Of a DNA stretch of 50,672 nt, positions 1-50,672 are shown piece by piece. Position 1 is the first letter of the stretch; each line of letters opens with the position of its first letter. The notes under the pieces are model-generated. The model was not told the DNA's origin, made no database searches, and worked only from the letters and a program-made list of their open reading frames with translations. A program made the translations under genes and the position numbers. This DNA comes from a virus. The stretch covers positions 1 through 50,672 of IMG/VR virus record IMGVR_UViG_3300028364_000048; one strand, 5' to 3'.

Positions 1-1
1 G

Positions 2-2098
2 CTGATGAATGGGATCGGCGGGGCATCGGACGCATTGGCTGATTTTGTAATGCGCGGGATGCGCGGGTTTGAAGATCTCAAGGACTCAGTGATAAACAGC
101 TTCAAGTCCATGCTGTCGCAGATGATATCAATGGCGGCCCGCAACAAGATCATGCTGTCCATCGGCGGGTCTGCCTCGCCTGTCTCAGCGGGCGGTATGC
201 CGGGCGGAGGCATGATGGGCAGCCTGATGGGGTCGTTCGGTGGCGGAGGCGGCATAGCGGGTCTCGCAGGCGGTGCAGGCTTCCTGGGCGGCGCTGGCAA
301 CGTGATTGGTGGCCTGGCGTCCGGCGGCCTGGCTGGCGGCGGAGCGGCAATCAGTTCAGCCGTAGGCGGCGCAAGCATGGCGGCAGGCGTAGGTAGCTTT
401 GCGATGGCGGCTGGTGCTGTTGCGGTCCCCCTCGTTGCGGCTGCTGCTGCATTCAGCTTTTTGAGTTCCAAGACAAAAGAGTTGGACAGGGGCATCATGG
501 CGACTGTGACCGGCGCCGACACGCTGGTGCAGCAGTTCGATAAGGTTCGGAAAAGCCGATTCTGGGGACTGTCAAAACGGGTCAGATCGAGACTGAGCGA
601 TGCTGACGACGCGACCACCGACGCGATCACGAACACGGTCAATTCACTGCAAGCGGGGGTGCGGGCATCTGCGGAAGCACTGGGAATTTCGGCAGATGCG
701 TTTGACGATTTCAGCTACCGCCTTCGCATCAGCACCAAGGGGATGAGCGGCGAGGCGGCGCAGCAGGCTGTGCAAAACGCACTGGTAGGGATGGCAGACG
801 CGATGGCATCCATGGCACCCGGTATGAGCGCGTTCAGCGACGCAGGAAACGTCGATGCGCTTATTGCAGCGGCTGCACGGGAACGGGACGCTAGGAAAGC
901 TGCAATTAATGCCCCCATCATCGTAGGGACGGGCGAAACTTGGGGGCGAGGACCGTCCAGCAACAAGATCATGCGAATGGTAGAGGCAGACCGAAAGTTT
1001 GCAAATGCATCTGCTGAAATCCGCAGGGCTGCCACGGCTGGAAATGCGGAACTCCTGAGCCGATTTGCTCGGAGCCTTCTCACCGTAAATGCCTCAATGG
1101 AAACGCTTGGTTTGACAGTCCGCAGCGTTTCACTTGAGAGCGGCGCAGCGTCAGATGCATTTGCCGCGTTATTTGGCGGGCTGGAAAGGTTCACAGAAGT
1201 CAGCCAATTCTATTATGAGAACTTCTACAGTGATGCTGAACGTGTGGCGCGCGCGACTCAGTTGCTTTCGGCAGAATTGAAAAGATTTGGTGTAGACTCC
1301 ATACCAGCCACGCGCGAAGCATTTAGAGCAATAGTCGAGTGGAACGACGCTGCGGGGAAAAGTGGCGTCGTGGCTGGGCTTATGCAACTTGGGCCCGCAT
1401 TTATTGGAGTCAGAGACGGGATCGACGCGCTTGCAGCAGCGGCCAAAGACGCCGGCACGGTCCTTGACAGCCCAGCCACCAGAGAAGCAGCACGTATCGC
1501 GGCTGAGCGATTTGGAATCGAGACACAGCTTGCAAGGGTGCTGGGCAACACGCTAGAATTGCGCCGTCGCGAGTTGGAAGCGCTTGATCCCACCAACCGC
1601 GCACTGATGGAATATGTTCATTCAATGCAGGACGCAGAGTCCGTCACATCTGAGCGGCTTGGGCTGGAAAAGACCCTGCTCGCATTGCAGGGCAACACGA
1701 ACGAGCTGCGCCGTCGCGAACTGGAAGCGCTTGATCCAGCGAACCGCGCATTGCAGCAAATGATATGGGGCCTGGAGGAAGCAGCCAAAGCCATGGCCGA
1801 TCTCAATCCGGACCTTTTCGCAACGATGTTCGATTTTCAGCTCGCGCAGGCTGTCGCTGCAAATGGACCTGGCCCTGCCAACTCGACAAGCGCGCCGATG
1901 TCCGCACCATCATACACTGCACCGGTTGCCACCGATGGTGCAACCGTTATAGAACTGCGCGAAATGAATAGGCGGATGCAGCGTATGGAAGATGAGCAAC
2001 GCCAGTACCATCTGACCGACATGCGGCAGGGTAAGAAATCGTCGGACACGCTTCAGCGGTGGGAGGCGATCGGCCTACCGGTGGAGCGCACGTCATGA
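2..2098 (+). CDS. Tail tape measure protein, C-terminal part
   Basis: This is the C-terminal ~700 residues of the tape measure protein, which fills the tail tube and sets its length. The frame is open from base 2 and the first ATG (base 5) is internal. The first ~45 residues (RGFEDLKDSVINSFKSML) are amphipathic and resemble the conserved C-terminal region of lambda-type tape measures. A long Gly/Ala-rich hydrophobic stretch follows (about residues 55-155), then helical sequence. Two copies of a segment containing ELRRRELEALDP occur near residues 520 and 560. The N-terminus is at 50564 at the other end of the window; part of the gene is missing between the two ends. The stop overlaps the next start (ATGA). 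Confidence 0.85.
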   Translation: MMNGIGGASDALADFVMRGMRGFEDLKDSVINSFKSMLSQMISMAARNKIMLSIGGSASPVSAGGMPGGGMMGSLMGSFGGGGGIAGLAGGAGFLGGAGNVIGGLASGGLAGGGAAISSAVGGASMAAGVGSFAMAAGAVAVPLVAAAAAFSFLSSKTKELDRGIMATVTGADTLVQQFDKVRKSRFWGLSKRVRSRLSDADDATTDAITNTVNSLQAGVRASAEALGISADAFDDFSYRLRISTKGMSGEAAQQAVQNALVGMADAMASMAPGMSAFSDAGNVDALIAAAARERDARKAAINAPIIVGTGETWGRGPSSNKIMRMVEADRKFANASAEIRRAATAGNAELLSRFARSLLTVNASMETLGLTVRSVSLESGAASDAFAALFGGLERFTEVSQFYYENFYSDAERVARATQLLSAELKRFGVDSIPATREAFRAIVEWNDAAGKSGVVAGLMQLGPAFIGVRDGIDALAAAAKDAGTVLDSPATREAARIAAERFGIETQLARVLGNTLELRRRELEALDPTNRALMEYVHSMQDAESVTSERLGLEKTLLALQGNTNELRRRELEALDPANRALQQMIWGLEEAAKAMADLNPDLFATMFDFQLAQAVAANGPGPANSTSAPMSAPSYTAPVATDGATVIELREMNRRMQRMEDEQRQYHLTDMRQGKKSSDTLQRWEAIGLPVERTS

Positions 2099-3021
2099 AA
2101 GTAGTCCAGCCAATCACAATTAACGACAGCACCTTAACTGCCAGCAACCTGCCAGAAGCGGATCACGCCGAATGGAACAGCGCCACTGACTATGCTGTGG
2201 GGCAGCGTGTGATGATGGTCTCGACGCATTCAGTTTATGAGGCAGTGGCGATTAGCACAGACAGGACCCCTGGTCTCCCAGCCAATATATTCAGCGACCA
2301 AAACACCGGTGGCGTATGGCTGCGCGTGGGTGCGACAAACCGATGGAAGGCATTTGACCAAAGGATTACTGATCAGGTTACAAATTCCGAGACAATCTCA
2401 TACACATTGGTTACGCCCAAGCTGTCGGATGGGCTTGCACTGTTCAATCTGAAAGCAGTCAGTGTTGAAGTTGTTGTGAGAGATCTATCAAACTCTATCG
2501 TCTATGAAGAGACGCAGGATATTGTAGACAGTTCGAGCATCATTGATTGGTTCACATTCTTTACCTGGGATGGCGAGTTCCAGACAGAGGCTCTTTTTAC
2601 AGGCTTCCCTGCATACGCCGGGCACACTGTTCAGATCACAATATCTAATGGCCCAGGCGCTGTTGCTGCTGTGGGGCAAGTAGTGCTTGGTAGGTTGAGA
2701 GACCTCGGTGAGACGTTGGGAGGAACAGAAATCGGCATTCGTGACTTCTCCACAAAAGGGCGCGACACATTCGGTAATGTCACACTCGTTCAGCGAGCAT
2801 TTGCCCAGACAGTCAACTTCCAATTTAGTATGCCTGTTAAAGACGAACGTCGCGTCCAAAGGATTGTGTCTGAATTACGTGGCATCCCTGCGGTTTATTT
2901 TGCATCACTAGAAACGCTTGACCGTGGCACATTGATTTATGGATTTTATCCCGACTTCTCAATCCCGCTTTCTTCTGCAGGGGTTTCATTCGCAACGCTT
3001 GAAATCGAAGGTCTCATCTGA
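2095..3021 (+). CDS. Distal tail protein with carbohydrate-binding-like N-terminus
   Basis: A 308-residue protein whose start overlaps the tape measure stop (ATGA at 2095). Its place directly after the tape measure suggests a distal tail or hub component. Residues ~25-65 (EWNSATDYAVGQRVM then VYEAV) look like the short aromatic repeat of chitin-binding-type CBM5/12 modules, which occur in phage tail proteins. The remainder is beta-rich, and the last ~40 residues (GIPAVYFASLETLDRGTLIYG) look like a compact beta domain. The specific function is not established. A longer reading from 2059 is possible, but coupling favours 2095. Confidence 0.6.
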   Translation: MKVVQPITINDSTLTASNLPEADHAEWNSATDYAVGQRVMMVSTHSVYEAVAISTDRTPGLPANIFSDQNTGGVWLRVGATNRWKAFDQRITDQVTNSETISYTLVTPKLSDGLALFNLKAVSVEVVVRDLSNSIVYEETQDIVDSSSIIDWFTFFTWDGEFQTEALFTGFPAYAGHTVQITISNGPGAVAAVGQVVLGRLRDLGETLGGTEIGIRDFSTKGRDTFGNVTLVQRAFAQTVNFQFSMPVKDERRVQRIVSELRGIPAVYFASLETLDRGTLIYGFYPDFSIPLSSAGVSFATLEIEGLI

Positions 3022-4118
3022 TGCCATTCCCTCCCATATCTCCGATCCCTGCGCCTCCCACACTTTCCAACCCTGGAGAGTTCCCAGAGAAGGCGCAGAC
3101 ATTCCTCGCCGCATTCCCTGCAATGCGCACACAGTTCAACGCGGCGGGCGTCTATCTGGATGGTGGCCTGACTGATGTGGCTGCGAACGCAGTCAGCGCA
3201 GGCAACAGCGCAGGCGTCGCCACAACGCAGGCTGGCATCGCTACAACGCAGTCTGGCATCGCCACAGACAAAGCCGCTGTCGCCACAACTCAGGCCAACA
3301 CAGCAGTGGCATTCGCCACTGCTGTGGCACAAAACAGCGGCGTCTCGGGCCGAAACTTGATAATAAACGGGTCTGGCCGCATCAACCAGGGGGATTACGT
3401 CAGCGGCACAGCCGCAGGTTCTGTAAACCAGTTCGCGCTTGACCAGTGGTTTATTCGCCTTCCTAATCAAAGTTTGACATTCCCCGGCACACCCGGCAGC
3501 GTCTTTAACGCAGCCCGCATGATGACCGCCCCTAGCCTTGGCGTGGGGCAGGTGGTCGAAGGCTTGAACATTATTGGTGGGACTTATATTCTTAATTGGG
3601 CCGGCACTGCCACCGGATTTGTTAACAATATTGGGCGCGCTAAAGGTCAACCGTTTACGCTGCCCGCTGGCGTCGACGCGAATATCTCACTTCTCAACGG
3701 CACTTTCACTGATGTGCAGCTTGAACTTGCCACAGTTGGATCATCCGGCTTTAGTGTCAATTCCGGCAATGGCCAGATATCAATCGTTGCAGGTAATCCT
3801 GTCCCAACTGCGTTTGAGCGGATCGATATCGGGTTGGAGTTGGTTAAGTGCAAAAGATATTTCCAGCAAGGTCAAATCGATCGGGAGTGGAGACCAAGCA
3901 GCGCAAGCGAAGTAGATCGGATGACCTATTTGCTTCCTGTAGAAATGCGAACAGATTTCATCCTAGGAACTAATTTCCTTTTCACCAATAACGTTCTTTC
4001 CGGGTCGGTCGAGGGGTATAGCAGGATAGCGATCAAACACAGAATAACCGGAAATGCCGCTTCGCAAAGCGTGCGCAGCATAGTGAACTGGACAGCAAGT
4101 GCGAGGCAAACACCATGA
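3021..4118 (+). CDS. Tail fibre-like protein
   Basis: A 365-residue protein translated from a start that shares one base with the previous stop (TGATG). Residues ~60-95 form a short Ala/Thr/Gln-rich repeat (VATTQAGIATTQSGIAT) typical of coiled or shaft regions. The segment GRNLIINGSGRINQGDYVSG (~110-130) is the recurrent opening of a C-terminal fibre domain in many phage fibre proteins. Probably a side or central fibre that touches the host surface. The assignment rests on repeats and position, not on a catalytic motif. Confidence 0.65.
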   Translation: MPFPPISPIPAPPTLSNPGEFPEKAQTFLAAFPAMRTQFNAAGVYLDGGLTDVAANAVSAGNSAGVATTQAGIATTQSGIATDKAAVATTQANTAVAFATAVAQNSGVSGRNLIINGSGRINQGDYVSGTAAGSVNQFALDQWFIRLPNQSLTFPGTPGSVFNAARMMTAPSLGVGQVVEGLNIIGGTYILNWAGTATGFVNNIGRAKGQPFTLPAGVDANISLLNGTFTDVQLELATVGSSGFSVNSGNGQISIVAGNPVPTAFERIDIGLELVKCKRYFQQGQIDREWRPSSASEVDRMTYLLPVEMRTDFILGTNFLFTNNVLSGSVEGYSRIAIKHRITGNAASQSVRSIVNWTASARQTP

Positions 4119-4132
4119 TCGAGGAAAACTAG

Positions 4133-4483
4133 ATGGAGCTGATCTTGGCAATAGCGCTCAGCCACCACATCGGCATGGAGGGAGACTACAACGAAATCCA
4201 TCCGCACGTTCAGCTGCAATTGGACAGCGGGTTTGTTGCGGGCGCTTTTCTAAACAGCGAAAGCAACGTGTCACCATATCTGGGTTGGCGGTTTGAGTAC
4301 GATGCCGCGTTCATGGAGTTGGGCGCAGTTGCTGGATATGCTGCCATCACCGTCGCGCCGTATGTTCGGGTCGGTTACGAAATCAAACAGGGTGTGGATT
4401 TATTTCTGGCACCAGTGATGGAATTTAATGACGACGACGAAGTAAATGTCGGCGCTGTCATTGGACTATCGGTAAGGATGTAA
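4133..4483 (+). CDS. Small protein with beta-barrel-like strands, unknown function
   Basis: 116 residues, preceded by GAGGAAAA. It is not recognised. Alternating hydrophobic/polar strands with Gly and aromatic ends (VAGAFLNSE, PYLGWRFEYD, APYVRVGYEI, VNVGAVIGLSV) look like antiparallel strands of a small barrel. There is no convincing signal peptide. It lies between a fibre gene and the lysis genes, where phages often place adhesin accessory or cell-surface-modifying proteins. No function is claimed. Confidence 0.5.
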   Translation: MELILAIALSHHIGMEGDYNEIHPHVQLQLDSGFVAGAFLNSESNVSPYLGWRFEYDAAFMELGAVAGYAAITVAPYVRVGYEIKQGVDLFLAPVMEFNDDDEVNVGAVIGLSVRM

Positions 4484-4484
4484 A

Positions 4485-4826
4485 ATGGTCAATGGCCCAA
4501 GAATAACAAATGATGACCGTGGGATTACGATCAATAAGAGTTTGTTTATGTTGATATTGGTTCCGCTTGTAACTCTTATCTTTTGGTTCGGGACAAGCAC
4601 ATCAACTAGTAAAGGGCAGATCACGGTCTTGCAGGAAAGGCAGGTTGAGGACCGGGAGTTAATTAGGGATAATCAGCTCCAAATCAATATACTGCGCATG
4701 TCAAACGCGCGGATCGACCAGCGGCTTATGAACATCGAGCAATCACAAACGCGGCAGGAAGAAGTTATGGCCGAAATCCTGCAATACTTGAGAAACCCGG
4801 ACAAAAGATTGGTGCCCTCGCCATGA
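4485..4826 (+). CDS. Membrane-anchored coiled-coil protein in the lysis cassette
   Basis: 113 residues. One transmembrane segment (~residues 20-38, LFMLILVPLVTLIFWFG) precedes a long charged heptad-like helix (~45-100) rich in Gln, Arg and Glu. The start is one base after the previous stop and the stop overlaps the endolysin start (ATGA at 4823), so it belongs to the lysis operon. The shape fits a spanin-like, holin-accessory or antiholin protein. A separate holin candidate and Rz/Rz1 pair lie downstream, so the exact role is open. Confidence 0.6.
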   Translation: MVNGPRITNDDRGITINKSLFMLILVPLVTLIFWFGTSTSTSKGQITVLQERQVEDRELIRDNQLQINILRMSNARIDQRLMNIEQSQTRQEEVMAEILQYLRNPDKRLVPSP

Positions 4827-5440
4827 ACCGTATCATAATTCACTGGACAGCCGGGGTGAACAAGGCCACCGCAACCGACAAGCGACACTACCACATAATT
4901 GTCGAAGGCGATGGCAACATCGTGGCGGGCAATCATCCGGTTTCAGCCAATGACCCGATCCGCTCCCCGAACGATGGCAGCACATATGCCGCGCACACAC
5001 GGGGAGCGAATACCAAAGCCATTGGTGTCGCCATGGCCGGGATGCGTGGCGCGAAGGAACGGCCATTCGACCACGGGCTGTCGCCGATCACAAGTGTCCA
5101 GGTTGCAGCGCTTGTTGCCGAAGTGGCCAGACTGTGCCGCCTCCACGGCATCCCCGTGACGCGCGAAAACGTCCTGACCCATGCCGAGGTGCAGTCAACG
5201 CTCGGCATTGCTCAGCGCGCCAAGTGGGACGTGAAGTGGTTGCCGGGAATGCCGACGGCGGTTGACGCGCATGAAATCGGAGACCATCTGCGCGAGCGTG
5301 TGGCTACGGCGATTAATCACACACCGCGACCCATGGCACCTGATATTCCAACACCCGCACCAGCATCTGGTTTCTGGGCCCGGTTCACCTCCGCAATCAA
5401 GCGGTTTTCAAAAAGGATAGCGCGATGTTTCTCGCAGTAA
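4823..5440 (+). CDS. Endolysin: N-acetylmuramoyl-L-alanine amidase (amidase_2, T7 lysozyme-like)
   Basis: A 205-residue peptidoglycan hydrolase that cuts the bond between muramic acid and L-alanine. The opening IIIHWTAG places the first zinc ligand at His7. RHYHIIVEGDG (21-31) and AHTRGANTKAIGVAMAG (57-73) match the amidase_2/PGRP core, and LTHAE supplies His120, with KWD near 134-136 completing the catalytic region. The C-terminal ~40 residues are Pro-rich, then basic (SAIKRFSKRIARCF), perhaps contacting the membrane. No signal peptide is seen, so release should need a holin. It overlaps both neighbours. Confidence 0.88.
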   Translation: MNRIIIHWTAGVNKATATDKRHYHIIVEGDGNIVAGNHPVSANDPIRSPNDGSTYAAHTRGANTKAIGVAMAGMRGAKERPFDHGLSPITSVQVAALVAEVARLCRLHGIPVTRENVLTHAEVQSTLGIAQRAKWDVKWLPGMPTAVDAHEIGDHLRERVATAINHTPRPMAPDIPTPAPASGFWARFTSAIKRFSKRIARCFSQ

Positions 5441-5622
5441 GGATGATGATCTACGTCTTGGCGGTGCCCGCAGCGGCAATGCTGGGCGGCTCGTTTGATC
5501 CCGAGACTGGCAATCTATGCCTCAATGTTGATACCGCCATGTCCCTGATCGGCGGCGGAGCTGTGGCTGCGACCACATTCGCATCTTCGCGCTGGACCAA
5601 GCGTCGTGGCGGCGCAACGTGA
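5425..5622 (+). CDS. Holin candidate
   Basis: A 65-residue membrane protein that starts inside the amidase gene behind AAGGA. Two hydrophobic segments (~3-21 MIYVLAVPAAAMLGG and ~38-52 MSLIGGGAVAATTF) are joined by a short loop with PETG, and the C-terminus is basic (RWTKRRGGAT). Size, two-helix layout, basic tail and position between endolysin and Rz fit a small holin that permeabilises the inner membrane. No family-specific motif is available, so the call is by context. Confidence 0.6.
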   Translation: MFLAVRMMIYVLAVPAAAMLGGSFDPETGNLCLNVDTAMSLIGGGAVAATTFASSRWTKRRGGAT

Positions 5623-5888
5623 TCTGGACCGCCATCCTTTCCAGCAAGCCCGTACGATGGCTAATTGGGGCCGCGCTGGCGGTCTTGGCGTTTCTGGGCA
5701 TCATTGTAAGCCAACGACGTGATGCGGCTCAGGACACCCGTGCAGAGGCGGAAAACACCCACACGCGCGAATATGCAACGAAGCGAAAGGAGCTCGACAA
5801 TGAGGATCTTGGTATTGGTGCCAGTGATGCTGATCGGATTGAGCGGCTGCATGACATCGCAGACCGGCGGAGCGGCGGCGGTGATTGA
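5619..5888 (+). CDS. Rz: Inner-membrane spanin (Rz-like)
   Basis: An 89-residue GTG-start gene overlapping the previous stop (GTGA). Residues ~12-31 (VRWLIGAALAVLAFLGIIV) form a single N-terminal anchor followed by a charged periplasmic helix (RRDAAQDTRAEAENTHTRE). This is the usual plan of Rz-type i-spanins, which act with an outer-membrane lipoprotein to fuse the two membranes at the end of lysis. A lipoprotein gene starts inside it in another frame, the classical Rz/Rz1 arrangement. Confidence 0.78.
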   Translation: MIWTAILSSKPVRWLIGAALAVLAFLGIIVSQRRDAAQDTRAEAENTHTREYATKRKELDNEDLGIGASDADRIERLHDIADRRSGGGD

Positions 5889-6000
5889 CGCCAGCGCGCC
5901 TTTTGTCGGGCCGTGTGCAGGCGCGCTCGCTGGTGAGAGTATGCCCACTGCCCGCGAGCGGTGCCTACCGCTCCTGGTGATCCTGGACGGTGCAACGTGA
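5800..6000 (+). CDS. Rz1: Outer-membrane spanin lipoprotein (Rz1-like)
   Basis: A 66-residue gene nested out of frame in the 3' part of the Rz-like gene. The start chosen (ATG 5800) follows AAAGGAG. It encodes a lipoprotein signal MRILVLVPVMLIGLSGC with lipobox LSGC, so Cys17 is the expected lipidated residue. The exported part is short with several prolines (SAPFVGPCAG). It should sit in the outer membrane and bind the Rz partner. The open frame extends back to 5719 but that part lacks signal-peptide character. Confidence 0.82.
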   Translation: MRILVLVPVMLIGLSGCMTSQTGGAAAVIDASAPFVGPCAGALAGESMPTARERCLPLLVILDGAT

Positions 6001-6050
6001 CCCGCGCTCAAAATTCGTGTATATCACGCAGCAACACATAAGGAAAAACC

Positions 6051-9000
6051 ATGAGCGGCTATCTTTTATTCCACGTCCCTACAGAAACGTGCACAATCGT
6101 CACAGGGTCTCTGCCACTTGCGGTCAATGCGCCTCAAGGGGGAGGGACATACCGTGTCTACGAGCTTGGCCTTCCGTTTGACATAGTTGTTGCTGCCACG
6201 GTCACGGCACCTAGCACAATGGCAGCCCCAACGCTGACCGGCGGCGAGACGCAGATCACGATCGCCCCGCCTTCCGCACCAAATCTGAACGGTGGAACGC
6301 TTCTGACGGACGGCTACCGGTTCCTGGTCTACAGCGCTGCGGACGCGCTGCTTGCCACGGTTGATCGTGGCAATCTTGCGGAGTTTAATGTGACGGGCCT
6401 GAGCGCGCAGACCGGCGTTTATGCGACCGTCTTCGCGCGCACCAACAATGGTAATGGCGCGGCCAGCGCGGCCTCAAATACTGTGGCGGTTACAGCCGCA
6501 GAAACAGCAACGGCACCGGACGCATTCCTGACCAACGGATGGGCGCTAACGGATAAGCCGAGCGCAGACGGCGACACCCTGACGCTGACGATCAGTGCGC
6601 TGCCCGTTGACAACGGCGGGGCGGCGATCACTTCGATCCAGTATCGGATCGGCACAGGCGCGGCTGTGACTCTCGCAAGCGGTGCTGCAACCGGCGCGCG
6701 CGATATCACAGTGCTTGCCGACACGGAAGCGAGCATCGAGGTACGGGCGGTCAATTCGGTTGGCGCAGGTCCGTGGTCCGCTGCGAAAACGGCCACGCCT
6801 ACGGTCGTTACAGCATCCCTGGCAGGATCACTGCGCTTCCCAGACACGAACGGCCACACGGCGGCGACCAATCTGGTGCTGCGCCAAAGCACCACGAACA
6901 TGCCCGCACCTCTGGCTGCCGATACTGCGTTCTTCGGCATCATTGAACTTCCCAGCGTCGTCCGGAACGAGGAAGAAATCTACACCATCCTGGGCGACGG
7001 GTTTGGTGGCGATGAGTTCACGATTGCTGTCTATGGGCGCGGCCCAAACCTCGGGGAGCGTAGGAACACGGTAACCTGCTTTGCGAATGACACCATTGTT
7101 TCGAGCGTCCTTCCCACCACACTCGAACGGTTCCTTTTGGTCGCTGAGCGGCAAGCGAACAATGTCCGCGTCGGGGTCTATCCGTGCGACGGCAGCACAT
7201 CGCTTCCCGGAACGTTCAAGTCGGCTGTTTCGGGCACAACAGGAGCCTATGCGTGGACCGGCACGGAGTTCCGCATCGGTGACTTCGGCAGCGACGGCAC
7301 CGCACCGGCAGCTACATTTTTGCCCGTCAGCAAACAACGCCGCTTTCCCGGTGAGATTGCACTGCTTGGCTACGTTGACGGCACAGCGACGCAGGCGAAC
7401 TGGGAAAGTATTGCAGCCGGTGCTGACCCGATCACGGTGCTGGGGGCCGCAAATCTGCCTTGGTATCGCCGGTTTGACGGTACCACGGAAACACTTGACC
7501 ACCCGAGTGCTGCCACAGCTGACAGCACCAGCGCGGCCACAGTGTTCGGCACGATGCTGAAAGGCGGGCACATCGTTGCGCAGTCCGAGGCCAAGAGCCT
7601 TCTTGTCAATCCTCTGCCATTGCCCGGACAGGTCTATGGCGTCAAAAAAGCTGTGAACTGGGCCAGCGCTCAGGTTCCGCTTTCCGGCACCGCAGCCGGG
7701 CGCAATGGCGAGACGATAGAAGCGCGCATCCTGTACGAGGGCACCAACAATCTTCTGCTTGACTGGACCGTGGTCGGAAACGTCGCAAGCGGCGCGTGGA
7801 CTGGAACAGTGACCTGCCCCCGGTCCGCGAATGGCTGGTGCTATGTCGAGGTCCGGTCACAGTCTGAGCCAGCCGCAGTTGCAACGCGGATGCAGCCCTT
7901 TGCCGCCGGTTACAAGCTGGTGATGCTGGGGCAGTCGCAAGTGACGATTGCGATGAACGGAACGGGTTTTGGATCCACCGTTACGACACCCCTGAAACTC
8001 ACATACGCCAGTGTTCTCGAAAATGCTCCCGGCGTAAGTCCACTCAAAGCGGGTCGAGTTGGCGGCGATTATGTGTCGGACGCGCTCGCGGAACTGAGCA
8101 ACACGCTCGGTTTGTATTCTAACGACACGCCCATCATGGTTATCCGAGAGTCCGTGAATGGCACCAGGGTCGATCAGTTCCTTGACGACGGGCAAGCTGG
8201 TCGGACATTCGATACCATCGTTGCGTCTGTTGCTGCAGTGGGCGGGGACGTTTCTATTGTGCTTCACCAGTGGGGCACGTCAGATGCTGGGGAGCCTGAC
8301 TATGGAGACCTGCACGATGAACTGAACGCAGCAACGCCGGTTGCACCGATTGACCACAGCCTGCCGCAGGCTTTGGATGCAGGATACGAATATCTGGTCA
8401 TGCCACTGTCCCGGCACAGCAACAACTACATGAACAACATCCGACAAACGTCGATCGCATGGGCGCAGGCGAACAGTAATCCATTCGGGCCGTGGTTTTC
8501 GGACGTTACGATTGACGAAGGTGGCGGGACCACTGGTGCGCACCAAAACATCAGCGTTCTGATGGGGAACCCAAACTGGGGCGCAAAAGCAGGGATCGGC
8601 GTTGCCCGCGCAGTTGGCATTGACACATCGACCAACCCCTACTTCGCGCAAGGTGTGGAATTGTCATCTGATCGGACGAAGATCACAGTCACGCCTGTAT
8701 TGCCGAATGGCGGAACGCTCTATTCGCCCGCGCCCACAAACCTGTCGCAATTCTTTGTTTCTGAGAACGGTGGGAGCAGCTACGCCACGGATGGGTTTAT
8801 TGCGGCAATCGCCGACGGCAAAGTTGAGATCACGAAGGACAGCGCCGGAACTTTCGCAACTGGGTCCATGGTCAGTGTGCGTTCTGACAACCGGAACTTC
8901 GAAAGCGGCGTGTGGTCAGAGGCGGATATTACCGCTGGTGTTCTTTATGAGAGCTACGACAAAGACCGGATGAACCGTGGTCTGATGATTATGGGCGGGC

Positions 9001-9764
9001 GTGACTCTGACGGTAACTACATCACAAACTACGTCTCCGATGCAGCGACCTTGCAGGGTGCAGCAGTTCCGGGCAGTTCGCTCCCAACTGGGGTAACATA
9101 CAAAGGCTCATTCAACTCTGTATCGACCCCGTACACTGTGTCGGCAACTTCACAGAACACATCAAACCCGGTTTCGTGGATAACACCGGCGGATGGCACG
9201 ATAGCTTGGGTTTCAGTACTGATGCAGGACAGAAAGGATGGAAACCCACTTCCACCATCGCCTGCAATACTTGAAACTCGAAACGGGATCTCCGGTACGC
9301 CGACCAACATGACGCTGTTTGGCTCGGACGGCAACGTATTCATTAACGGCCCCGGGACAGCCAGAGCGATCATGGCAATGCAGTACCAAACACCCGCCTC
9401 CGGTGCTGGGCTTATGCGCAGTGGTTTTGGGTCAGCGTCTTACTGGAACCTGAGCCATTGGGAAGTTGACCCGGCTGTGTTTGACTTGACGGCAACGCAA
9501 TCAGTCGAGGCAGTGAACGCTGGAGTCGCATCGACAAGCGTCGAAATCGCAAATGTGCCAGCAGGGTCGGTCCTGTTCGCAGCGGCCTACAACAGGGATG
9601 GGACGCCAATCACCTTCAATGGGGGAACCGTGAACCACATGGACACGAGAACCTACGGGAGTTCTGCCCGCAGAGTTTCGGTCATGTCGGGCACAGCGTC
9701 TGGCAACCTGACTGTTACGGCCACGGCTGAGATGCTTTTGGTCGGGATCATTCCGCCGAATTAG
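6051..9764 (+). CDS. Large tail fibre: FN3-like modules plus SGNH/acetylesterase-like domain
   Basis: A 1237-residue receptor-binding type protein behind AAGGAAAA. Residues ~55-150 and ~160-255 resemble fibronectin type III modules (repeated sandwich patterns ending in VRAVNSVGAGPWS and TNNGNGAASAASN). A lectin-like beta region follows. Residues ~620-850 look like an SGNH hydrolase of the sialate O-acetylesterase kind: block I LGQSQ with Ser629, a block III-like LHQWGTSDA from ~738, and AHQN with His831. That suggests removal of acetyl or similar esters from surface polysaccharide. The C-terminus is beta-sandwich-like. It ends in UAG, and the next protein continues in the same frame. Confidence 0.72.
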   Translation: MSGYLLFHVPTETCTIVTGSLPLAVNAPQGGGTYRVYELGLPFDIVVAATVTAPSTMAAPTLTGGETQITIAPPSAPNLNGGTLLTDGYRFLVYSAADALLATVDRGNLAEFNVTGLSAQTGVYATVFARTNNGNGAASAASNTVAVTAAETATAPDAFLTNGWALTDKPSADGDTLTLTISALPVDNGGAAITSIQYRIGTGAAVTLASGAATGARDITVLADTEASIEVRAVNSVGAGPWSAAKTATPTVVTASLAGSLRFPDTNGHTAATNLVLRQSTTNMPAPLAADTAFFGIIELPSVVRNEEEIYTILGDGFGGDEFTIAVYGRGPNLGERRNTVTCFANDTIVSSVLPTTLERFLLVAERQANNVRVGVYPCDGSTSLPGTFKSAVSGTTGAYAWTGTEFRIGDFGSDGTAPAATFLPVSKQRRFPGEIALLGYVDGTATQANWESIAAGADPITVLGAANLPWYRRFDGTTETLDHPSAATADSTSAATVFGTMLKGGHIVAQSEAKSLLVNPLPLPGQVYGVKKAVNWASAQVPLSGTAAGRNGETIEARILYEGTNNLLLDWTVVGNVASGAWTGTVTCPRSANGWCYVEVRSQSEPAAVATRMQPFAAGYKLVMLGQSQVTIAMNGTGFGSTVTTPLKLTYASVLENAPGVSPLKAGRVGGDYVSDALAELSNTLGLYSNDTPIMVIRESVNGTRVDQFLDDGQAGRTFDTIVASVAAVGGDVSIVLHQWGTSDAGEPDYGDLHDELNAATPVAPIDHSLPQALDAGYEYLVMPLSRHSNNYMNNIRQTSIAWAQANSNPFGPWFSDVTIDEGGGTTGAHQNISVLMGNPNWGAKAGIGVARAVGIDTSTNPYFAQGVELSSDRTKITVTPVLPNGGTLYSPAPTNLSQFFVSENGGSSYATDGFIAAIADGKVEITKDSAGTFATGSMVSVRSDNRNFESGVWSEADITAGVLYESYDKDRMNRGLMIMGGRDSDGNYITNYVSDAATLQGAAVPGSSLPTGVTYKGSFNSVSTPYTVSATSQNTSNPVSWITPADGTIAWVSVLMQDRKDGNPLPPSPAILETRNGISGTPTNMTLFGSDGNVFINGPGTARAIMAMQYQTPASGAGLMRSGFGSASYWNLSHWEVDPAVFDLTATQSVEAVNAGVASTSVEIANVPAGSVLFAAAYNRDGTPITFNGGTVNHMDTRTYGSSARRVSVMSGTASGNLTVTATAEMLLVGIIPPN
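9762..9764 (+). other. In-frame UAG between fibre and beta-helix spike
   Basis: This UAG is the only stop between the fibre frame (from 6051) and the spike frame (to 11810), which are the same frame. The 17 codons after it (LTTPVNSDEQLASAITT) are open and read as the natural start of a beta-helix domain. No ATG, GTG or TTG lies in this stretch, and the first ATG at 9816 has no Shine-Dalgarno sequence. Readthrough, a recent nonsense change or a sequencing error would each explain it. Confidence 0.6.
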
Positions 9765-9815
9765 CTCACTACACCAGTTAACTCTGATGAACAACTAGCT
9801 TCGGCGATTACAACA

Positions 9816-11810
9816 ATGTCCAATGGCAGTGGTGGAACCATTACAGTTGGAACATCTGGTGGCCCATACAATGTCAGCAGCAACGCTGGTCACGCCACAG
9901 AAACAATCACGATCCGCTCAGCGACTCCGGAAAACCCAGCACGCTTCCAGAGGATTGCACTGTTTTCAGGTGCGAAAAACTTTACGTTTGAAGAGATCCT
10001 GGTTGACAGCCGAGATGTGTATAATATCCGGCCGAGTAACCAGCGAGACCTGGACTTGAGCAGTTGCTCAAACATCGCTTTTCGATTTTGTGAGTTTGTC
10101 AGTGCTGCTGCAGGAGAGTTGGGTGTTACGGGCAGCGTAGCTGGTGAACAGTTGGCAAGGCCAACGGACGCAACAGACATAGAATTTAGTGATAACGTAA
10201 TCAGAAACTACACTTGGGGATTGCGACCGCTTGATGTCACTGGGCTATTAATTCAGAGAAATAAGTTCAGCAACATTCAAGCTGACTACATTCAAATGGA
10301 GGCTGTGCAAGACGTCATTATTCGCGACAATATTTTTGGTCCGCACCTCGGAGCAATCTTCAATATAAATCACGGAGACGTCATTCAGCTTCTATCCAGC
10401 CCCAACTCTGACACTGTGAGTGGGAACATTCTGATCGAAGGGAACCAGATATTCAGCGGCGGCCCAGCAGCCATGCAAGACGTTCTGCTTCAGAATGAAC
10501 GGGTTGGTATTCTTGGTCGGCATGGTTCAATGACCATCAGAAACAACGTTATACATGACGCCGCTTCTCATGGTCTCCGGGTTGAGCACACGAATGGCCT
10601 GACTATGAATAACAACCTCATACTCACAAACCATACGGCTGGTCTCATTAATGTACCCGATGTGCCTCGCGGAAACCCAACCAATCCGCGACTTCAGACC
10701 AGCAACAACAACCTCAGCGTCGTAGTCTCAAACAACCTCGCGGCAAACTACGAGCTTGGCGTCTGGACGCAGACCGGCGGAGCTCGCATCGAGTATGGGT
10801 CGCGGGGACACCCGGACTATGTTCACAACCACTTCGTCAACGCAGATAGGGGCACAACCGGCATAGACTTGCGGGATGCTCGGTTGCTGGCCAGCAGTTC
10901 GTGGGTCGGCATGGGTCCTGCTTTGATCCAGCCCATAAGCACCACACCGGTGCTGACCCCGGTCATGCGGATTACAGAACTTCCAAGCGTTCAAAAGACC
11001 TTTGACGCTGGTCTTTCCATGGACGCGGCAGGCACTTTGTCTGGTCGAACAGGTGTGGTCTTTACCTGGGACTTTGCTGACGATACACAGATGGTTGGTG
11101 AAGTTGTGACCCGAACTTTCACAGACTTTACTCAGCAGGAAGTCACTCTGACAGTCACCATGCCAGACGCAACCGAGGCAGCAATCACCCGGTCATTTGA
11201 ACTGTCTGATCCTGTTCTGCTGGACATGGCATTTGACACAGACTTCTCTGACGCATCGTCTTACAATGTAGGTGCCCAAGGTAATGCTGGGACTGTCGCA
11301 ACTATGATAGTCTCAGAACCCAACGCTGGCTTTACAAATGTACTGGCGATTGGGGGCACCACAAAGCTGAATTTGTGGTCGCGAGGTAGAGCCCATTTGA
11401 ATGGCCTGACAGACTTCGCTGTTTCCCTAGACTTCAAAGTCGGAGAGACCGGCGGTAGCCTTCCATCAGACGGGACGCTTTTTGGTTATCGCGGTGTCAC
11501 AAATGTCAGAGCATTGCAAAACGGCGCTGTCTCCGCAAGCATAACTACATCTGAAGATCCGACCCAGACGATAACCGGTCCAATTAACCGAATTGTTGCT
11601 GGGCAGTGGCACAACTACGCAGCAGTCTACGACGGCTCAACATATAAACTATACCTCGATGATGTGGAGCAGGTTTCGGTTGACGTAACCGGTTACACTA
11701 TCATCAAACCCACCCATGATATTTTCTTAGGGGAGGTCTTTACAGATGCTACAATCCCAGCAAGAATAGCCAACTTGAAGGTAACAAGATCATCTGTGTG
11801 GACGCCGTAA
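9816..11810 (+). CDS. Beta-helix tail spike with PKD-like and lectin-like domains
   Basis: 664 residues from the first ATG, with 17 more codons open upstream. Residues ~1-330 show repeated short strands with Asn ladders (FSDNVIRN, LIQRNKFSN, VIIRDNIFG, LIEGNQIFS, MTIRNNVIHD), the sign of a right-handed parallel beta-helix of the pectate-lyase-like kind used by spikes that bind or cut polysaccharide. Residues ~415-470 (VFTWDFADDTQM) resemble a PKD fold. The last ~190 (WHNYAAVYDGSTYKLYLDD) match a concanavalin/laminin-G-like module. ATG 9816 has no ribosome site, so this start is doubtful. It is the last gene of the rightward block. Confidence 0.72.
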   Translation: MSNGSGGTITVGTSGGPYNVSSNAGHATETITIRSATPENPARFQRIALFSGAKNFTFEEILVDSRDVYNIRPSNQRDLDLSSCSNIAFRFCEFVSAAAGELGVTGSVAGEQLARPTDATDIEFSDNVIRNYTWGLRPLDVTGLLIQRNKFSNIQADYIQMEAVQDVIIRDNIFGPHLGAIFNINHGDVIQLLSSPNSDTVSGNILIEGNQIFSGGPAAMQDVLLQNERVGILGRHGSMTIRNNVIHDAASHGLRVEHTNGLTMNNNLILTNHTAGLINVPDVPRGNPTNPRLQTSNNNLSVVVSNNLAANYELGVWTQTGGARIEYGSRGHPDYVHNHFVNADRGTTGIDLRDARLLASSSWVGMGPALIQPISTTPVLTPVMRITELPSVQKTFDAGLSMDAAGTLSGRTGVVFTWDFADDTQMVGEVVTRTFTDFTQQEVTLTVTMPDATEAAITRSFELSDPVLLDMAFDTDFSDASSYNVGAQGNAGTVATMIVSEPNAGFTNVLAIGGTTKLNLWSRGRAHLNGLTDFAVSLDFKVGETGGSLPSDGTLFGYRGVTNVRALQNGAVSASITTSEDPTQTITGPINRIVAGQWHNYAAVYDGSTYKLYLDDVEQVSVDVTGYTIIKPTHDIFLGEVFTDATIPARIANLKVTRSSVWTP

Positions 11811-12461
11811 TAGATACCGCAGCCGTCCACACTTGGTTGCAAGAATGACCGCCACCAGCGCAGCCAGCAGCAGCCATGCCGATCCGGGCAGGGGGATCGG
11901 CGGGATCGGCAGCGGCTTAGTGGCTGGCACGGTGTAGCCCGGCCGCGCTGCCCTGAAGAACGAATGCGCATTGACTGCGGCGGTGCGGCCCGGCCGCGCG
12001 ATGTATGCGGGCGAGACGGTGTTCACTGCAGCGGCTATGGTGGTCCGTGGCTGGCCGACGGCCACCTGCCAGTTGCCGCATCCGTGCACCAAGACCAGCC
12101 GCCATACCCTCCCTGTGTCGTCTCTGGCGCTCCAGCCGTGGCCCGGCTCCGGCGCTGGTAGGTCTGCGATGATCGGGCGGATCTCAGCAACCGGCCCGCT
12201 CGGGCCGCCAAAAGAGTTCATCACCAGCGACTGCCCATCCACGATCTGCATCGGTTCCCCGTCGCGGTTCGCTGCGATCTGCGTGGCGATCTGGTCGTGC
12301 ACCTCGGGCGGCATCACGTCGCGCGCCTGAGCCATGGCCCACGGCAGCGGGCAGCCGCCCCACAGGTTGCACGCGTGCGGGCCGGGGCCGGCCCATGTGC
12401 TAACAAGGGCTGCGTTGGCGGGCAGGGCCAGGATTGCGACTGCAAGTGCAATGCGGATCAT
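11790..12461 (-). CDS. Exported protein with VPLPA-CTERM-like C-terminal tail
   Basis: 223 residues. The N-terminus MIRIALAVAILALPANAA is a clear Sec signal peptide with an A-x-A site near residue 18. The mature part has paired cysteines (HACNLWGGC). The C-terminus reads IPLPGSAWLLLAALVAVILA then a basic tail (RLRYLLRRPHR). This is the plan of VPLPA-CTERM sorting signals found in Rhodobacteraceae, where such proteins are processed by an exosortase-type enzyme. The protein may be displayed at the host surface during infection. It is last in the leftward block, overlaps its upstream gene by ATGA, and its end overlaps the spike gene. Confidence 0.6.
   Translation of the reverse strand: MIRIALAVAILALPANAALVSTWAGPGPHACNLWGGCPLPWAMAQARDVMPPEVHDQIATQIAANRDGEPMQIVDGQSLVMNSFGGPSGPVAEIRPIIADLPAPEPGHGWSARDDTGRVWRLVLVHGCGNWQVAVGQPRTTIAAAVNTVSPAYIARPGRTAAVNAHSFFRAARPGYTVPATKPLPIPPIPLPGSAWLLLAALVAVILATKCGRLRYLLRRPHR
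11796..11832. terminator. Inverted repeat at convergent gene ends
   Basis: GTGTGGACG (11796-11804) and its exact complement CGTCCACAC (11824-11832) flank a 19-base loop that contains the spike stop codon. It lies where the rightward late block and the leftward block meet tail to tail. Neither side has a strong T-run, so it is at best a weak or factor-aided bidirectional terminator. Confidence 0.4.
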
Positions 12462-12814
12462 GTGTCATTTTCCTCGTGATATGCGTCAACCAGGATCGAA
12501 GCGATGGTGTGAATCAACAGCGCATCCTCGGGGGTTTCATCGAGCAACCATTTCAAAACCTCGGGGTCCAGCAACAAAATAAGCTTATACATGCCGCCAA
12601 ACCTCGTGCCATACTTTGCTTTAATCCGGCTCAATCGGTTGACGTCAGTGTCGGACGGTTCAAACTCCGGCAGCTTGCCAGACCTTCGCAACCGGACCTT
12701 TATTCCGGTTACACGGTTGTTTTCGATGCCCAGCGCCGTCGCTATTTCTGACGTTGTTTTTCCATCAAGCGCCATGTTGAGCACCGCTTCGCGATGGGGT
12801 GACGGCGCGGTCAT
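12458..12814 (-). CDS. Small helix-turn-helix protein
   Basis: 118 residues. Residues ~12-45 (AVLNMALDGKTTSEIATALGIENNRVTGIKVRL) match a helix-turn-helix of the sigma-region-4/resolvase type: helix, GKTTSEIA turn, recognition helix. The rest is helical and acidic at the end. It could be a DNA-binding regulator. It overlaps genes on both sides by four bases (ATGA), so it is translated as part of a run of small leftward genes. Confidence 0.55.
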   Translation of the reverse strand: MTAPSPHREAVLNMALDGKTTSEIATALGIENNRVTGIKVRLRRSGKLPEFEPSDTDVNRLSRIKAKYGTRFGGMYKLILLLDPEVLKWLLDETPEDALLIHTIASILVDAYHEENDT

Positions 12815-12966
12815 GGCTTCGTCGTCAGGTGGTAGTAGGTATTCCAGAATGCCACGTGGCGAAGATCTGTCGGCCCAAAGCGCACCGGCTCAGGCGATAC
12901 CGCACCAGCGGGGACGAGATCGCCCGTCTCGGGGTCAATGGCCCATCTGCGCAAAATTCCGGTCAT
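12811..12966 (-). CDS. Hypothetical 51-residue protein
   Basis: Start chosen at the ATG that overlaps the previous stop (ATGA, 12963-12966), giving MTGILRRWAIDPETGDLVPAG. The sequence is Trp/Pro-rich with no recognised domain. The short spacing and double overlap with neighbours are the main evidence that it is a gene. Confidence 0.45.
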   Translation of the reverse strand: MTGILRRWAIDPETGDLVPAGAVSPEPVRFGPTDLRHVAFWNTYYHLTTKP

Positions 12967-13193
12967 GGCTGTTTCGCCTCCTTGAGCAATGCCGTTCCCC
13001 TGTCTTTCCACAATGATGCGAATTCAGGATACGGCGCGGTTTCCATTAACTCGGTGCACGCTTTGCACCTATCATCCGCAGATTGGCGTGGGCTGTTCAC
13101 TATTCGGGCAAGATCTGCACGTTTCGCTTTGGATTCCTCGGTGATCGGGAACAGTGGCGCGCCTGGGTGCGCAGGGAATAGAATGACAGTCAT
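12963..13193 (-). CDS. Hypothetical 76-residue protein
   Basis: Start at 13193 is preceded by GGAGG on the minus strand; longer upstream readings lack this. The protein begins MTVILFPAHPGAPLFPI and has a CKAC pair near residue 44 and a charged C-terminus. No family recognised. It is coupled by overlap to the next gene. Confidence 0.55.
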   Translation of the reverse strand: MTVILFPAHPGAPLFPITEESKAKRADLARIVNSPRQSADDRCKACTELMETAPYPEFASLWKDRGTALLKEAKQP

Positions 13194-13195
13194 TT

Positions 13196-13426
13196 TCAGT
13201 CCTCCGTAAATTCGAGTTCTTCCGCCATTTCCAGCAGGTAGAATGTGAGTTTCGGGCGCAAGAATGTCAGGGACGTGACGGCGATGCCAAACATTTCCAG
13301 CTTTTCGATCTCGATATTCACCGGCGCGTTGTATGCTGGCGACCCGTCTGCGCCGACGCCCTGACATTCCGCATCGGCTGTGAAGCTGACGAAAATGTCG
13401 CCGTTGTGATATGTGGCGCGCATCAT
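13196..13426 (-). CDS. Hypothetical 76-residue protein
   Basis: Start at 13426 overlaps the clamp-like gene's stop (ATGA); a second ATG follows immediately. It encodes MMRATYHNGDIFVSFTADAE and an acidic end (EELEFTED). It is predicted beta-rich with no recognised domain. Translation is probably coupled to the clamp-like gene upstream. Confidence 0.55.
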   Translation of the reverse strand: MMRATYHNGDIFVSFTADAECQGVGADGSPAYNAPVNIEIEKLEMFGIAVTSLTFLRPKLTFYLLEMAEELEFTED

Positions 13427-14091
13427 GTTTGCACTCCCGTCCACAGAGTCTGCATAAGCGTGCCGCGCAGGCGCGCAGACGCTACAAAATCCACCCGGAT
13501 CGGATCACCTGCACACTGCCCTCCGGTCAACCGGATCGGGCGGCCCTTTTCGATCACGTCTGCGGCCTTGACCAGCTTGGCCAGCACGGTCGGATCGTAG
13601 CACAAGCTGGCAGCGCCCCCGCCGCCTTTGGCCACCACGCGCCGCCAGTCGGGATAGGTGCCGTCGATCACGGTAAATTCCAGAACACCGACACGGCGCA
13701 TTTCACCGTCAGTACCGTCATTGATTACAAATTGCAGGATCCCGGTCGTCGTGTCGCCGTAGACCCACAGGTTCCCCTTGACCTTGAACGCCTTGTCGGT
13801 TGCGTCACATGACAGGATGAACCCGGCGCGTTGAGGCCTGCACACAGTTCCGGGATGCCATGGCCCGTCCATGCCTTGCGTGAAACATTCCGTGCCGACG
13901 TGGCATCCGTCTGGCAATTCAATCGTCATCACCTGGTGGCCGTCCAGCGCTACCAGCTTGTCAGCCTCGATCAGCACGCCACACAAATAATAGCGGGTCT
14001 GTTCGGTGCTGATGCACTGGAACGCAGCTCTCAGATCACTGGCAGGCAGGAAAAACGTGGTCGGTGTCGGGGTCGGTGTAATGGTTTTCAT
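13423..14091 (-). CDS. Sliding-clamp-like protein (DnaN-related, short)
   Basis: 222 residues. Two stretches match the bacterial polymerase III beta clamp: FFLPASDLRAAFQCIS with YYLCGVLIEADKLVALDGHQ near the N-terminus, and FTVIDGTYPDWRRVV at ~140-155, the equivalent of the DGRYPDYRRVLP segment. A full clamp has ~370 residues in three domains; this one has room for about two. It may be a minimal phage clamp or a factor that competes with the host clamp. It sits in a run of overlapping small genes well away from the polymerase gene. Confidence 0.6.
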   Translation of the reverse strand: MKTITPTPTPTTFFLPASDLRAAFQCISTEQTRYYLCGVLIEADKLVALDGHQVMTIELPDGCHVGTECFTQGMDGPWHPGTVCRPQRAGFILSCDATDKAFKVKGNLWVYGDTTTGILQFVINDGTDGEMRRVGVLEFTVIDGTYPDWRRVVAKGGGGAASLCYDPTVLAKLVKAADVIEKGRPIRLTGGQCAGDPIRVDFVASARLRGTLMQTLWTGVQT

Positions 14092-14342
14092 TTGGTTTTC
14101 TCCGGTTGGGTAAAGGTGAATGTCAAGTCATTTTCTGGTGACATTACCAAGAATGTTTGGCCGGGTTTAACGTAAGATTTACCACGGACTTCGGTTTCCA
14201 GCATTTCTCTGTTCATGCCATCCACCCCGTTGAACCAATCAACATTTTGAAACGTTACGGGCTTGCCCGCGCCGAATGCAAACCCATCGGCCAATTTGGC
14301 AGGTAATCGGTATACATAAACCATTGTATCATTTATCTGCAT
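14088..14342 (-). CDS. Hypothetical 84-residue protein
   Basis: ATG 14342 is preceded by GGAGA at good spacing. The protein begins MQINDTMVYVYRLPAKL, is beta-rich with aromatic residues, and ends in TFTFTQPEKTK. No domain recognised. It overlaps the clamp-like gene start by four bases, so the two may be produced together. Confidence 0.55.
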   Translation of the reverse strand: MQINDTMVYVYRLPAKLADGFAFGAGKPVTFQNVDWFNGVDGMNREMLETEVRGKSYVKPGQTFLVMSPENDLTFTFTQPEKTK

Positions 14343-14380
14343 GGTGGTGTCTCCAGTTGCGTTGGTATTGGGCAGGACTG

Positions 14381-14632
14381 TTAAGGCGCCACAGAGTTGG
14401 CGGCAAAAAACGCGCGGGTATCGTCGGGTGTCATCCCCTTGGCCTGCTTAATCCAGTCGCGTGCTGTGGCCAGCGCCGCTTGCCTGCTTCGTGTCCGACC
14501 CCTGAAAAAGTAACTTGCTGGAAGCAGCCCGTAGCGTGGATGAGGAACCGCTGCGTAGACGCGGATCTCGGGGCGGTAGACACCCTGAAGGCTGGATGCG
14601 GCGCAGGCGGTGATCTGGTTGGGTATGGGCAT
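14381..14632 (-). CDS. Hypothetical 83-residue protein
   Basis: Start at ATG 14632, just downstream of a family promoter (14673-14701). The upstream extension of the frame runs into promoter sequence and is rejected. The protein (MPIPNQITACAASSLQG start) has a basic middle and a helical end, DWIKQAKGMTPDDTRAFFAA. No family recognised. First gene of a leftward transcription unit that continues into the clamp-like gene. Confidence 0.6.
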   Translation of the reverse strand: MPIPNQITACAASSLQGVYRPEIRVYAAVPHPRYGLLPASYFFRGRTRSRQAALATARDWIKQAKGMTPDDTRAFFAANSVAP

Positions 14633-14672
14633 GTCTGTGTCTCCTTGGTGTATGTTTTGTATTCCTAAGACT

Positions 14673-14701
14673 AGAGTAGCGCATCTATAAAATGTTGTAA
14701 A
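14673..14701 (-). promoter_or_regulatory. Family promoter, class A
   Basis: Read leftward: -35 TTTACA (14696-14701), 17-base spacer, -10 TACTCT (14673-14678), then AGTCTTAGGAATAC. Same layout as the twelve other family members. It precedes the gene at 14381-14632. Confidence 0.8.
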
Positions 14702-14766
14702 CAATTATTTTGAGCCGTTGACTGGCCTTTTAACGTCATGCCAAGGACGTCTAACTCTAATCCGTA

Positions 14767-14907
14767 TCAACTATCTAGATTGCCCATACGCGGCCCATCG
14801 CCTCGCGGTTCGGTTGATGGATTGAATTGCCCTTTTTGCGCGCGATACGGAACGCTTGGGAATTCTTCAATGCGCGGTGGCGCTCTTATAATGATGCCGA
14901 GGAACAT
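14767..14907 (-). CDS. Hypothetical 46-residue protein
   Basis: A small frame starting five bases after the previous stop, beginning MFLGIIIRAPPRIEEFPSVP. Only a weak GGAAGA precedes it. The composition (Pro, Arg, acidic) is plausible for a small cytoplasmic protein. An antisense plus-strand frame across the same bases is less convincing. Confidence 0.4.
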   Translation of the reverse strand: MFLGIIIRAPPRIEEFPSVPYRAQKGQFNPSTEPRGDGPRMGNLDS

Positions 14908-14911
14908 GTCG

Positions 14912-15157
14912 TCAGTCTTCCATCTGTTCGGAATAAACAATGAAGCGTTGCTCTACGGCAGGTATGATCCCATCGCTGAACACCAGTAAAGCTTTTTTCG
15001 GGTCACGTTCCATCACCATAAGGAGGACTAAGGCAATCATGTGGTCCAACGTTCTGAGAATTTCGACCAGCTCCCGTTCATTGGTTATATCGCGACCGTC
15101 AATGACATCCGTGGCTGCCAATCTGGCGCGGCGAGCATTCCTTTGTACTTCAATCAT
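14912..15157 (-). CDS. Hypothetical 81-residue helical protein
   Basis: ATG 15157 follows AGGAGAC. The protein is helical: RNARRARLAATDV, then RELVEILRTLDHMIALVLLMVM with a hydrophobic face, and VEQRFIVYSEQ. It is not recognised. It lies in a cluster of very small genes that share the leader sequence GATAGGAGA. Confidence 0.6.
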   Translation of the reverse strand: MIEVQRNARRARLAATDVIDGRDITNERELVEILRTLDHMIALVLLMVMERDPKKALLVFSDGIIPAVEQRFIVYSEQMED

Positions 15158-15162
15158 TGTCG

Positions 15163-15327
15163 TCAGTCTCCTATCTGGTCGGTGGTTCCGTTTAAATCTT
15201 TAGTGAACAGATCAATCTGTTCGGACAAACTTAAAGCTGTTTTTGGATCTGCCTTGTGCATCTCTGCGAGGTGCTTGAGATAATCCCGCTCACTAGCGTG
15301 GCCATACATTCTGTAAACTGGGATCAT
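15163..15327 (-). CDS. Hypothetical 54-residue protein
   Basis: Starts by ATGA overlap with the preceding small gene, MIPVYRMYGHASERDYLKHL. It is helical and charged, ending in GTTDQIGD; the last codons overlap the ribosome-binding region of the next gene. No family recognised. Gene status rests on coupling and on amino-acid composition. Confidence 0.5.
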   Translation of the reverse strand: MIPVYRMYGHASERDYLKHLAEMHKADPKTALSLSEQIDLFTKDLNGTTDQIGD

Positions 15328-15491
15328 GGCTTCAAAACCGCCACAGCGTTTCCATTCAAATCCCGTGATACAATGGTGCGATAAGAATGCGTGCCGGAAA
15401 GCGTTTCGAATGTCATTTCTCTCAAAGTATCGCCGTTTTCAGTTATGATCTTTTTGACGGCTTCTGCCAGTTCGTCGGGTGTGAGTTTCAT
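15324..15491 (-). CDS. Small protein, paralogue 1 of a KLTPDE family
   Basis: 55 residues behind AGGAGA: MKLTPDELAEAVKKIITENG, then TLREMTF and THSYRTIVSRDL. It is clearly related to the 58-residue product of 15545-15721 (shared KLTPDE, TL-R-TF-T, THSYR-I-SR-L), so the two genes are a tandem duplication that has diverged. Predicted helix then beta hairpin. Function unknown. Confidence 0.6.
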   Translation of the reverse strand: MKLTPDELAEAVKKIITENGDTLREMTFETLSGTHSYRTIVSRDLNGNAVAVLKP

Positions 15492-15544
15492 GGTGTTGTC
15501 TCCTATCTGGTCGGCTTGAATTTCGGGAAGTTTTCATGGTGGCA

Positions 15545-15721
15545 TCAGTCATCGTCTTGCGTGCAAATCCAACGGCTGAGACCCCGCGAAAAAATAGCGC
15601 GATATGAGTGCGTTCTGGAAGGCGTTTTGAATGTCAGCCTTGTCAAAGTGTAATCGTTGTCAACCGCTAGATTGTCGACGTAGGTCGCCATTTCGTCGGG
15701 TGTGAGTTTCGCGGGGCCCAT
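15545..15721 (-). CDS. Small protein, paralogue 2 of a KLTPDE family
   Basis: 58 residues, MGPAKLTPDEMATYVDNLAV, with THSYRAIFSRGLSRW near the end. It is homologous to the neighbouring 55-residue protein. It is preceded by GATAGGATA, similar to the other leaders in this cluster. The C-terminus differs (ICTQDDD). Function unknown. Confidence 0.6.
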   Translation of the reverse strand: MGPAKLTPDEMATYVDNLAVDNDYTLTRLTFKTPSRTHSYRAIFSRGLSRWICTQDDD

Positions 15722-15722
15722 A

Positions 15723-15788
15723 TCAGTATCCTATCTGGTAAATGTGTGTCGGCATAGCGGTTGCTCCAGGGAAGGCAATAATTTTCAT
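15723..15788 (-). CDS. Possible 21-residue microprotein
   Basis: ATG 15788 follows a good GATAGGAGA site and encodes MKIIAFPGATAMPTHIYQIG plus one residue before TGA, ending two bases upstream of the next ATG. The site and tight coupling suggest that it is translated, either as a microprotein or as a leader peptide for the KLTPDE gene downstream. Confidence 0.35.
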   Translation of the reverse strand: MKIIAFPGATAMPTHIYQIGY

Positions 15789-15799
15789 AGCCGCTTCTC

Positions 15800-15973
15800 C
15801 TATCGCGTCGGTGGAAATATAGAGCCCATCAAGCGGCCCGTGATCTTTCCTGAGATACGGCGGCCAATGCGCTTCGGGATGGCCTTGCCGGGTTTCTTGT
15901 GCGTTGCAGCCTGCACGTCTCCGGCGATGCGCGCCAAGGCGTAGAGCTTGCTGCGAAACTTGTTGATGGTCAT
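15800..15973 (-). CDS. Hypothetical 57-residue basic protein
   Basis: Start overlaps the previous stop (ATGA at 15970-15973). The protein is strongly basic and Gly/Ile-rich (MTINKFRSKLYALARIAGDV then PKRIGRRISGKITGRLMG). It could bind nucleic acid, but no motif proves it. Confidence 0.5.
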   Translation of the reverse strand: MTINKFRSKLYALARIAGDVQAATHKKPGKAIPKRIGRRISGKITGRLMGSIFPPTR

Positions 15974-16167
15974 GGCGTTTCCTTTCTTTCGGGGAGCAAA
16001 TCTGAACGGGTCAACAGGGCAATGCCGTCGTCATCGACTTTTCCATACCAGATACGTCCATCGTCATCCTTTATTCGAAGGGCGTGCCCCGCTTCGGCTT
16101 TACCGATGCTCACAGTCATTGTGTCATGTGCCGTGTTGTCGGGCGATAGGTGAACAATGCGAATCAT
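15970..16167 (-). CDS. Hypothetical 65-residue protein
   Basis: Starts by four-base overlap with the 148-residue gene upstream. MIRIVHLSPDNTAHDTMTVS is followed by a beta-type sequence HALRIKDDDGRIWYGKVDDDG and a charged end. Not recognised. Middle gene of a three-gene overlap chain. Confidence 0.55.
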   Translation of the reverse strand: MIRIVHLSPDNTAHDTMTVSIGKAEAGHALRIKDDDGRIWYGKVDDDGIALLTRSDLLPERKETP

Positions 16168-16610
16168 GGCTTCACCTGTAGTGCGGTGTGAGCCTGATCA
16201 AGTGCACCAAAAAGGTCTGAACCACCGGCAATTTCATCCCATTTAGACGTTCCTGCAAGACCAACTCGAAGAGCAATGTCTGGCATAACAGCAAGAACAA
16301 ATGCTGCACGTTCCAACGCACACCGCAGCCTCTCAATCTTTGCGTCCTGTTTGGCACTGCTTGCACTCCATTCATGTGCAAAATTCGACAAAACGTCTGA
16401 AACCCTGGCGTACTCCAAACGGGCTTCATTTCGTTGCCTCATCAGACGCGAAATCTTAGCCGCCTGTTCGATGGCAATGCGGTGAAGTTCAGGTGCAGCG
16501 GCTATCCAATCGGCGGCGTCACAAGCATCAGCTCGAGCCTTGTCACGGTTTTTTGTGTCCATGGTGTTGAAGCGCAGCCTCGCCAGCAGGTCTTGCGTTG
16601 TATCAGTCAT
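16164..16610 (-). CDS. Hypothetical 148-residue helical protein
   Basis: ATG 16610 has a strong GGGAGG site. The sequence is almost all helix, with Ala/Arg/Glu-rich segments (ELHRIAIEQAAKISRLMRQR, KIERLRCALERAAFVLAV). It resembles the small coiled phage proteins made early in infection. No enzyme motif is visible. Confidence 0.6.
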   Translation of the reverse strand: MTDTTQDLLARLRFNTMDTKNRDKARADACDAADWIAAAPELHRIAIEQAAKISRLMRQRNEARLEYARVSDVLSNFAHEWSASSAKQDAKIERLRCALERAAFVLAVMPDIALRVGLAGTSKWDEIAGGSDLFGALDQAHTALQVKP

Positions 16611-16640
16611 GGTGTCAGCCTCCCGGTTGCGTTGTTAAGA

Positions 16641-16814
16641 TCACCGCTGTACTGCCAAAGCAGCTTTTACATCAACTGTGGACCTACGCTTTTCCAGTGC
16701 AGTCAACATGTCTTCCTCCTCAATCGTGAGCCGGGTGTGCCACATTTTCTTTTGAAGGCCTCCAAAGTTGCTTTCATCAATTAAGTCCCATGCGATTTTC
16801 TCTTGAGTTGTCAT
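16641..16814 (-). CDS. Hypothetical 57-residue protein
   Basis: ATG 16814 follows GGAGAGAA. MTTQEKIAWDLIDESNFGGL then an acidic helix EEEDMLTALEKRR. The leader (AACCCAACCAACC) resembles that of the gene at 30608. No family recognised. Confidence 0.55.
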   Translation of the reverse strand: MTTQEKIAWDLIDESNFGGLQKKMWHTRLTIEEEDMLTALEKRRSTVDVKAALAVQR

Positions 16815-16841
16815 GTCGTTCTCTCCGGTTGGTTGGGTTTT

Positions 16842-16860
16842 CCCCGGCGCGTGGCCGGGG
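16842..16860. terminator. GC-rich hairpin between small genes
   Basis: CCCCGGC, a 5-base loop, GCCGGGG. It lies eight bases after the stop of the leftward gene ending at 16868. On the leftward transcript it is followed by AAAA rather than U, so it may stabilise the 3' end rather than terminate. Confidence 0.4.
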
Positions 16861-16867
16861 CTTTAGG

Positions 16868-17029
16868 TCAGGCGTTATAGCTTGATCGGCAATCAACCTT
16901 GCCTGTGCTCAGCCACTCGCGCGCGTCGCTCTCACTGTTGGCGTGGTCGCCAAATTCCTCAGTGCGTGCGCGGCCCTCGTATCCGACCCAGTTACCGTAG
17001 ACGTTCTGCTTGATGCGGCGCTTTTCCAT
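16868..17029 (-). CDS. Hypothetical 53-residue protein
   Basis: ATG 17029 lies just downstream of a class A family promoter (17069-17097). The frame upstream of this ATG reads through promoter sequence and is rejected. The product is MEKRRIKQNVYGNWVGYEGR, then charged sequence ending DCRSSYNA. The ribosome site (GGGAAA) is weak. Confidence 0.55.
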   Translation of the reverse strand: MEKRRIKQNVYGNWVGYEGRARTEEFGDHANSESDAREWLSTGKVDCRSSYNA

Positions 17030-17068
17030 TTTGTATTTCCCGTTGTTAGTGTTTGTATTCCTAAGACT

Positions 17069-17097
17069 AGAATAGCGTGAGTTTGGCACCTTGTAAA
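17069..17097 (-). promoter_or_regulatory. Family promoter, class A
   Basis: -35 TTTACA (17092-17097), 17-base spacer, -10 TATTCT (17069-17074), then AGTCTTAGGAATAC. Drives the gene at 16868-17029. Confidence 0.8.
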
Positions 17098-17208
17098 CAG
17101 TTTTGTTGGTCTTTTTAAAAAAAACTTCAAACACTCGTAGACTGGGGCAATACTCTGGGCACAACCGACAGGGTCTATTGGTGGTTAACGGTGTGTTTTG
17201 TCGGTCAT

Positions 17209-18327
17209 CTATAGCATGAAGAACTTTTTAGCAACTGGGAACCGTGGGACGCCGCTTGGGAATTTACCGTTAAAGAACACCGTTGCTTTCCCACCCACGT
17301 ACATGCTTTCTTTGCTTAGCAAAGCTGACATTTGTCCCATACTTCCGGCGCACCCTGAGCTAAATGTCTTTCCTTGACTTGTAACACAGTTGACGGACTT
17401 AGCACAGCCGGACCACTGGCCTTTTCCTTCAACAAAGCCCACAATAACAAATTCCTCGTCGTCTTGTTCTTTCACTTTAATAAGTTGCCTAGGTCTTTTC
17501 TGCTGCTCGTATTCCTTGTCAGAGACGCGGACCATAGTTCCCTCATAACCTTCTATAAGGAATTTAGAATGGTTTTCGTAAATAGAGTCAAATGACCCGA
17601 CTCTTATAGTTTTTACAATCTTGATGTGGGGTATCCCATCAAGCATCCTACGAATTTCTTTATAACGGTGTAGAAAATTCCCTTTAAGAAGGCAGTCATA
17701 TACGTGAAGTTCTATGACATCTTCGCAATGGAGTGTATCTAAAAAGTCAACGTTTTTCTTTGTGAGCAAGCTCTGTATTTTAGTGAAATCTTCTCTTAGT
17801 TCAAAGTTAAACAGCTCACCGTCTATGACAAGTTCTGGATACTTATTAAAGACAGTCTTCAAGGCTTCTTCAATATGAGGGCACGTCTCAGTTTTGCGAA
17901 GTTCTCTTGACCAAAGACCCCTAGCGTCGGCTAAGCATCTAAACCCGTCAAGCTTTGGTTGAACGTAGCAGTTGCCATTTTTTATCGCACGCTTTACGTA
18001 GCTGACGTCTTTATCCATGTTGGCTTTTGCTAGCATAGCTCGGGGTATCTTGTCTTGCTCAAGCAGTTCATGTATAGATCTACGATACCCACTTGCCAGC
18101 TTATCACGCTCCATTGATTTTGCTTTATCTTCGGCAACTTGACTTGGAGACCTTTGGTTGGACCTACCAACGTTTAAAGCCTTGTAGGATGTTGGTGACG
18201 ACGCCTTAGGAGGCATATTCTCATCACCAGTAAAAGTCACAACCCTGTTATCAAAAGATTGCACATACCAGTATTTCACTTTTCCAGAAGGTGTTCTATA
18301 AAAAAGAAACCCTGATTTATATGTCAT
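17209..18327 (-). CDS. ATP-dependent DNA ligase
   Basis: 372 residues from the ATG that overlaps the helicase stop (ATGA); a TTG start six codons earlier is less likely. It seals nicks in duplex DNA by an enzyme-AMP intermediate. Motif I is QPKLDGFR with the adenylated Lys125; ELVIDGELFN (~165-174) is motif III, EGTMVRV (~262-268) motif IV and LIKVKE (~282-287) motif V. The OB-fold region follows. The first ~40 residues (GKVKYWYVQ) look like a small WGR-type extension, unusual in a compact phage ligase. It ends the helicase-ligase pair. Confidence 0.88.
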   Translation of the reverse strand: MTYKSGFLFYRTPSGKVKYWYVQSFDNRVVTFTGDENMPPKASSPTSYKALNVGRSNQRSPSQVAEDKAKSMERDKLASGYRRSIHELLEQDKIPRAMLAKANMDKDVSYVKRAIKNGNCYVQPKLDGFRCLADARGLWSRELRKTETCPHIEEALKTVFNKYPELVIDGELFNFELREDFTKIQSLLTKKNVDFLDTLHCEDVIELHVYDCLLKGNFLHRYKEIRRMLDGIPHIKIVKTIRVGSFDSIYENHSKFLIEGYEGTMVRVSDKEYEQQKRPRQLIKVKEQDDEEFVIVGFVEGKGQWSGCAKSVNCVTSQGKTFSSGCAGSMGQMSALLSKESMYVGGKATVFFNGKFPSGVPRFPVAKKFFML

Positions 18328-19793
18328 TGAAAGAACCCTTTCCAATTGGACACAACAACTTCGTCTACTAGCTTTTTCTTGGTTTTTAGGGCATTCAGTA
18401 TCTTTTCATCTATAGTACCTGGAGTGAACAAATCGATGTATCTTGCTTTTCTTTTTTGACCAATGCGGTGTATGCGATCCTCTGACTGGATACGTCTTTC
18501 AAGCGAGTAGTCATTGCTGTAGTAAATAGCAAGATCAGCAGTGGTAAGCGTGAGCCCCATACCAGCGCTTTGCGGGTTGGCAACAAAAAATCGACCTGGG
18601 TGGCTTGGGTCTTGAAAGTTCTTTGCTGCAACTTCTTTTTTTGCGCTACTCACACCACCGTGAAATTCTATTAAGCTTTCTTTCCCGTATTTGGCCACAA
18701 TCTCTGCAGCTACATCCCTGAGAGTTTGTCTATACGTGGCCCATACTACTACGTTGCCGCTCTCATTCTCAATCAAGTCCATTAATGTAGGTAGACGATT
18801 GTTTTCGATGGAGGCGTATTTCTCATTGCCAAAATCATCCTCGTATTTTAGCTGACCGCAAACAATCTGGTGGAGCTTTACGAGAAGCGTGAGGATGTTT
18901 GTAACCTCGACAGTATCGCCAAGCTCTTCAAGTTCAATGATTGCTTCTTGCTTTAGCTTCTCATACTTCGCGGACTGCAACTTTGTCATCTCCACCGCAA
19001 CGCGCTGATAGATTTTTTCGGGTAAGTCTAACGCGTCTTCTTTTTTTACAACTGACGCAAATGTGCTGATAAGATCAGAAAGCTCACTTTTGTTCTTGTA
19101 GCCTGTCACCACATCAAAGCTTCTATTTCCAAAAGTCTTTTTTTCAACGTCAGCAAAATAGTTTCTAAATGAGTAAAAAGACTTGTGCCCAAGAACTTCT
19201 TCTGTGGGAGCAAGAGCCATTGCTTGGCCAAACAACTCAAGCGGTCCATTTGTTATTGGAGTGCCTGTAAGCAGTCTGCGGTATTTGGCGGCTCTGCAAA
19301 ACTTGACAATAGCTTTGCTTCTCTTGGCCGTGTGTGTTTTAATCATAGAGCTTTCATCAACGCCGTGCATATAGTTTTTACCGACAACGCTGTACAGCTG
19401 TCTCATCATTTCAGTAAGTTTAACTGATATGGCTGACTCGGTATTAAACACGAAAATCTTGAAGCCATCAAACTCAAGAAATGTAGCCCAATCTCTTTTA
19501 AACTGCTTGTTTACCGCTTTTGCCGAGTTGTACCTGAATACTTTATAGTTTATCCTGTCAGGTACATGCGTCGGTATTTCAACCAATTCCATTGTTGGGC
19601 ACATGCCTTTGGTTGTTGATAGAACAAGAGCTTTAATCTCAGAAATCTCGTATAGGTAAGACGCATTGTCTAGCAGCATCTTTGTTTTTCCGGTTCCGGG
19701 CTCGCAGAAAAAACCCCAGTATGGAAGTCTGCTGCAGTGCTCCAAAATATCTCTTTGGTGCTGGTACGGCTTAGTTTTGTATATGTATTCCAT
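18324..19793 (-). CDS. SNF2-family DNA helicase/translocase
   Basis: 489 residues. An SF2 ATPase: Walker A EPGTGKT at 31-37, Walker B-type DESS at 146-149, motif III LTGTP at ~175-179, and the C-terminal lobe ending in motif VI QSEDRIHRIGQKRKA, the signature of SNF2/RapA-like enzymes. It should use ATP to move on duplex DNA, perhaps in recombination or fork repair. ATG 19793 is preferred over the TTG at 19817 because it has GAGG upstream and avoids the terminator stem. It is coupled to the ligase. Confidence 0.85.
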   Translation of the reverse strand: MEYIYKTKPYQHQRDILEHCSRLPYWGFFCEPGTGKTKMLLDNASYLYEISEIKALVLSTTKGMCPTMELVEIPTHVPDRINYKVFRYNSAKAVNKQFKRDWATFLEFDGFKIFVFNTESAISVKLTEMMRQLYSVVGKNYMHGVDESSMIKTHTAKRSKAIVKFCRAAKYRRLLTGTPITNGPLELFGQAMALAPTEEVLGHKSFYSFRNYFADVEKKTFGNRSFDVVTGYKNKSELSDLISTFASVVKKEDALDLPEKIYQRVAVEMTKLQSAKYEKLKQEAIIELEELGDTVEVTNILTLLVKLHQIVCGQLKYEDDFGNEKYASIENNRLPTLMDLIENESGNVVVWATYRQTLRDVAAEIVAKYGKESLIEFHGGVSSAKKEVAAKNFQDPSHPGRFFVANPQSAGMGLTLTTADLAIYYSNDYSLERRIQSEDRIHRIGQKRKARYIDLFTPGTIDEKILNALKTKKKLVDEVVVSNWKGFFQ

Positions 19794-19809
19794 ATTGCGC
19801 CTCTGTATT

Positions 19810-19841
19810 AAAAACAATAGCGGCGCCGGATAGGCGCCGCT
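19810..19841 (-). terminator. Rho-independent terminator between SSB and helicase genes
   Basis: On the leftward strand: AGCGGCGCC, 5-base loop, GGCGCCGCT (perfect 9-bp stem, 19819-19841), then ATTGTTTTT. It lies 16 bases past the SSB stop and 25 bases before the helicase ATG, so helicase and ligase depend on readthrough or another promoter. Confidence 0.75.
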
Positions 19842-19857
19842 TTGTAGTCATCCAGCC

Positions 19858-20712
19858 TTAGAACGGAATTTCGTCTTCATTTACATCAGACTTCTCACCG
19901 CTCTGGTTACCTGAACCATTGGTGTAGTTGCCGTCAGACGGTTCTTCAGCAATCTTAATGTTGCCACCCTTGACAAGCTCGTAGTATGACTTTGCTTCGT
20001 CATAGACAGAACGAGACACAGGGTCTTTCACGCGCTCAAAGCTTGGCGACCACCAGCTGTTGTCATTCTTCTCCTCAAGGAACGTTGTAAGATTGTAGGC
20101 GAACATAAACCGTGGAGCCGAGACTGTTGGATGGCCAGGCACTTTTGCCGAGGTGATGGCGTGGTTGAATTTGCGATTGGCACGGAGACCTGTGGACTTA
20201 AGGCCAATGACCATACGCTGCATTTCGCCGGTTTTCTTGTCGAGCATCAGCACGTAGTGGTAGGCCGTCTCTACAACAATCATTGTCGGATTGTCTTTGA
20301 TTACAGATTGCTTCTTCGCGTTCTTGACCGTGTCCTTAAGAATACTGTCATCGTCGTAAACGTCAATCAAGCCACCACCGCTGTCACGGTCAAGCCAAAC
20401 GTTCCATTTCTTGTTGTAATAGGCGGGCACAATAAGAACGCCATCTTTTCGTGCTTCAAACGTTTCGCCAGTAACGTTATTGAAAAGCATCGATGCTCTT
20501 GCGCCTTCGATATAGGCTTCTTTGCCCTCGTTGACTTGCGGCGAGAGACCTTGCAGAATGCCAAGAAACGGGATCGCAATGTCGTTTGCGTCAAGCTCCT
20601 CGTTCCCAAGACCGGCGTCTGCAGTAATAAAGTCAAGATCATAGCCTTCCATTCCTGATGGAAGACCAGCATCTTTCTTGACAACAACTTCGTTTTTCTT
20701 TGTATCGGCCAT
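19858..20712 (-). CDS. Single-stranded DNA-binding protein
   Basis: 284 residues with a good AAGGAAA site. The acidic C-terminus ending NEDEIPF is the typical tip by which SSB-type proteins recruit replication partners. The body has beta-strand segments (DGVLIVPAYYNKKWNVWL, YHYVLMLDKKTGEMQRMVIGL) consistent with an OB fold of the T7 gp2.5-like phage class. It coats single strands at the fork. It lies next to the polymerase and nuclease genes and is followed by an intrinsic terminator, which suits a protein needed in excess. Confidence 0.75.
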   Translation of the reverse strand: MADTKKNEVVVKKDAGLPSGMEGYDLDFITADAGLGNEELDANDIAIPFLGILQGLSPQVNEGKEAYIEGARASMLFNNVTGETFEARKDGVLIVPAYYNKKWNVWLDRDSGGGLIDVYDDDSILKDTVKNAKKQSVIKDNPTMIVVETAYHYVLMLDKKTGEMQRMVIGLKSTGLRANRKFNHAITSAKVPGHPTVSAPRFMFAYNLTTFLEEKNDNSWWSPSFERVKDPVSRSVYDEAKSYYELVKGGNIKIAEEPSDGNYTNGSGNQSGEKSDVNEDEIPF

Positions 20713-20715
20713 GAA

Positions 20716-21300
20716 CTATTTCCTTTTTATCTTGGCTTCGTTGATTGTATAGGTCGTGATGCAGTCAGGTATTTTTTCGCCTGACTCGTAAAGCTCACGC
20801 ACGAGAGCACGTAATGTTTGCCAGTGGACTGATGGCTTCAGTGAGTAGTTAATGCCAAATCCCTCAAGCCGCTTTGCAATAGCCTCGGCCTGGTCGAGGT
20901 GGCCTTTCGCCACTGGTATTGTCAGAGCCGGCGTAATAACGCCAGATCGTTTGGTTTCCTTGAGCCAGACAAGAGCAGCATCCTCGTTGTCTTTTTTTAT
21001 GTTTCCAACGTACTTCATTGACACAGAAAGCTTAGATCCATTTTCAAGCTCAATAGACTTAAGATCCGCGGCTGACATGGCTTCAGGTAGGAAACCTTCA
21101 CGGATCACGCGTAGACTTTCATGGGCGTTTTTAGAAAGGGTGGTAAGAGCCTCAATAAAGTCTTCAAGCTCCATCATGCGAAGAGAAAGACGAGTGATGC
21201 TTTTAAGCCCGTCATCATCGAGATTAAGTTCTGCATTTTTCTCAATTACGCCAGCGTCAGCTAGCGCTTTACTCACGACGTCGTCGTAGTCACTTGTCAT
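20716..21300 (-). CDS. Conserved-looking helical replication-region protein, unknown
   Basis: 194 residues from an ATG inside the end of the upstream gene; the frame further upstream is a shadow. MMELEDFIEALTTLSKNAHE and HLDQAEAIAKRLEGFGINYS point to a helical N-terminal half, then a beta/alpha C-terminal half. It lies three bases from the SSB gene and 11 bases into its neighbour, so it is probably co-expressed with SSB. It may be a mediator or single-strand annealing partner, but no motif proves this. Confidence 0.6.
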   Translation of the reverse strand: MTSDYDDVVSKALADAGVIEKNAELNLDDDGLKSITRLSLRMMELEDFIEALTTLSKNAHESLRVIREGFLPEAMSAADLKSIELENGSKLSVSMKYVGNIKKDNEDAALVWLKETKRSGVITPALTIPVAKGHLDQAEAIAKRLEGFGINYSLKPSVHWQTLRALVRELYESGEKIPDCITTYTINEAKIKRK

Positions 21301-21625
21301 CATTTTCATCCGATGCATCATAGGTTTTGACAGAGTAGCTCTGCCTGTATTTGTCCCACTCAAGAAAGCTGATACTTTCTTTTTGCTGCAGTTCAAATTC
21401 TTCTGATAAGCAAATGCAAACAACTGCGACAACAATCGGGCTACCAACAGGTAAGAAATAGTCGTTGTCAAAGTCAAAGTCAGAGAAAAATTCTCTTGCC
21501 GCGTCAGCAATAATCTTTACGTCAACAATGTTTACACCTAACGGGAACAAAACATTGAGTTCGCCAAATTCTGAAGCTGTAGTGAAGTCGTGGTTTGCTT
21601 GCTTAACAATTGTGTATACTGTCAT
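21290..21625 (-). CDS. Hypothetical 111-residue acidic protein
   Basis: The second ATG (21625) is chosen because GGAGAACGAA precedes it; the first (21637) has no site. The product is rich in Phe and Asp (FFSDFDFDNDYFLPVG) and ends DASDENDDK. Acidic, aromatic proteins of this kind can mimic DNA, but nothing specific is seen here. It overlaps the next gene by 11 bases. Confidence 0.5.
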   Translation of the reverse strand: MTVYTIVKQANHDFTTASEFGELNVLFPLGVNIVDVKIIADAAREFFSDFDFDNDYFLPVGSPIVVAVVCICLSEEFELQQKESISFLEWDKYRQSYSVKTYDASDENDDK

Positions 21626-21680
21626 TTCGTTCTCCATATGTATAAGGACATCTATATCATGTCCTGATTTTGCGCGATAT

Positions 21681-21718
21681 CCCTGAAATGTCGTTTTATC
21701 AACTTTTGTTTATCAGGG
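21681..21718. repeat. Inverted repeat CCCTGA/TCAGGG, copy 1
   Basis: CCCTGAAATG (21681-21690) and TTTATCAGGG (21709-21718) are also found together at 30691-30714. The right arm overlaps the end of the nuclease gene. It is a candidate protein-binding site between two leftward genes. Confidence 0.4.
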
Positions 21719-22127
21719 TCTTTGCAACGTTTTGCATAGATAGTTTAGCAAGCGTTCCGGACAAATGAATAAAAGGCGGATCAACGTCTGATACCTTTAC
21801 CCTGTTCCATTTTTTATAGGGCTCAAGCTTTGTATCAACAAAACAAGAAGCTTCCCAGATCATAAGTTCGTTTGCCTCGCAAAGAGCCATAACAAAGATG
21901 CCTTTTCCATTCGTGTATCTCAGTCTCTTTTTGTAGAAAGGTATCTGAAACTTTTCAAAGTAAATGAATTCTCCTTTTGCAACCTTTGTTTCGATTAAGA
22001 ACTGCTTACCGCCGCCTGCAGCGGAAACGTCTGGGAAGCCCGCGCCTAGAGAGTTTTCAATTCTTTCAAGGTGCAGCACGCCCGACATTTTTCGGACGTG
22101 CCTCTGGTAGAAGTCTTTCTCAAGCAC
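21699..22127 (-). CDS. PD-(D/E)XK nuclease (VRR-NUC/Hjc-like)
   Basis: 142 residues. The core reads GFPDVSAAGGGKQFLIETKVAKG, holding Pro-Asp and then the E-x-K of a PD-(D/E)XK catalytic centre, preceded by a helix with Glu (LERIENS). This is the layout of small VRR-NUC or Holliday-junction-type endonucleases that cut branched DNA. Its place in the replication cluster fits a role in recombination or in resolving concatemers before packaging. It overlaps the upstream gene by eight bases. Confidence 0.72.
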   Translation of the reverse strand: MLEKDFYQRHVRKMSGVLHLERIENSLGAGFPDVSAAGGGKQFLIETKVAKGEFIYFEKFQIPFYKKRLRYTNGKGIFVMALCEANELMIWEASCFVDTKLEPYKKWNRVKVSDVDPPFIHLSGTLAKLSMQNVAKTLINKS

Positions 22128-22488
22128 TAGGCAAAACCTTGCAAAACTCAGAAAGGTCGGAAATGGTTCCTTTTATGAGTAGTTCACCACGGTCATATCC
22201 AACGACGAACTTGTTGTCAGGTGATCCCCACTCTTTCTCGTCGAACTCCATTTCGCTCCCGATAAGTATCCTGATGCCGGCTTTGTCTAAAAGACCTGTC
22301 CAGCTACCTTGCTTTCCCATTGGGGGTGTTGTCCATAATTTTGCCGCGTAATCAACCAAACTCTCAAACGTTTCCCTGTTGAGAGCCACAGTCATGTTTT
22401 CATGGTGATTGGCGGCTAGCCACAGTTGATAGTGGTCGTGGCCAACATATACACCGTCACCAATGTATTGCGTGTCTGCTGTAATCAT
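22120..22488 (-). CDS. Hypothetical phage protein with IGDGVYVGHD start
   Basis: 122 residues, ATGA-coupled to the upstream gene. The opening QYIGDGVYVGHDHYQLWLAA is a motif seen in many phage proteins of unknown function, usually near replication genes. The rest is mixed, with a long middle helix and YDRGELLIKGTISDLSEFC near the end. No catalytic residues are obvious. Confidence 0.55.
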   Translation of the reverse strand: MITADTQYIGDGVYVGHDHYQLWLAANHHENMTVALNRETFESLVDYAAKLWTTPPMGKQGSWTGLLDKAGIRILIGSEMEFDEKEWGSPDNKFVVGYDRGELLIKGTISDLSEFCKVLPSA

Positions 22489-22718
22489 GGCAGGTATCTT
22501 CCTCCGGAGTTGACAACGCCCTCAGGCACTGGCAGGTTACGTTTTTTCTTTGGGTGGCGAGCGCGGTCTTGCGCAACTTGCATTTCGGCGCGGCGCCAAA
22601 TATAGTCAGACAGCTTTTGCCCAACAACTTCCTTGGTGAAACCCTTGGCAGCATACCACTGCTCGCGCAGCCGCTGCTCGAACTGGTCTTTGGCTGGAAT
22701 GCCTTTGTATCCTGGCAC
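22485..22718 (-). CDS. Basic 77-residue protein, GTG start
   Basis: The start is GTG at 22718 with AAAGGAAAA six bases before it; the frame has no ATG between the hairpin and this point. The product is helical and basic: DQFEQRLREQWYAAKG, RRAEMQVAQDRARHPKKKRN. It could contact nucleic acid. Its stop overlaps the next ATG. A competing frame (22457-22750) starts on the same bases but breaks the overlap pattern. Confidence 0.55.
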   Translation of the reverse strand: MPGYKGIPAKDQFEQRLREQWYAAKGFTKEVVGQKLSDYIWRRAEMQVAQDRARHPKKKRNLPVPEGVVNSGGRYLP

Positions 22719-22790
22719 ATCTTTTCCTTTGTATTGTGTGTATTTATCATACAGCAGATTTGATTTAGTTGTAATCTCTGAAATAGGGTG

Positions 22791-22814
22791 GAGGGGCCGA
22801 AGCCCCTCTTTTTT
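22791..22814 (+). terminator. Hairpin with T-run on the plus strand, UUCG loop on the minus strand
   Basis: GAGGGGC CGAA GCCCCTC followed by TTTTTT on the plus strand. On the leftward transcript the loop is C(UUCG)G, a very stable tetraloop, five bases after the stop of the gene ending at 22813. It could block antisense transcription or stabilise the leftward mRNA. Confidence 0.5.
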
Positions 22815-23115
22815 AATCCTTGAAGCGGATGTTCGTCTTGCTAAATTTTGGGTGGTTGTCGTAGCGACCGAATTGAACGTTGATTTTGCCGTCTGAGGTG
22901 CTCTGGACCGTACCGCCCCACCACTTCGTCCCTGTGCGGTAGCAGCCCTCGATGCCCCTGGCGAAGATCCAGTCATACTTGGTGGAAAGTGTGGCCTCAA
23001 CTGTCCGAGTCTCGCCGAAGATGGTCAGCTCGACCGTTCCGGGGATGCTGTTGTTCTTGTTCTCTTCCCCAGTGGCGACGAAGGTCTCGCGGGCGATTGT
23101 GATCTGGCTGGTCAT
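22813..23115 (-). CDS. Hypothetical 100-residue protein
   Basis: Follows a class B promoter and the leader CAGGAGATACTCAG-ATG. The product is beta-rich (TVELTIFGETRTVEATLS, WWGGTVQSTSDGKINVQFG) with a basic/aromatic end. No family recognised. The same leader is used by genes at 26066 and 26393. Confidence 0.6.
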   Translation of the reverse strand: MTSQITIARETFVATGEENKNNSIPGTVELTIFGETRTVEATLSTKYDWIFARGIEGCYRTGTKWWGGTVQSTSDGKINVQFGRYDNHPKFSKTNIRFKD

Positions 23116-23151
23116 CTGAGTATCTCCTGGTATGTGTGTGTCCGTAAGTAT

Positions 23152-23180
23152 AGAATACAGCGCCTACGTGGCGCTGTACA
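23152..23180 (-). promoter_or_regulatory. Family promoter, class B
   Basis: -35 TGTACA (23175-23180), 17-base spacer, -10 TATTCT (23152-23157), then ATACTTACGGACAC. The spacer itself is an inverted repeat (GCGCC/GGCGC). Drives 22813-23115. Confidence 0.82.
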
Positions 23181-23183
23181 CAC

Positions 23184-23657
23184 TTATTTTGCGTCTTTCC
23201 TAACTATTTTTTTCGCCATATTGATGTGAAGAGCACTCTTTGCCGCAAAGCAATGCACTTGGCCACCTTCTACAGCCAAAACGTGGCTATTGGTATACAC
23301 AAGCCAAGTTCCTTGGCCAATGATATCAGGGAACATGGTTAGCTGCCTGGTTGTCAATTTTTTGACATGGTAATTTTTAGCGGCAAGCTTCTTCAACCTG
23401 TCTTTGATGTAGCCAAAGTCATCAAACGCGTTAAAGCCAAGGCTTGCAACGGCAGTGTCTATCTGATGAAAGTACGTTACACCACGAGTCTTACGTCCAC
23501 AATTCGCTAAAGCACAAAGAGCCGTAGCGTAGTTTACGCCACACGCAACAGCCAATGCTTTAACAGCGCAGTCATTTTTTTCGTGGAAAAAGTCAGAAGC
23601 TTTTTGCATTGCGTCGTACCGACCACACTTCACTTGATTTTTTCTTACATATTCCAT
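23184..23657 (-). CDS. Papain-like cysteine peptidase candidate
   Basis: 157 residues behind a class A promoter. NDCAVKALAVACGV (28-41) puts a Cys at 30 at the head of a helix, as in C39/papain-like folds; a GRK turn follows (GRKTRG). TNSHVLAVEGGQVHCF (~122-137) provides His125 on a strand. Cys-helix plus His-strand is the usual pair for this fold. It may be a peptidase or an inactive relative acting on a host or phage protein. Six cysteines in all; no export signal. Confidence 0.5.
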   Translation of the reverse strand: MEYVRKNQVKCGRYDAMQKASDFFHEKNDCAVKALAVACGVNYATALCALANCGRKTRGVTYFHQIDTAVASLGFNAFDDFGYIKDRLKKLAAKNYHVKKLTTRQLTMFPDIIGQGTWLVYTNSHVLAVEGGQVHCFAAKSALHINMAKKIVRKDAK

Positions 23658-23689
23658 AGGTGTATCCGTTTGCTTGTATTCCTAAGACT

Positions 23690-23718
23690 AGGGTATCTCA
23701 TATTTAAGCGGCTGTAAA
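23690..23718 (-). promoter_or_regulatory. Family promoter, class A
   Basis: -35 TTTACA (23713-23718), 17-base spacer, -10 TACCCT (23690-23695), then AGTCTTAGGAATAC. The -35 lies a few bases after the polymerase gene's stop. Drives 23184-23657. Confidence 0.78.
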
Positions 23719-23722
23719 CACT

Positions 23723-25738
23723 TTATTTGGCGTCACCCCAGTTGTCAAGGAGCTTAGCGTCAGCAATAAATGGGATGCGGAAGCCGTAATGCCTTGCCAT
23801 AGCTTGCTCCATGACGTTAGAAAGTATGACGGCTTCTTCCTCGTTTCCGTAGATATTAATCTCGTCGTGAACAGCCATTTCCGCAACAATGCCGTGATCC
23901 TCATAAAGGTCAACAAGGGCATGTTTGGTTTGGTCAGCGGCTGTTCCCTGAACTATAGCGTTGAAAACCTTGTGAAGAAAAGCGCGTTCAAAATCATCGC
24001 CAAGTTGTCCACGAGCTTCCTCAATATCATCAAATGTATGGTTGTATCCCCAGGCCTTCCGAGCTTCCCATGATTTGGCTTGAAACTTGTTAAACCTTCG
24101 CCGCCTGCCTGAGGCTGTTTTAATGTAGCCACGATCTTGCACAAGCTGCTGCAACGCGTGTATAACTTCTTTAAGGAAAGGTGCTCCTTTGTAATACACT
24201 TCTTTGAGTTCCTTAGCTTCCTTCAGGGATAGCGCCATGGTATGCGCAAGCTTTGGGTCTCCCATCCCATAAAGAATGCCGAAGTTGAGATTTTTAAGAG
24301 GTAGTCGCTCTAGGTGTTGTTGCGTCATGTCCATGATTATTTTACCAACCATGCCGTGAAAATCAGTCCTGGGTGCTTTAATGAATATCTGCATCATGTC
24401 TTCGGCGCCTGTCAACCCGCGACCTTGCTTCATATCAACTTTGCCGTCTATGTCAATACGCAGCTTTGCACTTATCTCAATGCTAATCTTTGCTTCTTGT
24501 CCTGAAAAGTCAGCGTGTATAAATTTCTTACCTTCAGGCGCGATGAAGCAACCACGTATAATCGGTGTGTGAACCTTGTTGCGACCGGGTATTTGCTGAA
24601 GGTTAACCCGACGACTCGCCATGCGTCCAGATTTTGTGCCACCTTCTTCAGTTGGAAGCTGCATCCAGTTTGGGTGTATTCGAGAGTTGACCTCAGCATC
24701 TATAAAGTTTTCAATAAAGTCGTTGGACATCTTTTTTGAAACACGCAGGTCGAGCAAAGTTTCGCAAAGTATATCACCGGGGTGCGCCTCAAGCCATTCG
24801 TTGCCAACTGATGGGCCAAACCTAGTTGACGGAACATTGTCATAGCCAAGCTCTTCCATGAGTTGTCCGACACGACTAGATGCCCAGTAATTTAGGTCTC
24901 TCCGGATGATTGAGTACAGCTCTTCATATTTATTCCTAATGCGATTGTCATACCAAATTTTTGCCTTGTGCACTTTCTCCATGTCAAGAAGCGCACCTTT
25001 TTTGCGCATCTTCCATAGCAGTGGCTGAAGCTTCTGCTCAAGACTAAACACATTCTCAAGACCATCGCGCTGCATCAATGCCTGTTGCTTCATGAAGATC
25101 TCAATGGGCTTTATCGCGTCGCCCTCCGCATACTCGGCAACATATTTTGCAGGTATCCAACGCATATTCTTTTTTGGATCAGCGGAATATGCCAAAGCAG
25201 CTTCAATCAACCTGCCCTCGTCCTTGCCTTCACCGAGGTAAGACTTAGCTATCGACTCGAGTGAATACCCGTCTTTGCGTTCTTCGTCAAGCAAAGGCTC
25301 TGCAACCTGAACATCACACCAAGGACCAAGTATTTCAACGCCAACTGAGTCTAGGCTTTCAGCGTCATACTGAAGGTTTGCCCCGCACTTTTGCTCATCA
25401 CCACCAAGCACGTGCTTAAGGTATCTGGCAACTTGGTCGATGTCACAGTTTTCGGTGTCAACGTGTCTCAAGGGTAGGTAAAGACTTAGCCCGTCGTCAT
25501 TAGCGAGACTCACACCGATCAACTGGGCGTCTCCACGGATAAATCCGGGACCTTTGGTTGTAAGGTGTGGGTCATCAGTTTCGGTGTCAACGCCAATGAT
25601 GTAGGAGCCGCGAAGGTCTGGCCACTCGCTTGACGGTGTTGGCTTCCAGTCGGGCTCGTCAAGAAACCCGGGCAGCGGAAGCTGCCCGAGTTGCTTTACT
25701 GTTTTTGCTCGGCCTGTGCTTGGGTATTTTTTCTTCAT
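23723..25738 (-). CDS. Family A DNA polymerase with 3'-5' exonuclease
   Basis: 671 residues, the replicative polymerase of T7/Pol I type without a 5'-3' nuclease domain. Exonuclease motifs: GVDTETDD (Asp51, Glu53), GANLQYDAESL (Asp125), YAEGD (~203-207). Polymerase motif A is HADFSGQEAKI (Asp410), motif B KNLNFGILYG (Lys482, Tyr490), motif C VHDE (624-626). All catalytic carboxylates are present, so it should be active and proofreading. It is the second gene of a unit with the 83-residue protein upstream (ATGA overlap). Confidence 0.93.
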   Translation of the reverse strand: MKKKYPSTGRAKTVKQLGQLPLPGFLDEPDWKPTPSSEWPDLRGSYIIGVDTETDDPHLTTKGPGFIRGDAQLIGVSLANDDGLSLYLPLRHVDTENCDIDQVARYLKHVLGGDEQKCGANLQYDAESLDSVGVEILGPWCDVQVAEPLLDEERKDGYSLESIAKSYLGEGKDEGRLIEAALAYSADPKKNMRWIPAKYVAEYAEGDAIKPIEIFMKQQALMQRDGLENVFSLEQKLQPLLWKMRKKGALLDMEKVHKAKIWYDNRIRNKYEELYSIIRRDLNYWASSRVGQLMEELGYDNVPSTRFGPSVGNEWLEAHPGDILCETLLDLRVSKKMSNDFIENFIDAEVNSRIHPNWMQLPTEEGGTKSGRMASRRVNLQQIPGRNKVHTPIIRGCFIAPEGKKFIHADFSGQEAKISIEISAKLRIDIDGKVDMKQGRGLTGAEDMMQIFIKAPRTDFHGMVGKIIMDMTQQHLERLPLKNLNFGILYGMGDPKLAHTMALSLKEAKELKEVYYKGAPFLKEVIHALQQLVQDRGYIKTASGRRRRFNKFQAKSWEARKAWGYNHTFDDIEEARGQLGDDFERAFLHKVFNAIVQGTAADQTKHALVDLYEDHGIVAEMAVHDEINIYGNEEEAVILSNVMEQAMARHYGFRIPFIADAKLLDNWGDAK

Positions 25739-25986
25739 GCTGCGTCAACCAATACTTGGACGTCACTCAAGAAAGTGCAGAATTCTTCGTGAGAAGTGAT
25801 ATTAGCGGGGGCAACGACGTTAACTTGAACCTGCCAAACCTTCAAGGTTTTCGGGTCAACCGTGCATTTGTTGGTGTAGATTACCGAAAAAATATCAGTG
25901 GCATCAAGCCCGGCCTCGATTAAGTCTTTTTTTGCGATCACTGCGTCAGCATATGTCTTTGTGTCTGTAAAAATACCCATGGTCAT
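25735..25986 (-). CDS. Hypothetical 83-residue protein upstream of the polymerase
   Basis: ATG 25986 has AAGGAG at good spacing and lies downstream of a class B promoter; upstream readings cross the promoter and are rejected. The product has a helix (TYADAVIAKKDLIEAGLD), beta strands (KVWQVQVNVVAP) and a helical end. It overlaps the polymerase start by four bases, so it may serve as a co-translated leader gene or polymerase accessory protein. Confidence 0.6.
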   Translation of the reverse strand: MTMGIFTDTKTYADAVIAKKDLIEAGLDATDIFSVIYTNKCTVDPKTLKVWQVQVNVVAPANITSHEEFCTFLSDVQVLVDAA

Positions 25987-26028
25987 TGCTTTACTCCTTG
26001 ATGTATGTTTGTATGTGTTCGTAGTATT

Positions 26029-26057
26029 AGAATACAGCGCCGTGTAGGCGCTGTACA
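26029..26057 (-). promoter_or_regulatory. Family promoter, class B
   Basis: -35 TGTACA (26052-26057), 17-base spacer, -10 TATTCT (26029-26034), then AATACTACGAACAC, a slightly diverged start region. Drives the 83-residue gene and DNA polymerase. Confidence 0.8.
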
Positions 26058-26065
26058 CACTTATT

Positions 26066-26305
26066 TTAGTCCCAGGCACCTTTTTTGCTAAGCCGCTTGA
26101 AGTCAGCGCGGCATTCTTTTGCCACGGCACCACGCCAGTTATGCATGTTGTTCAGGATATAGATGCACTGAACGCGGCACGCCTCTGGTTGGTGCATATC
26201 AAGCCCAGACAAGGCGTATCCGACAGCGTAGTTAAGGCTTTTCTCGGCGCGGTTGTCACAGACATGCTGACATGCACTGTGGAAGATTGCAAGAGTATCT
26301 GTCAT
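26066..26305 (-). CDS. Hypothetical 79-residue protein
   Basis: Leader GGAGATACTCAG precedes ATG 26305. The product is helical with several Cys and His (FHSACQHVCDN, EACRVQCIY), a pattern that could bind a metal. It ends in a basic stretch. No family recognised. Confidence 0.55.
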   Translation of the reverse strand: MTDTLAIFHSACQHVCDNRAEKSLNYAVGYALSGLDMHQPEACRVQCIYILNNMHNWRGAVAKECRADFKRLSKKGAWD

Positions 26306-26339
26306 CTGAGTATCTCCAAGTTGGTGTGTCCTTAAGAAT

Positions 26340-26368
26340 AGGGTATACTGTAAATGAATGGGCGTACA
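26340..26368 (-). promoter_or_regulatory. Family promoter, class B (diverged)
   Basis: -35 TGTACG (26363-26368), 17-base spacer, -10 TACCCT (26340-26345), then ATTCTTAAGGACAC. The most diverged hexamers of the family but the same spacing. Drives 26066-26305. Confidence 0.7.
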
Positions 26369-26392
26369 CTTAAAAGTGCACGCCCGATCATA

Positions 26393-26638
26393 TTAAACTG
26401 TTGCCACGATGCTGACGCCGTGGCCGGAGATATCTGCCGCCATTTCAATATTGCCACCCCAACCCATCGCACTGCCGAGAATTTTCTGGGAGGCATTGTA
26501 GGCGCGATCCTGGATCTTGTCACTCACGTGGCCGATGCAGAGTGTGTGGCGGTAACCGTCATACTTGATTGTTACCGTCATCTTGGTGATTTTCTTAACT
26601 GCTTTTGCGGCTTTGATCATTTCTTTAAGGTTGGTCAT
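26393..26638 (-). CDS. Hypothetical 81-residue protein
   Basis: ATG 26638 after CAGGAGATACTCAG, just below a class B promoter. MTNLKEMIKAAKAVKKITKM is a basic helix; beta-type sequence follows (TVTIKYDGYRHTLCIG), ending in ISGHGVSIVATV. Not recognised. Confidence 0.55.
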   Translation of the reverse strand: MTNLKEMIKAAKAVKKITKMTVTIKYDGYRHTLCIGHVSDKIQDRAYNASQKILGSAMGWGGNIEMAADISGHGVSIVATV

Positions 26639-26674
26639 CTGAGTATCTCCTGGTATGTTTGTGTCCGTAAGAAT

Positions 26675-26703
26675 AGAATACATCAAGGCATAGCCACTGT
26701 AAA
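26675..26703 (-). promoter_or_regulatory. Family promoter, class B start region with class A -35
   Basis: -35 TTTACA (26698-26703), 17-base spacer, -10 TATTCT (26675-26680), then ATTCTTACGGACAC. It mixes the two classes. Drives 26393-26638. Confidence 0.8.
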
Positions 26704-26726
26704 CACTTATTTTGCGTTTTGCCTAA

Positions 26727-27161
26727 CTATTTTGGAATAAACTTAAACCACTCAAGTCCTGCGTCTAGCCACCAACGTCTCGCAGTCGAGTGTGGGTAGT
26801 CTTCAAGAAATACAATGCGCTTGCAACCAGTCATCAGCAACAGCTTTGTGCAGTCGTTGCATGGGCTTGCCGTGATATAAGCCGTTGCAATTTTTGACAC
26901 GTCATAGCAGTGAAGCAACGCGGCCTGTTCAGCGTGTGACGCTCGGCAAGAACTTAGGTCAGTCCCAGACGCAGCTGAAGCGGCAATGCACGGATCATCA
27001 ATGCAGTGCATTTGACCGGGAGACACCCCATTGAAACCAGTTGCAAGAATTCTGTTTTTGTCATCAACCAGAATACAGCCGACTTTTCGACGAGCGCAAG
27101 TGCCACGCGAGGCAACCAGAGAAACCATGGATGCATAGTATTCATCATTTGTTGGTCGCAC
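26727..27161 (-). CDS. dCMP deaminase
   Basis: 144 residues; GTG start overlapping the previous TAG by one base. A zinc-dependent deaminase that turns dCMP into dUMP. SHAEQAALLHC gives His76 and catalytic Glu78; SPCNDC gives Cys101 and Cys104, the zinc ligands. Extra Cys residues before the core (HCIDDPC) recall the structural zinc region of T4-type enzymes. It is the last gene of the leftward nucleotide cluster (MazG, kinase, synthase homologue, deaminase). Confidence 0.9.
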   Translation of the reverse strand: MRPTNDEYYASMVSLVASRGTCARRKVGCILVDDKNRILATGFNGVSPGQMHCIDDPCIAASAASGTDLSSCRASHAEQAALLHCYDVSKIATAYITASPCNDCTKLLLMTGCKRIVFLEDYPHSTARRWWLDAGLEWFKFIPK

Positions 27162-27364
27162 TACACCAGACCTTTGTCAATGGCAAACTGCTCTTCCATG
27201 GAAATGACAAAGACATTTTGCATCCTTTCGTGCGGCTGTACTTCAATCATAGAAAGAGGGAGCCACACTGCGTCCCTGTCGCTTTTACTTTCCGACACTA
27301 AAACCGCCCTTTCTGTTCGGGCGTGGATGTAGAAGTCAATATCGATTATTGTTGATCTTGACAT
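27161..27364 (-). CDS. Hypothetical 67-residue protein in the nucleotide cluster
   Basis: ATG 27364 follows GGAG inside the end of the synthase gene; the upstream extension is rejected. The product is a mainly beta protein (MSRSTIIDIDFYIHARTERA, AVWLPLSMIEVQ). No family recognised. Its position between the synthase homologue and the deaminase suggests co-expression with nucleotide metabolism. Confidence 0.55.
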   Translation of the reverse strand: MSRSTIIDIDFYIHARTERAVLVSESKSDRDAVWLPLSMIEVQPHERMQNVFVISMEEQFAIDKGLV

Positions 27365-27365
27365 T

Positions 27366-28160
27366 TTAAAGCTCCAATATGCCGCTGCGCGAACCATCGC
27401 TTGCACAAGAATATAGACGGTCAAGAAACTGCGACGGAGGCAAAGAAGCAATGTTGTTGAAGTTAACGTCTTCTAGTTCGTAGTCCCATGCGGTAACAAT
27501 TTTGTTCACAGACTCAAAGTCTTTGTCGTAAAGATGGGCGGAACCAAGTGTTAAGTAAAGGTTTCCAAGCTCGAGGCTACGGCCGCAGCTGTAGTGATGA
27601 CGCAAAATCGACAGAATATAAGCTGAGGTAAGTGAAAACAGAATGCTGTCGTATGGCAACCCCATGTAAGCGTCGCTTGACCTCATCATTGCAACGCAAT
27701 GGATCACACCACCACGGATAAGAAACTGAAGTGACAAGGTGCAAGGGATGTCTTTGCTTGGCCCTGGACGCTCACGCCAAATATTGATAACTGCTTGACG
27801 GGAGCCTTTATCGTCGGCCAATGTTTTGCACACGTACGAGAGTTGGTCAACAATTTTGGGACCGTACGCGCCAGACATAAAGTAGCCGTCGTCGGAGTAT
27901 GGTGACATCTTACCAAAAGGGTGGATATCCGACAACAGGTTTTTGCCAGACAAAATCCACCAGGGCTCTGCAGCCGCAAACCTAAAGCCAAGATTTCTTT
28001 CCCCTACGCTTGGAACCGGGTTTGACATTGGCACCGTATACTTTGCACCAATTATTTCGCGGAAGTTGAGACCACGGGCCTGTTCGTCGGATCCTCTTTT
28101 CATGATTGTATCGAGGTGTCCAAGGTAGGCTTGGCTTGAAAAATTAGTGTATATGGTCAT
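27366..28160 (-). CDS. Thymidylate synthase-fold enzyme, dCMP-type (possible dCMP hydroxymethylase)
   Basis: 264 residues from ATG 28160 behind GGAGACG, the usual length of thymidylate synthase. The nucleophile is in IPCTLSLQFLI (Cys140). The substrate-reading segment is MRSSDAYMGLPYDSI: where thymidylate synthase has Asn (GLPFN, E. coli Asn177) this protein has Asp171. That Asp is known to mark dCMP hydroxymethylases such as T4 gp42, and an Asn-to-Asp change shifts the E. coli enzyme to dCMP. The usual C-terminal APVAI is absent. It may methylate or hydroxymethylate dCMP; an unusual dUMP enzyme is possible. Confidence 0.72.
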   Translation of the reverse strand: MTIYTNFSSQAYLGHLDTIMKRGSDEQARGLNFREIIGAKYTVPMSNPVPSVGERNLGFRFAAAEPWWILSGKNLLSDIHPFGKMSPYSDDGYFMSGAYGPKIVDQLSYVCKTLADDKGSRQAVINIWRERPGPSKDIPCTLSLQFLIRGGVIHCVAMMRSSDAYMGLPYDSILFSLTSAYILSILRHHYSCGRSLELGNLYLTLGSAHLYDKDFESVNKIVTAWDYELEDVNFNNIASLPPSQFLDRLYSCASDGSRSGILEL

Positions 28161-28161
28161 G

Positions 28162-28698
28162 TTACGTCTCCAAGTTTTTAAGTATTGCAGCTGAGAGTAT
28201 GTCTTGTGGTAGGGCGTCCCCGAATGGGTCAAGTATGTCGTGACGTATAACAGGGCACAGGCTTTCGAGTATCTTTATTTGACGCTCGTATTCATCATAC
28301 ACATCGATCATGTCGTTGTACATCTCTAAACGGTTCTTTTTTACCTCGTTGAAATGGCTGATGTAATCTTGCTTGTTCATCGGGTGGCAACAGACAAAAG
28401 TGGCGCCCAGGTTATTTGCACGATTGTATAGTTCAAGCGTTCTGTGCCGCTGCTCTGGACCGTCACGGAAAACATTACCGTAAACAACTTCGCTCATACG
28501 CCAGCGGTCAATTACAACCTGAGAGCTTTCAGACAGAATAACCGCCGCCTCAAGCAAATCCAAGTGATATTTCACCATGTAACCTGCCAGGTCTTTGTTG
28601 TACGTGGCGTGAATGTAGTGACCACCAATTTCCTTGGCAAGGGTGGTTTTCCCCGTTGCGTCTCCACCTTCCAGAATTATTATGGGGTGTATGCTCAT
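28162..28698 (-). CDS. Deoxynucleoside monophosphate kinase (thymidylate kinase-like)
   Basis: 178 residues. P-loop GGDATGKTT (11-19) and DRW (64-66), the base-sensing Asp-Arg pair of thymidylate/deoxynucleoside kinases, with a lid helix rich in Lys/Arg (NEVKKNRLEMYND). It should move phosphate from ATP to a dNMP. Beside a dCMP-type synthase homologue it could act, like T4 gp1, on a modified dCMP. It overlaps the MazG-like gene (ATGA) and ends one base before the synthase start. Confidence 0.78.
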   Translation of the reverse strand: MSIHPIIILEGGDATGKTTLAKEIGGHYIHATYNKDLAGYMVKYHLDLLEAAVILSESSQVVIDRWRMSEVVYGNVFRDGPEQRHRTLELYNRANNLGATFVCCHPMNKQDYISHFNEVKKNRLEMYNDMIDVYDEYERQIKILESLCPVIRHDILDPFGDALPQDILSAAILKNLET

Positions 28699-29252
28699 AC
28701 CAAGTCACTTAAGTCAGGCGCAACCCAACCCTCCGGTTTTACAACATCCCACGTCGGATTTCGCTTTCCTTCCTTATCTGATTTTGCACGGACTTTTGAC
28801 ATGTTTGCCTTGTGCACACGGTCAAACGCCACGTTGAAAGAAAAGCCGTAGTCAAGTGCCATTTTTCGACAGCCACAGCAAATATCCAAGAGCTTGTTCA
28901 ACTCAACAAAGTCCGGGTCTAGGGAAAGTGTGTAACCACTTGACATCTTGTAAAGGTCAAGAAAGCTGAAGCTGTGTTCGGTGTGTCTTTCTACACGATC
29001 TTGAGCGCCTCCAGCAAGAAAGTAGGTGCCCATGGCAACGTAAGTAAGGTCTACAAGCCCGTCCAGCGTCTCATGCCTGTCCTTGCGGGCAAACGCCTCA
29101 TACGTTTCTTTTGCTTCCTCAACAAGGAACTTTTCACGGAACTGAACAAGGTCCGTCGGCATGTCAAGCAGGCTTTTGAACTGAGGCAGCTGAAACTTCT
29201 CGTGAAAAGAAACAATGCTCAGGTATTGCAACGTCAATTGCGAGTTTTTCAT
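28695..29252 (-). CDS. MazG-like nucleotide pyrophosphohydrolase
   Basis: 185 residues, all helix. EEAKE (45-49) followed by ETLDGLVD (61-68) is the E-E-x-x-E ... E-x-x-D metal-binding pattern of the MazG/all-alpha NTP pyrophosphatase family. AFDRVHKANMSKV (~143-155) is also typical of phage members. It would split a dNTP to dNMP and pyrophosphate. In T4 the related role (gp56, dCTPase) both removes normal dCTP and supplies dCMP. Which nucleotide is used here cannot be read from sequence. ATGA overlaps link it to both neighbours. Confidence 0.75.
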   Translation of the reverse strand: MKNSQLTLQYLSIVSFHEKFQLPQFKSLLDMPTDLVQFREKFLVEEAKETYEAFARKDRHETLDGLVDLTYVAMGTYFLAGGAQDRVERHTEHSFSFLDLYKMSSGYTLSLDPDFVELNKLLDICCGCRKMALDYGFSFNVAFDRVHKANMSKVRAKSDKEGKRNPTWDVVKPEGWVAPDLSDLV

Positions 29253-30154
29253 TTGCCATCTTCCTCAGAAAAGTTTTTGTCAAGGTTTTGCCAGTCGTCC
29301 GACGATGCCCAAGGCTCCTTGATTTCCGATAGAGGCGGGAACTTCCGCTTGTATTCGGGACCGGCCGGACGCAAGTGCCAGATAGAGTTGCGCGACAAAT
29401 GTGGGAACGGCGTGCAGAACATGTTAGACAGGACGTTCGTGTCGTGGTACGCACGTGAGGCATTGAAAAAAGCCTCCATACCGGGGTACTCTTTGAACAG
29501 AGCATCCTTGTACTCGGTGATTGAAGCAAACGTTCCAAAGTTGGACATGACTTGAAAGCCGGCGTTTTCGATCATTGCACCGAGCGCCGCGTGGCGCATT
29601 TCATTGACGTGGTTTTTGGCTGTGGCAGTAACATTCCAACAAGGCGTTGACAAAATGACTTCCGCTTTGCCAAGTTTGGCAATCCGATGGAAACCCTCAA
29701 CCATACCTCGGGCATGCTTTGCGCTGACGTGTTCAAGTACTTCAAAGCACGTGATAAGGTTTGGAAGCATGTGACGCTGATCCGACTTTTTGACAGCGTA
29801 GTTGCCACTGGTTTTCAGCTTAATGTCCCGAGGGAAAATGGTGCTTCCGTATGTAGTGACGTCCATGCTTCCCCAATTACGATCGTGAAACTTTTCAGCG
29901 GCGTTGTAGTCAATACCCACATACTCGCAAAGCAAGCGGTTGGAATGAAGCAGTCGAGGCAACGGAAGGTCTGTGCCGCAACCGACGTCAAGGATACGAG
30001 TATCTTTGTAACGCGATCCGGAATGCATGATTTTTGCAACGTATGACCAGCGAAGGCAGTGCGCGATATAATCGCGATGAATAAACCCTCGAATTTCTGC
30101 TTGGTCAACGGAGAGGTCAGTGCCGTCAATAACACGACCATATTTGTTTGCCAT
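29249..30154 (-). CDS. Class I SAM-dependent methyltransferase
   Basis: 301 residues with a GGGGG ribosome site. Motif I is ILDVGCGTDLP (~54-64), an acidic strand end (YVGIDYN) follows, and FEVLEHV is post-motif sequence of the Rossmann methyltransferase fold. No DNA methylase DPPY/NPPF or PC catalytic motif is visible, so it is not an obvious DNA methylase. As first gene of the nucleotide cluster it could act on a nucleotide, on modified DNA, or on a small molecule or protein. Confidence 0.7.
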   Translation of the reverse strand: MANKYGRVIDGTDLSVDQAEIRGFIHRDYIAHCLRWSYVAKIMHSGSRYKDTRILDVGCGTDLPLPRLLHSNRLLCEYVGIDYNAAEKFHDRNWGSMDVTTYGSTIFPRDIKLKTSGNYAVKKSDQRHMLPNLITCFEVLEHVSAKHARGMVEGFHRIAKLGKAEVILSTPCWNVTATAKNHVNEMRHAALGAMIENAGFQVMSNFGTFASITEYKDALFKEYPGMEAFFNASRAYHDTNVLSNMFCTPFPHLSRNSIWHLRPAGPEYKRKFPPLSEIKEPWASSDDWQNLDKNFSEEDGK

Positions 30155-30200
30155 TTCTAGCCCCCTGATTTGTATACTTGTATAAGATTGAGTTTGCCTT

Positions 30201-30228
30201 GGGCTCCCTTTTTAAGGGGAGCCCTTTT
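30201..30228 (+). terminator. Hairpin with T-run on the plus strand
   Basis: GGGCTCCC and GGGAGCCC flank a T-rich loop; TTTT follows on the plus strand only. It sits between leftward genes (30243 end, 30154 start). On the leftward transcript no U-run follows. Confidence 0.45.
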
Positions 30229-30242
30229 AATAAGCTAACTAC

Positions 30243-30608
30243 TCAGACTTCTTCGTCGTCTGTTTCGGCTTCGTCTTCGTCTTCTGCTTCTTCCATATCA
30301 CCGTCGACTGCTTCGCCCGAGGCATCTACCTTTGACTTCGTCTTTGCAGGTGCGGGTTCAGCGCGTTCGACCGTAACAAGGCCATCGACTTCTTCAAGCT
30401 TGGGGAGGTAGTACCCAAGGATGCGTTCGAGCGGCTGCCTGGATGTGATATTGCCTTCCATCGATGTGACAACGTCAGCAGTGTCAACTGCCACGCCTAC
30501 GCCATGCGCTTCGATTGCAGACTCGATGATCCCGCGCATTTGCGGCGCCATTTTGTCCTCAGCTGTGAGTTCACGGTTGAAAGTGATGGATTTTACGCGA
30601 GTGGCCAT
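30243..30608 (-). CDS. Hypothetical 121-residue protein with very acidic tail
   Basis: Strong AGGAGG site. MATRVKSITFNRELTAEDKM starts a compact domain to ~80 (RQPLERILGYYLPKLEEVDG). The last ~40 residues are a disordered Glu/Asp/Ala tail (MEEAEDEDEAETDDEEV). Such tails are found on chaperones, DNA mimics and histone-like partners. Function unknown. Confidence 0.6.
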   Translation of the reverse strand: MATRVKSITFNRELTAEDKMAPQMRGIIESAIEAHGVGVAVDTADVVTSMEGNITSRQPLERILGYYLPKLEEVDGLVTVERAEPAPAKTKSKVDASGEAVDGDMEEAEDEDEAETDDEEV

Positions 30609-30684
30609 GATGACCTCCTATTTTTGGTTGGGTTTGGTTGGTTTTAGTTTCGACTTCTAATTCGTAACACGCTATAACTTTGTC

Positions 30685-30721
30685 CGTCATCCCTGAAATG
30701 AAACATTTATCAGGGATGACG
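30685..30721 (+). terminator. Long perfect hairpin; also CCCTGA repeat copy 2
   Basis: CGTCATCCCTGA (30685-30696) pairs with TCAGGGATGACG (30710-30721), 12 bp perfect, with AATG/CATT continuing inside. The plus strand continues ATCTTTTTT. It shares CCCTGAAATG and TTTATCAGGG with 21681-21718. Could be a plus-strand terminator, a leftward 3'-end structure, or an operator. Confidence 0.5.
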
Positions 30722-30728
30722 ATCTTTT

Positions 30729-31127
30729 TTATTCTGCCAGAGTTACGCCAGCATCTTCGAGCTTCCGGGCGTAGAACGCGAACAGAACAGCGTGATCTTG
30801 CTTGCTCTTCAGAACGCCAGCCGCGATTGCAGCCGCGACAATTGAGTCGCCACGACCAACAAACTCTTCTTTCTCCATGAAGTCAAAAATTGCTTTTGCT
30901 TGCGGAGCAAGTGCGTCGTACGCCTTTTGGTTCTTTTCAATCACCTCGTAACGACGGCCGTGGTAAGGCATAGTGCGGACGAAGTTTCCGCCGTGCTGCG
31001 TTACGTCATAAGTGACTGTCTTATCTGCGATTGCAGCGGCAAGGGCTTCCTTGCTCATGTCGTGACGACCGACAATGTTCATCTGGGTGGCAGTGGCAAG
31101 AAGATCTTTTTTGGTTGGGTTTGTCAT
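30729..31127 (-). CDS. Hypothetical protein with Rho-N/SAP-like N-terminus
   Basis: 132 residues from ATG 31127 (AAGGAA), below a class B promoter. TKKDLLATATQMNIVGRHDM then SKEALAAAIA (~4-35) resembles the helix-turn-helix of Rho-N/HeH/SAP domains that bind nucleic acid. The C-terminal part is helical (YDALAPQAKAIFDFMEKEEF). It may be a DNA/RNA-binding early protein; the comparison is by eye. Confidence 0.5.
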   Translation of the reverse strand: MTNPTKKDLLATATQMNIVGRHDMSKEALAAAIADKTVTYDVTQHGGNFVRTMPYHGRRYEVIEKNQKAYDALAPQAKAIFDFMEKEEFVGRGDSIVAAAIAAGVLKSKQDHAVLFAFYARKLEDAGVTLAE

Positions 31128-31173
31128 GGTTTCATTCCTTGGTGTATGTTTGTATGTGTGTGTCCGTAAGAAT

Positions 31174-31202
31174 AGAATACTCCGTGTGGCGGGCCTTGTA
31201 CA
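31174..31202 (-). promoter_or_regulatory. Family promoter, class B
   Basis: -35 TGTACA (31197-31202), 17-base spacer, -10 TATTCT (31174-31179), then ATTCTTACGGACAC. Drives 30729-31127. Confidence 0.82.
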
Positions 31203-31246
31203 CAAGTATTTTCACTATTCTGACATTATTTTACCTACGCCAGGTG

Positions 31247-31266
31247 GACGGGCATTGCTGCCCGTC
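31247..31266. terminator. Hairpin GACGGGCA/TGCCCGTC
   Basis: A perfect 8-bp stem with TTGC loop, 12 bases past the stop of the leftward gene ending at 31279. The same core (GGACGGGCATTGCTGCCC) recurs at 37709-37726. There is no T-run on either side. Confidence 0.45.
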
Positions 31267-31278
31267 TCTGTCAAGGAG

Positions 31279-31461
31279 TCACTTAATCCCCCATACATGA
31301 TGCGGCCACAGAGAACGAATCTCTTCGAGGTTCATGTTGGACAATTGCTCGAAAAGGCGCTTCCGCTTCTGGCAATACTCATCGCTTGGTAGCAAGAAGG
31401 CGTCACCCTTCATGATCCTGTTGATTACTCTCTCTCGCGTTTGCTGAAGGCTCATTTTCAT
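31279..31461 (-). CDS. Hypothetical 60-residue protein
   Basis: ATG 31461 follows AAGGAG. MKMSLQQTRERVINRIMKGD starts a charged helical protein with an aromatic end (RSLWPHHVWGIK). It is transcribed with the gene upstream from the class A promoter at 31703. Not recognised. Confidence 0.55.
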   Translation of the reverse strand: MKMSLQQTRERVINRIMKGDAFLLPSDEYCQKRKRLFEQLSNMNLEEIRSLWPHHVWGIK

Positions 31462-31489
31462 GGTCTTGGCTCCTTGCCGGGCGGGGCTG

Positions 31490-31663
31490 TTAAGCCGCCG
31501 CCGTTTTGGTGTTGCGAACGTGGTTCAATTCGAGGGCCACTTCCCATGCCCCGGCGGAGCGGGCGGCGACTTCAAGGTCCAGCAGATTGCAGAGGTTAAC
31601 CTTGGAGACGATCATCTCGTGCAGGTCGGTGTGGGCGGCGGCGATCAGGGTGGTGAGGGTCAT
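31490..31663 (-). CDS. Hypothetical 57-residue protein
   Basis: ATG 31663 follows AAGGAG; upstream readings enter the promoter. MTLTTLIAAAHTDLHEMIVS and LDLEVAARSAGAWEVALELN form an amphipathic helical protein. Not recognised. Confidence 0.55.
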   Translation of the reverse strand: MTLTTLIAAAHTDLHEMIVSKVNLCNLLDLEVAARSAGAWEVALELNHVRNTKTAAA

Positions 31664-31702
31664 GGTGTGGCTCCTTGCCGGTATGTTTGTATTCCTAAGA
31701 CT

Positions 31703-31731
31703 AGAGTAGCGCGTGTAAGAGGTGCTGTAAA
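31703..31731 (-). promoter_or_regulatory. Family promoter, class A
   Basis: -35 TTTACA (31726-31731), 17-base spacer, -10 TACTCT (31703-31708), then AGTCTTAGGAATAC. Drives 31490-31663 and 31279-31461. Confidence 0.82.
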
Positions 31732-31851
31732 CACTTTTTGTGTTATCCGACAAAATATATGGACAAGCGGTTGGAATGTCTATCGGTTGTCTCGTATGAC
31801 TTGCCAGGTTTAACGAGTTGATGCCTTGAAAACCAATGTTGACCCAATTTC

Positions 31852-32085
31852 CTAATATTCACCATGAAACTCTGTGTATGACATAAGTTCCAAAGATCGT
31901 TGTAATGACAACAATGCTTCTTCCACGTCTTGTTTTTCAGACTTTGCGCCGCGTTTACCTGGCGCAAGCAACTTTTTAATAGCGTGTTGAATTGCAGGGC
32001 ACCTAACGTCAAACGCTAGTAAAACGTCATAGACGTCTACTTCTGTTTTTTCTTTTCCGATTGTTCTCTTGTACTTATTTGCCAT
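31852..32085 (-). CDS. Conserved small phage protein (VDVYDVLLAFDV motif)
   Basis: 77 residues beginning MANKYKRTIGKEKTEVDVYD. EVDVYDVLLAFDV, then PAIQHAIKKLLAPGKRGAK, is a pattern found in many small phage proteins of unknown function. It is helical with a charged end. It follows the exonuclease gene by one base, so it shares its transcript. Confidence 0.6.
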   Translation of the reverse strand: MANKYKRTIGKEKTEVDVYDVLLAFDVRCPAIQHAIKKLLAPGKRGAKSEKQDVEEALLSLQRSLELMSYTEFHGEY

Positions 32086-32086
32086 T

Positions 32087-32650
32087 TCATTCCCACGCTT
32101 TCTTTTTGTAAAGGTCCATGTAAAGTCGAATTAGGCCATTAACATCGGCCTCGGCGGTATGTGCATCCTTTAGCTCTTCTTTAAAAAGGTGCTTGTAAAT
32201 ATTTCCAATGCTGTGGCTAGCAGCATCTTTATTGATACGCCTTGACGCCTCAAGTGTGCAGCGTCGCTTTATTGCTTCAAACGGCTTTTCAAACGCAAGT
32301 TGGTGCTCTTCAGCGTGGACCATACGGCAGTCAAACTGAACGTTGTGGGCTGCAACCATACCCGCGTCAAGGCACATACCAAAGAATTCATCTCTGGTCT
32401 GCAACCAGTAAGGTGCATCCTTGAGACTGTCCATTGTTATACCCGTGAGCTGGGTTATCTTTTTAGGTATAAACTTTGCACCCTTGACATTGGTTTTGAG
32501 AACCTTGACAACCTCGTAGTCACCATTGCTATCATACTCAAGTTGTGCGGCGTAGATTTGAGTTATGCGCGGTTGCATATCCAATGGCTGTTTTTCAATA
32601 GGCATTTTAGGGAAACCAGTAGTCTCGGTGTCGAATAGGACGATTTTCAC
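32087..32650 (-). CDS. DnaQ-like 3'-5' exonuclease (DEDDh)
   Basis: 187 residues; GTG start overlapping the previous stop (GTGA) with GGGGAGA upstream. MKIVLFDTETTGFP gives Asp7 and Glu9; TGITMDSLKDAP precedes AHNVQFDCRM with the third Asp; HTAEADV supplies the DEDDh His and the last Asp. This is the RNase T/DnaQ exonuclease fold. The polymerase already proofreads, so this may trim RNA, primers or host DNA. It lies directly after the primase-helicase and a small gene. Confidence 0.85.
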   Translation of the reverse strand: MKIVLFDTETTGFPKMPIEKQPLDMQPRITQIYAAQLEYDSNGDYEVVKVLKTNVKGAKFIPKKITQLTGITMDSLKDAPYWLQTRDEFFGMCLDAGMVAAHNVQFDCRMVHAEEHQLAFEKPFEAIKRRCTLEASRRINKDAASHSIGNIYKHLFKEELKDAHTAEADVNGLIRLYMDLYKKKAWE

Positions 32651-32976
32651 TCTTCTTCTCCCCTGAAGTTGCAATCTTTTAAAGCAAAAGACCTACTTGC
32701 ATTTTTTACTAAGTCATGGCCTGTAATAAGCCATTGTTTTTCTGGGTGCCACTCAGTAGACCCAAAATATAGTTTGAGCTTACCTTTAACAAATCGACGG
32801 TTAACTTCTCCACGGTAGTTTTTGTAGGTAAAGATGATGTGCTCTACACATTCTTTATCAAGCTCAATTTCGGCTTTCCCACAGATCATGCACTGATCTA
32901 ATACAACGTCGCCATTGTTATCTTTTAAGTGATCAGGGCAGTCTTTGTCTGATTTTTTGTATAGGACGTGCTTCAT
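32647..32976 (-). CDS. Hypothetical 109-residue Cys/His protein
   Basis: It begins MKHVLYKKSDKDCPDHLKDN, with CMIC near residue 30 and another Cys-His pair (CVEHI), so it may bind zinc. The rest is basic, beta-type sequence (RRFVKGKLKLYFGSTEW). It is four bases from the primase-helicase stop and overlaps the exonuclease start. Function unknown. Confidence 0.55.
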   Translation of the reverse strand: MKHVLYKKSDKDCPDHLKDNNGDVVLDQCMICGKAEIELDKECVEHIIFTYKNYRGEVNRRFVKGKLKLYFGSTEWHPEKQWLITGHDLVKNASRSFALKDCNFRGEEE

Positions 32977-32979
32977 TTT

Positions 32980-35535
32980 CTATCTCACAATGTTAAGGTT
33001 TGACTGGCTGTCTTCTTTGTTATAAACTGCAAAGCTTTCATTGTCACCGGTTTCTTTTACAAAGGTTTGCTTTGCTTCTAGTATGCCCGGCAGCATGAGC
33101 TTTTGGACTCCGCTATACGATGAAAGGAAACGGCCGCGAGGATTATTGTTTATCTCAACACCGGCCTGTCCTTTTCCGTATGTGTATGTTCTCAGATACT
33201 TGTAGAAAGCTCTTGTCTTCATGTGGCGGCGCTCGTCACGAATAGACTCTTTCTGCCAGGCCTCAAACAAGTCCCACAGCACTGACCTTTCTACCACTGC
33301 GTTCTGGTTCCAAGGCATAAAGCTAGGACCTGACGGACCTGACACAAACCCGCCATTATAAAGTGACTTTGAATACCAGCGGTTGAAAGTATACTCTGGA
33401 GAGTATTCTTGGCTGATCATTTTTTGTTTTGCAAGCGCGCTTGTTTTTGGTATCTCAAGCTTTATATTTGGTAACTTGTATTCTTTAAGATACTTATAAA
33501 GAGCCCATGGACCGCCATTAGACTTCTCTTTAAGCAGCGCATCCCAGTAAGACGTGTCACCGACGTGCGTGTCCGGTACCTCAATTGGAACCAGACGTCT
33601 TTCTCCTTTCGTGACTTGTGCAAGGCTATCCCTATTTGTAGTAAAGATAAAATGCATGAAATTGTCGCGCGTGATCTGTCCTTTACCTTTTGCCTCGCAA
33701 ACAAACGTTGAAGACGTTGACAGGTGCTTGAGTGTATCGAGTTGCGCTCCCTGTGATATTTTTGCCTCTTCAACGCGTATCAATAACTTTCCAAGCAGCT
33801 GATGGTTAAACTGCCCAGTGATCCTGTTTACATCTGATGAGGTAAAACAGGCCTGGTCGCCAAGCATGTGCTGCAGGTAGTCGCCAAATATTGATTTGCC
33901 TGATCCGTGCTCTCCAATCAGGGCAAGCATCCCACCGCTTCTTTTATCTGGAGTCTGTATCATATGAGCAAGAAAGCGCATTACATAGTCGTGCAATTCT
34001 TTAGGATCTTCCTCACCCGAGCAAATAAACTTTACATGCTCGAGAAACTTTTCACATGATCCGCTTTGGTCCATGCTTTCAGCGGCAACACCTTGCCAAA
34101 GGTTTACAACCCAACCATTGTCGCTGTCTTTGTATATCTTTCCTTTTGACGGGTTTACAGCAGATTTTGAAAACTTGCGCCGCTCGCCACCTGAGAACCA
34201 AATAGCAGCGGCATTCTTTGCTGGCTTCTTTGGTTCAACTTCTATTTTTATGTTACCATAAAGCAAACTAAAACTTTGGTAAGGTATGATTGCCTCTTCG
34301 GGGCTTTTGTATATGCTATCAAGGATAACCACTTGCGGATGCCGACCTTCCAGAAGAACACCAAACCGTTGATTAAAATAGTCAGTCATGTCTCTGAAGT
34401 GTGAGTAATCCCCGGAAAAAGGGAAGAAAAGCCCTTTTTCAAGTTGATCGTCGGGTCCATCTGCGTCGTCGTCATAAGATATCTCAGATCTTGGATTGTG
34501 GCTTTCGCCACTCTCATCTAAAAACCTTGCTATAAGCTCTAAGAACTTAGGAGGATGCGCATCTGTTGAAGTTGGGTAGTCTGCAATGTCCCATTTTTTC
34601 GGTAGGTTAAACCAATTTATGTCGACGACGTCAATGCTAGTTGCAATCCCGCCAAGAGCCTTTTTCACATCAAACGCGCCAAGAACTCCAGCTGTGTCCG
34701 CGTCGGGTATGATAATGACATTTCGGCCTTTAAGTGAAGACCAGTCGGTGTTGCCAACGGCTTGAGTACCACCTTTCCAAGTAGTAAATACGTAGCCAGG
34801 GTATCGTTGCGATATTTCTGTGTTACCATAGTCTGCGGCTTTTTCGCCTTCAACCACAATAACGATTGCGTCGGACTTAGTAGAAACGTAGGTTAACGAA
34901 TAGAGCATGTGCAGGTGTTTTTCCGACGACCAACCCTTGCACTGCCACTTTGGATTGTTGGGATCAGTCGGCCTATTTGGCTCGTCATGCTCGTCATAGT
35001 AGCCAAAGCTGTATTGCAGAATTCTCTTAGGATGGCCAACCGCGTCGTAGCGAACAACGATGCTATTTGCAAAGTCCCCGTCTGTGTAAATGTGAACCAT
35101 AGACTTGTGGAATTGCACAGGTCTACCGACTTTTTTATCTTGCAGGGATATAGTGTCCCTTAGCCTTGACGCATAGCCAGCCGCTGCTCTGTGGGATACT
35201 GGTATGCTGTTCCACTTGAATTTTGGCTGCGAACGCTCCGGGTATTTTTTTTCGTATTTACGATTTTCTTCTCTCGCTTTCTCAGCCTCAACCTGCTGTG
35301 GCCACGCGCCTCGTTCGGTGAGCAGTTTATATACTTCTTTTTCACAACCATGTGACCAGCACTTAATGAGAATGCCGACGCCTTCTTTAAGTGATACTGA
35401 TAAACTTGCGTTTGTGTCTCCATGAATTGGGCAGTAACAGGTAAAGCTTCCGTCTTGCCCAACAGTCCCATCCCACCCAAACTCTTTTACGCAAAGCTGT
35501 TCCACTTGGGAAAGAGTGTAGTGGAAGTCAGTCAT
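32980..35535 (-). CDS. Primase-helicase (zinc, TOPRIM, SF3 helicase)
   Basis: 851 residues with three recognisable parts. N-terminal zinc finger: CPIHGD (Cys35, His38) and CWSHGC (Cys59, Cys64), as in CHC2 primases. Middle TOPRIM: IVIVVEGEKAADYG and VIIIPDADTAGV (about 235-320). C-terminal superfamily 3/D5-like helicase: Walker A IGEHGSGKS, Walker B LLIRVEEA, and sensor HFIFTTN (about 555-680), followed by arginine-rich GERRLVPIEV. It should make primers and unwind the fork, as a single-protein replisome core with the family A polymerase. It overlaps the GIY-YIG gene by eight bases. Confidence 0.88.
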   Translation of the reverse strand: MTDFHYTLSQVEQLCVKEFGWDGTVGQDGSFTCYCPIHGDTNASLSVSLKEGVGILIKCWSHGCEKEVYKLLTERGAWPQQVEAEKAREENRKYEKKYPERSQPKFKWNSIPVSHRAAAGYASRLRDTISLQDKKVGRPVQFHKSMVHIYTDGDFANSIVVRYDAVGHPKRILQYSFGYYDEHDEPNRPTDPNNPKWQCKGWSSEKHLHMLYSLTYVSTKSDAIVIVVEGEKAADYGNTEISQRYPGYVFTTWKGGTQAVGNTDWSSLKGRNVIIIPDADTAGVLGAFDVKKALGGIATSIDVVDINWFNLPKKWDIADYPTSTDAHPPKFLELIARFLDESGESHNPRSEISYDDDADGPDDQLEKGLFFPFSGDYSHFRDMTDYFNQRFGVLLEGRHPQVVILDSIYKSPEEAIIPYQSFSLLYGNIKIEVEPKKPAKNAAAIWFSGGERRKFSKSAVNPSKGKIYKDSDNGWVVNLWQGVAAESMDQSGSCEKFLEHVKFICSGEEDPKELHDYVMRFLAHMIQTPDKRSGGMLALIGEHGSGKSIFGDYLQHMLGDQACFTSSDVNRITGQFNHQLLGKLLIRVEEAKISQGAQLDTLKHLSTSSTFVCEAKGKGQITRDNFMHFIFTTNRDSLAQVTKGERRLVPIEVPDTHVGDTSYWDALLKEKSNGGPWALYKYLKEYKLPNIKLEIPKTSALAKQKMISQEYSPEYTFNRWYSKSLYNGGFVSGPSGPSFMPWNQNAVVERSVLWDLFEAWQKESIRDERRHMKTRAFYKYLRTYTYGKGQAGVEINNNPRGRFLSSYSGVQKLMLPGILEAKQTFVKETGDNESFAVYNKEDSQSNLNIVR

Positions 35536-36286
35536 TCTGATTTATCCGATTGTTACAGTTATTTTTAAGCTCTTCGTAATAGCCATTTCTTACAGAATGC
35601 GAAATGCTCCCAGAGTATTTTTTAGCAAATAAAGAAAAGCTTGAAAATTCTCTTGCTAAGTCAAACGACTTTTGCTTATTCCATTTTATGCCAACGATCC
35701 ACCCAAAATCTTCCTGCAACCTGTTAAGTATACCTAACTTAAGAGCTGCAGCATAAACAGAAGTGTTTTTCTTAAACTCAGATTTGTTTTTACACAATAA
35801 AGCGGCGGCATAGACTGAAGACTCTGAGTGAATTTGTTGAGAGCCACCTAAATTTCCTGCACGATTAACGTTTGTGACAGTAAACCCTAAATCCTTATAA
35901 CTCTGCACATACTTTTCTTCAAGTTCAGCGGCTTGACCCGCATCAATGTAATCAGTTAAAAGCGTATACTCAAAATCACTGGACATGATTATTGCAACAG
36001 TTGAATGCTGCGTAAGCATTTTGTGCTTGTATAGTCTTACATCAAAATTATACGTTAAGCCTATATACGCTTTGTTTAATGACTTGGAAAAAAGAACATA
36101 GACAAGCCTTTTATACCTATTGCCGGCACCGGCGTGGTGCTTTATATCTTTTAGCCTATCTTTTTTCCACATTCTTGCATAAAGGTTAAAGTTTTTGACA
36201 CGCAATTCACTGCGTGTAGGGTACTCTGAAGCCAACAAGAAGTCTTCTTGTTCGTTATAGAACCTATAAACCTCTTTTTTAATCAT
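35528..36286 (-). CDS. GIY-YIG endonuclease with C-terminal helical repeats
   Basis: 252 residues from the ATG that overlaps the previous stop region; an ATG at 36301 is an alternative. RLVYVLFSKSLNKAYIGLTYNFD (in part) shows the GIY-YIG strands (VYVL and AYIGLT) and the catalytic-type KH. Two to three later segments (FKKNTSVYAAALKLGILNRL; FSLFAKKYSGSISHSVRNGY) look like NUMOD-type helix-turn-helix repeats that bind DNA in homing enzymes. It lies free-standing between two replication genes, so it may be a mobile or a domesticated nuclease. Confidence 0.68.
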   Translation of the reverse strand: MIKKEVYRFYNEQEDFLLASEYPTRSELRVKNFNLYARMWKKDRLKDIKHHAGAGNRYKRLVYVLFSKSLNKAYIGLTYNFDVRLYKHKMLTQHSTVAIIMSSDFEYTLLTDYIDAGQAAELEEKYVQSYKDLGFTVTNVNRAGNLGGSQQIHSESSVYAAALLCKNKSEFKKNTSVYAAALKLGILNRLQEDFGWIVGIKWNKQKSFDLAREFSSFSLFAKKYSGSISHSVRNGYYEELKNNCNNRINQND

Positions 36287-36959
36287 CCCTGTCAACGCCA
36301 TCTTCCTCATTATTGTAGCTTTTTCTAGGATATTCGACATAGCCCTTATCGTAAAGCTGTGGCAGATAATATTGGAGAATGGAGAAAGGAGGCTGTTTTG
36401 TCTTAAGACCAAACTTGTGCAAACTAGCGCTAAGTATTTTTAGCTCGTTCATATCGTATGCGGATTGCTGCCCGTCGATAAGAGCTGCAATGATCACCTT
36501 ACACTGTTTGGGGAATTTGACCTCAGCTTCTGCAAGGCCTTTTAAATCAAACAAAAATGAATTGCCTTTGTTTTTAAGCTTGGCCTTCATCCGCGTGATT
36601 TTAGACTTTTGAAAGATTGCCCAAACGGCCTCAAACGGGTTTATTGTAACGTCCGTAAGACGGTTACCGGTAATCAGGCGATACATTTTACGCGCTTGAA
36701 TTGGCCTATAAACTGTCTTAAAATGGTTAATGCTAACGATAACATTGCTGCTGAAGACATTTGGGTTCATAAACCTTGATATGGCCTCAAAGCTTTCATA
36801 CGCGCGGTAGTTAAGAAAATTTACACTTTCCCTATAGTAAACCGTAACAAACGCGCAAGGTGCTTCTCTTGGCACGTTAGGATTTTCAACAAACTCAAGC
36901 AGGTGCTGATACGCCTGACTCGGGTGGTCATACGGGGGGACGACTTTAACGTGTTTCAT
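36279..36959 (-). CDS. Hypothetical 226-residue protein, first gene after the origin candidate
   Basis: Not recognised. The middle (INPFEAVWAIFQKSKITRMK) and end (PPFSILQYYLPQLYDKGYVE) are helical; the C-terminal ~60 residues resemble a winged-helix, and the tail is acidic (NNEEDGVDRDD). It sits at the edge of the AT-rich gene-free region, where phages often encode origin- or replication-initiation-related proteins. This is inference from position. Confidence 0.5.
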   Translation of the reverse strand: MKHVKVVPPYDHPSQAYQHLLEFVENPNVPREAPCAFVTVYYRESVNFLNYRAYESFEAISRFMNPNVFSSNVIVSINHFKTVYRPIQARKMYRLITGNRLTDVTINPFEAVWAIFQKSKITRMKAKLKNKGNSFLFDLKGLAEAEVKFPKQCKVIIAALIDGQQSAYDMNELKILSASLHKFGLKTKQPPFSILQYYLPQLYDKGYVEYPRKSYNNEEDGVDRDD

Positions 36960-37735
36960 GTTGTTCTTTCTTTTGTTTGCTTACGTTGTATTTGCATCTA
37001 AACTTTATTTTAGAGTGTGCGGCGGGTGGAACATTGGCCGGGAGCTACCCGTTTGAATACCAATCTTCCACCCTATACAAGTAGCACACACAAAAGAAAG
37101 TGTCGATAGTTCACAATATACCAATATTTATCTTAAGTATATCGTAGAAATAACTTATTTTACGGGTTACATTATTTTACAGCCCTGTTTTGGTGGCCAT
37201 TCATTGACACTACTTTTAAAGCCAGGCTTGGTTATGAATTATTTTTTACTCATTTTTTTTACCAAAGCAGGTCTGATTTGATACTTTTGGTCAATTTGGC
37301 AATTCCTTTAACCAAGCGCAAACTTTTTATGATTCTTCAAAATTATTGAGATTTTTTTGTAGTTTTTTTAAAAGTCCAAATCCCTTTAACCTTAACCAAC
37401 TTCAATAACCAAGTAAAAGCCAGCTAACTATTTGATACTGTTATCTTTATTTTCTTCTTGGTTAGTTGGTTAAGATGGTTAATATAATATAGAGAAGGGT
37501 GTATAAAAAAGAACTACTTTGGAATTTAGGAATCTTGCAAGATATTATATGTTTTTGTTATTTTATTATTATATGACTTGTGTCAATTAACCAACCAACC
37601 AAGTAACCAAGGATCCTCAAATATCCAATCAGTTGGACCCAATTCCATACCCCTGTATGCCATGACACGTGGTGCCCCAGGCCATGACACGTGGTGCACC
37701 CAGGGTGAGGACGGGCATTGCTGCCCACCCGTCTA
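36960..37735. other. AT-rich gene-free region: candidate replication origin
   Basis: No convincing gene in ~780 bp. Strongly A/T-rich, with runs of T/A. (T)AACCAA or its complement recurs many times: 37308-37316, 37385-37411, 37457-37482 (CTTGGTTAGTTGGTTAAG) and 37587-37612 (TTAACCAACCAACCAAG), partly as inverted copies. At its right end are a 22-bp direct repeat containing CACGTG and the hairpin GGGCATTGCTGCCC. Repeats plus AT-rich DNA next to the replication genes are what an origin would show. Confidence 0.5.
37659..37697. repeat. Two direct copies of GCCATGACACGTGGTGC
   Basis: Seventeen identical bases at 37659-37675 and 37681-37697, 22 bp apart, i.e. two helical turns and on the same face of the DNA. 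Each holds the palindrome CACGTG. Suggests binding of a protein dimer pair, for example an initiator or a regulator. Confidence 0.6.
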
Positions 37736-37767
37736 GACTCTCGGAGGATCCTTTCGGGAGAGTTAGT

Positions 37768-37932
37768 TCAATCTACGAGGAAGCTGTTGTTGATTACTGA
37801 AAGAACCATCCAGCCATCCGATGCCTTGCAGGTGACACGACCTTTGGAGATCACCTCGGCCCGGGTTCCTTTGACGTTGCCGTCTGTGTGCTCGGCGCCG
37901 GTGTTCTTGTTGTAAAAGATGATCTTGAACAT
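37768..37932 (-). CDS. Hypothetical 54-residue protein
   Basis: ATG 37932 after AAGGAACC, below a class B promoter. MFKIIFYNKNTGAEHTDGNV, then VTCKASDGWMVLSVINNS, is a small beta-rich protein. An inverted repeat ACTCTC/GAGAGT (37737-37763) lies just past its stop. Not recognised. Confidence 0.55.
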   Translation of the reverse strand: MFKIIFYNKNTGAEHTDGNVKGTRAEVISKGRVTCKASDGWMVLSVINNSFLVD

Positions 37933-37974
37933 TTTCTGGTTCCTTGTGAGTATGTTGGTATTGTCCGTAAGAAT

Positions 37975-38003
37975 AGAATATCGTGTACAGCAAGGCTTGT
38001 ACA
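37975..38003 (-). promoter_or_regulatory. Family promoter, class B
   Basis: -35 TGTACA (37998-38003), 17-base spacer, -10 TATTCT (37975-37980), then ATTCTTACGGACAA. Drives 37768-37932. Confidence 0.82.
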
Positions 38004-38019
38004 CGATAAAGGTGAGGCA

Positions 38020-38211
38020 TCACCAATTATTTTCAACAGCCTCGCGAACCGCTTCTTTCCACTCAGCAGCGGCAGCTTGAAGAACAGCGTTCGCCTTGTC
38101 CCAGTCTTCTTCCGAGCCAAGCATCGCATTGACGCGACGAGCGTTGGCTTGATCCATACGCATCCGTGCAATTTCCTGGCGGTTCTTGTTGTTTTCTTGC
38201 GCGTTTGTCAT
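38020..38211 (-). CDS. Hypothetical 63-residue helical protein
   Basis: ATG 38211 after AAGGAACG. MTNAQENNKNRQEIARMRMD starts a single long amphipathic helix, ending in AAAEWKEAVREAVENNW. Small helical early proteins of this kind often bind and change a host protein, but no target is visible. Confidence 0.55.
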   Translation of the reverse strand: MTNAQENNKNRQEIARMRMDQANARRVNAMLGSEEDWDKANAVLQAAAAEWKEAVREAVENNW

Positions 38212-38246
38212 TGTATCGTTCCTTGTTTGTATGTGTCCGTAAGACT

Positions 38247-38275
38247 AGGATATGCCGTGTCGCAGGGCTTGTACA
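38247..38275 (-). promoter_or_regulatory. Family promoter, class B
   Basis: -35 TGTACA (38270-38275), 17-base spacer, -10 TATCCT (38247-38252), then AGTCTTACGGACAC (a mixed start region). Drives 38020-38211. Confidence 0.82.
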
Positions 38276-38315
38276 CACTTTTGTTTGGAAATGCACGCAT
38301 TTTTTCCCGGAAAGG

Positions 38316-38340
38316 GTAGGGGCCGAAGCCCCTACTTTTT
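38316..38340 (+). terminator. Hairpin with T-run on the plus strand, UUCG loop on the minus strand
   Basis: GTAGGGGC CGAA GCCCCTAC then TTTTT on the plus strand. Almost the same as 22791-22814, again directly after a leftward gene's stop, with C(UUCG)G in the leftward transcript. Confidence 0.5.
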
Positions 38341-38545
38341 AGTTCAAGTCCCACTTTACTCCTTGTGTTTCTTCGTTGTGCTTGGCGATGATCTCAACAT
38401 CCTCTTCAGTCATGTCAGGAAACCCGGGCTTCATCTCACGGATTACGCGGCGGAGTTCACTCTGGGTCTTTTCACCACGAGAGAAATATGCGGCTACCAG
38501 GGCGGCTGCCATTTGGTTTTCGGGGGACATCGTATCGTCTGACAT
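38339..38545 (-). CDS. Hypothetical 68-residue protein
   Basis: ATG 38545 follows AAGGAACG; earlier in-frame ATGs lie in the promoter. MSDDTMSPENQMAAALVAAY, then a charged helical region (SELRRVIREMKPGF), ending KWDLN. It is the outermost gene of the leftward block. Not recognised. Confidence 0.55.
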   Translation of the reverse strand: MSDDTMSPENQMAAALVAAYFSRGEKTQSELRRVIREMKPGFPDMTEEDVEIIAKHNEETQGVKWDLN

Positions 38546-38580
38546 TGTATCGTTCCTTGTTTGTATGTTTCCGTAAGAAT

Positions 38581-38609
38581 AGAATATCGTGCGAGGCAAG
38601 GCTTGTACA
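38581..38609 (-). promoter_or_regulatory. Family promoter, class B, leftmost of a divergent pair
   Basis: -35 TGTACA (38604-38609), 17-base spacer, -10 TATTCT (38581-38586), then ATTCTTACGGAAAC. Faces away from the rightward member at 38676-38704, with 66 bases between the two -35 elements. Confidence 0.82.
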
Positions 38610-38675
38610 CAGTAAAAGTGAGATTTCACCACTTATTTTGGCCTGAAACTTTTTGCAACTTTGCGCATTTTGTTG

Positions 38676-38704
38676 TGTACACGATGGCAAGAACGAGGTA
38701 TTCT
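38676..38704 (+). promoter_or_regulatory. Family promoter, class B, the only rightward copy
   Basis: -35 TGTACA (38676-38681), 17-base spacer, -10 TATTCT (38699-38704), then ATTCTTACGGACAC. Drives 38738-38938. The sole copy on the plus strand shows that the element is a promoter and not a coding repeat. Confidence 0.85.
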
Positions 38705-38737
38705 ATTCTTACGGACACCTAAACAAAGGATACACCA

Positions 38738-38938
38738 ATGACCATAAAGTTCCCAGAAGCCACAGTCAATTTAAACAGCGTGGATGGAAACGCCTTCTCG
38801 ATACTCGCGGCTGTTAGAAAAGCGTTGCGCGATGAAGGGGCTACGCAAGAAGAAGTCAAGACCTACATCGATGAAGCAACGAGCGGTGATTATGACAACC
38901 TGCTGCAAGTGTCGATGAGGTGGGTGAACGTCGAGTAA
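38738..38938 (+). CDS. Hypothetical 66-residue protein
   Basis: Preceded by AAAGGATACACC. MTIKFPEATVNLNSVDGNAF, then a helical region (ILAAVRKALRDEGATQEEVK) and an aromatic end (VSMRWVNVE). The only small early gene on the plus strand. The beta-helix-helix plan resembles small phage proteins annotated only as hypothetical. Confidence 0.65.
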   Translation: MTIKFPEATVNLNSVDGNAFSILAAVRKALRDEGATQEEVKTYIDEATSGDYDNLLQVSMRWVNVE

Positions 38939-38949
38939 ACACTGAACGA

Positions 38950-38979
38950 TCAGGCACCCAAAAGAAAGTGGGTGCCTGA
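38950..38979. terminator. Hairpin after the 66-residue gene
   Basis: TCAGGCACCC and GGGTGCCTGA form a perfect 10-bp stem with a 10-base A-rich loop, 11 bases past the stop. There is no T-run after it, as with most hairpins in this genome. Confidence 0.5.
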
Positions 38980-39024
38980 CAGACCACGCCCTAAAACTAT
39001 TTTTCAACGAGGCAAAATAAACTA

Positions 39025-39053
39025 TTTACTTATCAACAAGGTCAAAATATACT
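39025..39053 (+). promoter_or_regulatory. Sigma70-like promoter for the NusG-like gene and late genes
   Basis: -35 TTTACT (39025-39030), 17-base spacer, -10 TATACT (39048-39053). It lacks the conserved start region of the family promoters. Transcription would begin near 39060 and carry the two leader repeats before entering the late genes. Confidence 0.6.
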
Positions 39054-39072
39054 GTACATATGAATTGCATAG

Positions 39073-39684
39073 ATGCCCCACAAAAAAATGCGTGCATGCC
39101 CTGTAGAGCGGGGCGGCCCCGTGCTTGACTTGCAAAAAATTGAAAAAATGCGTGCATGCCCGGTAGAGCAGGGCAACTTCGTGCCTAACCACGACACAGA
39201 ATACAATGTTGCAATGTGCAGTGGTAGGAAAACCCTTGAGTTAATCGACGGCCTGCGCTTAGGCCATGGCGTACACGCATTCGCACCGGTGATTAGGCGA
39301 CCAGGCAAAAAGCCTTTAGTCGCGCTACCTGGTTTTCTTTTTATACCAACGCAAGAATTCGAAGATGCGGAGCACCTTGCAAGGTGCGGCTTAGTTCCAC
39401 CTTTTTCACCACTCATAATGGCTTCAAAATTAATGACATGCCGGCATGAAGAGCTTGTTGTCTTCGAGAAAGCTGTAAATGACATGAACATAGATTTGTC
39501 ACTTTTCAATGGCTCACTACGCGAGGGTGACAATGTAATGGTGACAGCAGGACCGTTTAACGGATTATCTGCCGTGGTCAAAGGAATGCGAATTGAGGGC
39601 AGCATTATGGTTACTCTCAACCTAGACATGTTTGGCAAAAGCCAGGAAATAAGCCTACCACTTTCAATGCTTGAAAGAACCTGA
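39073..39684 (+). CDS. NusG/RfaH-like transcription factor
   Basis: 203 residues as read from 39073; ATGs at 39088 and 39148 are also possible and none has a clear ribosome site. After the repeat, TEYNVAMCSGRKTLELIDGL to LPGFLFIPTQEF (~42-95) follows the NGN domain of NusG (YVV...SG.E...L......F.P...R......PLFPGY.F). The C-terminal GDNVMVTAGPFNGLSAVVKG (~150-170) is a KOW motif. Such factors bind RNA polymerase and reduce pausing or termination. Placed just before TerS, it could act as an antiterminator for the long late operon. Confidence 0.65.
   Translation: MPHKKMRACPVERGGPVLDLQKIEKMRACPVEQGNFVPNHDTEYNVAMCSGRKTLELIDGLRLGHGVHAFAPVIRRPGKKPLVALPGFLFIPTQEFEDAEHLARCGLVPPFSPLIMASKLMTCRHEELVVFEKAVNDMNIDLSLFNGSLREGDNVMVTAGPFNGLSAVVKGMRIEGSIMVTLNLDMFGKSQEISLPLSMLERT
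39082..39173 (+). repeat. Two 60-nt-spaced repeats with ATG and hairpin
   Basis: AAAAAATGCGTGCATGCCC followed by KGTAGAGCRGGGC occurs at 39082-39113 and 39142-39173, exactly 60 bases apart. Each copy has a GCCC/GGGC stem and an in-frame ATG encoding MRACPVE. They lie in the leader or first codons of the NusG-like gene. May be RNA elements or a simple duplication. Confidence 0.5.
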
Positions 39685-39770
39685 CTCACTGAGACAGGTT
39701 GTAGGTTGTTGAGGTGAAGCGCCTCCGATATAAATAATCTTGAAAAGGGTTTAGAAAAGCGGGCAGTAAA

Positions 39771-40286
39771 ATGAGTTACCTACAAATAAGGTCTCCTTGG
39801 AACAGGCGCAAAGTAGAAAGCGCCGAGGAACTTTGGTCTACCTTCATGGAATATGTGAAGCACAGTGACAGTAGTTTTCTTGTCGAGCCAAAGATTTTCA
39901 GCACCAAAACAGGTATTGTGCATGGCAACCTTGACAAGGTGCGTCCATTCACGCTGCATGGCTTTTGCAACTTCGTTGGAATACACCCAGGAACTTGGGA
40001 CGGATGGAAGAAAGAAGATCGCGAAGAATTCTTTGCCTCAGTGCAGCTTCAAATCGAAAGCATCATATATGATCAGCAGTATCAAGGCGCGGTTGCAAAT
40101 ATATTCAACGTCACTATGGTTTCACGTAAGCTCGGTCTTGCTGACAAGAGTGAATTTTCAGGGCCAGGTGGAAAACCAATACAAGTAGACGGGATGACAG
40201 CGCGTGAACGAGTCGCTAGCAAGCTCCTTAGCCTCTCTTCCCGAGAGTCAGCGTTCAATGATCCTGTCGGAGATGACGGAGAGTGA
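39771..40286 (+). CDS. terS: Terminase small subunit
   Basis: 171 residues. The middle (HGFCNFVGIHPGTWDGWKKE) is a helix-turn-helix region and YDQQYQGAVANIFNVTMVSR then LGLADKSE (~101-128) is the characteristic tail of P22 gp3/terminase_6-like small subunits. It should recognise the packaging site and load the large subunit. The large subunit gene starts inside it. A promoter and NusG-like gene lie upstream. Confidence 0.82.
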   Translation: MSYLQIRSPWNRRKVESAEELWSTFMEYVKHSDSSFLVEPKIFSTKTGIVHGNLDKVRPFTLHGFCNFVGIHPGTWDGWKKEDREEFFASVQLQIESIIYDQQYQGAVANIFNVTMVSRKLGLADKSEFSGPGGKPIQVDGMTARERVASKLLSLSSRESAFNDPVGDDGE

Positions 40287-41496
40287 CCTAGCTGAACTTG
40301 AGTATGATTGGCAATTCTGGGGCCGTCAAAATCAGCTTGCCCCTAAAGGAATATGGTCCACTTGGCTGGCGTTGGCTGGCCGAGGTTTTGGTAAGACAGA
40401 GGCAGGAGCGCAGTGGATTAAAGGGCGTGTTGAGTCTGGGTTCGAGCACCTTGCACTTATCGCTGAAACCCAAAAAGACCTCGACTCCGTTATGGTTCCA
40501 AGAATACTCTCAATCTACCCTGAAAATGAAAGGCCTATTGCAAGGTTTAAACCCACAAAAATAATTTGGCCAAATGGTGCGGTTGCTCAGGGCTATACCG
40601 GCACAGAGCCAGATCAGCTTCGTGGACCTGAATTTGATAGTGCCTGGGTTGACGAGCTAGCAAAATATCGATATGCAAGAGAAGTCTGGGACATGTTGGC
40701 CTTCACTATGCGCAAAGGTGATGATCCGAGAGTGTTCGTCAGTACAACACCAAGACCAATACCGGTTATAAAGGAAATATTGCGCGACGCGTCCACAGTG
40801 GTGACCAGGGGTTCAACCTTCGATAACGCTGGTAATTTGCCAAAGGCCTTCCTTGACAAGCTTAAGAAAAGATATGCCGGCACACGCTTAGGTCGCCAAG
40901 AACTTGAAGCCGAAATGCTGGAAGACTTGGTTGGTGCTCTTTGGAACCAAGACGAGATTGACAAGCTTCGGATAGAAGAGCTTCCGGACATGCGGCGCAT
41001 TGTTGTAGCGATTGACCCAAGCGGAACCAAAGGTGTAGAAGATGACGGCGACAGTATTGGCATCGTGATTGCAGGCAAAGGTGTCGATGGTCTCGGATAC
41101 GTTATGGGCGACTTCACGTGCAAACTCTCCCCTGATGGTTGGGGCAAGCGCGCAGTACAGGCTTATAATAAATTCGGAGCCGATCGTATTGTGGCTGAAC
41201 GAAACTATGGTGGCGCAATGGTCGAGCACGTTATTCGCACCGTTGATAAAAATATCAGCTACAAAGAAGTGACTGCCAGCCGTGGCAAGGTGGTTCGTGC
41301 AGAACCCATCGCCGCACTTTACGAGCAAAAGCGCGTAATCCACGTCGGGGATTTTCCCGAGCTTGAAGAGCAAATGTGCCTAATGGGGCCAGATGGTTTC
41401 GTAGGCGAAGGTTCACCCGACCGTCTTGACGCACTGGTGTGGGCACTAACAGATTTAATGATGAGCGATGATAGCTCATGGGAGGGCACAATATGA
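40204..41496 (+). CDS. terL: Terminase large subunit (packaging ATPase-nuclease)
   Basis: 430 residues from GTG 40204; the N-terminal LASLPESQRSMILSEM is what this family usually has before its ATPase, so the longer start is chosen despite the 83-base overlap. Walker A is GRGFGKT (59-65), Walker B SAWVDE (146-151), coupling motif STTPRP (~180-185). The nuclease has Asp271 (AIDPSG), Glu332 (VAERNYGG) and Asp406/409 (SPDRLDAL), the RNase H-like set. It packages DNA into the head and cuts it. Confidence 0.93.
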   Translation: MNESLASSLASLPESQRSMILSEMTESDLAELEYDWQFWGRQNQLAPKGIWSTWLALAGRGFGKTEAGAQWIKGRVESGFEHLALIAETQKDLDSVMVPRILSIYPENERPIARFKPTKIIWPNGAVAQGYTGTEPDQLRGPEFDSAWVDELAKYRYAREVWDMLAFTMRKGDDPRVFVSTTPRPIPVIKEILRDASTVVTRGSTFDNAGNLPKAFLDKLKKRYAGTRLGRQELEAEMLEDLVGALWNQDEIDKLRIEELPDMRRIVVAIDPSGTKGVEDDGDSIGIVIAGKGVDGLGYVMGDFTCKLSPDGWGKRAVQAYNKFGADRIVAERNYGGAMVEHVIRTVDKNISYKEVTASRGKVVRAEPIAALYEQKRVIHVGDFPELEEQMCLMGPDGFVGEGSPDRLDALVWALTDLMMSDDSSWEGTI

Positions 41497-42827
41497 ATTT
41501 CTTAGATGGCCTTCTCAACTACGTTTCGCGTCTTGGCACCAGTCGTGACAAGGCCTCGGCATCAATTTATGAGCTGGTTCAAATTGAAGAAAGCCAGCTC
41601 ATCGCGATGTACCGCAGTTCTGCAGTGGCGCGCAAGATCATCGACATGCCGGCCGAAGATAGTCTTCGCGAGTGGCGCGAGTGGTCGGCTGAAGCGGATC
41701 AGATCACGGATATCGAGGCCGAGGAAAACCGCCTCGGATATCAAGCTGCTATGATAAAGTGCTCAAAGCGCGCAGGGCTGTTTGGCGGCTGTGCAATATT
41801 TATCGGCACCGGCGAAGAAAACCTTGAAAAACCTCTCAATCCTGAGAGCATTGGTTTTGGCGGCGTCAAGTATTTGACCGTTGTCAGCCGTCAAGATTTG
41901 TCTGTTGGTATTCTCGAAGCTGACCCGCGTTCGACAAATTATGGGAAGCCCGACTTTTACCACATGAGCACAGTCACAGGGTTGCTGACAATCCACCCGT
42001 CGCGCCTGGTCATTTTGAGAGGCGATGAGCTTCCAGACGAGCGTTACACTGGTATGAACCTTGGGTGGGGTGACCCGGTTCTTCAGGCAGTGCTTACAGA
42101 TGTGCGAAACCTTGATGCAACTTTCGCGAATGTGGCAAGCCTCATTTTTGAAGCCAAAGTTGACGTTATGTCGATTGACGGATTTAACGATGGGCTGCGG
42201 TCAGGAGGTAGAGCGTATGAGGAATTGCTTCTTACGCGTTCAGCACTGACAGCTACCGGAAAAGGAATTAACGGCACTTTGCTGATGGATGTCAAAGACA
42301 AGTATGATCAAAAGAGCGCCAGCTTCGCAACGCTGCCTGACATCATGGATCGATACATGCAGATGGTCAGTGCAGCAGCTGGAATTCCAATGACCAAGCT
42401 GTTTGGCATGTCACCGGGAGGACTGAATGCAACTGGCGACTCGGACGACAGGTCATACTATGACCGGATCAAGGTTTTGCAGACGCTTGAGTATACCCCC
42501 GCAACGGCAATCCTGGATGAGTGCCTGATCCGCTCTGCCATCGGCTCCCGCCCGCCGGAAATCTATTACAAATGGAAGCCGCTCTGGCAGCCGACCCAAA
42601 AGGAAAGTGCTGAAACCGGTAAGGTTCTGGCAGATACTTTCAAGATTGTTTACGACATGGACATTTTGCCTGAAGAAGCAATTGCAAAATCGCTTGTGAA
42701 TGCCTTGACGGAAAGTGGTCTCGCGCCGGGACTAGAGAGCAACGTGGCTGAGTATTTTGCAGGGGCCAAGGCAGACGGCGATGACGACAATGACGCCACT
42801 GACGTGGCAGATGATTACAATGAGTGA
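41493..42827 (+). CDS. Portal protein (DUF1073-type)
   Basis: 444 residues from ATG 41493 (ATGA overlap with TerL). It forms the ring through which DNA passes. Features of the DUF1073 portal group: RSSAVARKIIDMPAEDSLRE near the start, HPSRLVILRGDELPD, a long stem helix, and SAAAGIPMTKLFGMSPGGLN then ATGDSDDRSYYD (~300-330), the conserved portal motif. The C-terminal tail is acidic. Confidence 0.9.
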   Translation: MNFLDGLLNYVSRLGTSRDKASASIYELVQIEESQLIAMYRSSAVARKIIDMPAEDSLREWREWSAEADQITDIEAEENRLGYQAAMIKCSKRAGLFGGCAIFIGTGEENLEKPLNPESIGFGGVKYLTVVSRQDLSVGILEADPRSTNYGKPDFYHMSTVTGLLTIHPSRLVILRGDELPDERYTGMNLGWGDPVLQAVLTDVRNLDATFANVASLIFEAKVDVMSIDGFNDGLRSGGRAYEELLLTRSALTATGKGINGTLLMDVKDKYDQKSASFATLPDIMDRYMQMVSAAAGIPMTKLFGMSPGGLNATGDSDDRSYYDRIKVLQTLEYTPATAILDECLIRSAIGSRPPEIYYKWKPLWQPTQKESAETGKVLADTFKIVYDMDILPEEAIAKSLVNALTESGLAPGLESNVAEYFAGAKADGDDDNDATDVADDYNE

Positions 42828-42836
42828 GGTGGTGAA

Positions 42837-43934
42837 ATGAATTTCACAGATGCGATGCATGTCACCGGCCAGATCAACCGGTCTGACACCGGGGCCGTCG
42901 TCTTTGCGCGCGTTGCGCGAGGTGGCAACGTGCAGGACTATCTTGGCTCTGAAATGGGCTTTCCTGATCGGAATGTCATCAGGGTTTACCGCCCTTTGGA
43001 TCAGGTTTTCTCAACAGCTGCGATCAATAGCTATGCGCGCAAGCCGATTACGATTGGCCACCCCAAAGGCGGAGTGACGACTGACAGTTGGAAAGAGCTA
43101 GCTGTTGGCGAGATTGATCCTGTTGGCATTATGCGCGATGGCGAGATGGTCACTGTGCCACTGGTATTCCGCGACGGCCCTGCCATAGCTATGCTTGACT
43201 CGCCTGATGGCCCAAAAGAGTTATCGATGGGATACTCTGCTGACGTTGAGTTTGTTGACGGTGTTTCTCCCAGCGGCGATCCGTATGACGCCACAATGTC
43301 TAATTTCATCATGGACCACGTTGCTGTTGTGCCAGAAGCACGCGGCGGAAAAGAATTGCGCATCGGTGACGCGCTTAAATGGGGCGCAGCGCCCCGCCCA
43401 CACACTGTTGAAAAAGTAAAGGATGACAGTATGACAATGCTAACAGTTGTGCTAGGCGATCGGGCGGTGCAAGTTGCCCAAGCCGATGCGCCCGCACTTG
43501 AGAGCTTCAAGGATGCGGTGACTAAAGCCGCAACCGATGCAGCTACGGCATCGACAGCGGTCATCGCCGCCAAAGACGAAGAAATCGGCACGCTGAAGGC
43601 CGACGCCAAAAAGCTGACCGACTCCGCTCTGACTCCTGAGAAGATGACCAAGATGGTCGCTGATCGGGTGGCACTGGAAACCCTGGTCAAATCGATTGCA
43701 CCGACTGTCGAAAGTGCAAATGTCGGCGATGCCGATCTGCGCAAGGCAGCTGTTGCCAGCAAGTACGGCGACGAAATGGTGAAAGACGCCAGCGACGCCG
43801 AAATCACCGGCATGTTCAAGGCGCTGGCCAAGGACGTCAAGCCTGTTGACGCCTTCGCCGATGGCGTCAAGGGCGGCCTGAAGGTTGTAACGAACGACGC
43901 CTGGGGCGCGTTCCTGCCAGCGAAAGGGGCATAA
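42837..43934 (+). CDS. Prohead protease (DUF2213) with C-terminal scaffold domain
   Basis: 365 residues. The first ~190 resemble the DUF2213 capsid-maturation protease: FDRNVIRVYRPLDQVFS-type start, ARKPITIGHPKGG, ELSMGYSAD, and MDHVAVVPEARGG. The last ~165 residues are an Ala/Lys/Asp helical region (AAKDEEIGTLKADAKKLTDS) of scaffold type. An internal ATG at 43431 with GGA at spacing 7 could give scaffold alone, as lambda Nu3 does. It lies between portal and decoration protein, the usual order. Confidence 0.82.
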   Translation: MNFTDAMHVTGQINRSDTGAVVFARVARGGNVQDYLGSEMGFPDRNVIRVYRPLDQVFSTAAINSYARKPITIGHPKGGVTTDSWKELAVGEIDPVGIMRDGEMVTVPLVFRDGPAIAMLDSPDGPKELSMGYSADVEFVDGVSPSGDPYDATMSNFIMDHVAVVPEARGGKELRIGDALKWGAAPRPHTVEKVKDDSMTMLTVVLGDRAVQVAQADAPALESFKDAVTKAATDAATASTAVIAAKDEEIGTLKADAKKLTDSALTPEKMTKMVADRVALETLVKSIAPTVESANVGDADLRKAAVASKYGDEMVKDASDAEITGMFKALAKDVKPVDAFADGVKGGLKVVTNDAWGAFLPAKGA

Positions 43935-43937
43935 GAC

Positions 43938-44321
43938 ATGACAATTCTCACTGAAGGCACGCGAGGTTACGCGTTTCTGGTGTCCGAAGCCAGCGCCATT
44001 TATCGGTCGCGCCAGGAAGTTGTCGTAACGGTCCCGCCGAACAGCACCATCCCGGCTGGTCGGATCATGGGCCGTGTCACCACGGGCGGCAAGTTCGTGG
44101 CTCAGCTTGCCGCTTCCAGCAACGGTTCTCAAACCCCCGCCGGTCTGCTTCTGGTTCCGCAGACCAACACCACCGGCAGTGCGATTGACGTCATGGCCAC
44201 TGTTGTCGCGCGCGCGGCCGAAGTGGTCAAAACTGAAATCACCTATGACCCGGCGGCCAATGCCGCTGCAATTTCCGCCGCTGATGCAGCACTTGCTGCA
44301 CTCGGCATCATTGTGCGCTGA
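43938..44321 (+). CDS. Head decoration protein (gpD-like)
   Basis: 127 residues. ILTEGTRGYAFLVSEASAIY near the start and PAGRIMGRVT then GLLLVPQTNT match lambda gpD-type head decoration proteins that clamp the capsid after expansion. The Ala-rich end (AAISAADAALAALGIIVR) is helical. It lies directly before the capsid gene. Confidence 0.82.
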   Translation: MTILTEGTRGYAFLVSEASAIYRSRQEVVVTVPPNSTIPAGRIMGRVTTGGKFVAQLAASSNGSQTPAGLLLVPQTNTTGSAIDVMATVVARAAEVVKTEITYDPAANAAAISAADAALAALGIIVR

Positions 44322-44335
44322 AGGAGTAATTCGAC

Positions 44336-45352
44336 ATGGCCACTATGGACATTTTCAACAACTCGGCATTTTCCACGACTTCCCTCTCCGGGTTCGTCCA
44401 GAAAATGCCGTATGTTCCACAACTATTGGGTTCGCTCAATCTGTTCACCCCCAAACCGGTCCGGACGCGAAACGTCTTTGTTGACCGCACCGAGGGCGGC
44501 ATTACGCTGATCCCGACGTCGGCCGCTGGCGCACCGCCTGAGACGCTTAACAGCACCACGCGCGATGCCGTTGCGCTGAAGACCACCCGCCTTGCCAAAG
44601 ATTTCACTCTGTATGCTTCAGAGCTGGATGGCATCCGGGCCAGCGGCACCGAGTCCGAACTGATGGCAGTTCAGTCCGAGTTCAACGCCCGCATGTTGCG
44701 GATCCGGGCTGACATGGAACTGACCCATGAACACCACCGCCTGGGGGCGCTTCAGGGTCTGTTGCTGGACGCTGATGGCAGCACGGTGATCTACGACTAC
44801 GCGACAGAGTTCAACGAGGCGATCCCGACCGCCATCAGCTTCGAACTGGACGTGGTCACGACCGACGTGATCGGCATCTGTAAAGGCATCGCACGCAGCA
44901 TGGCACGGTCGGGCAAAGGTGCTCTTGCCGGCGCGACGATCCACGCGCTTGCCGGTGACGACTTTTATGACATGCTGGTCAAGCACGCCAACGTCGAAAA
45001 GTTCTATCTGAACCAGATGGGCGCTCAGGCGATGCGCGATCAGACCGCCATCTTCGAGAGTTTCAAGATCGGGGGCATCACGTTCCACAACTATCGCGGG
45101 ACGGATGACGGAACGACCGTGGCAGTCCCAACGGATGAGGCCAAATTCTTCCCGATTGGGGCTTCGGGTGTTTTCGAGGTGGCATATGCACCGCTGGAGG
45201 CCGCGGGCTTTGTCAACACACCTGGCCAGCCGCTTTACGCCATGAACATTCCCGACCGTCAACGGAACATGTGGACCAAGGGCGAGCTCTACAGCTACCC
45301 CCTCTATATGTGCTCCCAGCCGCGCGTCCTGCGTAAAGGCACGCTGACATGA
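44336..45352 (+). CDS. Major capsid protein (lambda gpE-like)
   Basis: 338 residues with a strong GAAGGAG site. Typical of the E family: MDIFNNSAFSTTSLSGFV start, VDRTEGGITLIPTSAAGAPP, a middle LRIRADMELTHEHHRLGAL, GIARSMARSG and the C-terminal end YPLYMCSQPRVLRKGTLT. It builds the icosahedral shell. Followed by a lysine/alanine-rich gene by ATGA overlap. Confidence 0.92.
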   Translation: MATMDIFNNSAFSTTSLSGFVQKMPYVPQLLGSLNLFTPKPVRTRNVFVDRTEGGITLIPTSAAGAPPETLNSTTRDAVALKTTRLAKDFTLYASELDGIRASGTESELMAVQSEFNARMLRIRADMELTHEHHRLGALQGLLLDADGSTVIYDYATEFNEAIPTAISFELDVVTTDVIGICKGIARSMARSGKGALAGATIHALAGDDFYDMLVKHANVEKFYLNQMGAQAMRDQTAIFESFKIGGITFHNYRGTDDGTTVAVPTDEAKFFPIGASGVFEVAYAPLEAAGFVNTPGQPLYAMNIPDRQRNMWTKGELYSYPLYMCSQPRVLRKGTLT

Positions 45353-45636
45353 TCGTAGGGAACCCAACCGCCCGCGCAAAGGCCGTCCGCATTGCGGGCG
45401 GTCACGTTATCATCGAACCGGGTAAAACCGAAACGGTGAAGTCCGACTTGACCGAGGCTGAAGTCGACCGGTACAAGGCTGCAGGCTTGAAGTTCAAGTC
45501 AACCAATGAAGAAGCTAAGGCCGAAGCAGACAAAGCCGAAGCTGATGCCAAAGCCGAAGCTGATGCCAAAGCCAAAGCTGACAAAGCCGAGGCAGACGCC
45601 AAGGCACAGCCCGCCATGCCGACCGGCAAAAAGTAA
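45349..45636 (+). CDS. Head-region protein with Ala/Glu/Lys repeat tail
   Basis: 95 residues. A small N-terminal beta domain (MIVGNPTARAKAVRIAGGHV to about residue 50) precedes a repeated charged helix with units KAEAD and AKAEAD. ATGA-coupled to the capsid gene. Phages often place a small head-completion protein here; the repeat tail is a low-complexity helix. Function is not recognised. Confidence 0.6.
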   Translation: MIVGNPTARAKAVRIAGGHVIIEPGKTETVKSDLTEAEVDRYKAAGLKFKSTNEEAKAEADKAEADAKAEADAKAKADKAEADAKAQPAMPTGKK

Positions 45637-45664
45637 CGGACCGGGCCAACCACAGGAGTGTCAC

Positions 45665-46063
45665 ATGATCGGCACAACCACAGGGCTGATTGCATATGCC
45701 GCGGCGCGCGGCACGGTAATCGCTAACGACGCGGCAACGATTTATGGACTTGTCAATGCCTCCGATTACATTCGGTACACATATCTGGAAACATCAAGTT
45801 GCACAATTGACAGTGCCAACGTTGTGGAAGCTGTGTACGAAGCAGCGATTGCTGAAATTGCAGAACCAGGCTTCTGGAAATCCACATACACACCTGCTGA
45901 GCAGGTAGTTCTTGTTGCTGTGGATGGTATTAAGTGGCAGCCTACCAGCGATGCCACTAAGGTTGGGGCGTCCGTTCCAAGATCCACGATAATTGAAAGC
46001 ATGCTGAGTCATTGCATCGGCGGTGGGCTTTACGGTTACGCAACCGGTCCGAGGCTGGTATGA
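45665..46063 (+). CDS. Head-tail adaptor (DnaT-like fold)
   Basis: 132 residues from ATG 45665 (AGGAG). LIAYAAARGTVIANDAATIY and NVVEAVYEAAIAEIAEPGFW resemble the helical adaptor proteins of the connector, often annotated as DnaT-like. It should bind the portal ring. It lies between capsid and neck genes as expected. Confidence 0.65.
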   Translation: MIGTTTGLIAYAAARGTVIANDAATIYGLVNASDYIRYTYLETSSCTIDSANVVEAVYEAAIAEIAEPGFWKSTYTPAEQVVLVAVDGIKWQPTSDATKVGASVPRSTIIESMLSHCIGGGLYGYATGPRLV

Positions 46064-46440
46064 GCGGGGCCAGGATTGCCGCTCAGATCGCTCGGGCCTA
46101 TGATCAGGCGGGCCGGGCCGCTGGTAACGGGAATGGCGCAATGTCTGTAAGGATAACCCGCACGCCCCCTGTCAGCGGCCCAGAATGGGCACCAGTTTTC
46201 GGCACGCCAGTTAACCACGATTTCGTTGCCAAGCCGTCCAGCAAGACTTACACACAGCGGACCGGGTTGTCGCTGGGCGAAAAGGAGCGCGTCTATTCGC
46301 TGGTGAACCACGGCGTGACAATCACCCCGAGCACATCGGACGTGCTGACCGTGGACGGCGTGAATTGGTCCGTGAAAGAGGTTATCCCGATGGACCCTGC
46401 AGGGTATGTGTTATCGTGGCTGGTGAAGGTCGCAAAATGA
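46060..46440 (+). CDS. Neck or head-closure protein
   Basis: 126 residues, ATGA overlap with the adaptor. RIAAQIARAYDQAGRAAG, then SLGEKERVYSLVNHGVTITP (~66-85) and DVLTVDGVNWSVKEVIPMDP, show a beta-barrel-like order seen in head-closure proteins. The family cannot be fixed by eye, but the position between adaptor and tail genes supports it. Confidence 0.55.
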   Translation: MSGARIAAQIARAYDQAGRAAGNGNGAMSVRITRTPPVSGPEWAPVFGTPVNHDFVAKPSSKTYTQRTGLSLGEKERVYSLVNHGVTITPSTSDVLTVDGVNWSVKEVIPMDPAGYVLSWLVKVAK

Positions 46441-46613
46441 CCGACGCAATGGGGTATTTGCTTTACGGACAGATGATTTTGGTAGTGTTTGGAGGGCTTT
46501 ATGGCGTTGCAACGCTTTTCCTATCAATTCAATATCATGGCCATGAGAAAACACACTATATGGTTCTTGGTTTCGGCTTGATTACCACTTCAATGATCTT
46601 GGCCATGTTCTGA
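46437..46613 (+). CDS. Small membrane protein in the neck operon
   Basis: 58 residues with two hydrophobic segments (~6-28 and ~40-57, YLLYGQMILVVFGGLYGVAT and MVLGFGLITTSMILAMF) joined by a His-rich loop (YHGHEKTHY). ATGA overlap with the gene before. A membrane protein in a connector operon is unusual and has no clear role. Confidence 0.55.
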   Translation: MTDAMGYLLYGQMILVVFGGLYGVATLFLSIQYHGHEKTHYMVLGFGLITTSMILAMF

Positions 46614-46636
46614 TGGCAACCGAGGGAGATGACCAG

Positions 46637-46831
46637 ATGACTGACCACACAACTGACAACCCGCTGTTGCGCGTCCGCACCCTAAACGGGAGGGCGCAAG
46701 TTTTCGTCCGCATTGATGGTCATAACTACGAAATAGGCGGCATCATGGTCGTTAAAATTGACGAAATTCAGCCTTCCGAAATGCTGATGGTCCAAATTGA
46801 GGCGCGTCTTGGGGGCCTGGGCACCGAATGA
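46637..46831 (+). CDS. Hypothetical 64-residue protein
   Basis: The start at 46637 has GAGGGAG at good spacing; 46613, which shares a base with the previous stop, is an alternative. MTDHTTDNPLLRVRTLNGRA, then VFVRIDGHNYEIGGIMVVKI, is a compact beta protein. Overlaps the next gene (ATGA). Confidence 0.5.
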   Translation: MTDHTTDNPLLRVRTLNGRAQVFVRIDGHNYEIGGIMVVKIDEIQPSEMLMVQIEARLGGLGTE

Positions 46832-47943
46832 CAACCCGCGACACCCAGCGCAATCTTATGAGGTTGCTGGACAAGACGTGGCCTGGCGTCCAGTTAGAGT
46901 TTGTCGCAGCCATGCGCGCGGCGCGGGCGGGTGTCAATATGAAGGCACTTGAGGCGGCGATCGGGCGCGGTGATGCGGACGCTGCATTCCGCGCGCTCAG
47001 GTTCGATGCGGCCGATATGTTCCGCACCGATACGGCGATCACCACGGCTCTGGCGGCTGGCGGCAATTATCAGATGCGTGCATTTCAATACGCCACTCGC
47101 CGCGCTCCGATTGCCAACCAGATCGTGCAGTCATTCGGGGGCCGGAATGAGCGGGCCGAACGGATCGCGCGGGACTTGGGCGCGCGGCTGGTGACTGAGG
47201 TGGTGGACGACACCCGCGTGTTGATTGCCCAGACGATCAGGGGCGGCATTGAGGCTGGGGCAGGGCCGCTGCGCACCGCGCTGGACATTGGCGGTCGCGT
47301 GGTCAACGGAAAGAGGCAAGGCGGGCTGGTGGGGCTGCACAGCACGCAGGCGGAGTATGTCCAATCAATGCGGGCCGCGCTGTCGCCCACAAACGGTGTT
47401 GGGGTTCGCCGGATCGTGACGGACCCGCTTACAGGAAAACAGCGCGCGATCAAAGACTACTGGATTGGCCGAGACGGCACGCTGAAAAGCACATTCACCG
47501 CGCGCAACAAACAATCCGACGCTGCTATTTTCCGCGCCATTCGTGACGGCACAACTTTGCCACAATCCGCGATTGATCGGGCCGCGCAGGGCTATTCAAA
47601 CAACCTGCTGAAGCAGCGTGGCGAAACAATCGCCCGAACTGAAACGATGAAAGCCTTGAGCGCAGGGCGTCATGAGGCTGTCGCGCAGCTTATCGAAAAC
47701 ACGAACAATGATGTGCGAGCCGAGGACGCAAAAGGCAAGTGGAATTCAGCAGGCGATGCTAAAACGCGACCGACACATGCAGCCGCCAACGGACAGGTGG
47801 TGGCGTATGGTGAGCCGTTTATTGTGGGCGGCTATTCGATGATGTTCCCGCTCGACTCAAGCATGGGTGCACCGGCGTCTGAAGTCGTAAAGTGCAGATG
47901 CTACGAGGAAATCATAATCGACTTTTTTGCGAGGCTGAAGTGA
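46828..47943 (+). CDS. Minor head protein (Mu gpF-like)
   Basis: 371 residues. The C-terminus has the mark of the Mu F family: ARTETMKALSAGRHEAVAQL, then RPTHAAANGQVVAYGEPF, SSMGAPASEVVKCRCYEE, a conserved H..NGQ...GEPF...GAP..E..CRC pattern. It belongs to the head, often injected or near the portal. In many phages it is next to the portal gene; here it follows the neck genes. Confidence 0.85.
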   Translation: MTTRDTQRNLMRLLDKTWPGVQLEFVAAMRAARAGVNMKALEAAIGRGDADAAFRALRFDAADMFRTDTAITTALAAGGNYQMRAFQYATRRAPIANQIVQSFGGRNERAERIARDLGARLVTEVVDDTRVLIAQTIRGGIEAGAGPLRTALDIGGRVVNGKRQGGLVGLHSTQAEYVQSMRAALSPTNGVGVRRIVTDPLTGKQRAIKDYWIGRDGTLKSTFTARNKQSDAAIFRAIRDGTTLPQSAIDRAAQGYSNNLLKQRGETIARTETMKALSAGRHEAVAQLIENTNNDVRAEDAKGKWNSAGDAKTRPTHAAANGQVVAYGEPFIVGGYSMMFPLDSSMGAPASEVVKCRCYEEIIIDFFARLK

Positions 47944-48371
47944 TGGCAAAATATACTTTTGCAACTTTGGACCAATGGACCAAAAAGACGCAACAGCGGA
48001 TCGATGCCGTGCTGAAAGACGCAACGCAATCTGTAATTTCAGTGGCGCAAACCTCAAAGGGTCATGGGGGGCGGATGCCAGTGATCACAAACAAGCTGAG
48101 GGGCAGCCTTCAATCGTCAATCGCGGGCGGGGCGTTTGGCGAAGGTGAAAAGTCACACATTCTGGTTGCTGCACAAATGAAAGGCGGCGATCTGGGGACC
48201 TTCGTTTGGACGGCTGAATACGCACGTCGCGTAAATGATGGCTTTACCGGACCGGACAAGCTGGGCAGAACCTACAGCCAAGTGGGCGCGCACTTCGTCG
48301 AGGGGGCCGTCGATCAATGGCCAGCGATTGTGCGGGCGTCCATACGCAAGGCAAAGGCGCGGGTCAAATGA
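47943..48371 (+). CDS. Tail-completion/neck protein (HK97 gp10-like)
   Basis: 142 residues; start shares a base with the previous stop (TGATG). RMPVITNKLRGSLQSSIAGG (~44-63) and TAEYARRVNDGFTGP follow the gp10-type pattern of a neck protein, ending with a basic helix (VRASIRKAKARVK). Likely joins head and tail. Confidence 0.68.
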   Translation: MAKYTFATLDQWTKKTQQRIDAVLKDATQSVISVAQTSKGHGGRMPVITNKLRGSLQSSIAGGAFGEGEKSHILVAAQMKGGDLGTFVWTAEYARRVNDGFTGPDKLGRTYSQVGAHFVEGAVDQWPAIVRASIRKAKARVK

Positions 48372-48805
48372 CACATGACGAAATAGAAAGCGCCTTGAAC
48401 ACGCGTCTTGAAGCTACACCATCAGCGCCGCCTATCGTTTGGGGCGAGAATGCTCCCGGAGTTTATGACACACCGTCGCTGCAATACATCACCCCTGAGC
48501 CACCTTACTGGCTGGCTTATTTCACCAACACTCCGCCTGAGCGCCTTGGATTGTCCAAGTCAAGTCGAATGGTCATTCGCCTGTTTGTTGCGATCTTCGT
48601 GCAAGAGGGGACGTTCAAGGATAAAGCGAATGCGCAGGCGCAGCTTGTTCTTAACCAATTCCCCATTGACTTGATACTACCTGCTGGGAACGGTCAAATT
48701 CAGGTTGCGGAAATGGGCCACCCACAGCAGGGCGGAATGGACGGCGCATATTTTCGCAAGAACGTGTCGATCCGCTGCCGCGCAATCTTTCAAAGGACAC
48801 CATGA
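48368..48805 (+). CDS. Tail terminator (DUF4128/gpU-like)
   Basis: 145 residues. IVWGENAPGVYDTPSLQYIT (about 25-45) and the C-terminal GAYFRKNVSIRCRAIFQR match the phage proteins of this position that cap the tail tube. ATGA overlaps link it to its neighbours. Confidence 0.7.
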   Translation: MTHDEIESALNTRLEATPSAPPIVWGENAPGVYDTPSLQYITPEPPYWLAYFTNTPPERLGLSKSSRMVIRLFVAIFVQEGTFKDKANAQAQLVLNQFPIDLILPAGNGQIQVAEMGHPQQGGMDGAYFRKNVSIRCRAIFQRTP

Positions 48806-48957
48806 CCATGAACTGGCAGCCACACTATTGCGAAGAAGAAGTTACGGAACATAGCGATGGGTCGCGCACAATTTATCAGCGTCATTGGGTGTTCGGGATT
48901 TTGGTCAAAGACACATTCCCTTCAAGGCATCCTTCGCCGCAAAAAAGGACACCATGA
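48802..48957 (+). CDS. Hypothetical 51-residue protein
   Basis: Starts by ATGA overlap, MTMNWQPHYCEEEVTEHSDG, and ends by overlap with the next ATG. Aromatic and charged, with no known family. Its leader AGGACACCATGACCATGAA is repeated word for word before the next gene. Confidence 0.5.
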   Translation: MTMNWQPHYCEEEVTEHSDGSRTIYQRHWVFGILVKDTFPSRHPSPQKRTP

Positions 48958-49184
48958 CCATGAAAGCCAAACCTATCAGCGGCGCGCGGATCGTCACAAT
49001 GCCGACACCGACCGGCACGACGCCCGCCATGCTCTACAATGGCAAAAAGCCGAAGATCGGCGACGTGATGCAGTTTGCCATGCCCAACGGCGTCACATAT
49101 TCCGGCACGGTGGCCGAGGTCACAGAGGCTGACGGTGAGGTTCTGGTCGAGTTTACAAACGGCATCCTGCCGGTCACGAAATAG
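48954..49184 (+). CDS. Hypothetical 76-residue protein before the tail tube gene
   Basis: ATG 48954 or 48960; the former overlaps the previous stop. MTMKAKPISGARIVTMPTPT, then DVMQFAMPNGVTYSGTVAEV: beta-rich, probably an SH3-like fold. TAG stop. May be a tail-assembly accessory. Confidence 0.5.
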   Translation: MTMKAKPISGARIVTMPTPTGTTPAMLYNGKKPKIGDVMQFAMPNGVTYSGTVAEVTEADGEVLVEFTNGILPVTK

Positions 49185-49221
49185 GCACCCCGCCTATCCA
49201 CGCCATTGAAAGGAAATCATC

Positions 49222-49665
49222 ATGGCACTTACTGAAGGTATCGGCGGGTTTCTGTCCGTCTCGGCGGCCACCCCCGCATCATTTGACGCAGCCGGATACG
49301 TCGCGCTGACGTGGACCGAAGTGGGCGAAGCATCCGAAGTTCCAGAATTTGGCGCGGCCTATACGCCTGTCACGTTCACACCGCTCAAGACCGGCATCGT
49401 CAACAAATTCCACGGCGAACTGAACTATGGCTCGATCACCATTCCGCTCGGCTACGATTCTGCCGATGCTGGCCAGATCATCTTGCTTGCCGCGCTGGCT
49501 TCCAAGGACGAAATCAGCTTCCGCGAAACGCGCAGCGACGGCACAATCCGTTACATCATGGGCAAGGTCATGTCGTTCCCGCGCGGCCAGTCGGTCGGGT
49601 CGGTCAACATGGCAAGCTGCAACATCGAGTTCACGACCGCCGACGTGGAAGTCGCCGCACCGTAA
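49222..49665 (+). CDS. Major tail tube protein
   Basis: 147 residues behind AAAGGAAA. ALTEGIGGFLSVSAATPASF, then PEFGAAYTPVTFTPLKTGIV, NKFHGELNYGSITIPLGYDS and NMASCNIEFTTADVEVAAP follow the order of siphophage tail-tube proteins. It forms the stacked hexamer rings of the tail. No sheath gene is present, so the tail is non-contractile. Confidence 0.82.
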   Translation: MALTEGIGGFLSVSAATPASFDAAGYVALTWTEVGEASEVPEFGAAYTPVTFTPLKTGIVNKFHGELNYGSITIPLGYDSADAGQIILLAALASKDEISFRETRSDGTIRYIMGKVMSFPRGQSVGSVNMASCNIEFTTADVEVAAP

Positions 49666-49686
49666 TCCTGCACCTCCCGCAGGCTA

Positions 49687-49717
49687 GGGGGGTGAGGCGT
49701 GGTTGACCATGCCCCCC
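49687..49717 (+). terminator. Weak G/C hairpin after the tail tube gene
   Basis: GGGGGG (49687-49692) and CCCCCC (49712-49717), with TGGT/ACCA inside. It lies in the gap between tail tube and chaperone genes, where partial termination would keep tube protein in excess. No T-run follows. Confidence 0.3.
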
Positions 49718-49748
49718 GACTTCAACCACAACCAATAGGATCTAGACC

Positions 49749-50201
49749 ATGGATTGTTTCGACTCAGTATCAGCATCAGAGGCAGGCGCTTGGCTGCACC
49801 TGACAAGTCTTCGTACAGCCGCGCCAGCATACGTCACAGGCAAGGACGGCACGCCAGACATGACCAAACCCATGCGCATGCACCTTATGGGGATGGATGC
49901 GCCTGCGTATAAAGCCAAAGCCCGCAAGCGGGCCACAGCGCTTTTGAAACGCCGTGGCGGAAACCTCAACATTGCCAAAATGACCGAATTGCAGATTGGC
50001 GCGCTGATCGACGATGGCGTGGAGGGCCGTATTAGCGACGCTGTTGACGCCACAATCGGCTGGGAAAATCTGAGCCTTGACGGCAAACCTGTTGAGTTTT
50101 CTGCTGAGGCTGCCGAGGCGATTTACCGCAAGTACCCTGCCATCCTGGACGAGGTGATTGAGTTCTTGAAGGAAATGTCAAATTTTTTCGCACAAGCCTA
50201 G
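49749..50201 (+). CDS. Tail assembly chaperone, short form (gpG-like)
   Basis: 150 residues. HLMGMDAPAYKAKARKRATA is the recurrent motif of these chaperones, and IYRKYPAILDEVIEFLKEMS forms the end. It binds the tape measure during tail assembly. The last codons hold a slippery run at 50180-50189, so part of the ribosomes should shift -1 into the downstream frame. Confidence 0.8.
   Translation: MDCFDSVSASEAGAWLHLTSLRTAAPAYVTGKDGTPDMTKPMRMHLMGMDAPAYKAKARKRATALLKRRGGNLNIAKMTELQIGALIDDGVEGRISDAVDATIGWENLSLDGKPVEFSAEAAEAIYRKYPAILDEVIEFLKEMSNFFAQA
50180..50189 (+). promoter_or_regulatory. Programmed -1 frameshift site
   Basis: In the zero frame the run reads TCA-AAT-TTT-TTC. Both A-AAT-TTT (50180-50186) and T-TTT-TTC (50183-50189) are slippery heptamers. 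A -1 shift reads open from here to 50551, joining the two chaperone frames into one ~267-residue protein as in lambda G/GT. Confidence 0.78.
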
Positions 50202-50551
50202 AGGCGCTTTGTCTCTGGGCACGACAGCACGCATGGCTGGTCACAAAGCCGAAGGGCATAGATGTGACACGCTGGAGTTTTTTGGAGCGTGCAAATGAAG
50301 AGCCGGAGTTTCCAGAATTGCCTTTTCGCGGGCATCTTACGGAATGGCTGTTTGATGTTGGGCCGGTGATGGAAATTCCCGGGATGGGGTCGGTGGCCCT
50401 GTCCCATTTAGAAATTCAGTCGTGGGCCGCAAATATAGGGCTGACGTTTGAAGGCAACGAAGCGCAATGGCTTCAAAAGATGAGCGCAGTTTACTCTGCT
50501 GAGTTGTTAGCGTCGAGCGGCACGGGTACGTCGCAGCCGTATAGAGAATAG
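50186..50551 (+). CDS. Tail assembly chaperone, frameshift extension (gpT-like)
   Basis: 121 residues added by the -1 shift, ending TAG at 50551. The open frame begins inside the gpG-like gene and passes through GTG 50264, which has no ribosome site, so it is unlikely to start on its own. It is rich in Trp and acidic residues (RWSFLERANEEPEFPELPF, LSHLEIQSWAANIGL), as gpT-like tails are. It should link the chaperone to tail tube protein. Confidence 0.7.
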   Translation, partial: FRTSLEALCLWARQHAWLVTKPKGIDVTRWSFLERANEEPEFPELPFRGHLTEWLFDVGPVMEIPGMGSVALSHLEIQSWAANIGLTFEGNEAQWLQKMSAVYSAELLASSGTGTSQPYRE

Positions 50552-50563
50552 GAGGCACACCGC

Positions 50564-50672
50564 ATGGAAGACATGGCATCAGTTGGCCTTCAAGTCGACA
50601 GTCGACCCGTTCATGGGGCCAACAAAGACCTGGACAAGTTTTCTAATTCTGCAAAAAAGTCGGAAACTGCGG
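50564..50672 (+). CDS. Tail tape measure protein, N-terminal part
   Basis: ATG 50564 has AGGAGG upstream. The 36 codons (MEDMASVGLQVDSRPVHGAN, then KDLDKFSNSAKKSETA) match the usual N-terminus of phage tape measure proteins. It runs off the window. The C-terminal part starts at base 2, but direct joining of the two ends is out of frame (an in-frame TGA follows), so the middle is missing. Confidence 0.82.
   Translation, partial: MEDMASVGLQVDSRPVHGANKDLDKFSNSAKKSETA

Follow-up and report, generated by a model that had tools for sequence, protein, structure and literature searches.

A gene of the window (the whole stretch of 50,672 nucleotides analysed, IMG/VR virus record IMGVR_UViG_3300028364_000048) very likely encodes an enzyme of the thymidylate synthase (TS) superfamily that acts as a dCMP 5-hydroxymethylase and would feed an hm-dCTP pathway that replaces dC in DNA. 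The gene belongs to an operon on one strand, in which the ends overlap or abut, in the order methyltransferase, MazG, kinase, TS homologue, 67-aa ORF and dCMP deaminase. The features concerned are as follows:

27366..28160, minus strand: TS-family enzyme, predicted dCMP 5-hydroxymethylase (Glu65, Arg121, Asp137, Cys140, Thr141, Ser161, Asp163, Asp171, His209, Tyr211)
27648..27650, minus strand: codon GAC of Asp171, in GLPYD, at the position of E. coli TS Asn177 and T4 gp42 Asp179
27741..27743, minus strand: codon TGC of the nucleophile Cys140, in PCTLSLQFLI
27750..27752, minus strand: codon GAC of Asp137, three residues before Cys140, at the position of T4 gp42 Asp145
28162..28698, minus strand: P-loop nucleotide kinase, 178 aa (PHROG 761 thymidylate kinase, 1.1e-11; invariant P-loop residues, DR..SE..Y motif)
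28695..29252, minus strand: MazG/PRA-PH type nucleotide pyrophosphohydrolase (PF01503, 1.5e-7; conserved EExxE...DxxxD; closest solved structure DR2231)
29249..30154, minus strand: class I SAM methyltransferase (PF13489, 4.4e-10; AF2 model, pLDDT 88)
27161..27364, minus strand: 67-aa ORF between TS homologue and deaminase (PHROG 8389, unknown function, 5.6e-6; in 1 relative)
26727..27161, minus strand: dCMP deaminase (PF00383, 2.8e-19; PHROG 174, 2e-35; HAE and PCxxC zinc motifs, by alignment)
23723..25738, minus strand: family A DNA polymerase (PF00476, 1.5e-46), downstream in the window and relatives

The TS homologue starts with ATG, preceded by a Shine-Dalgarno-like TTGGAGA, and its translation of 264 aa plus stop matches Pfam Thymidylat_synt (PF00303) at 4.7e-20, above the curated cut-off. 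The catalytic set of the superfamily (Glu58, Cys146, Asp169, His207 and Tyr209) is present as E65, C140, D163, H209 and Y211. A sequence-only reading had placed Cys140 in PCTLSLQFLI and Asp171 in GLPYD with no APVAI end, all of which can be seen in the translation, and had equated Asp171 with Asn177 of E. coli TS; in the alignment with E. coli ThyA, Asp171 indeed falls on Asn177 and Cys140 on Cys146, and the Asp is invariant in the clade. The alignment with TS, T4 gp42 and modifying enzymes that this reading had proposed does not displace Asp171 from position 177. The C-terminus reads SGILEL and lacks the APVAI-type site-closing tail of dTMP-forming TS, and its scores fall far short of the NCBIfam cut-offs for TS equivalogs. 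No second TS-family gene was found in the 50,672-base record, in which 27366-28160 is the sole one, and no ThyX was found in the window.

In the TS family, position 177 is the base reader. Enzymes of known activity were aligned at three class-discriminating positions: Cys minus 3, Cys plus 1 and E. coli position 177. The residue code is L/H/N in E. coli ThyA and D/N/N in the SPO1 dUMP hydroxymethylase (gp29), the latter code being found also in Kuttervirus, PaMx11 and Montesquieu. The T4 gp42 dCMP and MilA CMP hydroxymethylases carry D/T/D, as does the window protein; the Asp that had been ascribed to T4 gp42 at position 177 is thus seen in the alignment (Asp179). Asp145 of T4 gp42 is needed for hydroxymethylation, its Asn variant is inactive, and its proposed role is activation of the water molecule that supplies the hydroxyl (PMC6400193). 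Since Asp137 occupies this position, which is Leu in TS, hydroxymethylation appears favoured over methylation, and the complete D/T/D code likewise favours hydroxymethylation of dCMP. The earlier proposal that the product is either 5-methyl- or 5-hydroxymethyl-dCMP therefore holds as regards the dCMP-type site (Asp171), and its two-way choice is narrowed toward the hydroxymethyl product.

A dCMP methylase of the Xp12 kind, with 5-methyl-dCMP as product and 5-methylcytosine (5mC) in the DNA, is unlikely, even though a single change to Asp at 177 confers dCMP methylase activity on the TS of E. coli or L. casei (as cited in PMC8670742) and Xp12 DNA, 100% 5mC, is resistant likewise (PMC7653180). 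The TS homologues of Mallos and RDJL2, which served in this comparison as unproven stand-ins for the methylase of the proven 5mC phage Xp12 (MT664984), have the code N/P/D and an adjoining DHFR gene, whereas in the window and its relatives the code is D/T/D and DHFR was not found. Both Xp12-type marks as defined on these two phages, no acid at Cys minus 3 and a DHFR partner, are thus missing from the window, as is the TS C-terminal tail. A DHFR neighbour fits a methylase because that enzyme forms DHF; the failure to find DHFR in the window and relatives is expected if the product is THF. In RDJL Phi 2 (L095:3004-4876) and Mallos (L179:2345-4161), the gene with Asp177, Asn at Cys minus 3 and Pro after the Cys is followed by dCMP deaminase and DHFR; these two homologues, annotated as thymidylate synthase, are probable dCMP methylases that would yield 5mC.

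Other residues of the site bear on the substrate. Arg121 and Ser161 of the window protein are deoxy-type residues; their counterparts in the ribo-preferring MilA are Lys133 and Ala176 (PMC5175136), a difference that favours a deoxynucleotide as the more likely substrate. Two residues before the catalytic Tyr, a Ser/Thr (T4 Ser94) has been proposed to belong to the hydroxymethylase signature; Gly97 is found there in the window and all close relatives, a departure that speaks against the hydroxymethylase reading. The SPO1 dUMP hydroxymethylase has Ala and no Ser there; thus a Ser at this position is not universal for hydroxymethylation. The phosphate ligand Arg127 of E. coli is replaced by Gln122 in the window, which also counts against this reading.

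An alignment-based search returned 80 IMG/VR loci, which together with phage records gave 86 relatives besides the window; the search patterns contained neither Asp171 nor Asp137. When viral contigs were searched with the single TS-homologue sequence, no matches were found, although the alignment search did find them. Asp171, Asp137, Cys140, Glu65, Tyr99, Arg121, Ser161, Asp163, His209 and Tyr211 are present in all 87 sequences, and Gln122 is kept in 86 of the 87. Such invariance across 86 relatives implies that these residues are not there by chance. No near-identical phage was found in the phage collection. The best PDB match is the MilA CMP 5-hydroxymethylase, both by single sequence (9e-21, vs 8e-13 for the best TS) and by profile (1.9e-38 vs 4.4e-23), and a fold search with the AF2 model (pLDDT 93) also puts MilA first (2.6e-21 vs 1.3e-16). 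By overall profile similarity, T4 gp42, which is very divergent, stands further from the family than E. coli ThyA does. A phylogenetic tree with long branches did not place the nearest relative of the clade and was left out of the evidence.

In 45 related loci the strict order methyltransferase-MazG-kinase-TS-deaminase-polymerase is observed. Among the 52 loci with enough flanking DNA, the kinase is present in 50, MazG in 44, the methyltransferase in 42 and the deaminase in 41; the kinase adjoins the TS homologue in most relatives, and two cultured pelagiphages possess only the kinase and TS genes of the operon. This conservation, like the residues and the family assignment, is a matter of direct observation. 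The substrate, the chemistry, the specificity of the kinase and MazG proteins and the base in DNA are suggested by characterised relatives, from which the following scheme may be drawn. Cys140 would attack C6 of dCMP, with Asp171 holding the N3/amino edge, and the methylene of CH2-THF would be placed on C5. Water activated by Asp137 would then add to the exocyclic methylene, giving 5-hydroxymethyl-dCMP and THF. The MazG-type protein (28695..29252), probably a dCTP/dUTP hydrolase, would empty the dCTP pool and supply dCMP, and the neighbouring kinase (28162..28698) would phosphorylate hydroxymethyl-dCMP, which a host kinase would convert to hm-dCTP. The family A DNA polymerase (23723..25738), which presumably uses the modified dNTP, would build hm-dCTP into DNA instead of dC, while the dCMP deaminase would divert dCMP to dUMP and dTTP.

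The T4 hm-dCTP pathway consists of dCTPase (gp56), dCMP hydroxymethylase (gp42), dNMP kinase (gp1) and dCMP deaminase (cd), and the partner genes of the window belong to the same functional classes. The window enzyme shares with T4 gp42 the Asp at 177, the Asp at Cys minus 3, the Thr after the Cys and the absence of a TS tail; however, the sequences are very divergent, with Gly97 for T4 Ser94 and Gln122 for T4 Arg124, and the window genes lie in one operon. Homology of the MazG protein to T4 gp56 was not supported, no relation being detectable, and neither was that of the kinase to gp1, the match being confined to the P-loop. Thus the likeness to the T4 pathway is functional, and the roles in the nucleotide pool rest on family membership. 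No T4-like beta-glucosyltransferase (T4 b-gt as query), PF00534 glycosyltransferase, carbamoyltransferase or other known type of tailoring gene was found in the window, the first being a further difference from T4. The nucleoside antibiotic enzymes MilA and BcmA, both CMP 5-hydroxymethylases, also share D/T/D, and MilA is the closest solved structure in sequence and fold; the window differs from MilA in its deoxy-type residues and in its context of phage replication. A compact, T4-like cytosine-replacement pathway with fixed gene order would be spread over many otherwise different phages.

In many relatives the kinase is extended at its C-terminus by some 140 aa forming a domain akin to family 4 uracil-DNA glycosylases (UDG), with solved-UDG profile matches at 3e-4 (L007:7037-8020, L006:2319-3299, L010:6898-7929, also L011, L019, L035, L039, L044, L077 and L081). 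The window kinase does not have this domain, so the fusion of kinase and UDG in this type of cytosine-modification operon is seen only in relatives.

Stenotrophomonas phage AXL3 contains the same operon and D/T/D residues: its gp27-gp31 are five gene families in the order of the window, with the same active-site residues. AXL3 differs in the extra C-terminal UDG-like domain of its kinase, in a methyltransferase only about 28% identical and in having a ThyX as well. Of 37 restriction enzymes tried on its DNA, 35 failed to cut and the two that did were TasI (AATT) and Tru1I (TTAA), a G/C-dependent resistance; its authors described the modification as unknown, read gp28 as a thymidylate synthase and noted a second, ThyX-type enzyme (PMC7504290). 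MluCI (AATT) and MseI (TTAA) likewise digest T4 DNA, whose hmC is glucosylated, to completion, and the 5mC DNA of Xp12 is similarly resistant (PMC7653180). By restriction resistance alone, 5hmC, 5mC and a capped form cannot be told apart. The MspI resistance of AXL3 was considered as a sign of modification beyond 5hmC and dropped, because modification of every C changes both C's of the site. The operon supplies a specific genetic basis for the AXL3 resistance, which had lacked an explanation, and, being common to phages that include this one, suggests that the virus of the window very probably masks its DNA through modified cytosine.

AXL3 also bears on two other explanations. That the gene is an ordinary TS or dUMP hydroxymethylase in which residue 177 has drifted is highly unlikely. 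It would account for the PF00303 family, for the adjoining dCMP deaminase, which makes dUMP, and for the record annotations of relatives as "thymidylate synthase" or "deoxyuridylate hydroxymethyltransferase", AXL3 gp28 having been read as TS (PMC7504290). However, Asp171 is invariant in 86 relatives, SPO1 gp29 has Asn both at 177 and after the Cys, and the equivalog cut-offs are widely missed. Moreover, AXL3 has ThyX for dTMP, and the enzymes that cut its DNA have A/T-only sites, contrary to expectation for modified T. Production of the modified nucleotide for pool, regulation or salvage alone, with normal cytosine in the DNA, is highly improbable: it is consistent with the lack of known tailoring genes in the window, but the AXL3 restriction pattern (PMC7504290), the MazG and kinase partners in the operon, and the published enrichment of such genes in DNA that had been selected for modified cytosine (PMC8670742) all argue against it.

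This enrichment comes from MetaGPA (eLife 2021), in which positions 177 (Asp in modified contigs) and 147 were the top TS residues of cytosine-modified contigs; the Asp177 TS co-occurs there with PRA-PH and dCMP deaminase, and the tailoring enzyme is a carbamoyltransferase (PMC8670742). The window enzyme shares Asp177, the changed residue 147 and both partners, and adds one more member to an association already published. Hydroxymethylation of dCMP would be expected to lead to modified cytosine in the DNA of this phage, a proposal supported by the gene neighbourhood, the AXL3 restriction pattern and the published Asp177 association. A further likeness lies at window positions 17209-18345 (minus strand), an ATP-dependent DNA ligase with matches to PF01068 and PF14743, two of the domain families that MetaGPA associates most strongly with cytosine-modified contigs (PMC8670742). 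The window differs in having no carbamoyltransferase and in its linked SAM methyltransferase, a link that the main text of the MetaGPA paper does not mention (PMC8670742). The methyltransferase-bearing operon, of which no description was found in the open-licence literature, may be the new part.

Relatives of this methyltransferase occur in 5 of 50,697 phage records, all 5 with an Asp-type TS nearby. When it was used as bait in IMG/VR and bacterial genomes, 83 loci were obtained, of which 73 contain a TS homologue, always with Asp171 if that position is present; the remaining 10 lie on contigs that stop less than 1.5 kb downstream of the methyltransferase. Judged by contig names, the 80 viral contigs obtained include about 24 already in the TS-homologue set and about 56 new ones. 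In 8 new loci (L105, L107-L112, L114) the same methyltransferase stands by a second Asp-type TS subgroup, which resembles T4 in having Ser at window position 97 and Arg at 122 and still has the code D/T/D.

Profile matches of the methyltransferase are weak, to Hen1, UbiG and others, and Foldseek of the AF2 model, tried as a guide to its substrate class, returned the general class I fold alone (TM ~0.4). From the tight link with the TS homologue we infer that the enzyme most likely acts on modified cytosine or its precursor. In one locus (L029:4977-6986) it is fused in frame to a C5-cytosine methylase domain (PF00145, 1.8e-16), which likewise hints at a role in cytosine chemistry. The gene is singled out as a candidate for an undescribed DNA base: tentatively, it might alter hm-dCMP, hm-dCTP or hmC in DNA, for instance by O-methylation to 5-methoxymethylcytosine. 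If so, a methyl group would replace the glucose of T4 or the carbamoyl of the MetaGPA phages, and AXL3, already grown in the laboratory, would carry the same base.

Two observations concern the rest of the window. GANTC occurs 53 times in the whole window against 178 expected (sd 13), and the terminase is closest to those of Brevundimonas and Roseobacter phages; together these suggest an alphaproteobacterial host with a CcrM-type methylase. At 35528-36337 (minus strand), a GIY-YIG endonuclease gene, possibly a homing endonuclease, adjoins a primase-like gene (32980-35535).
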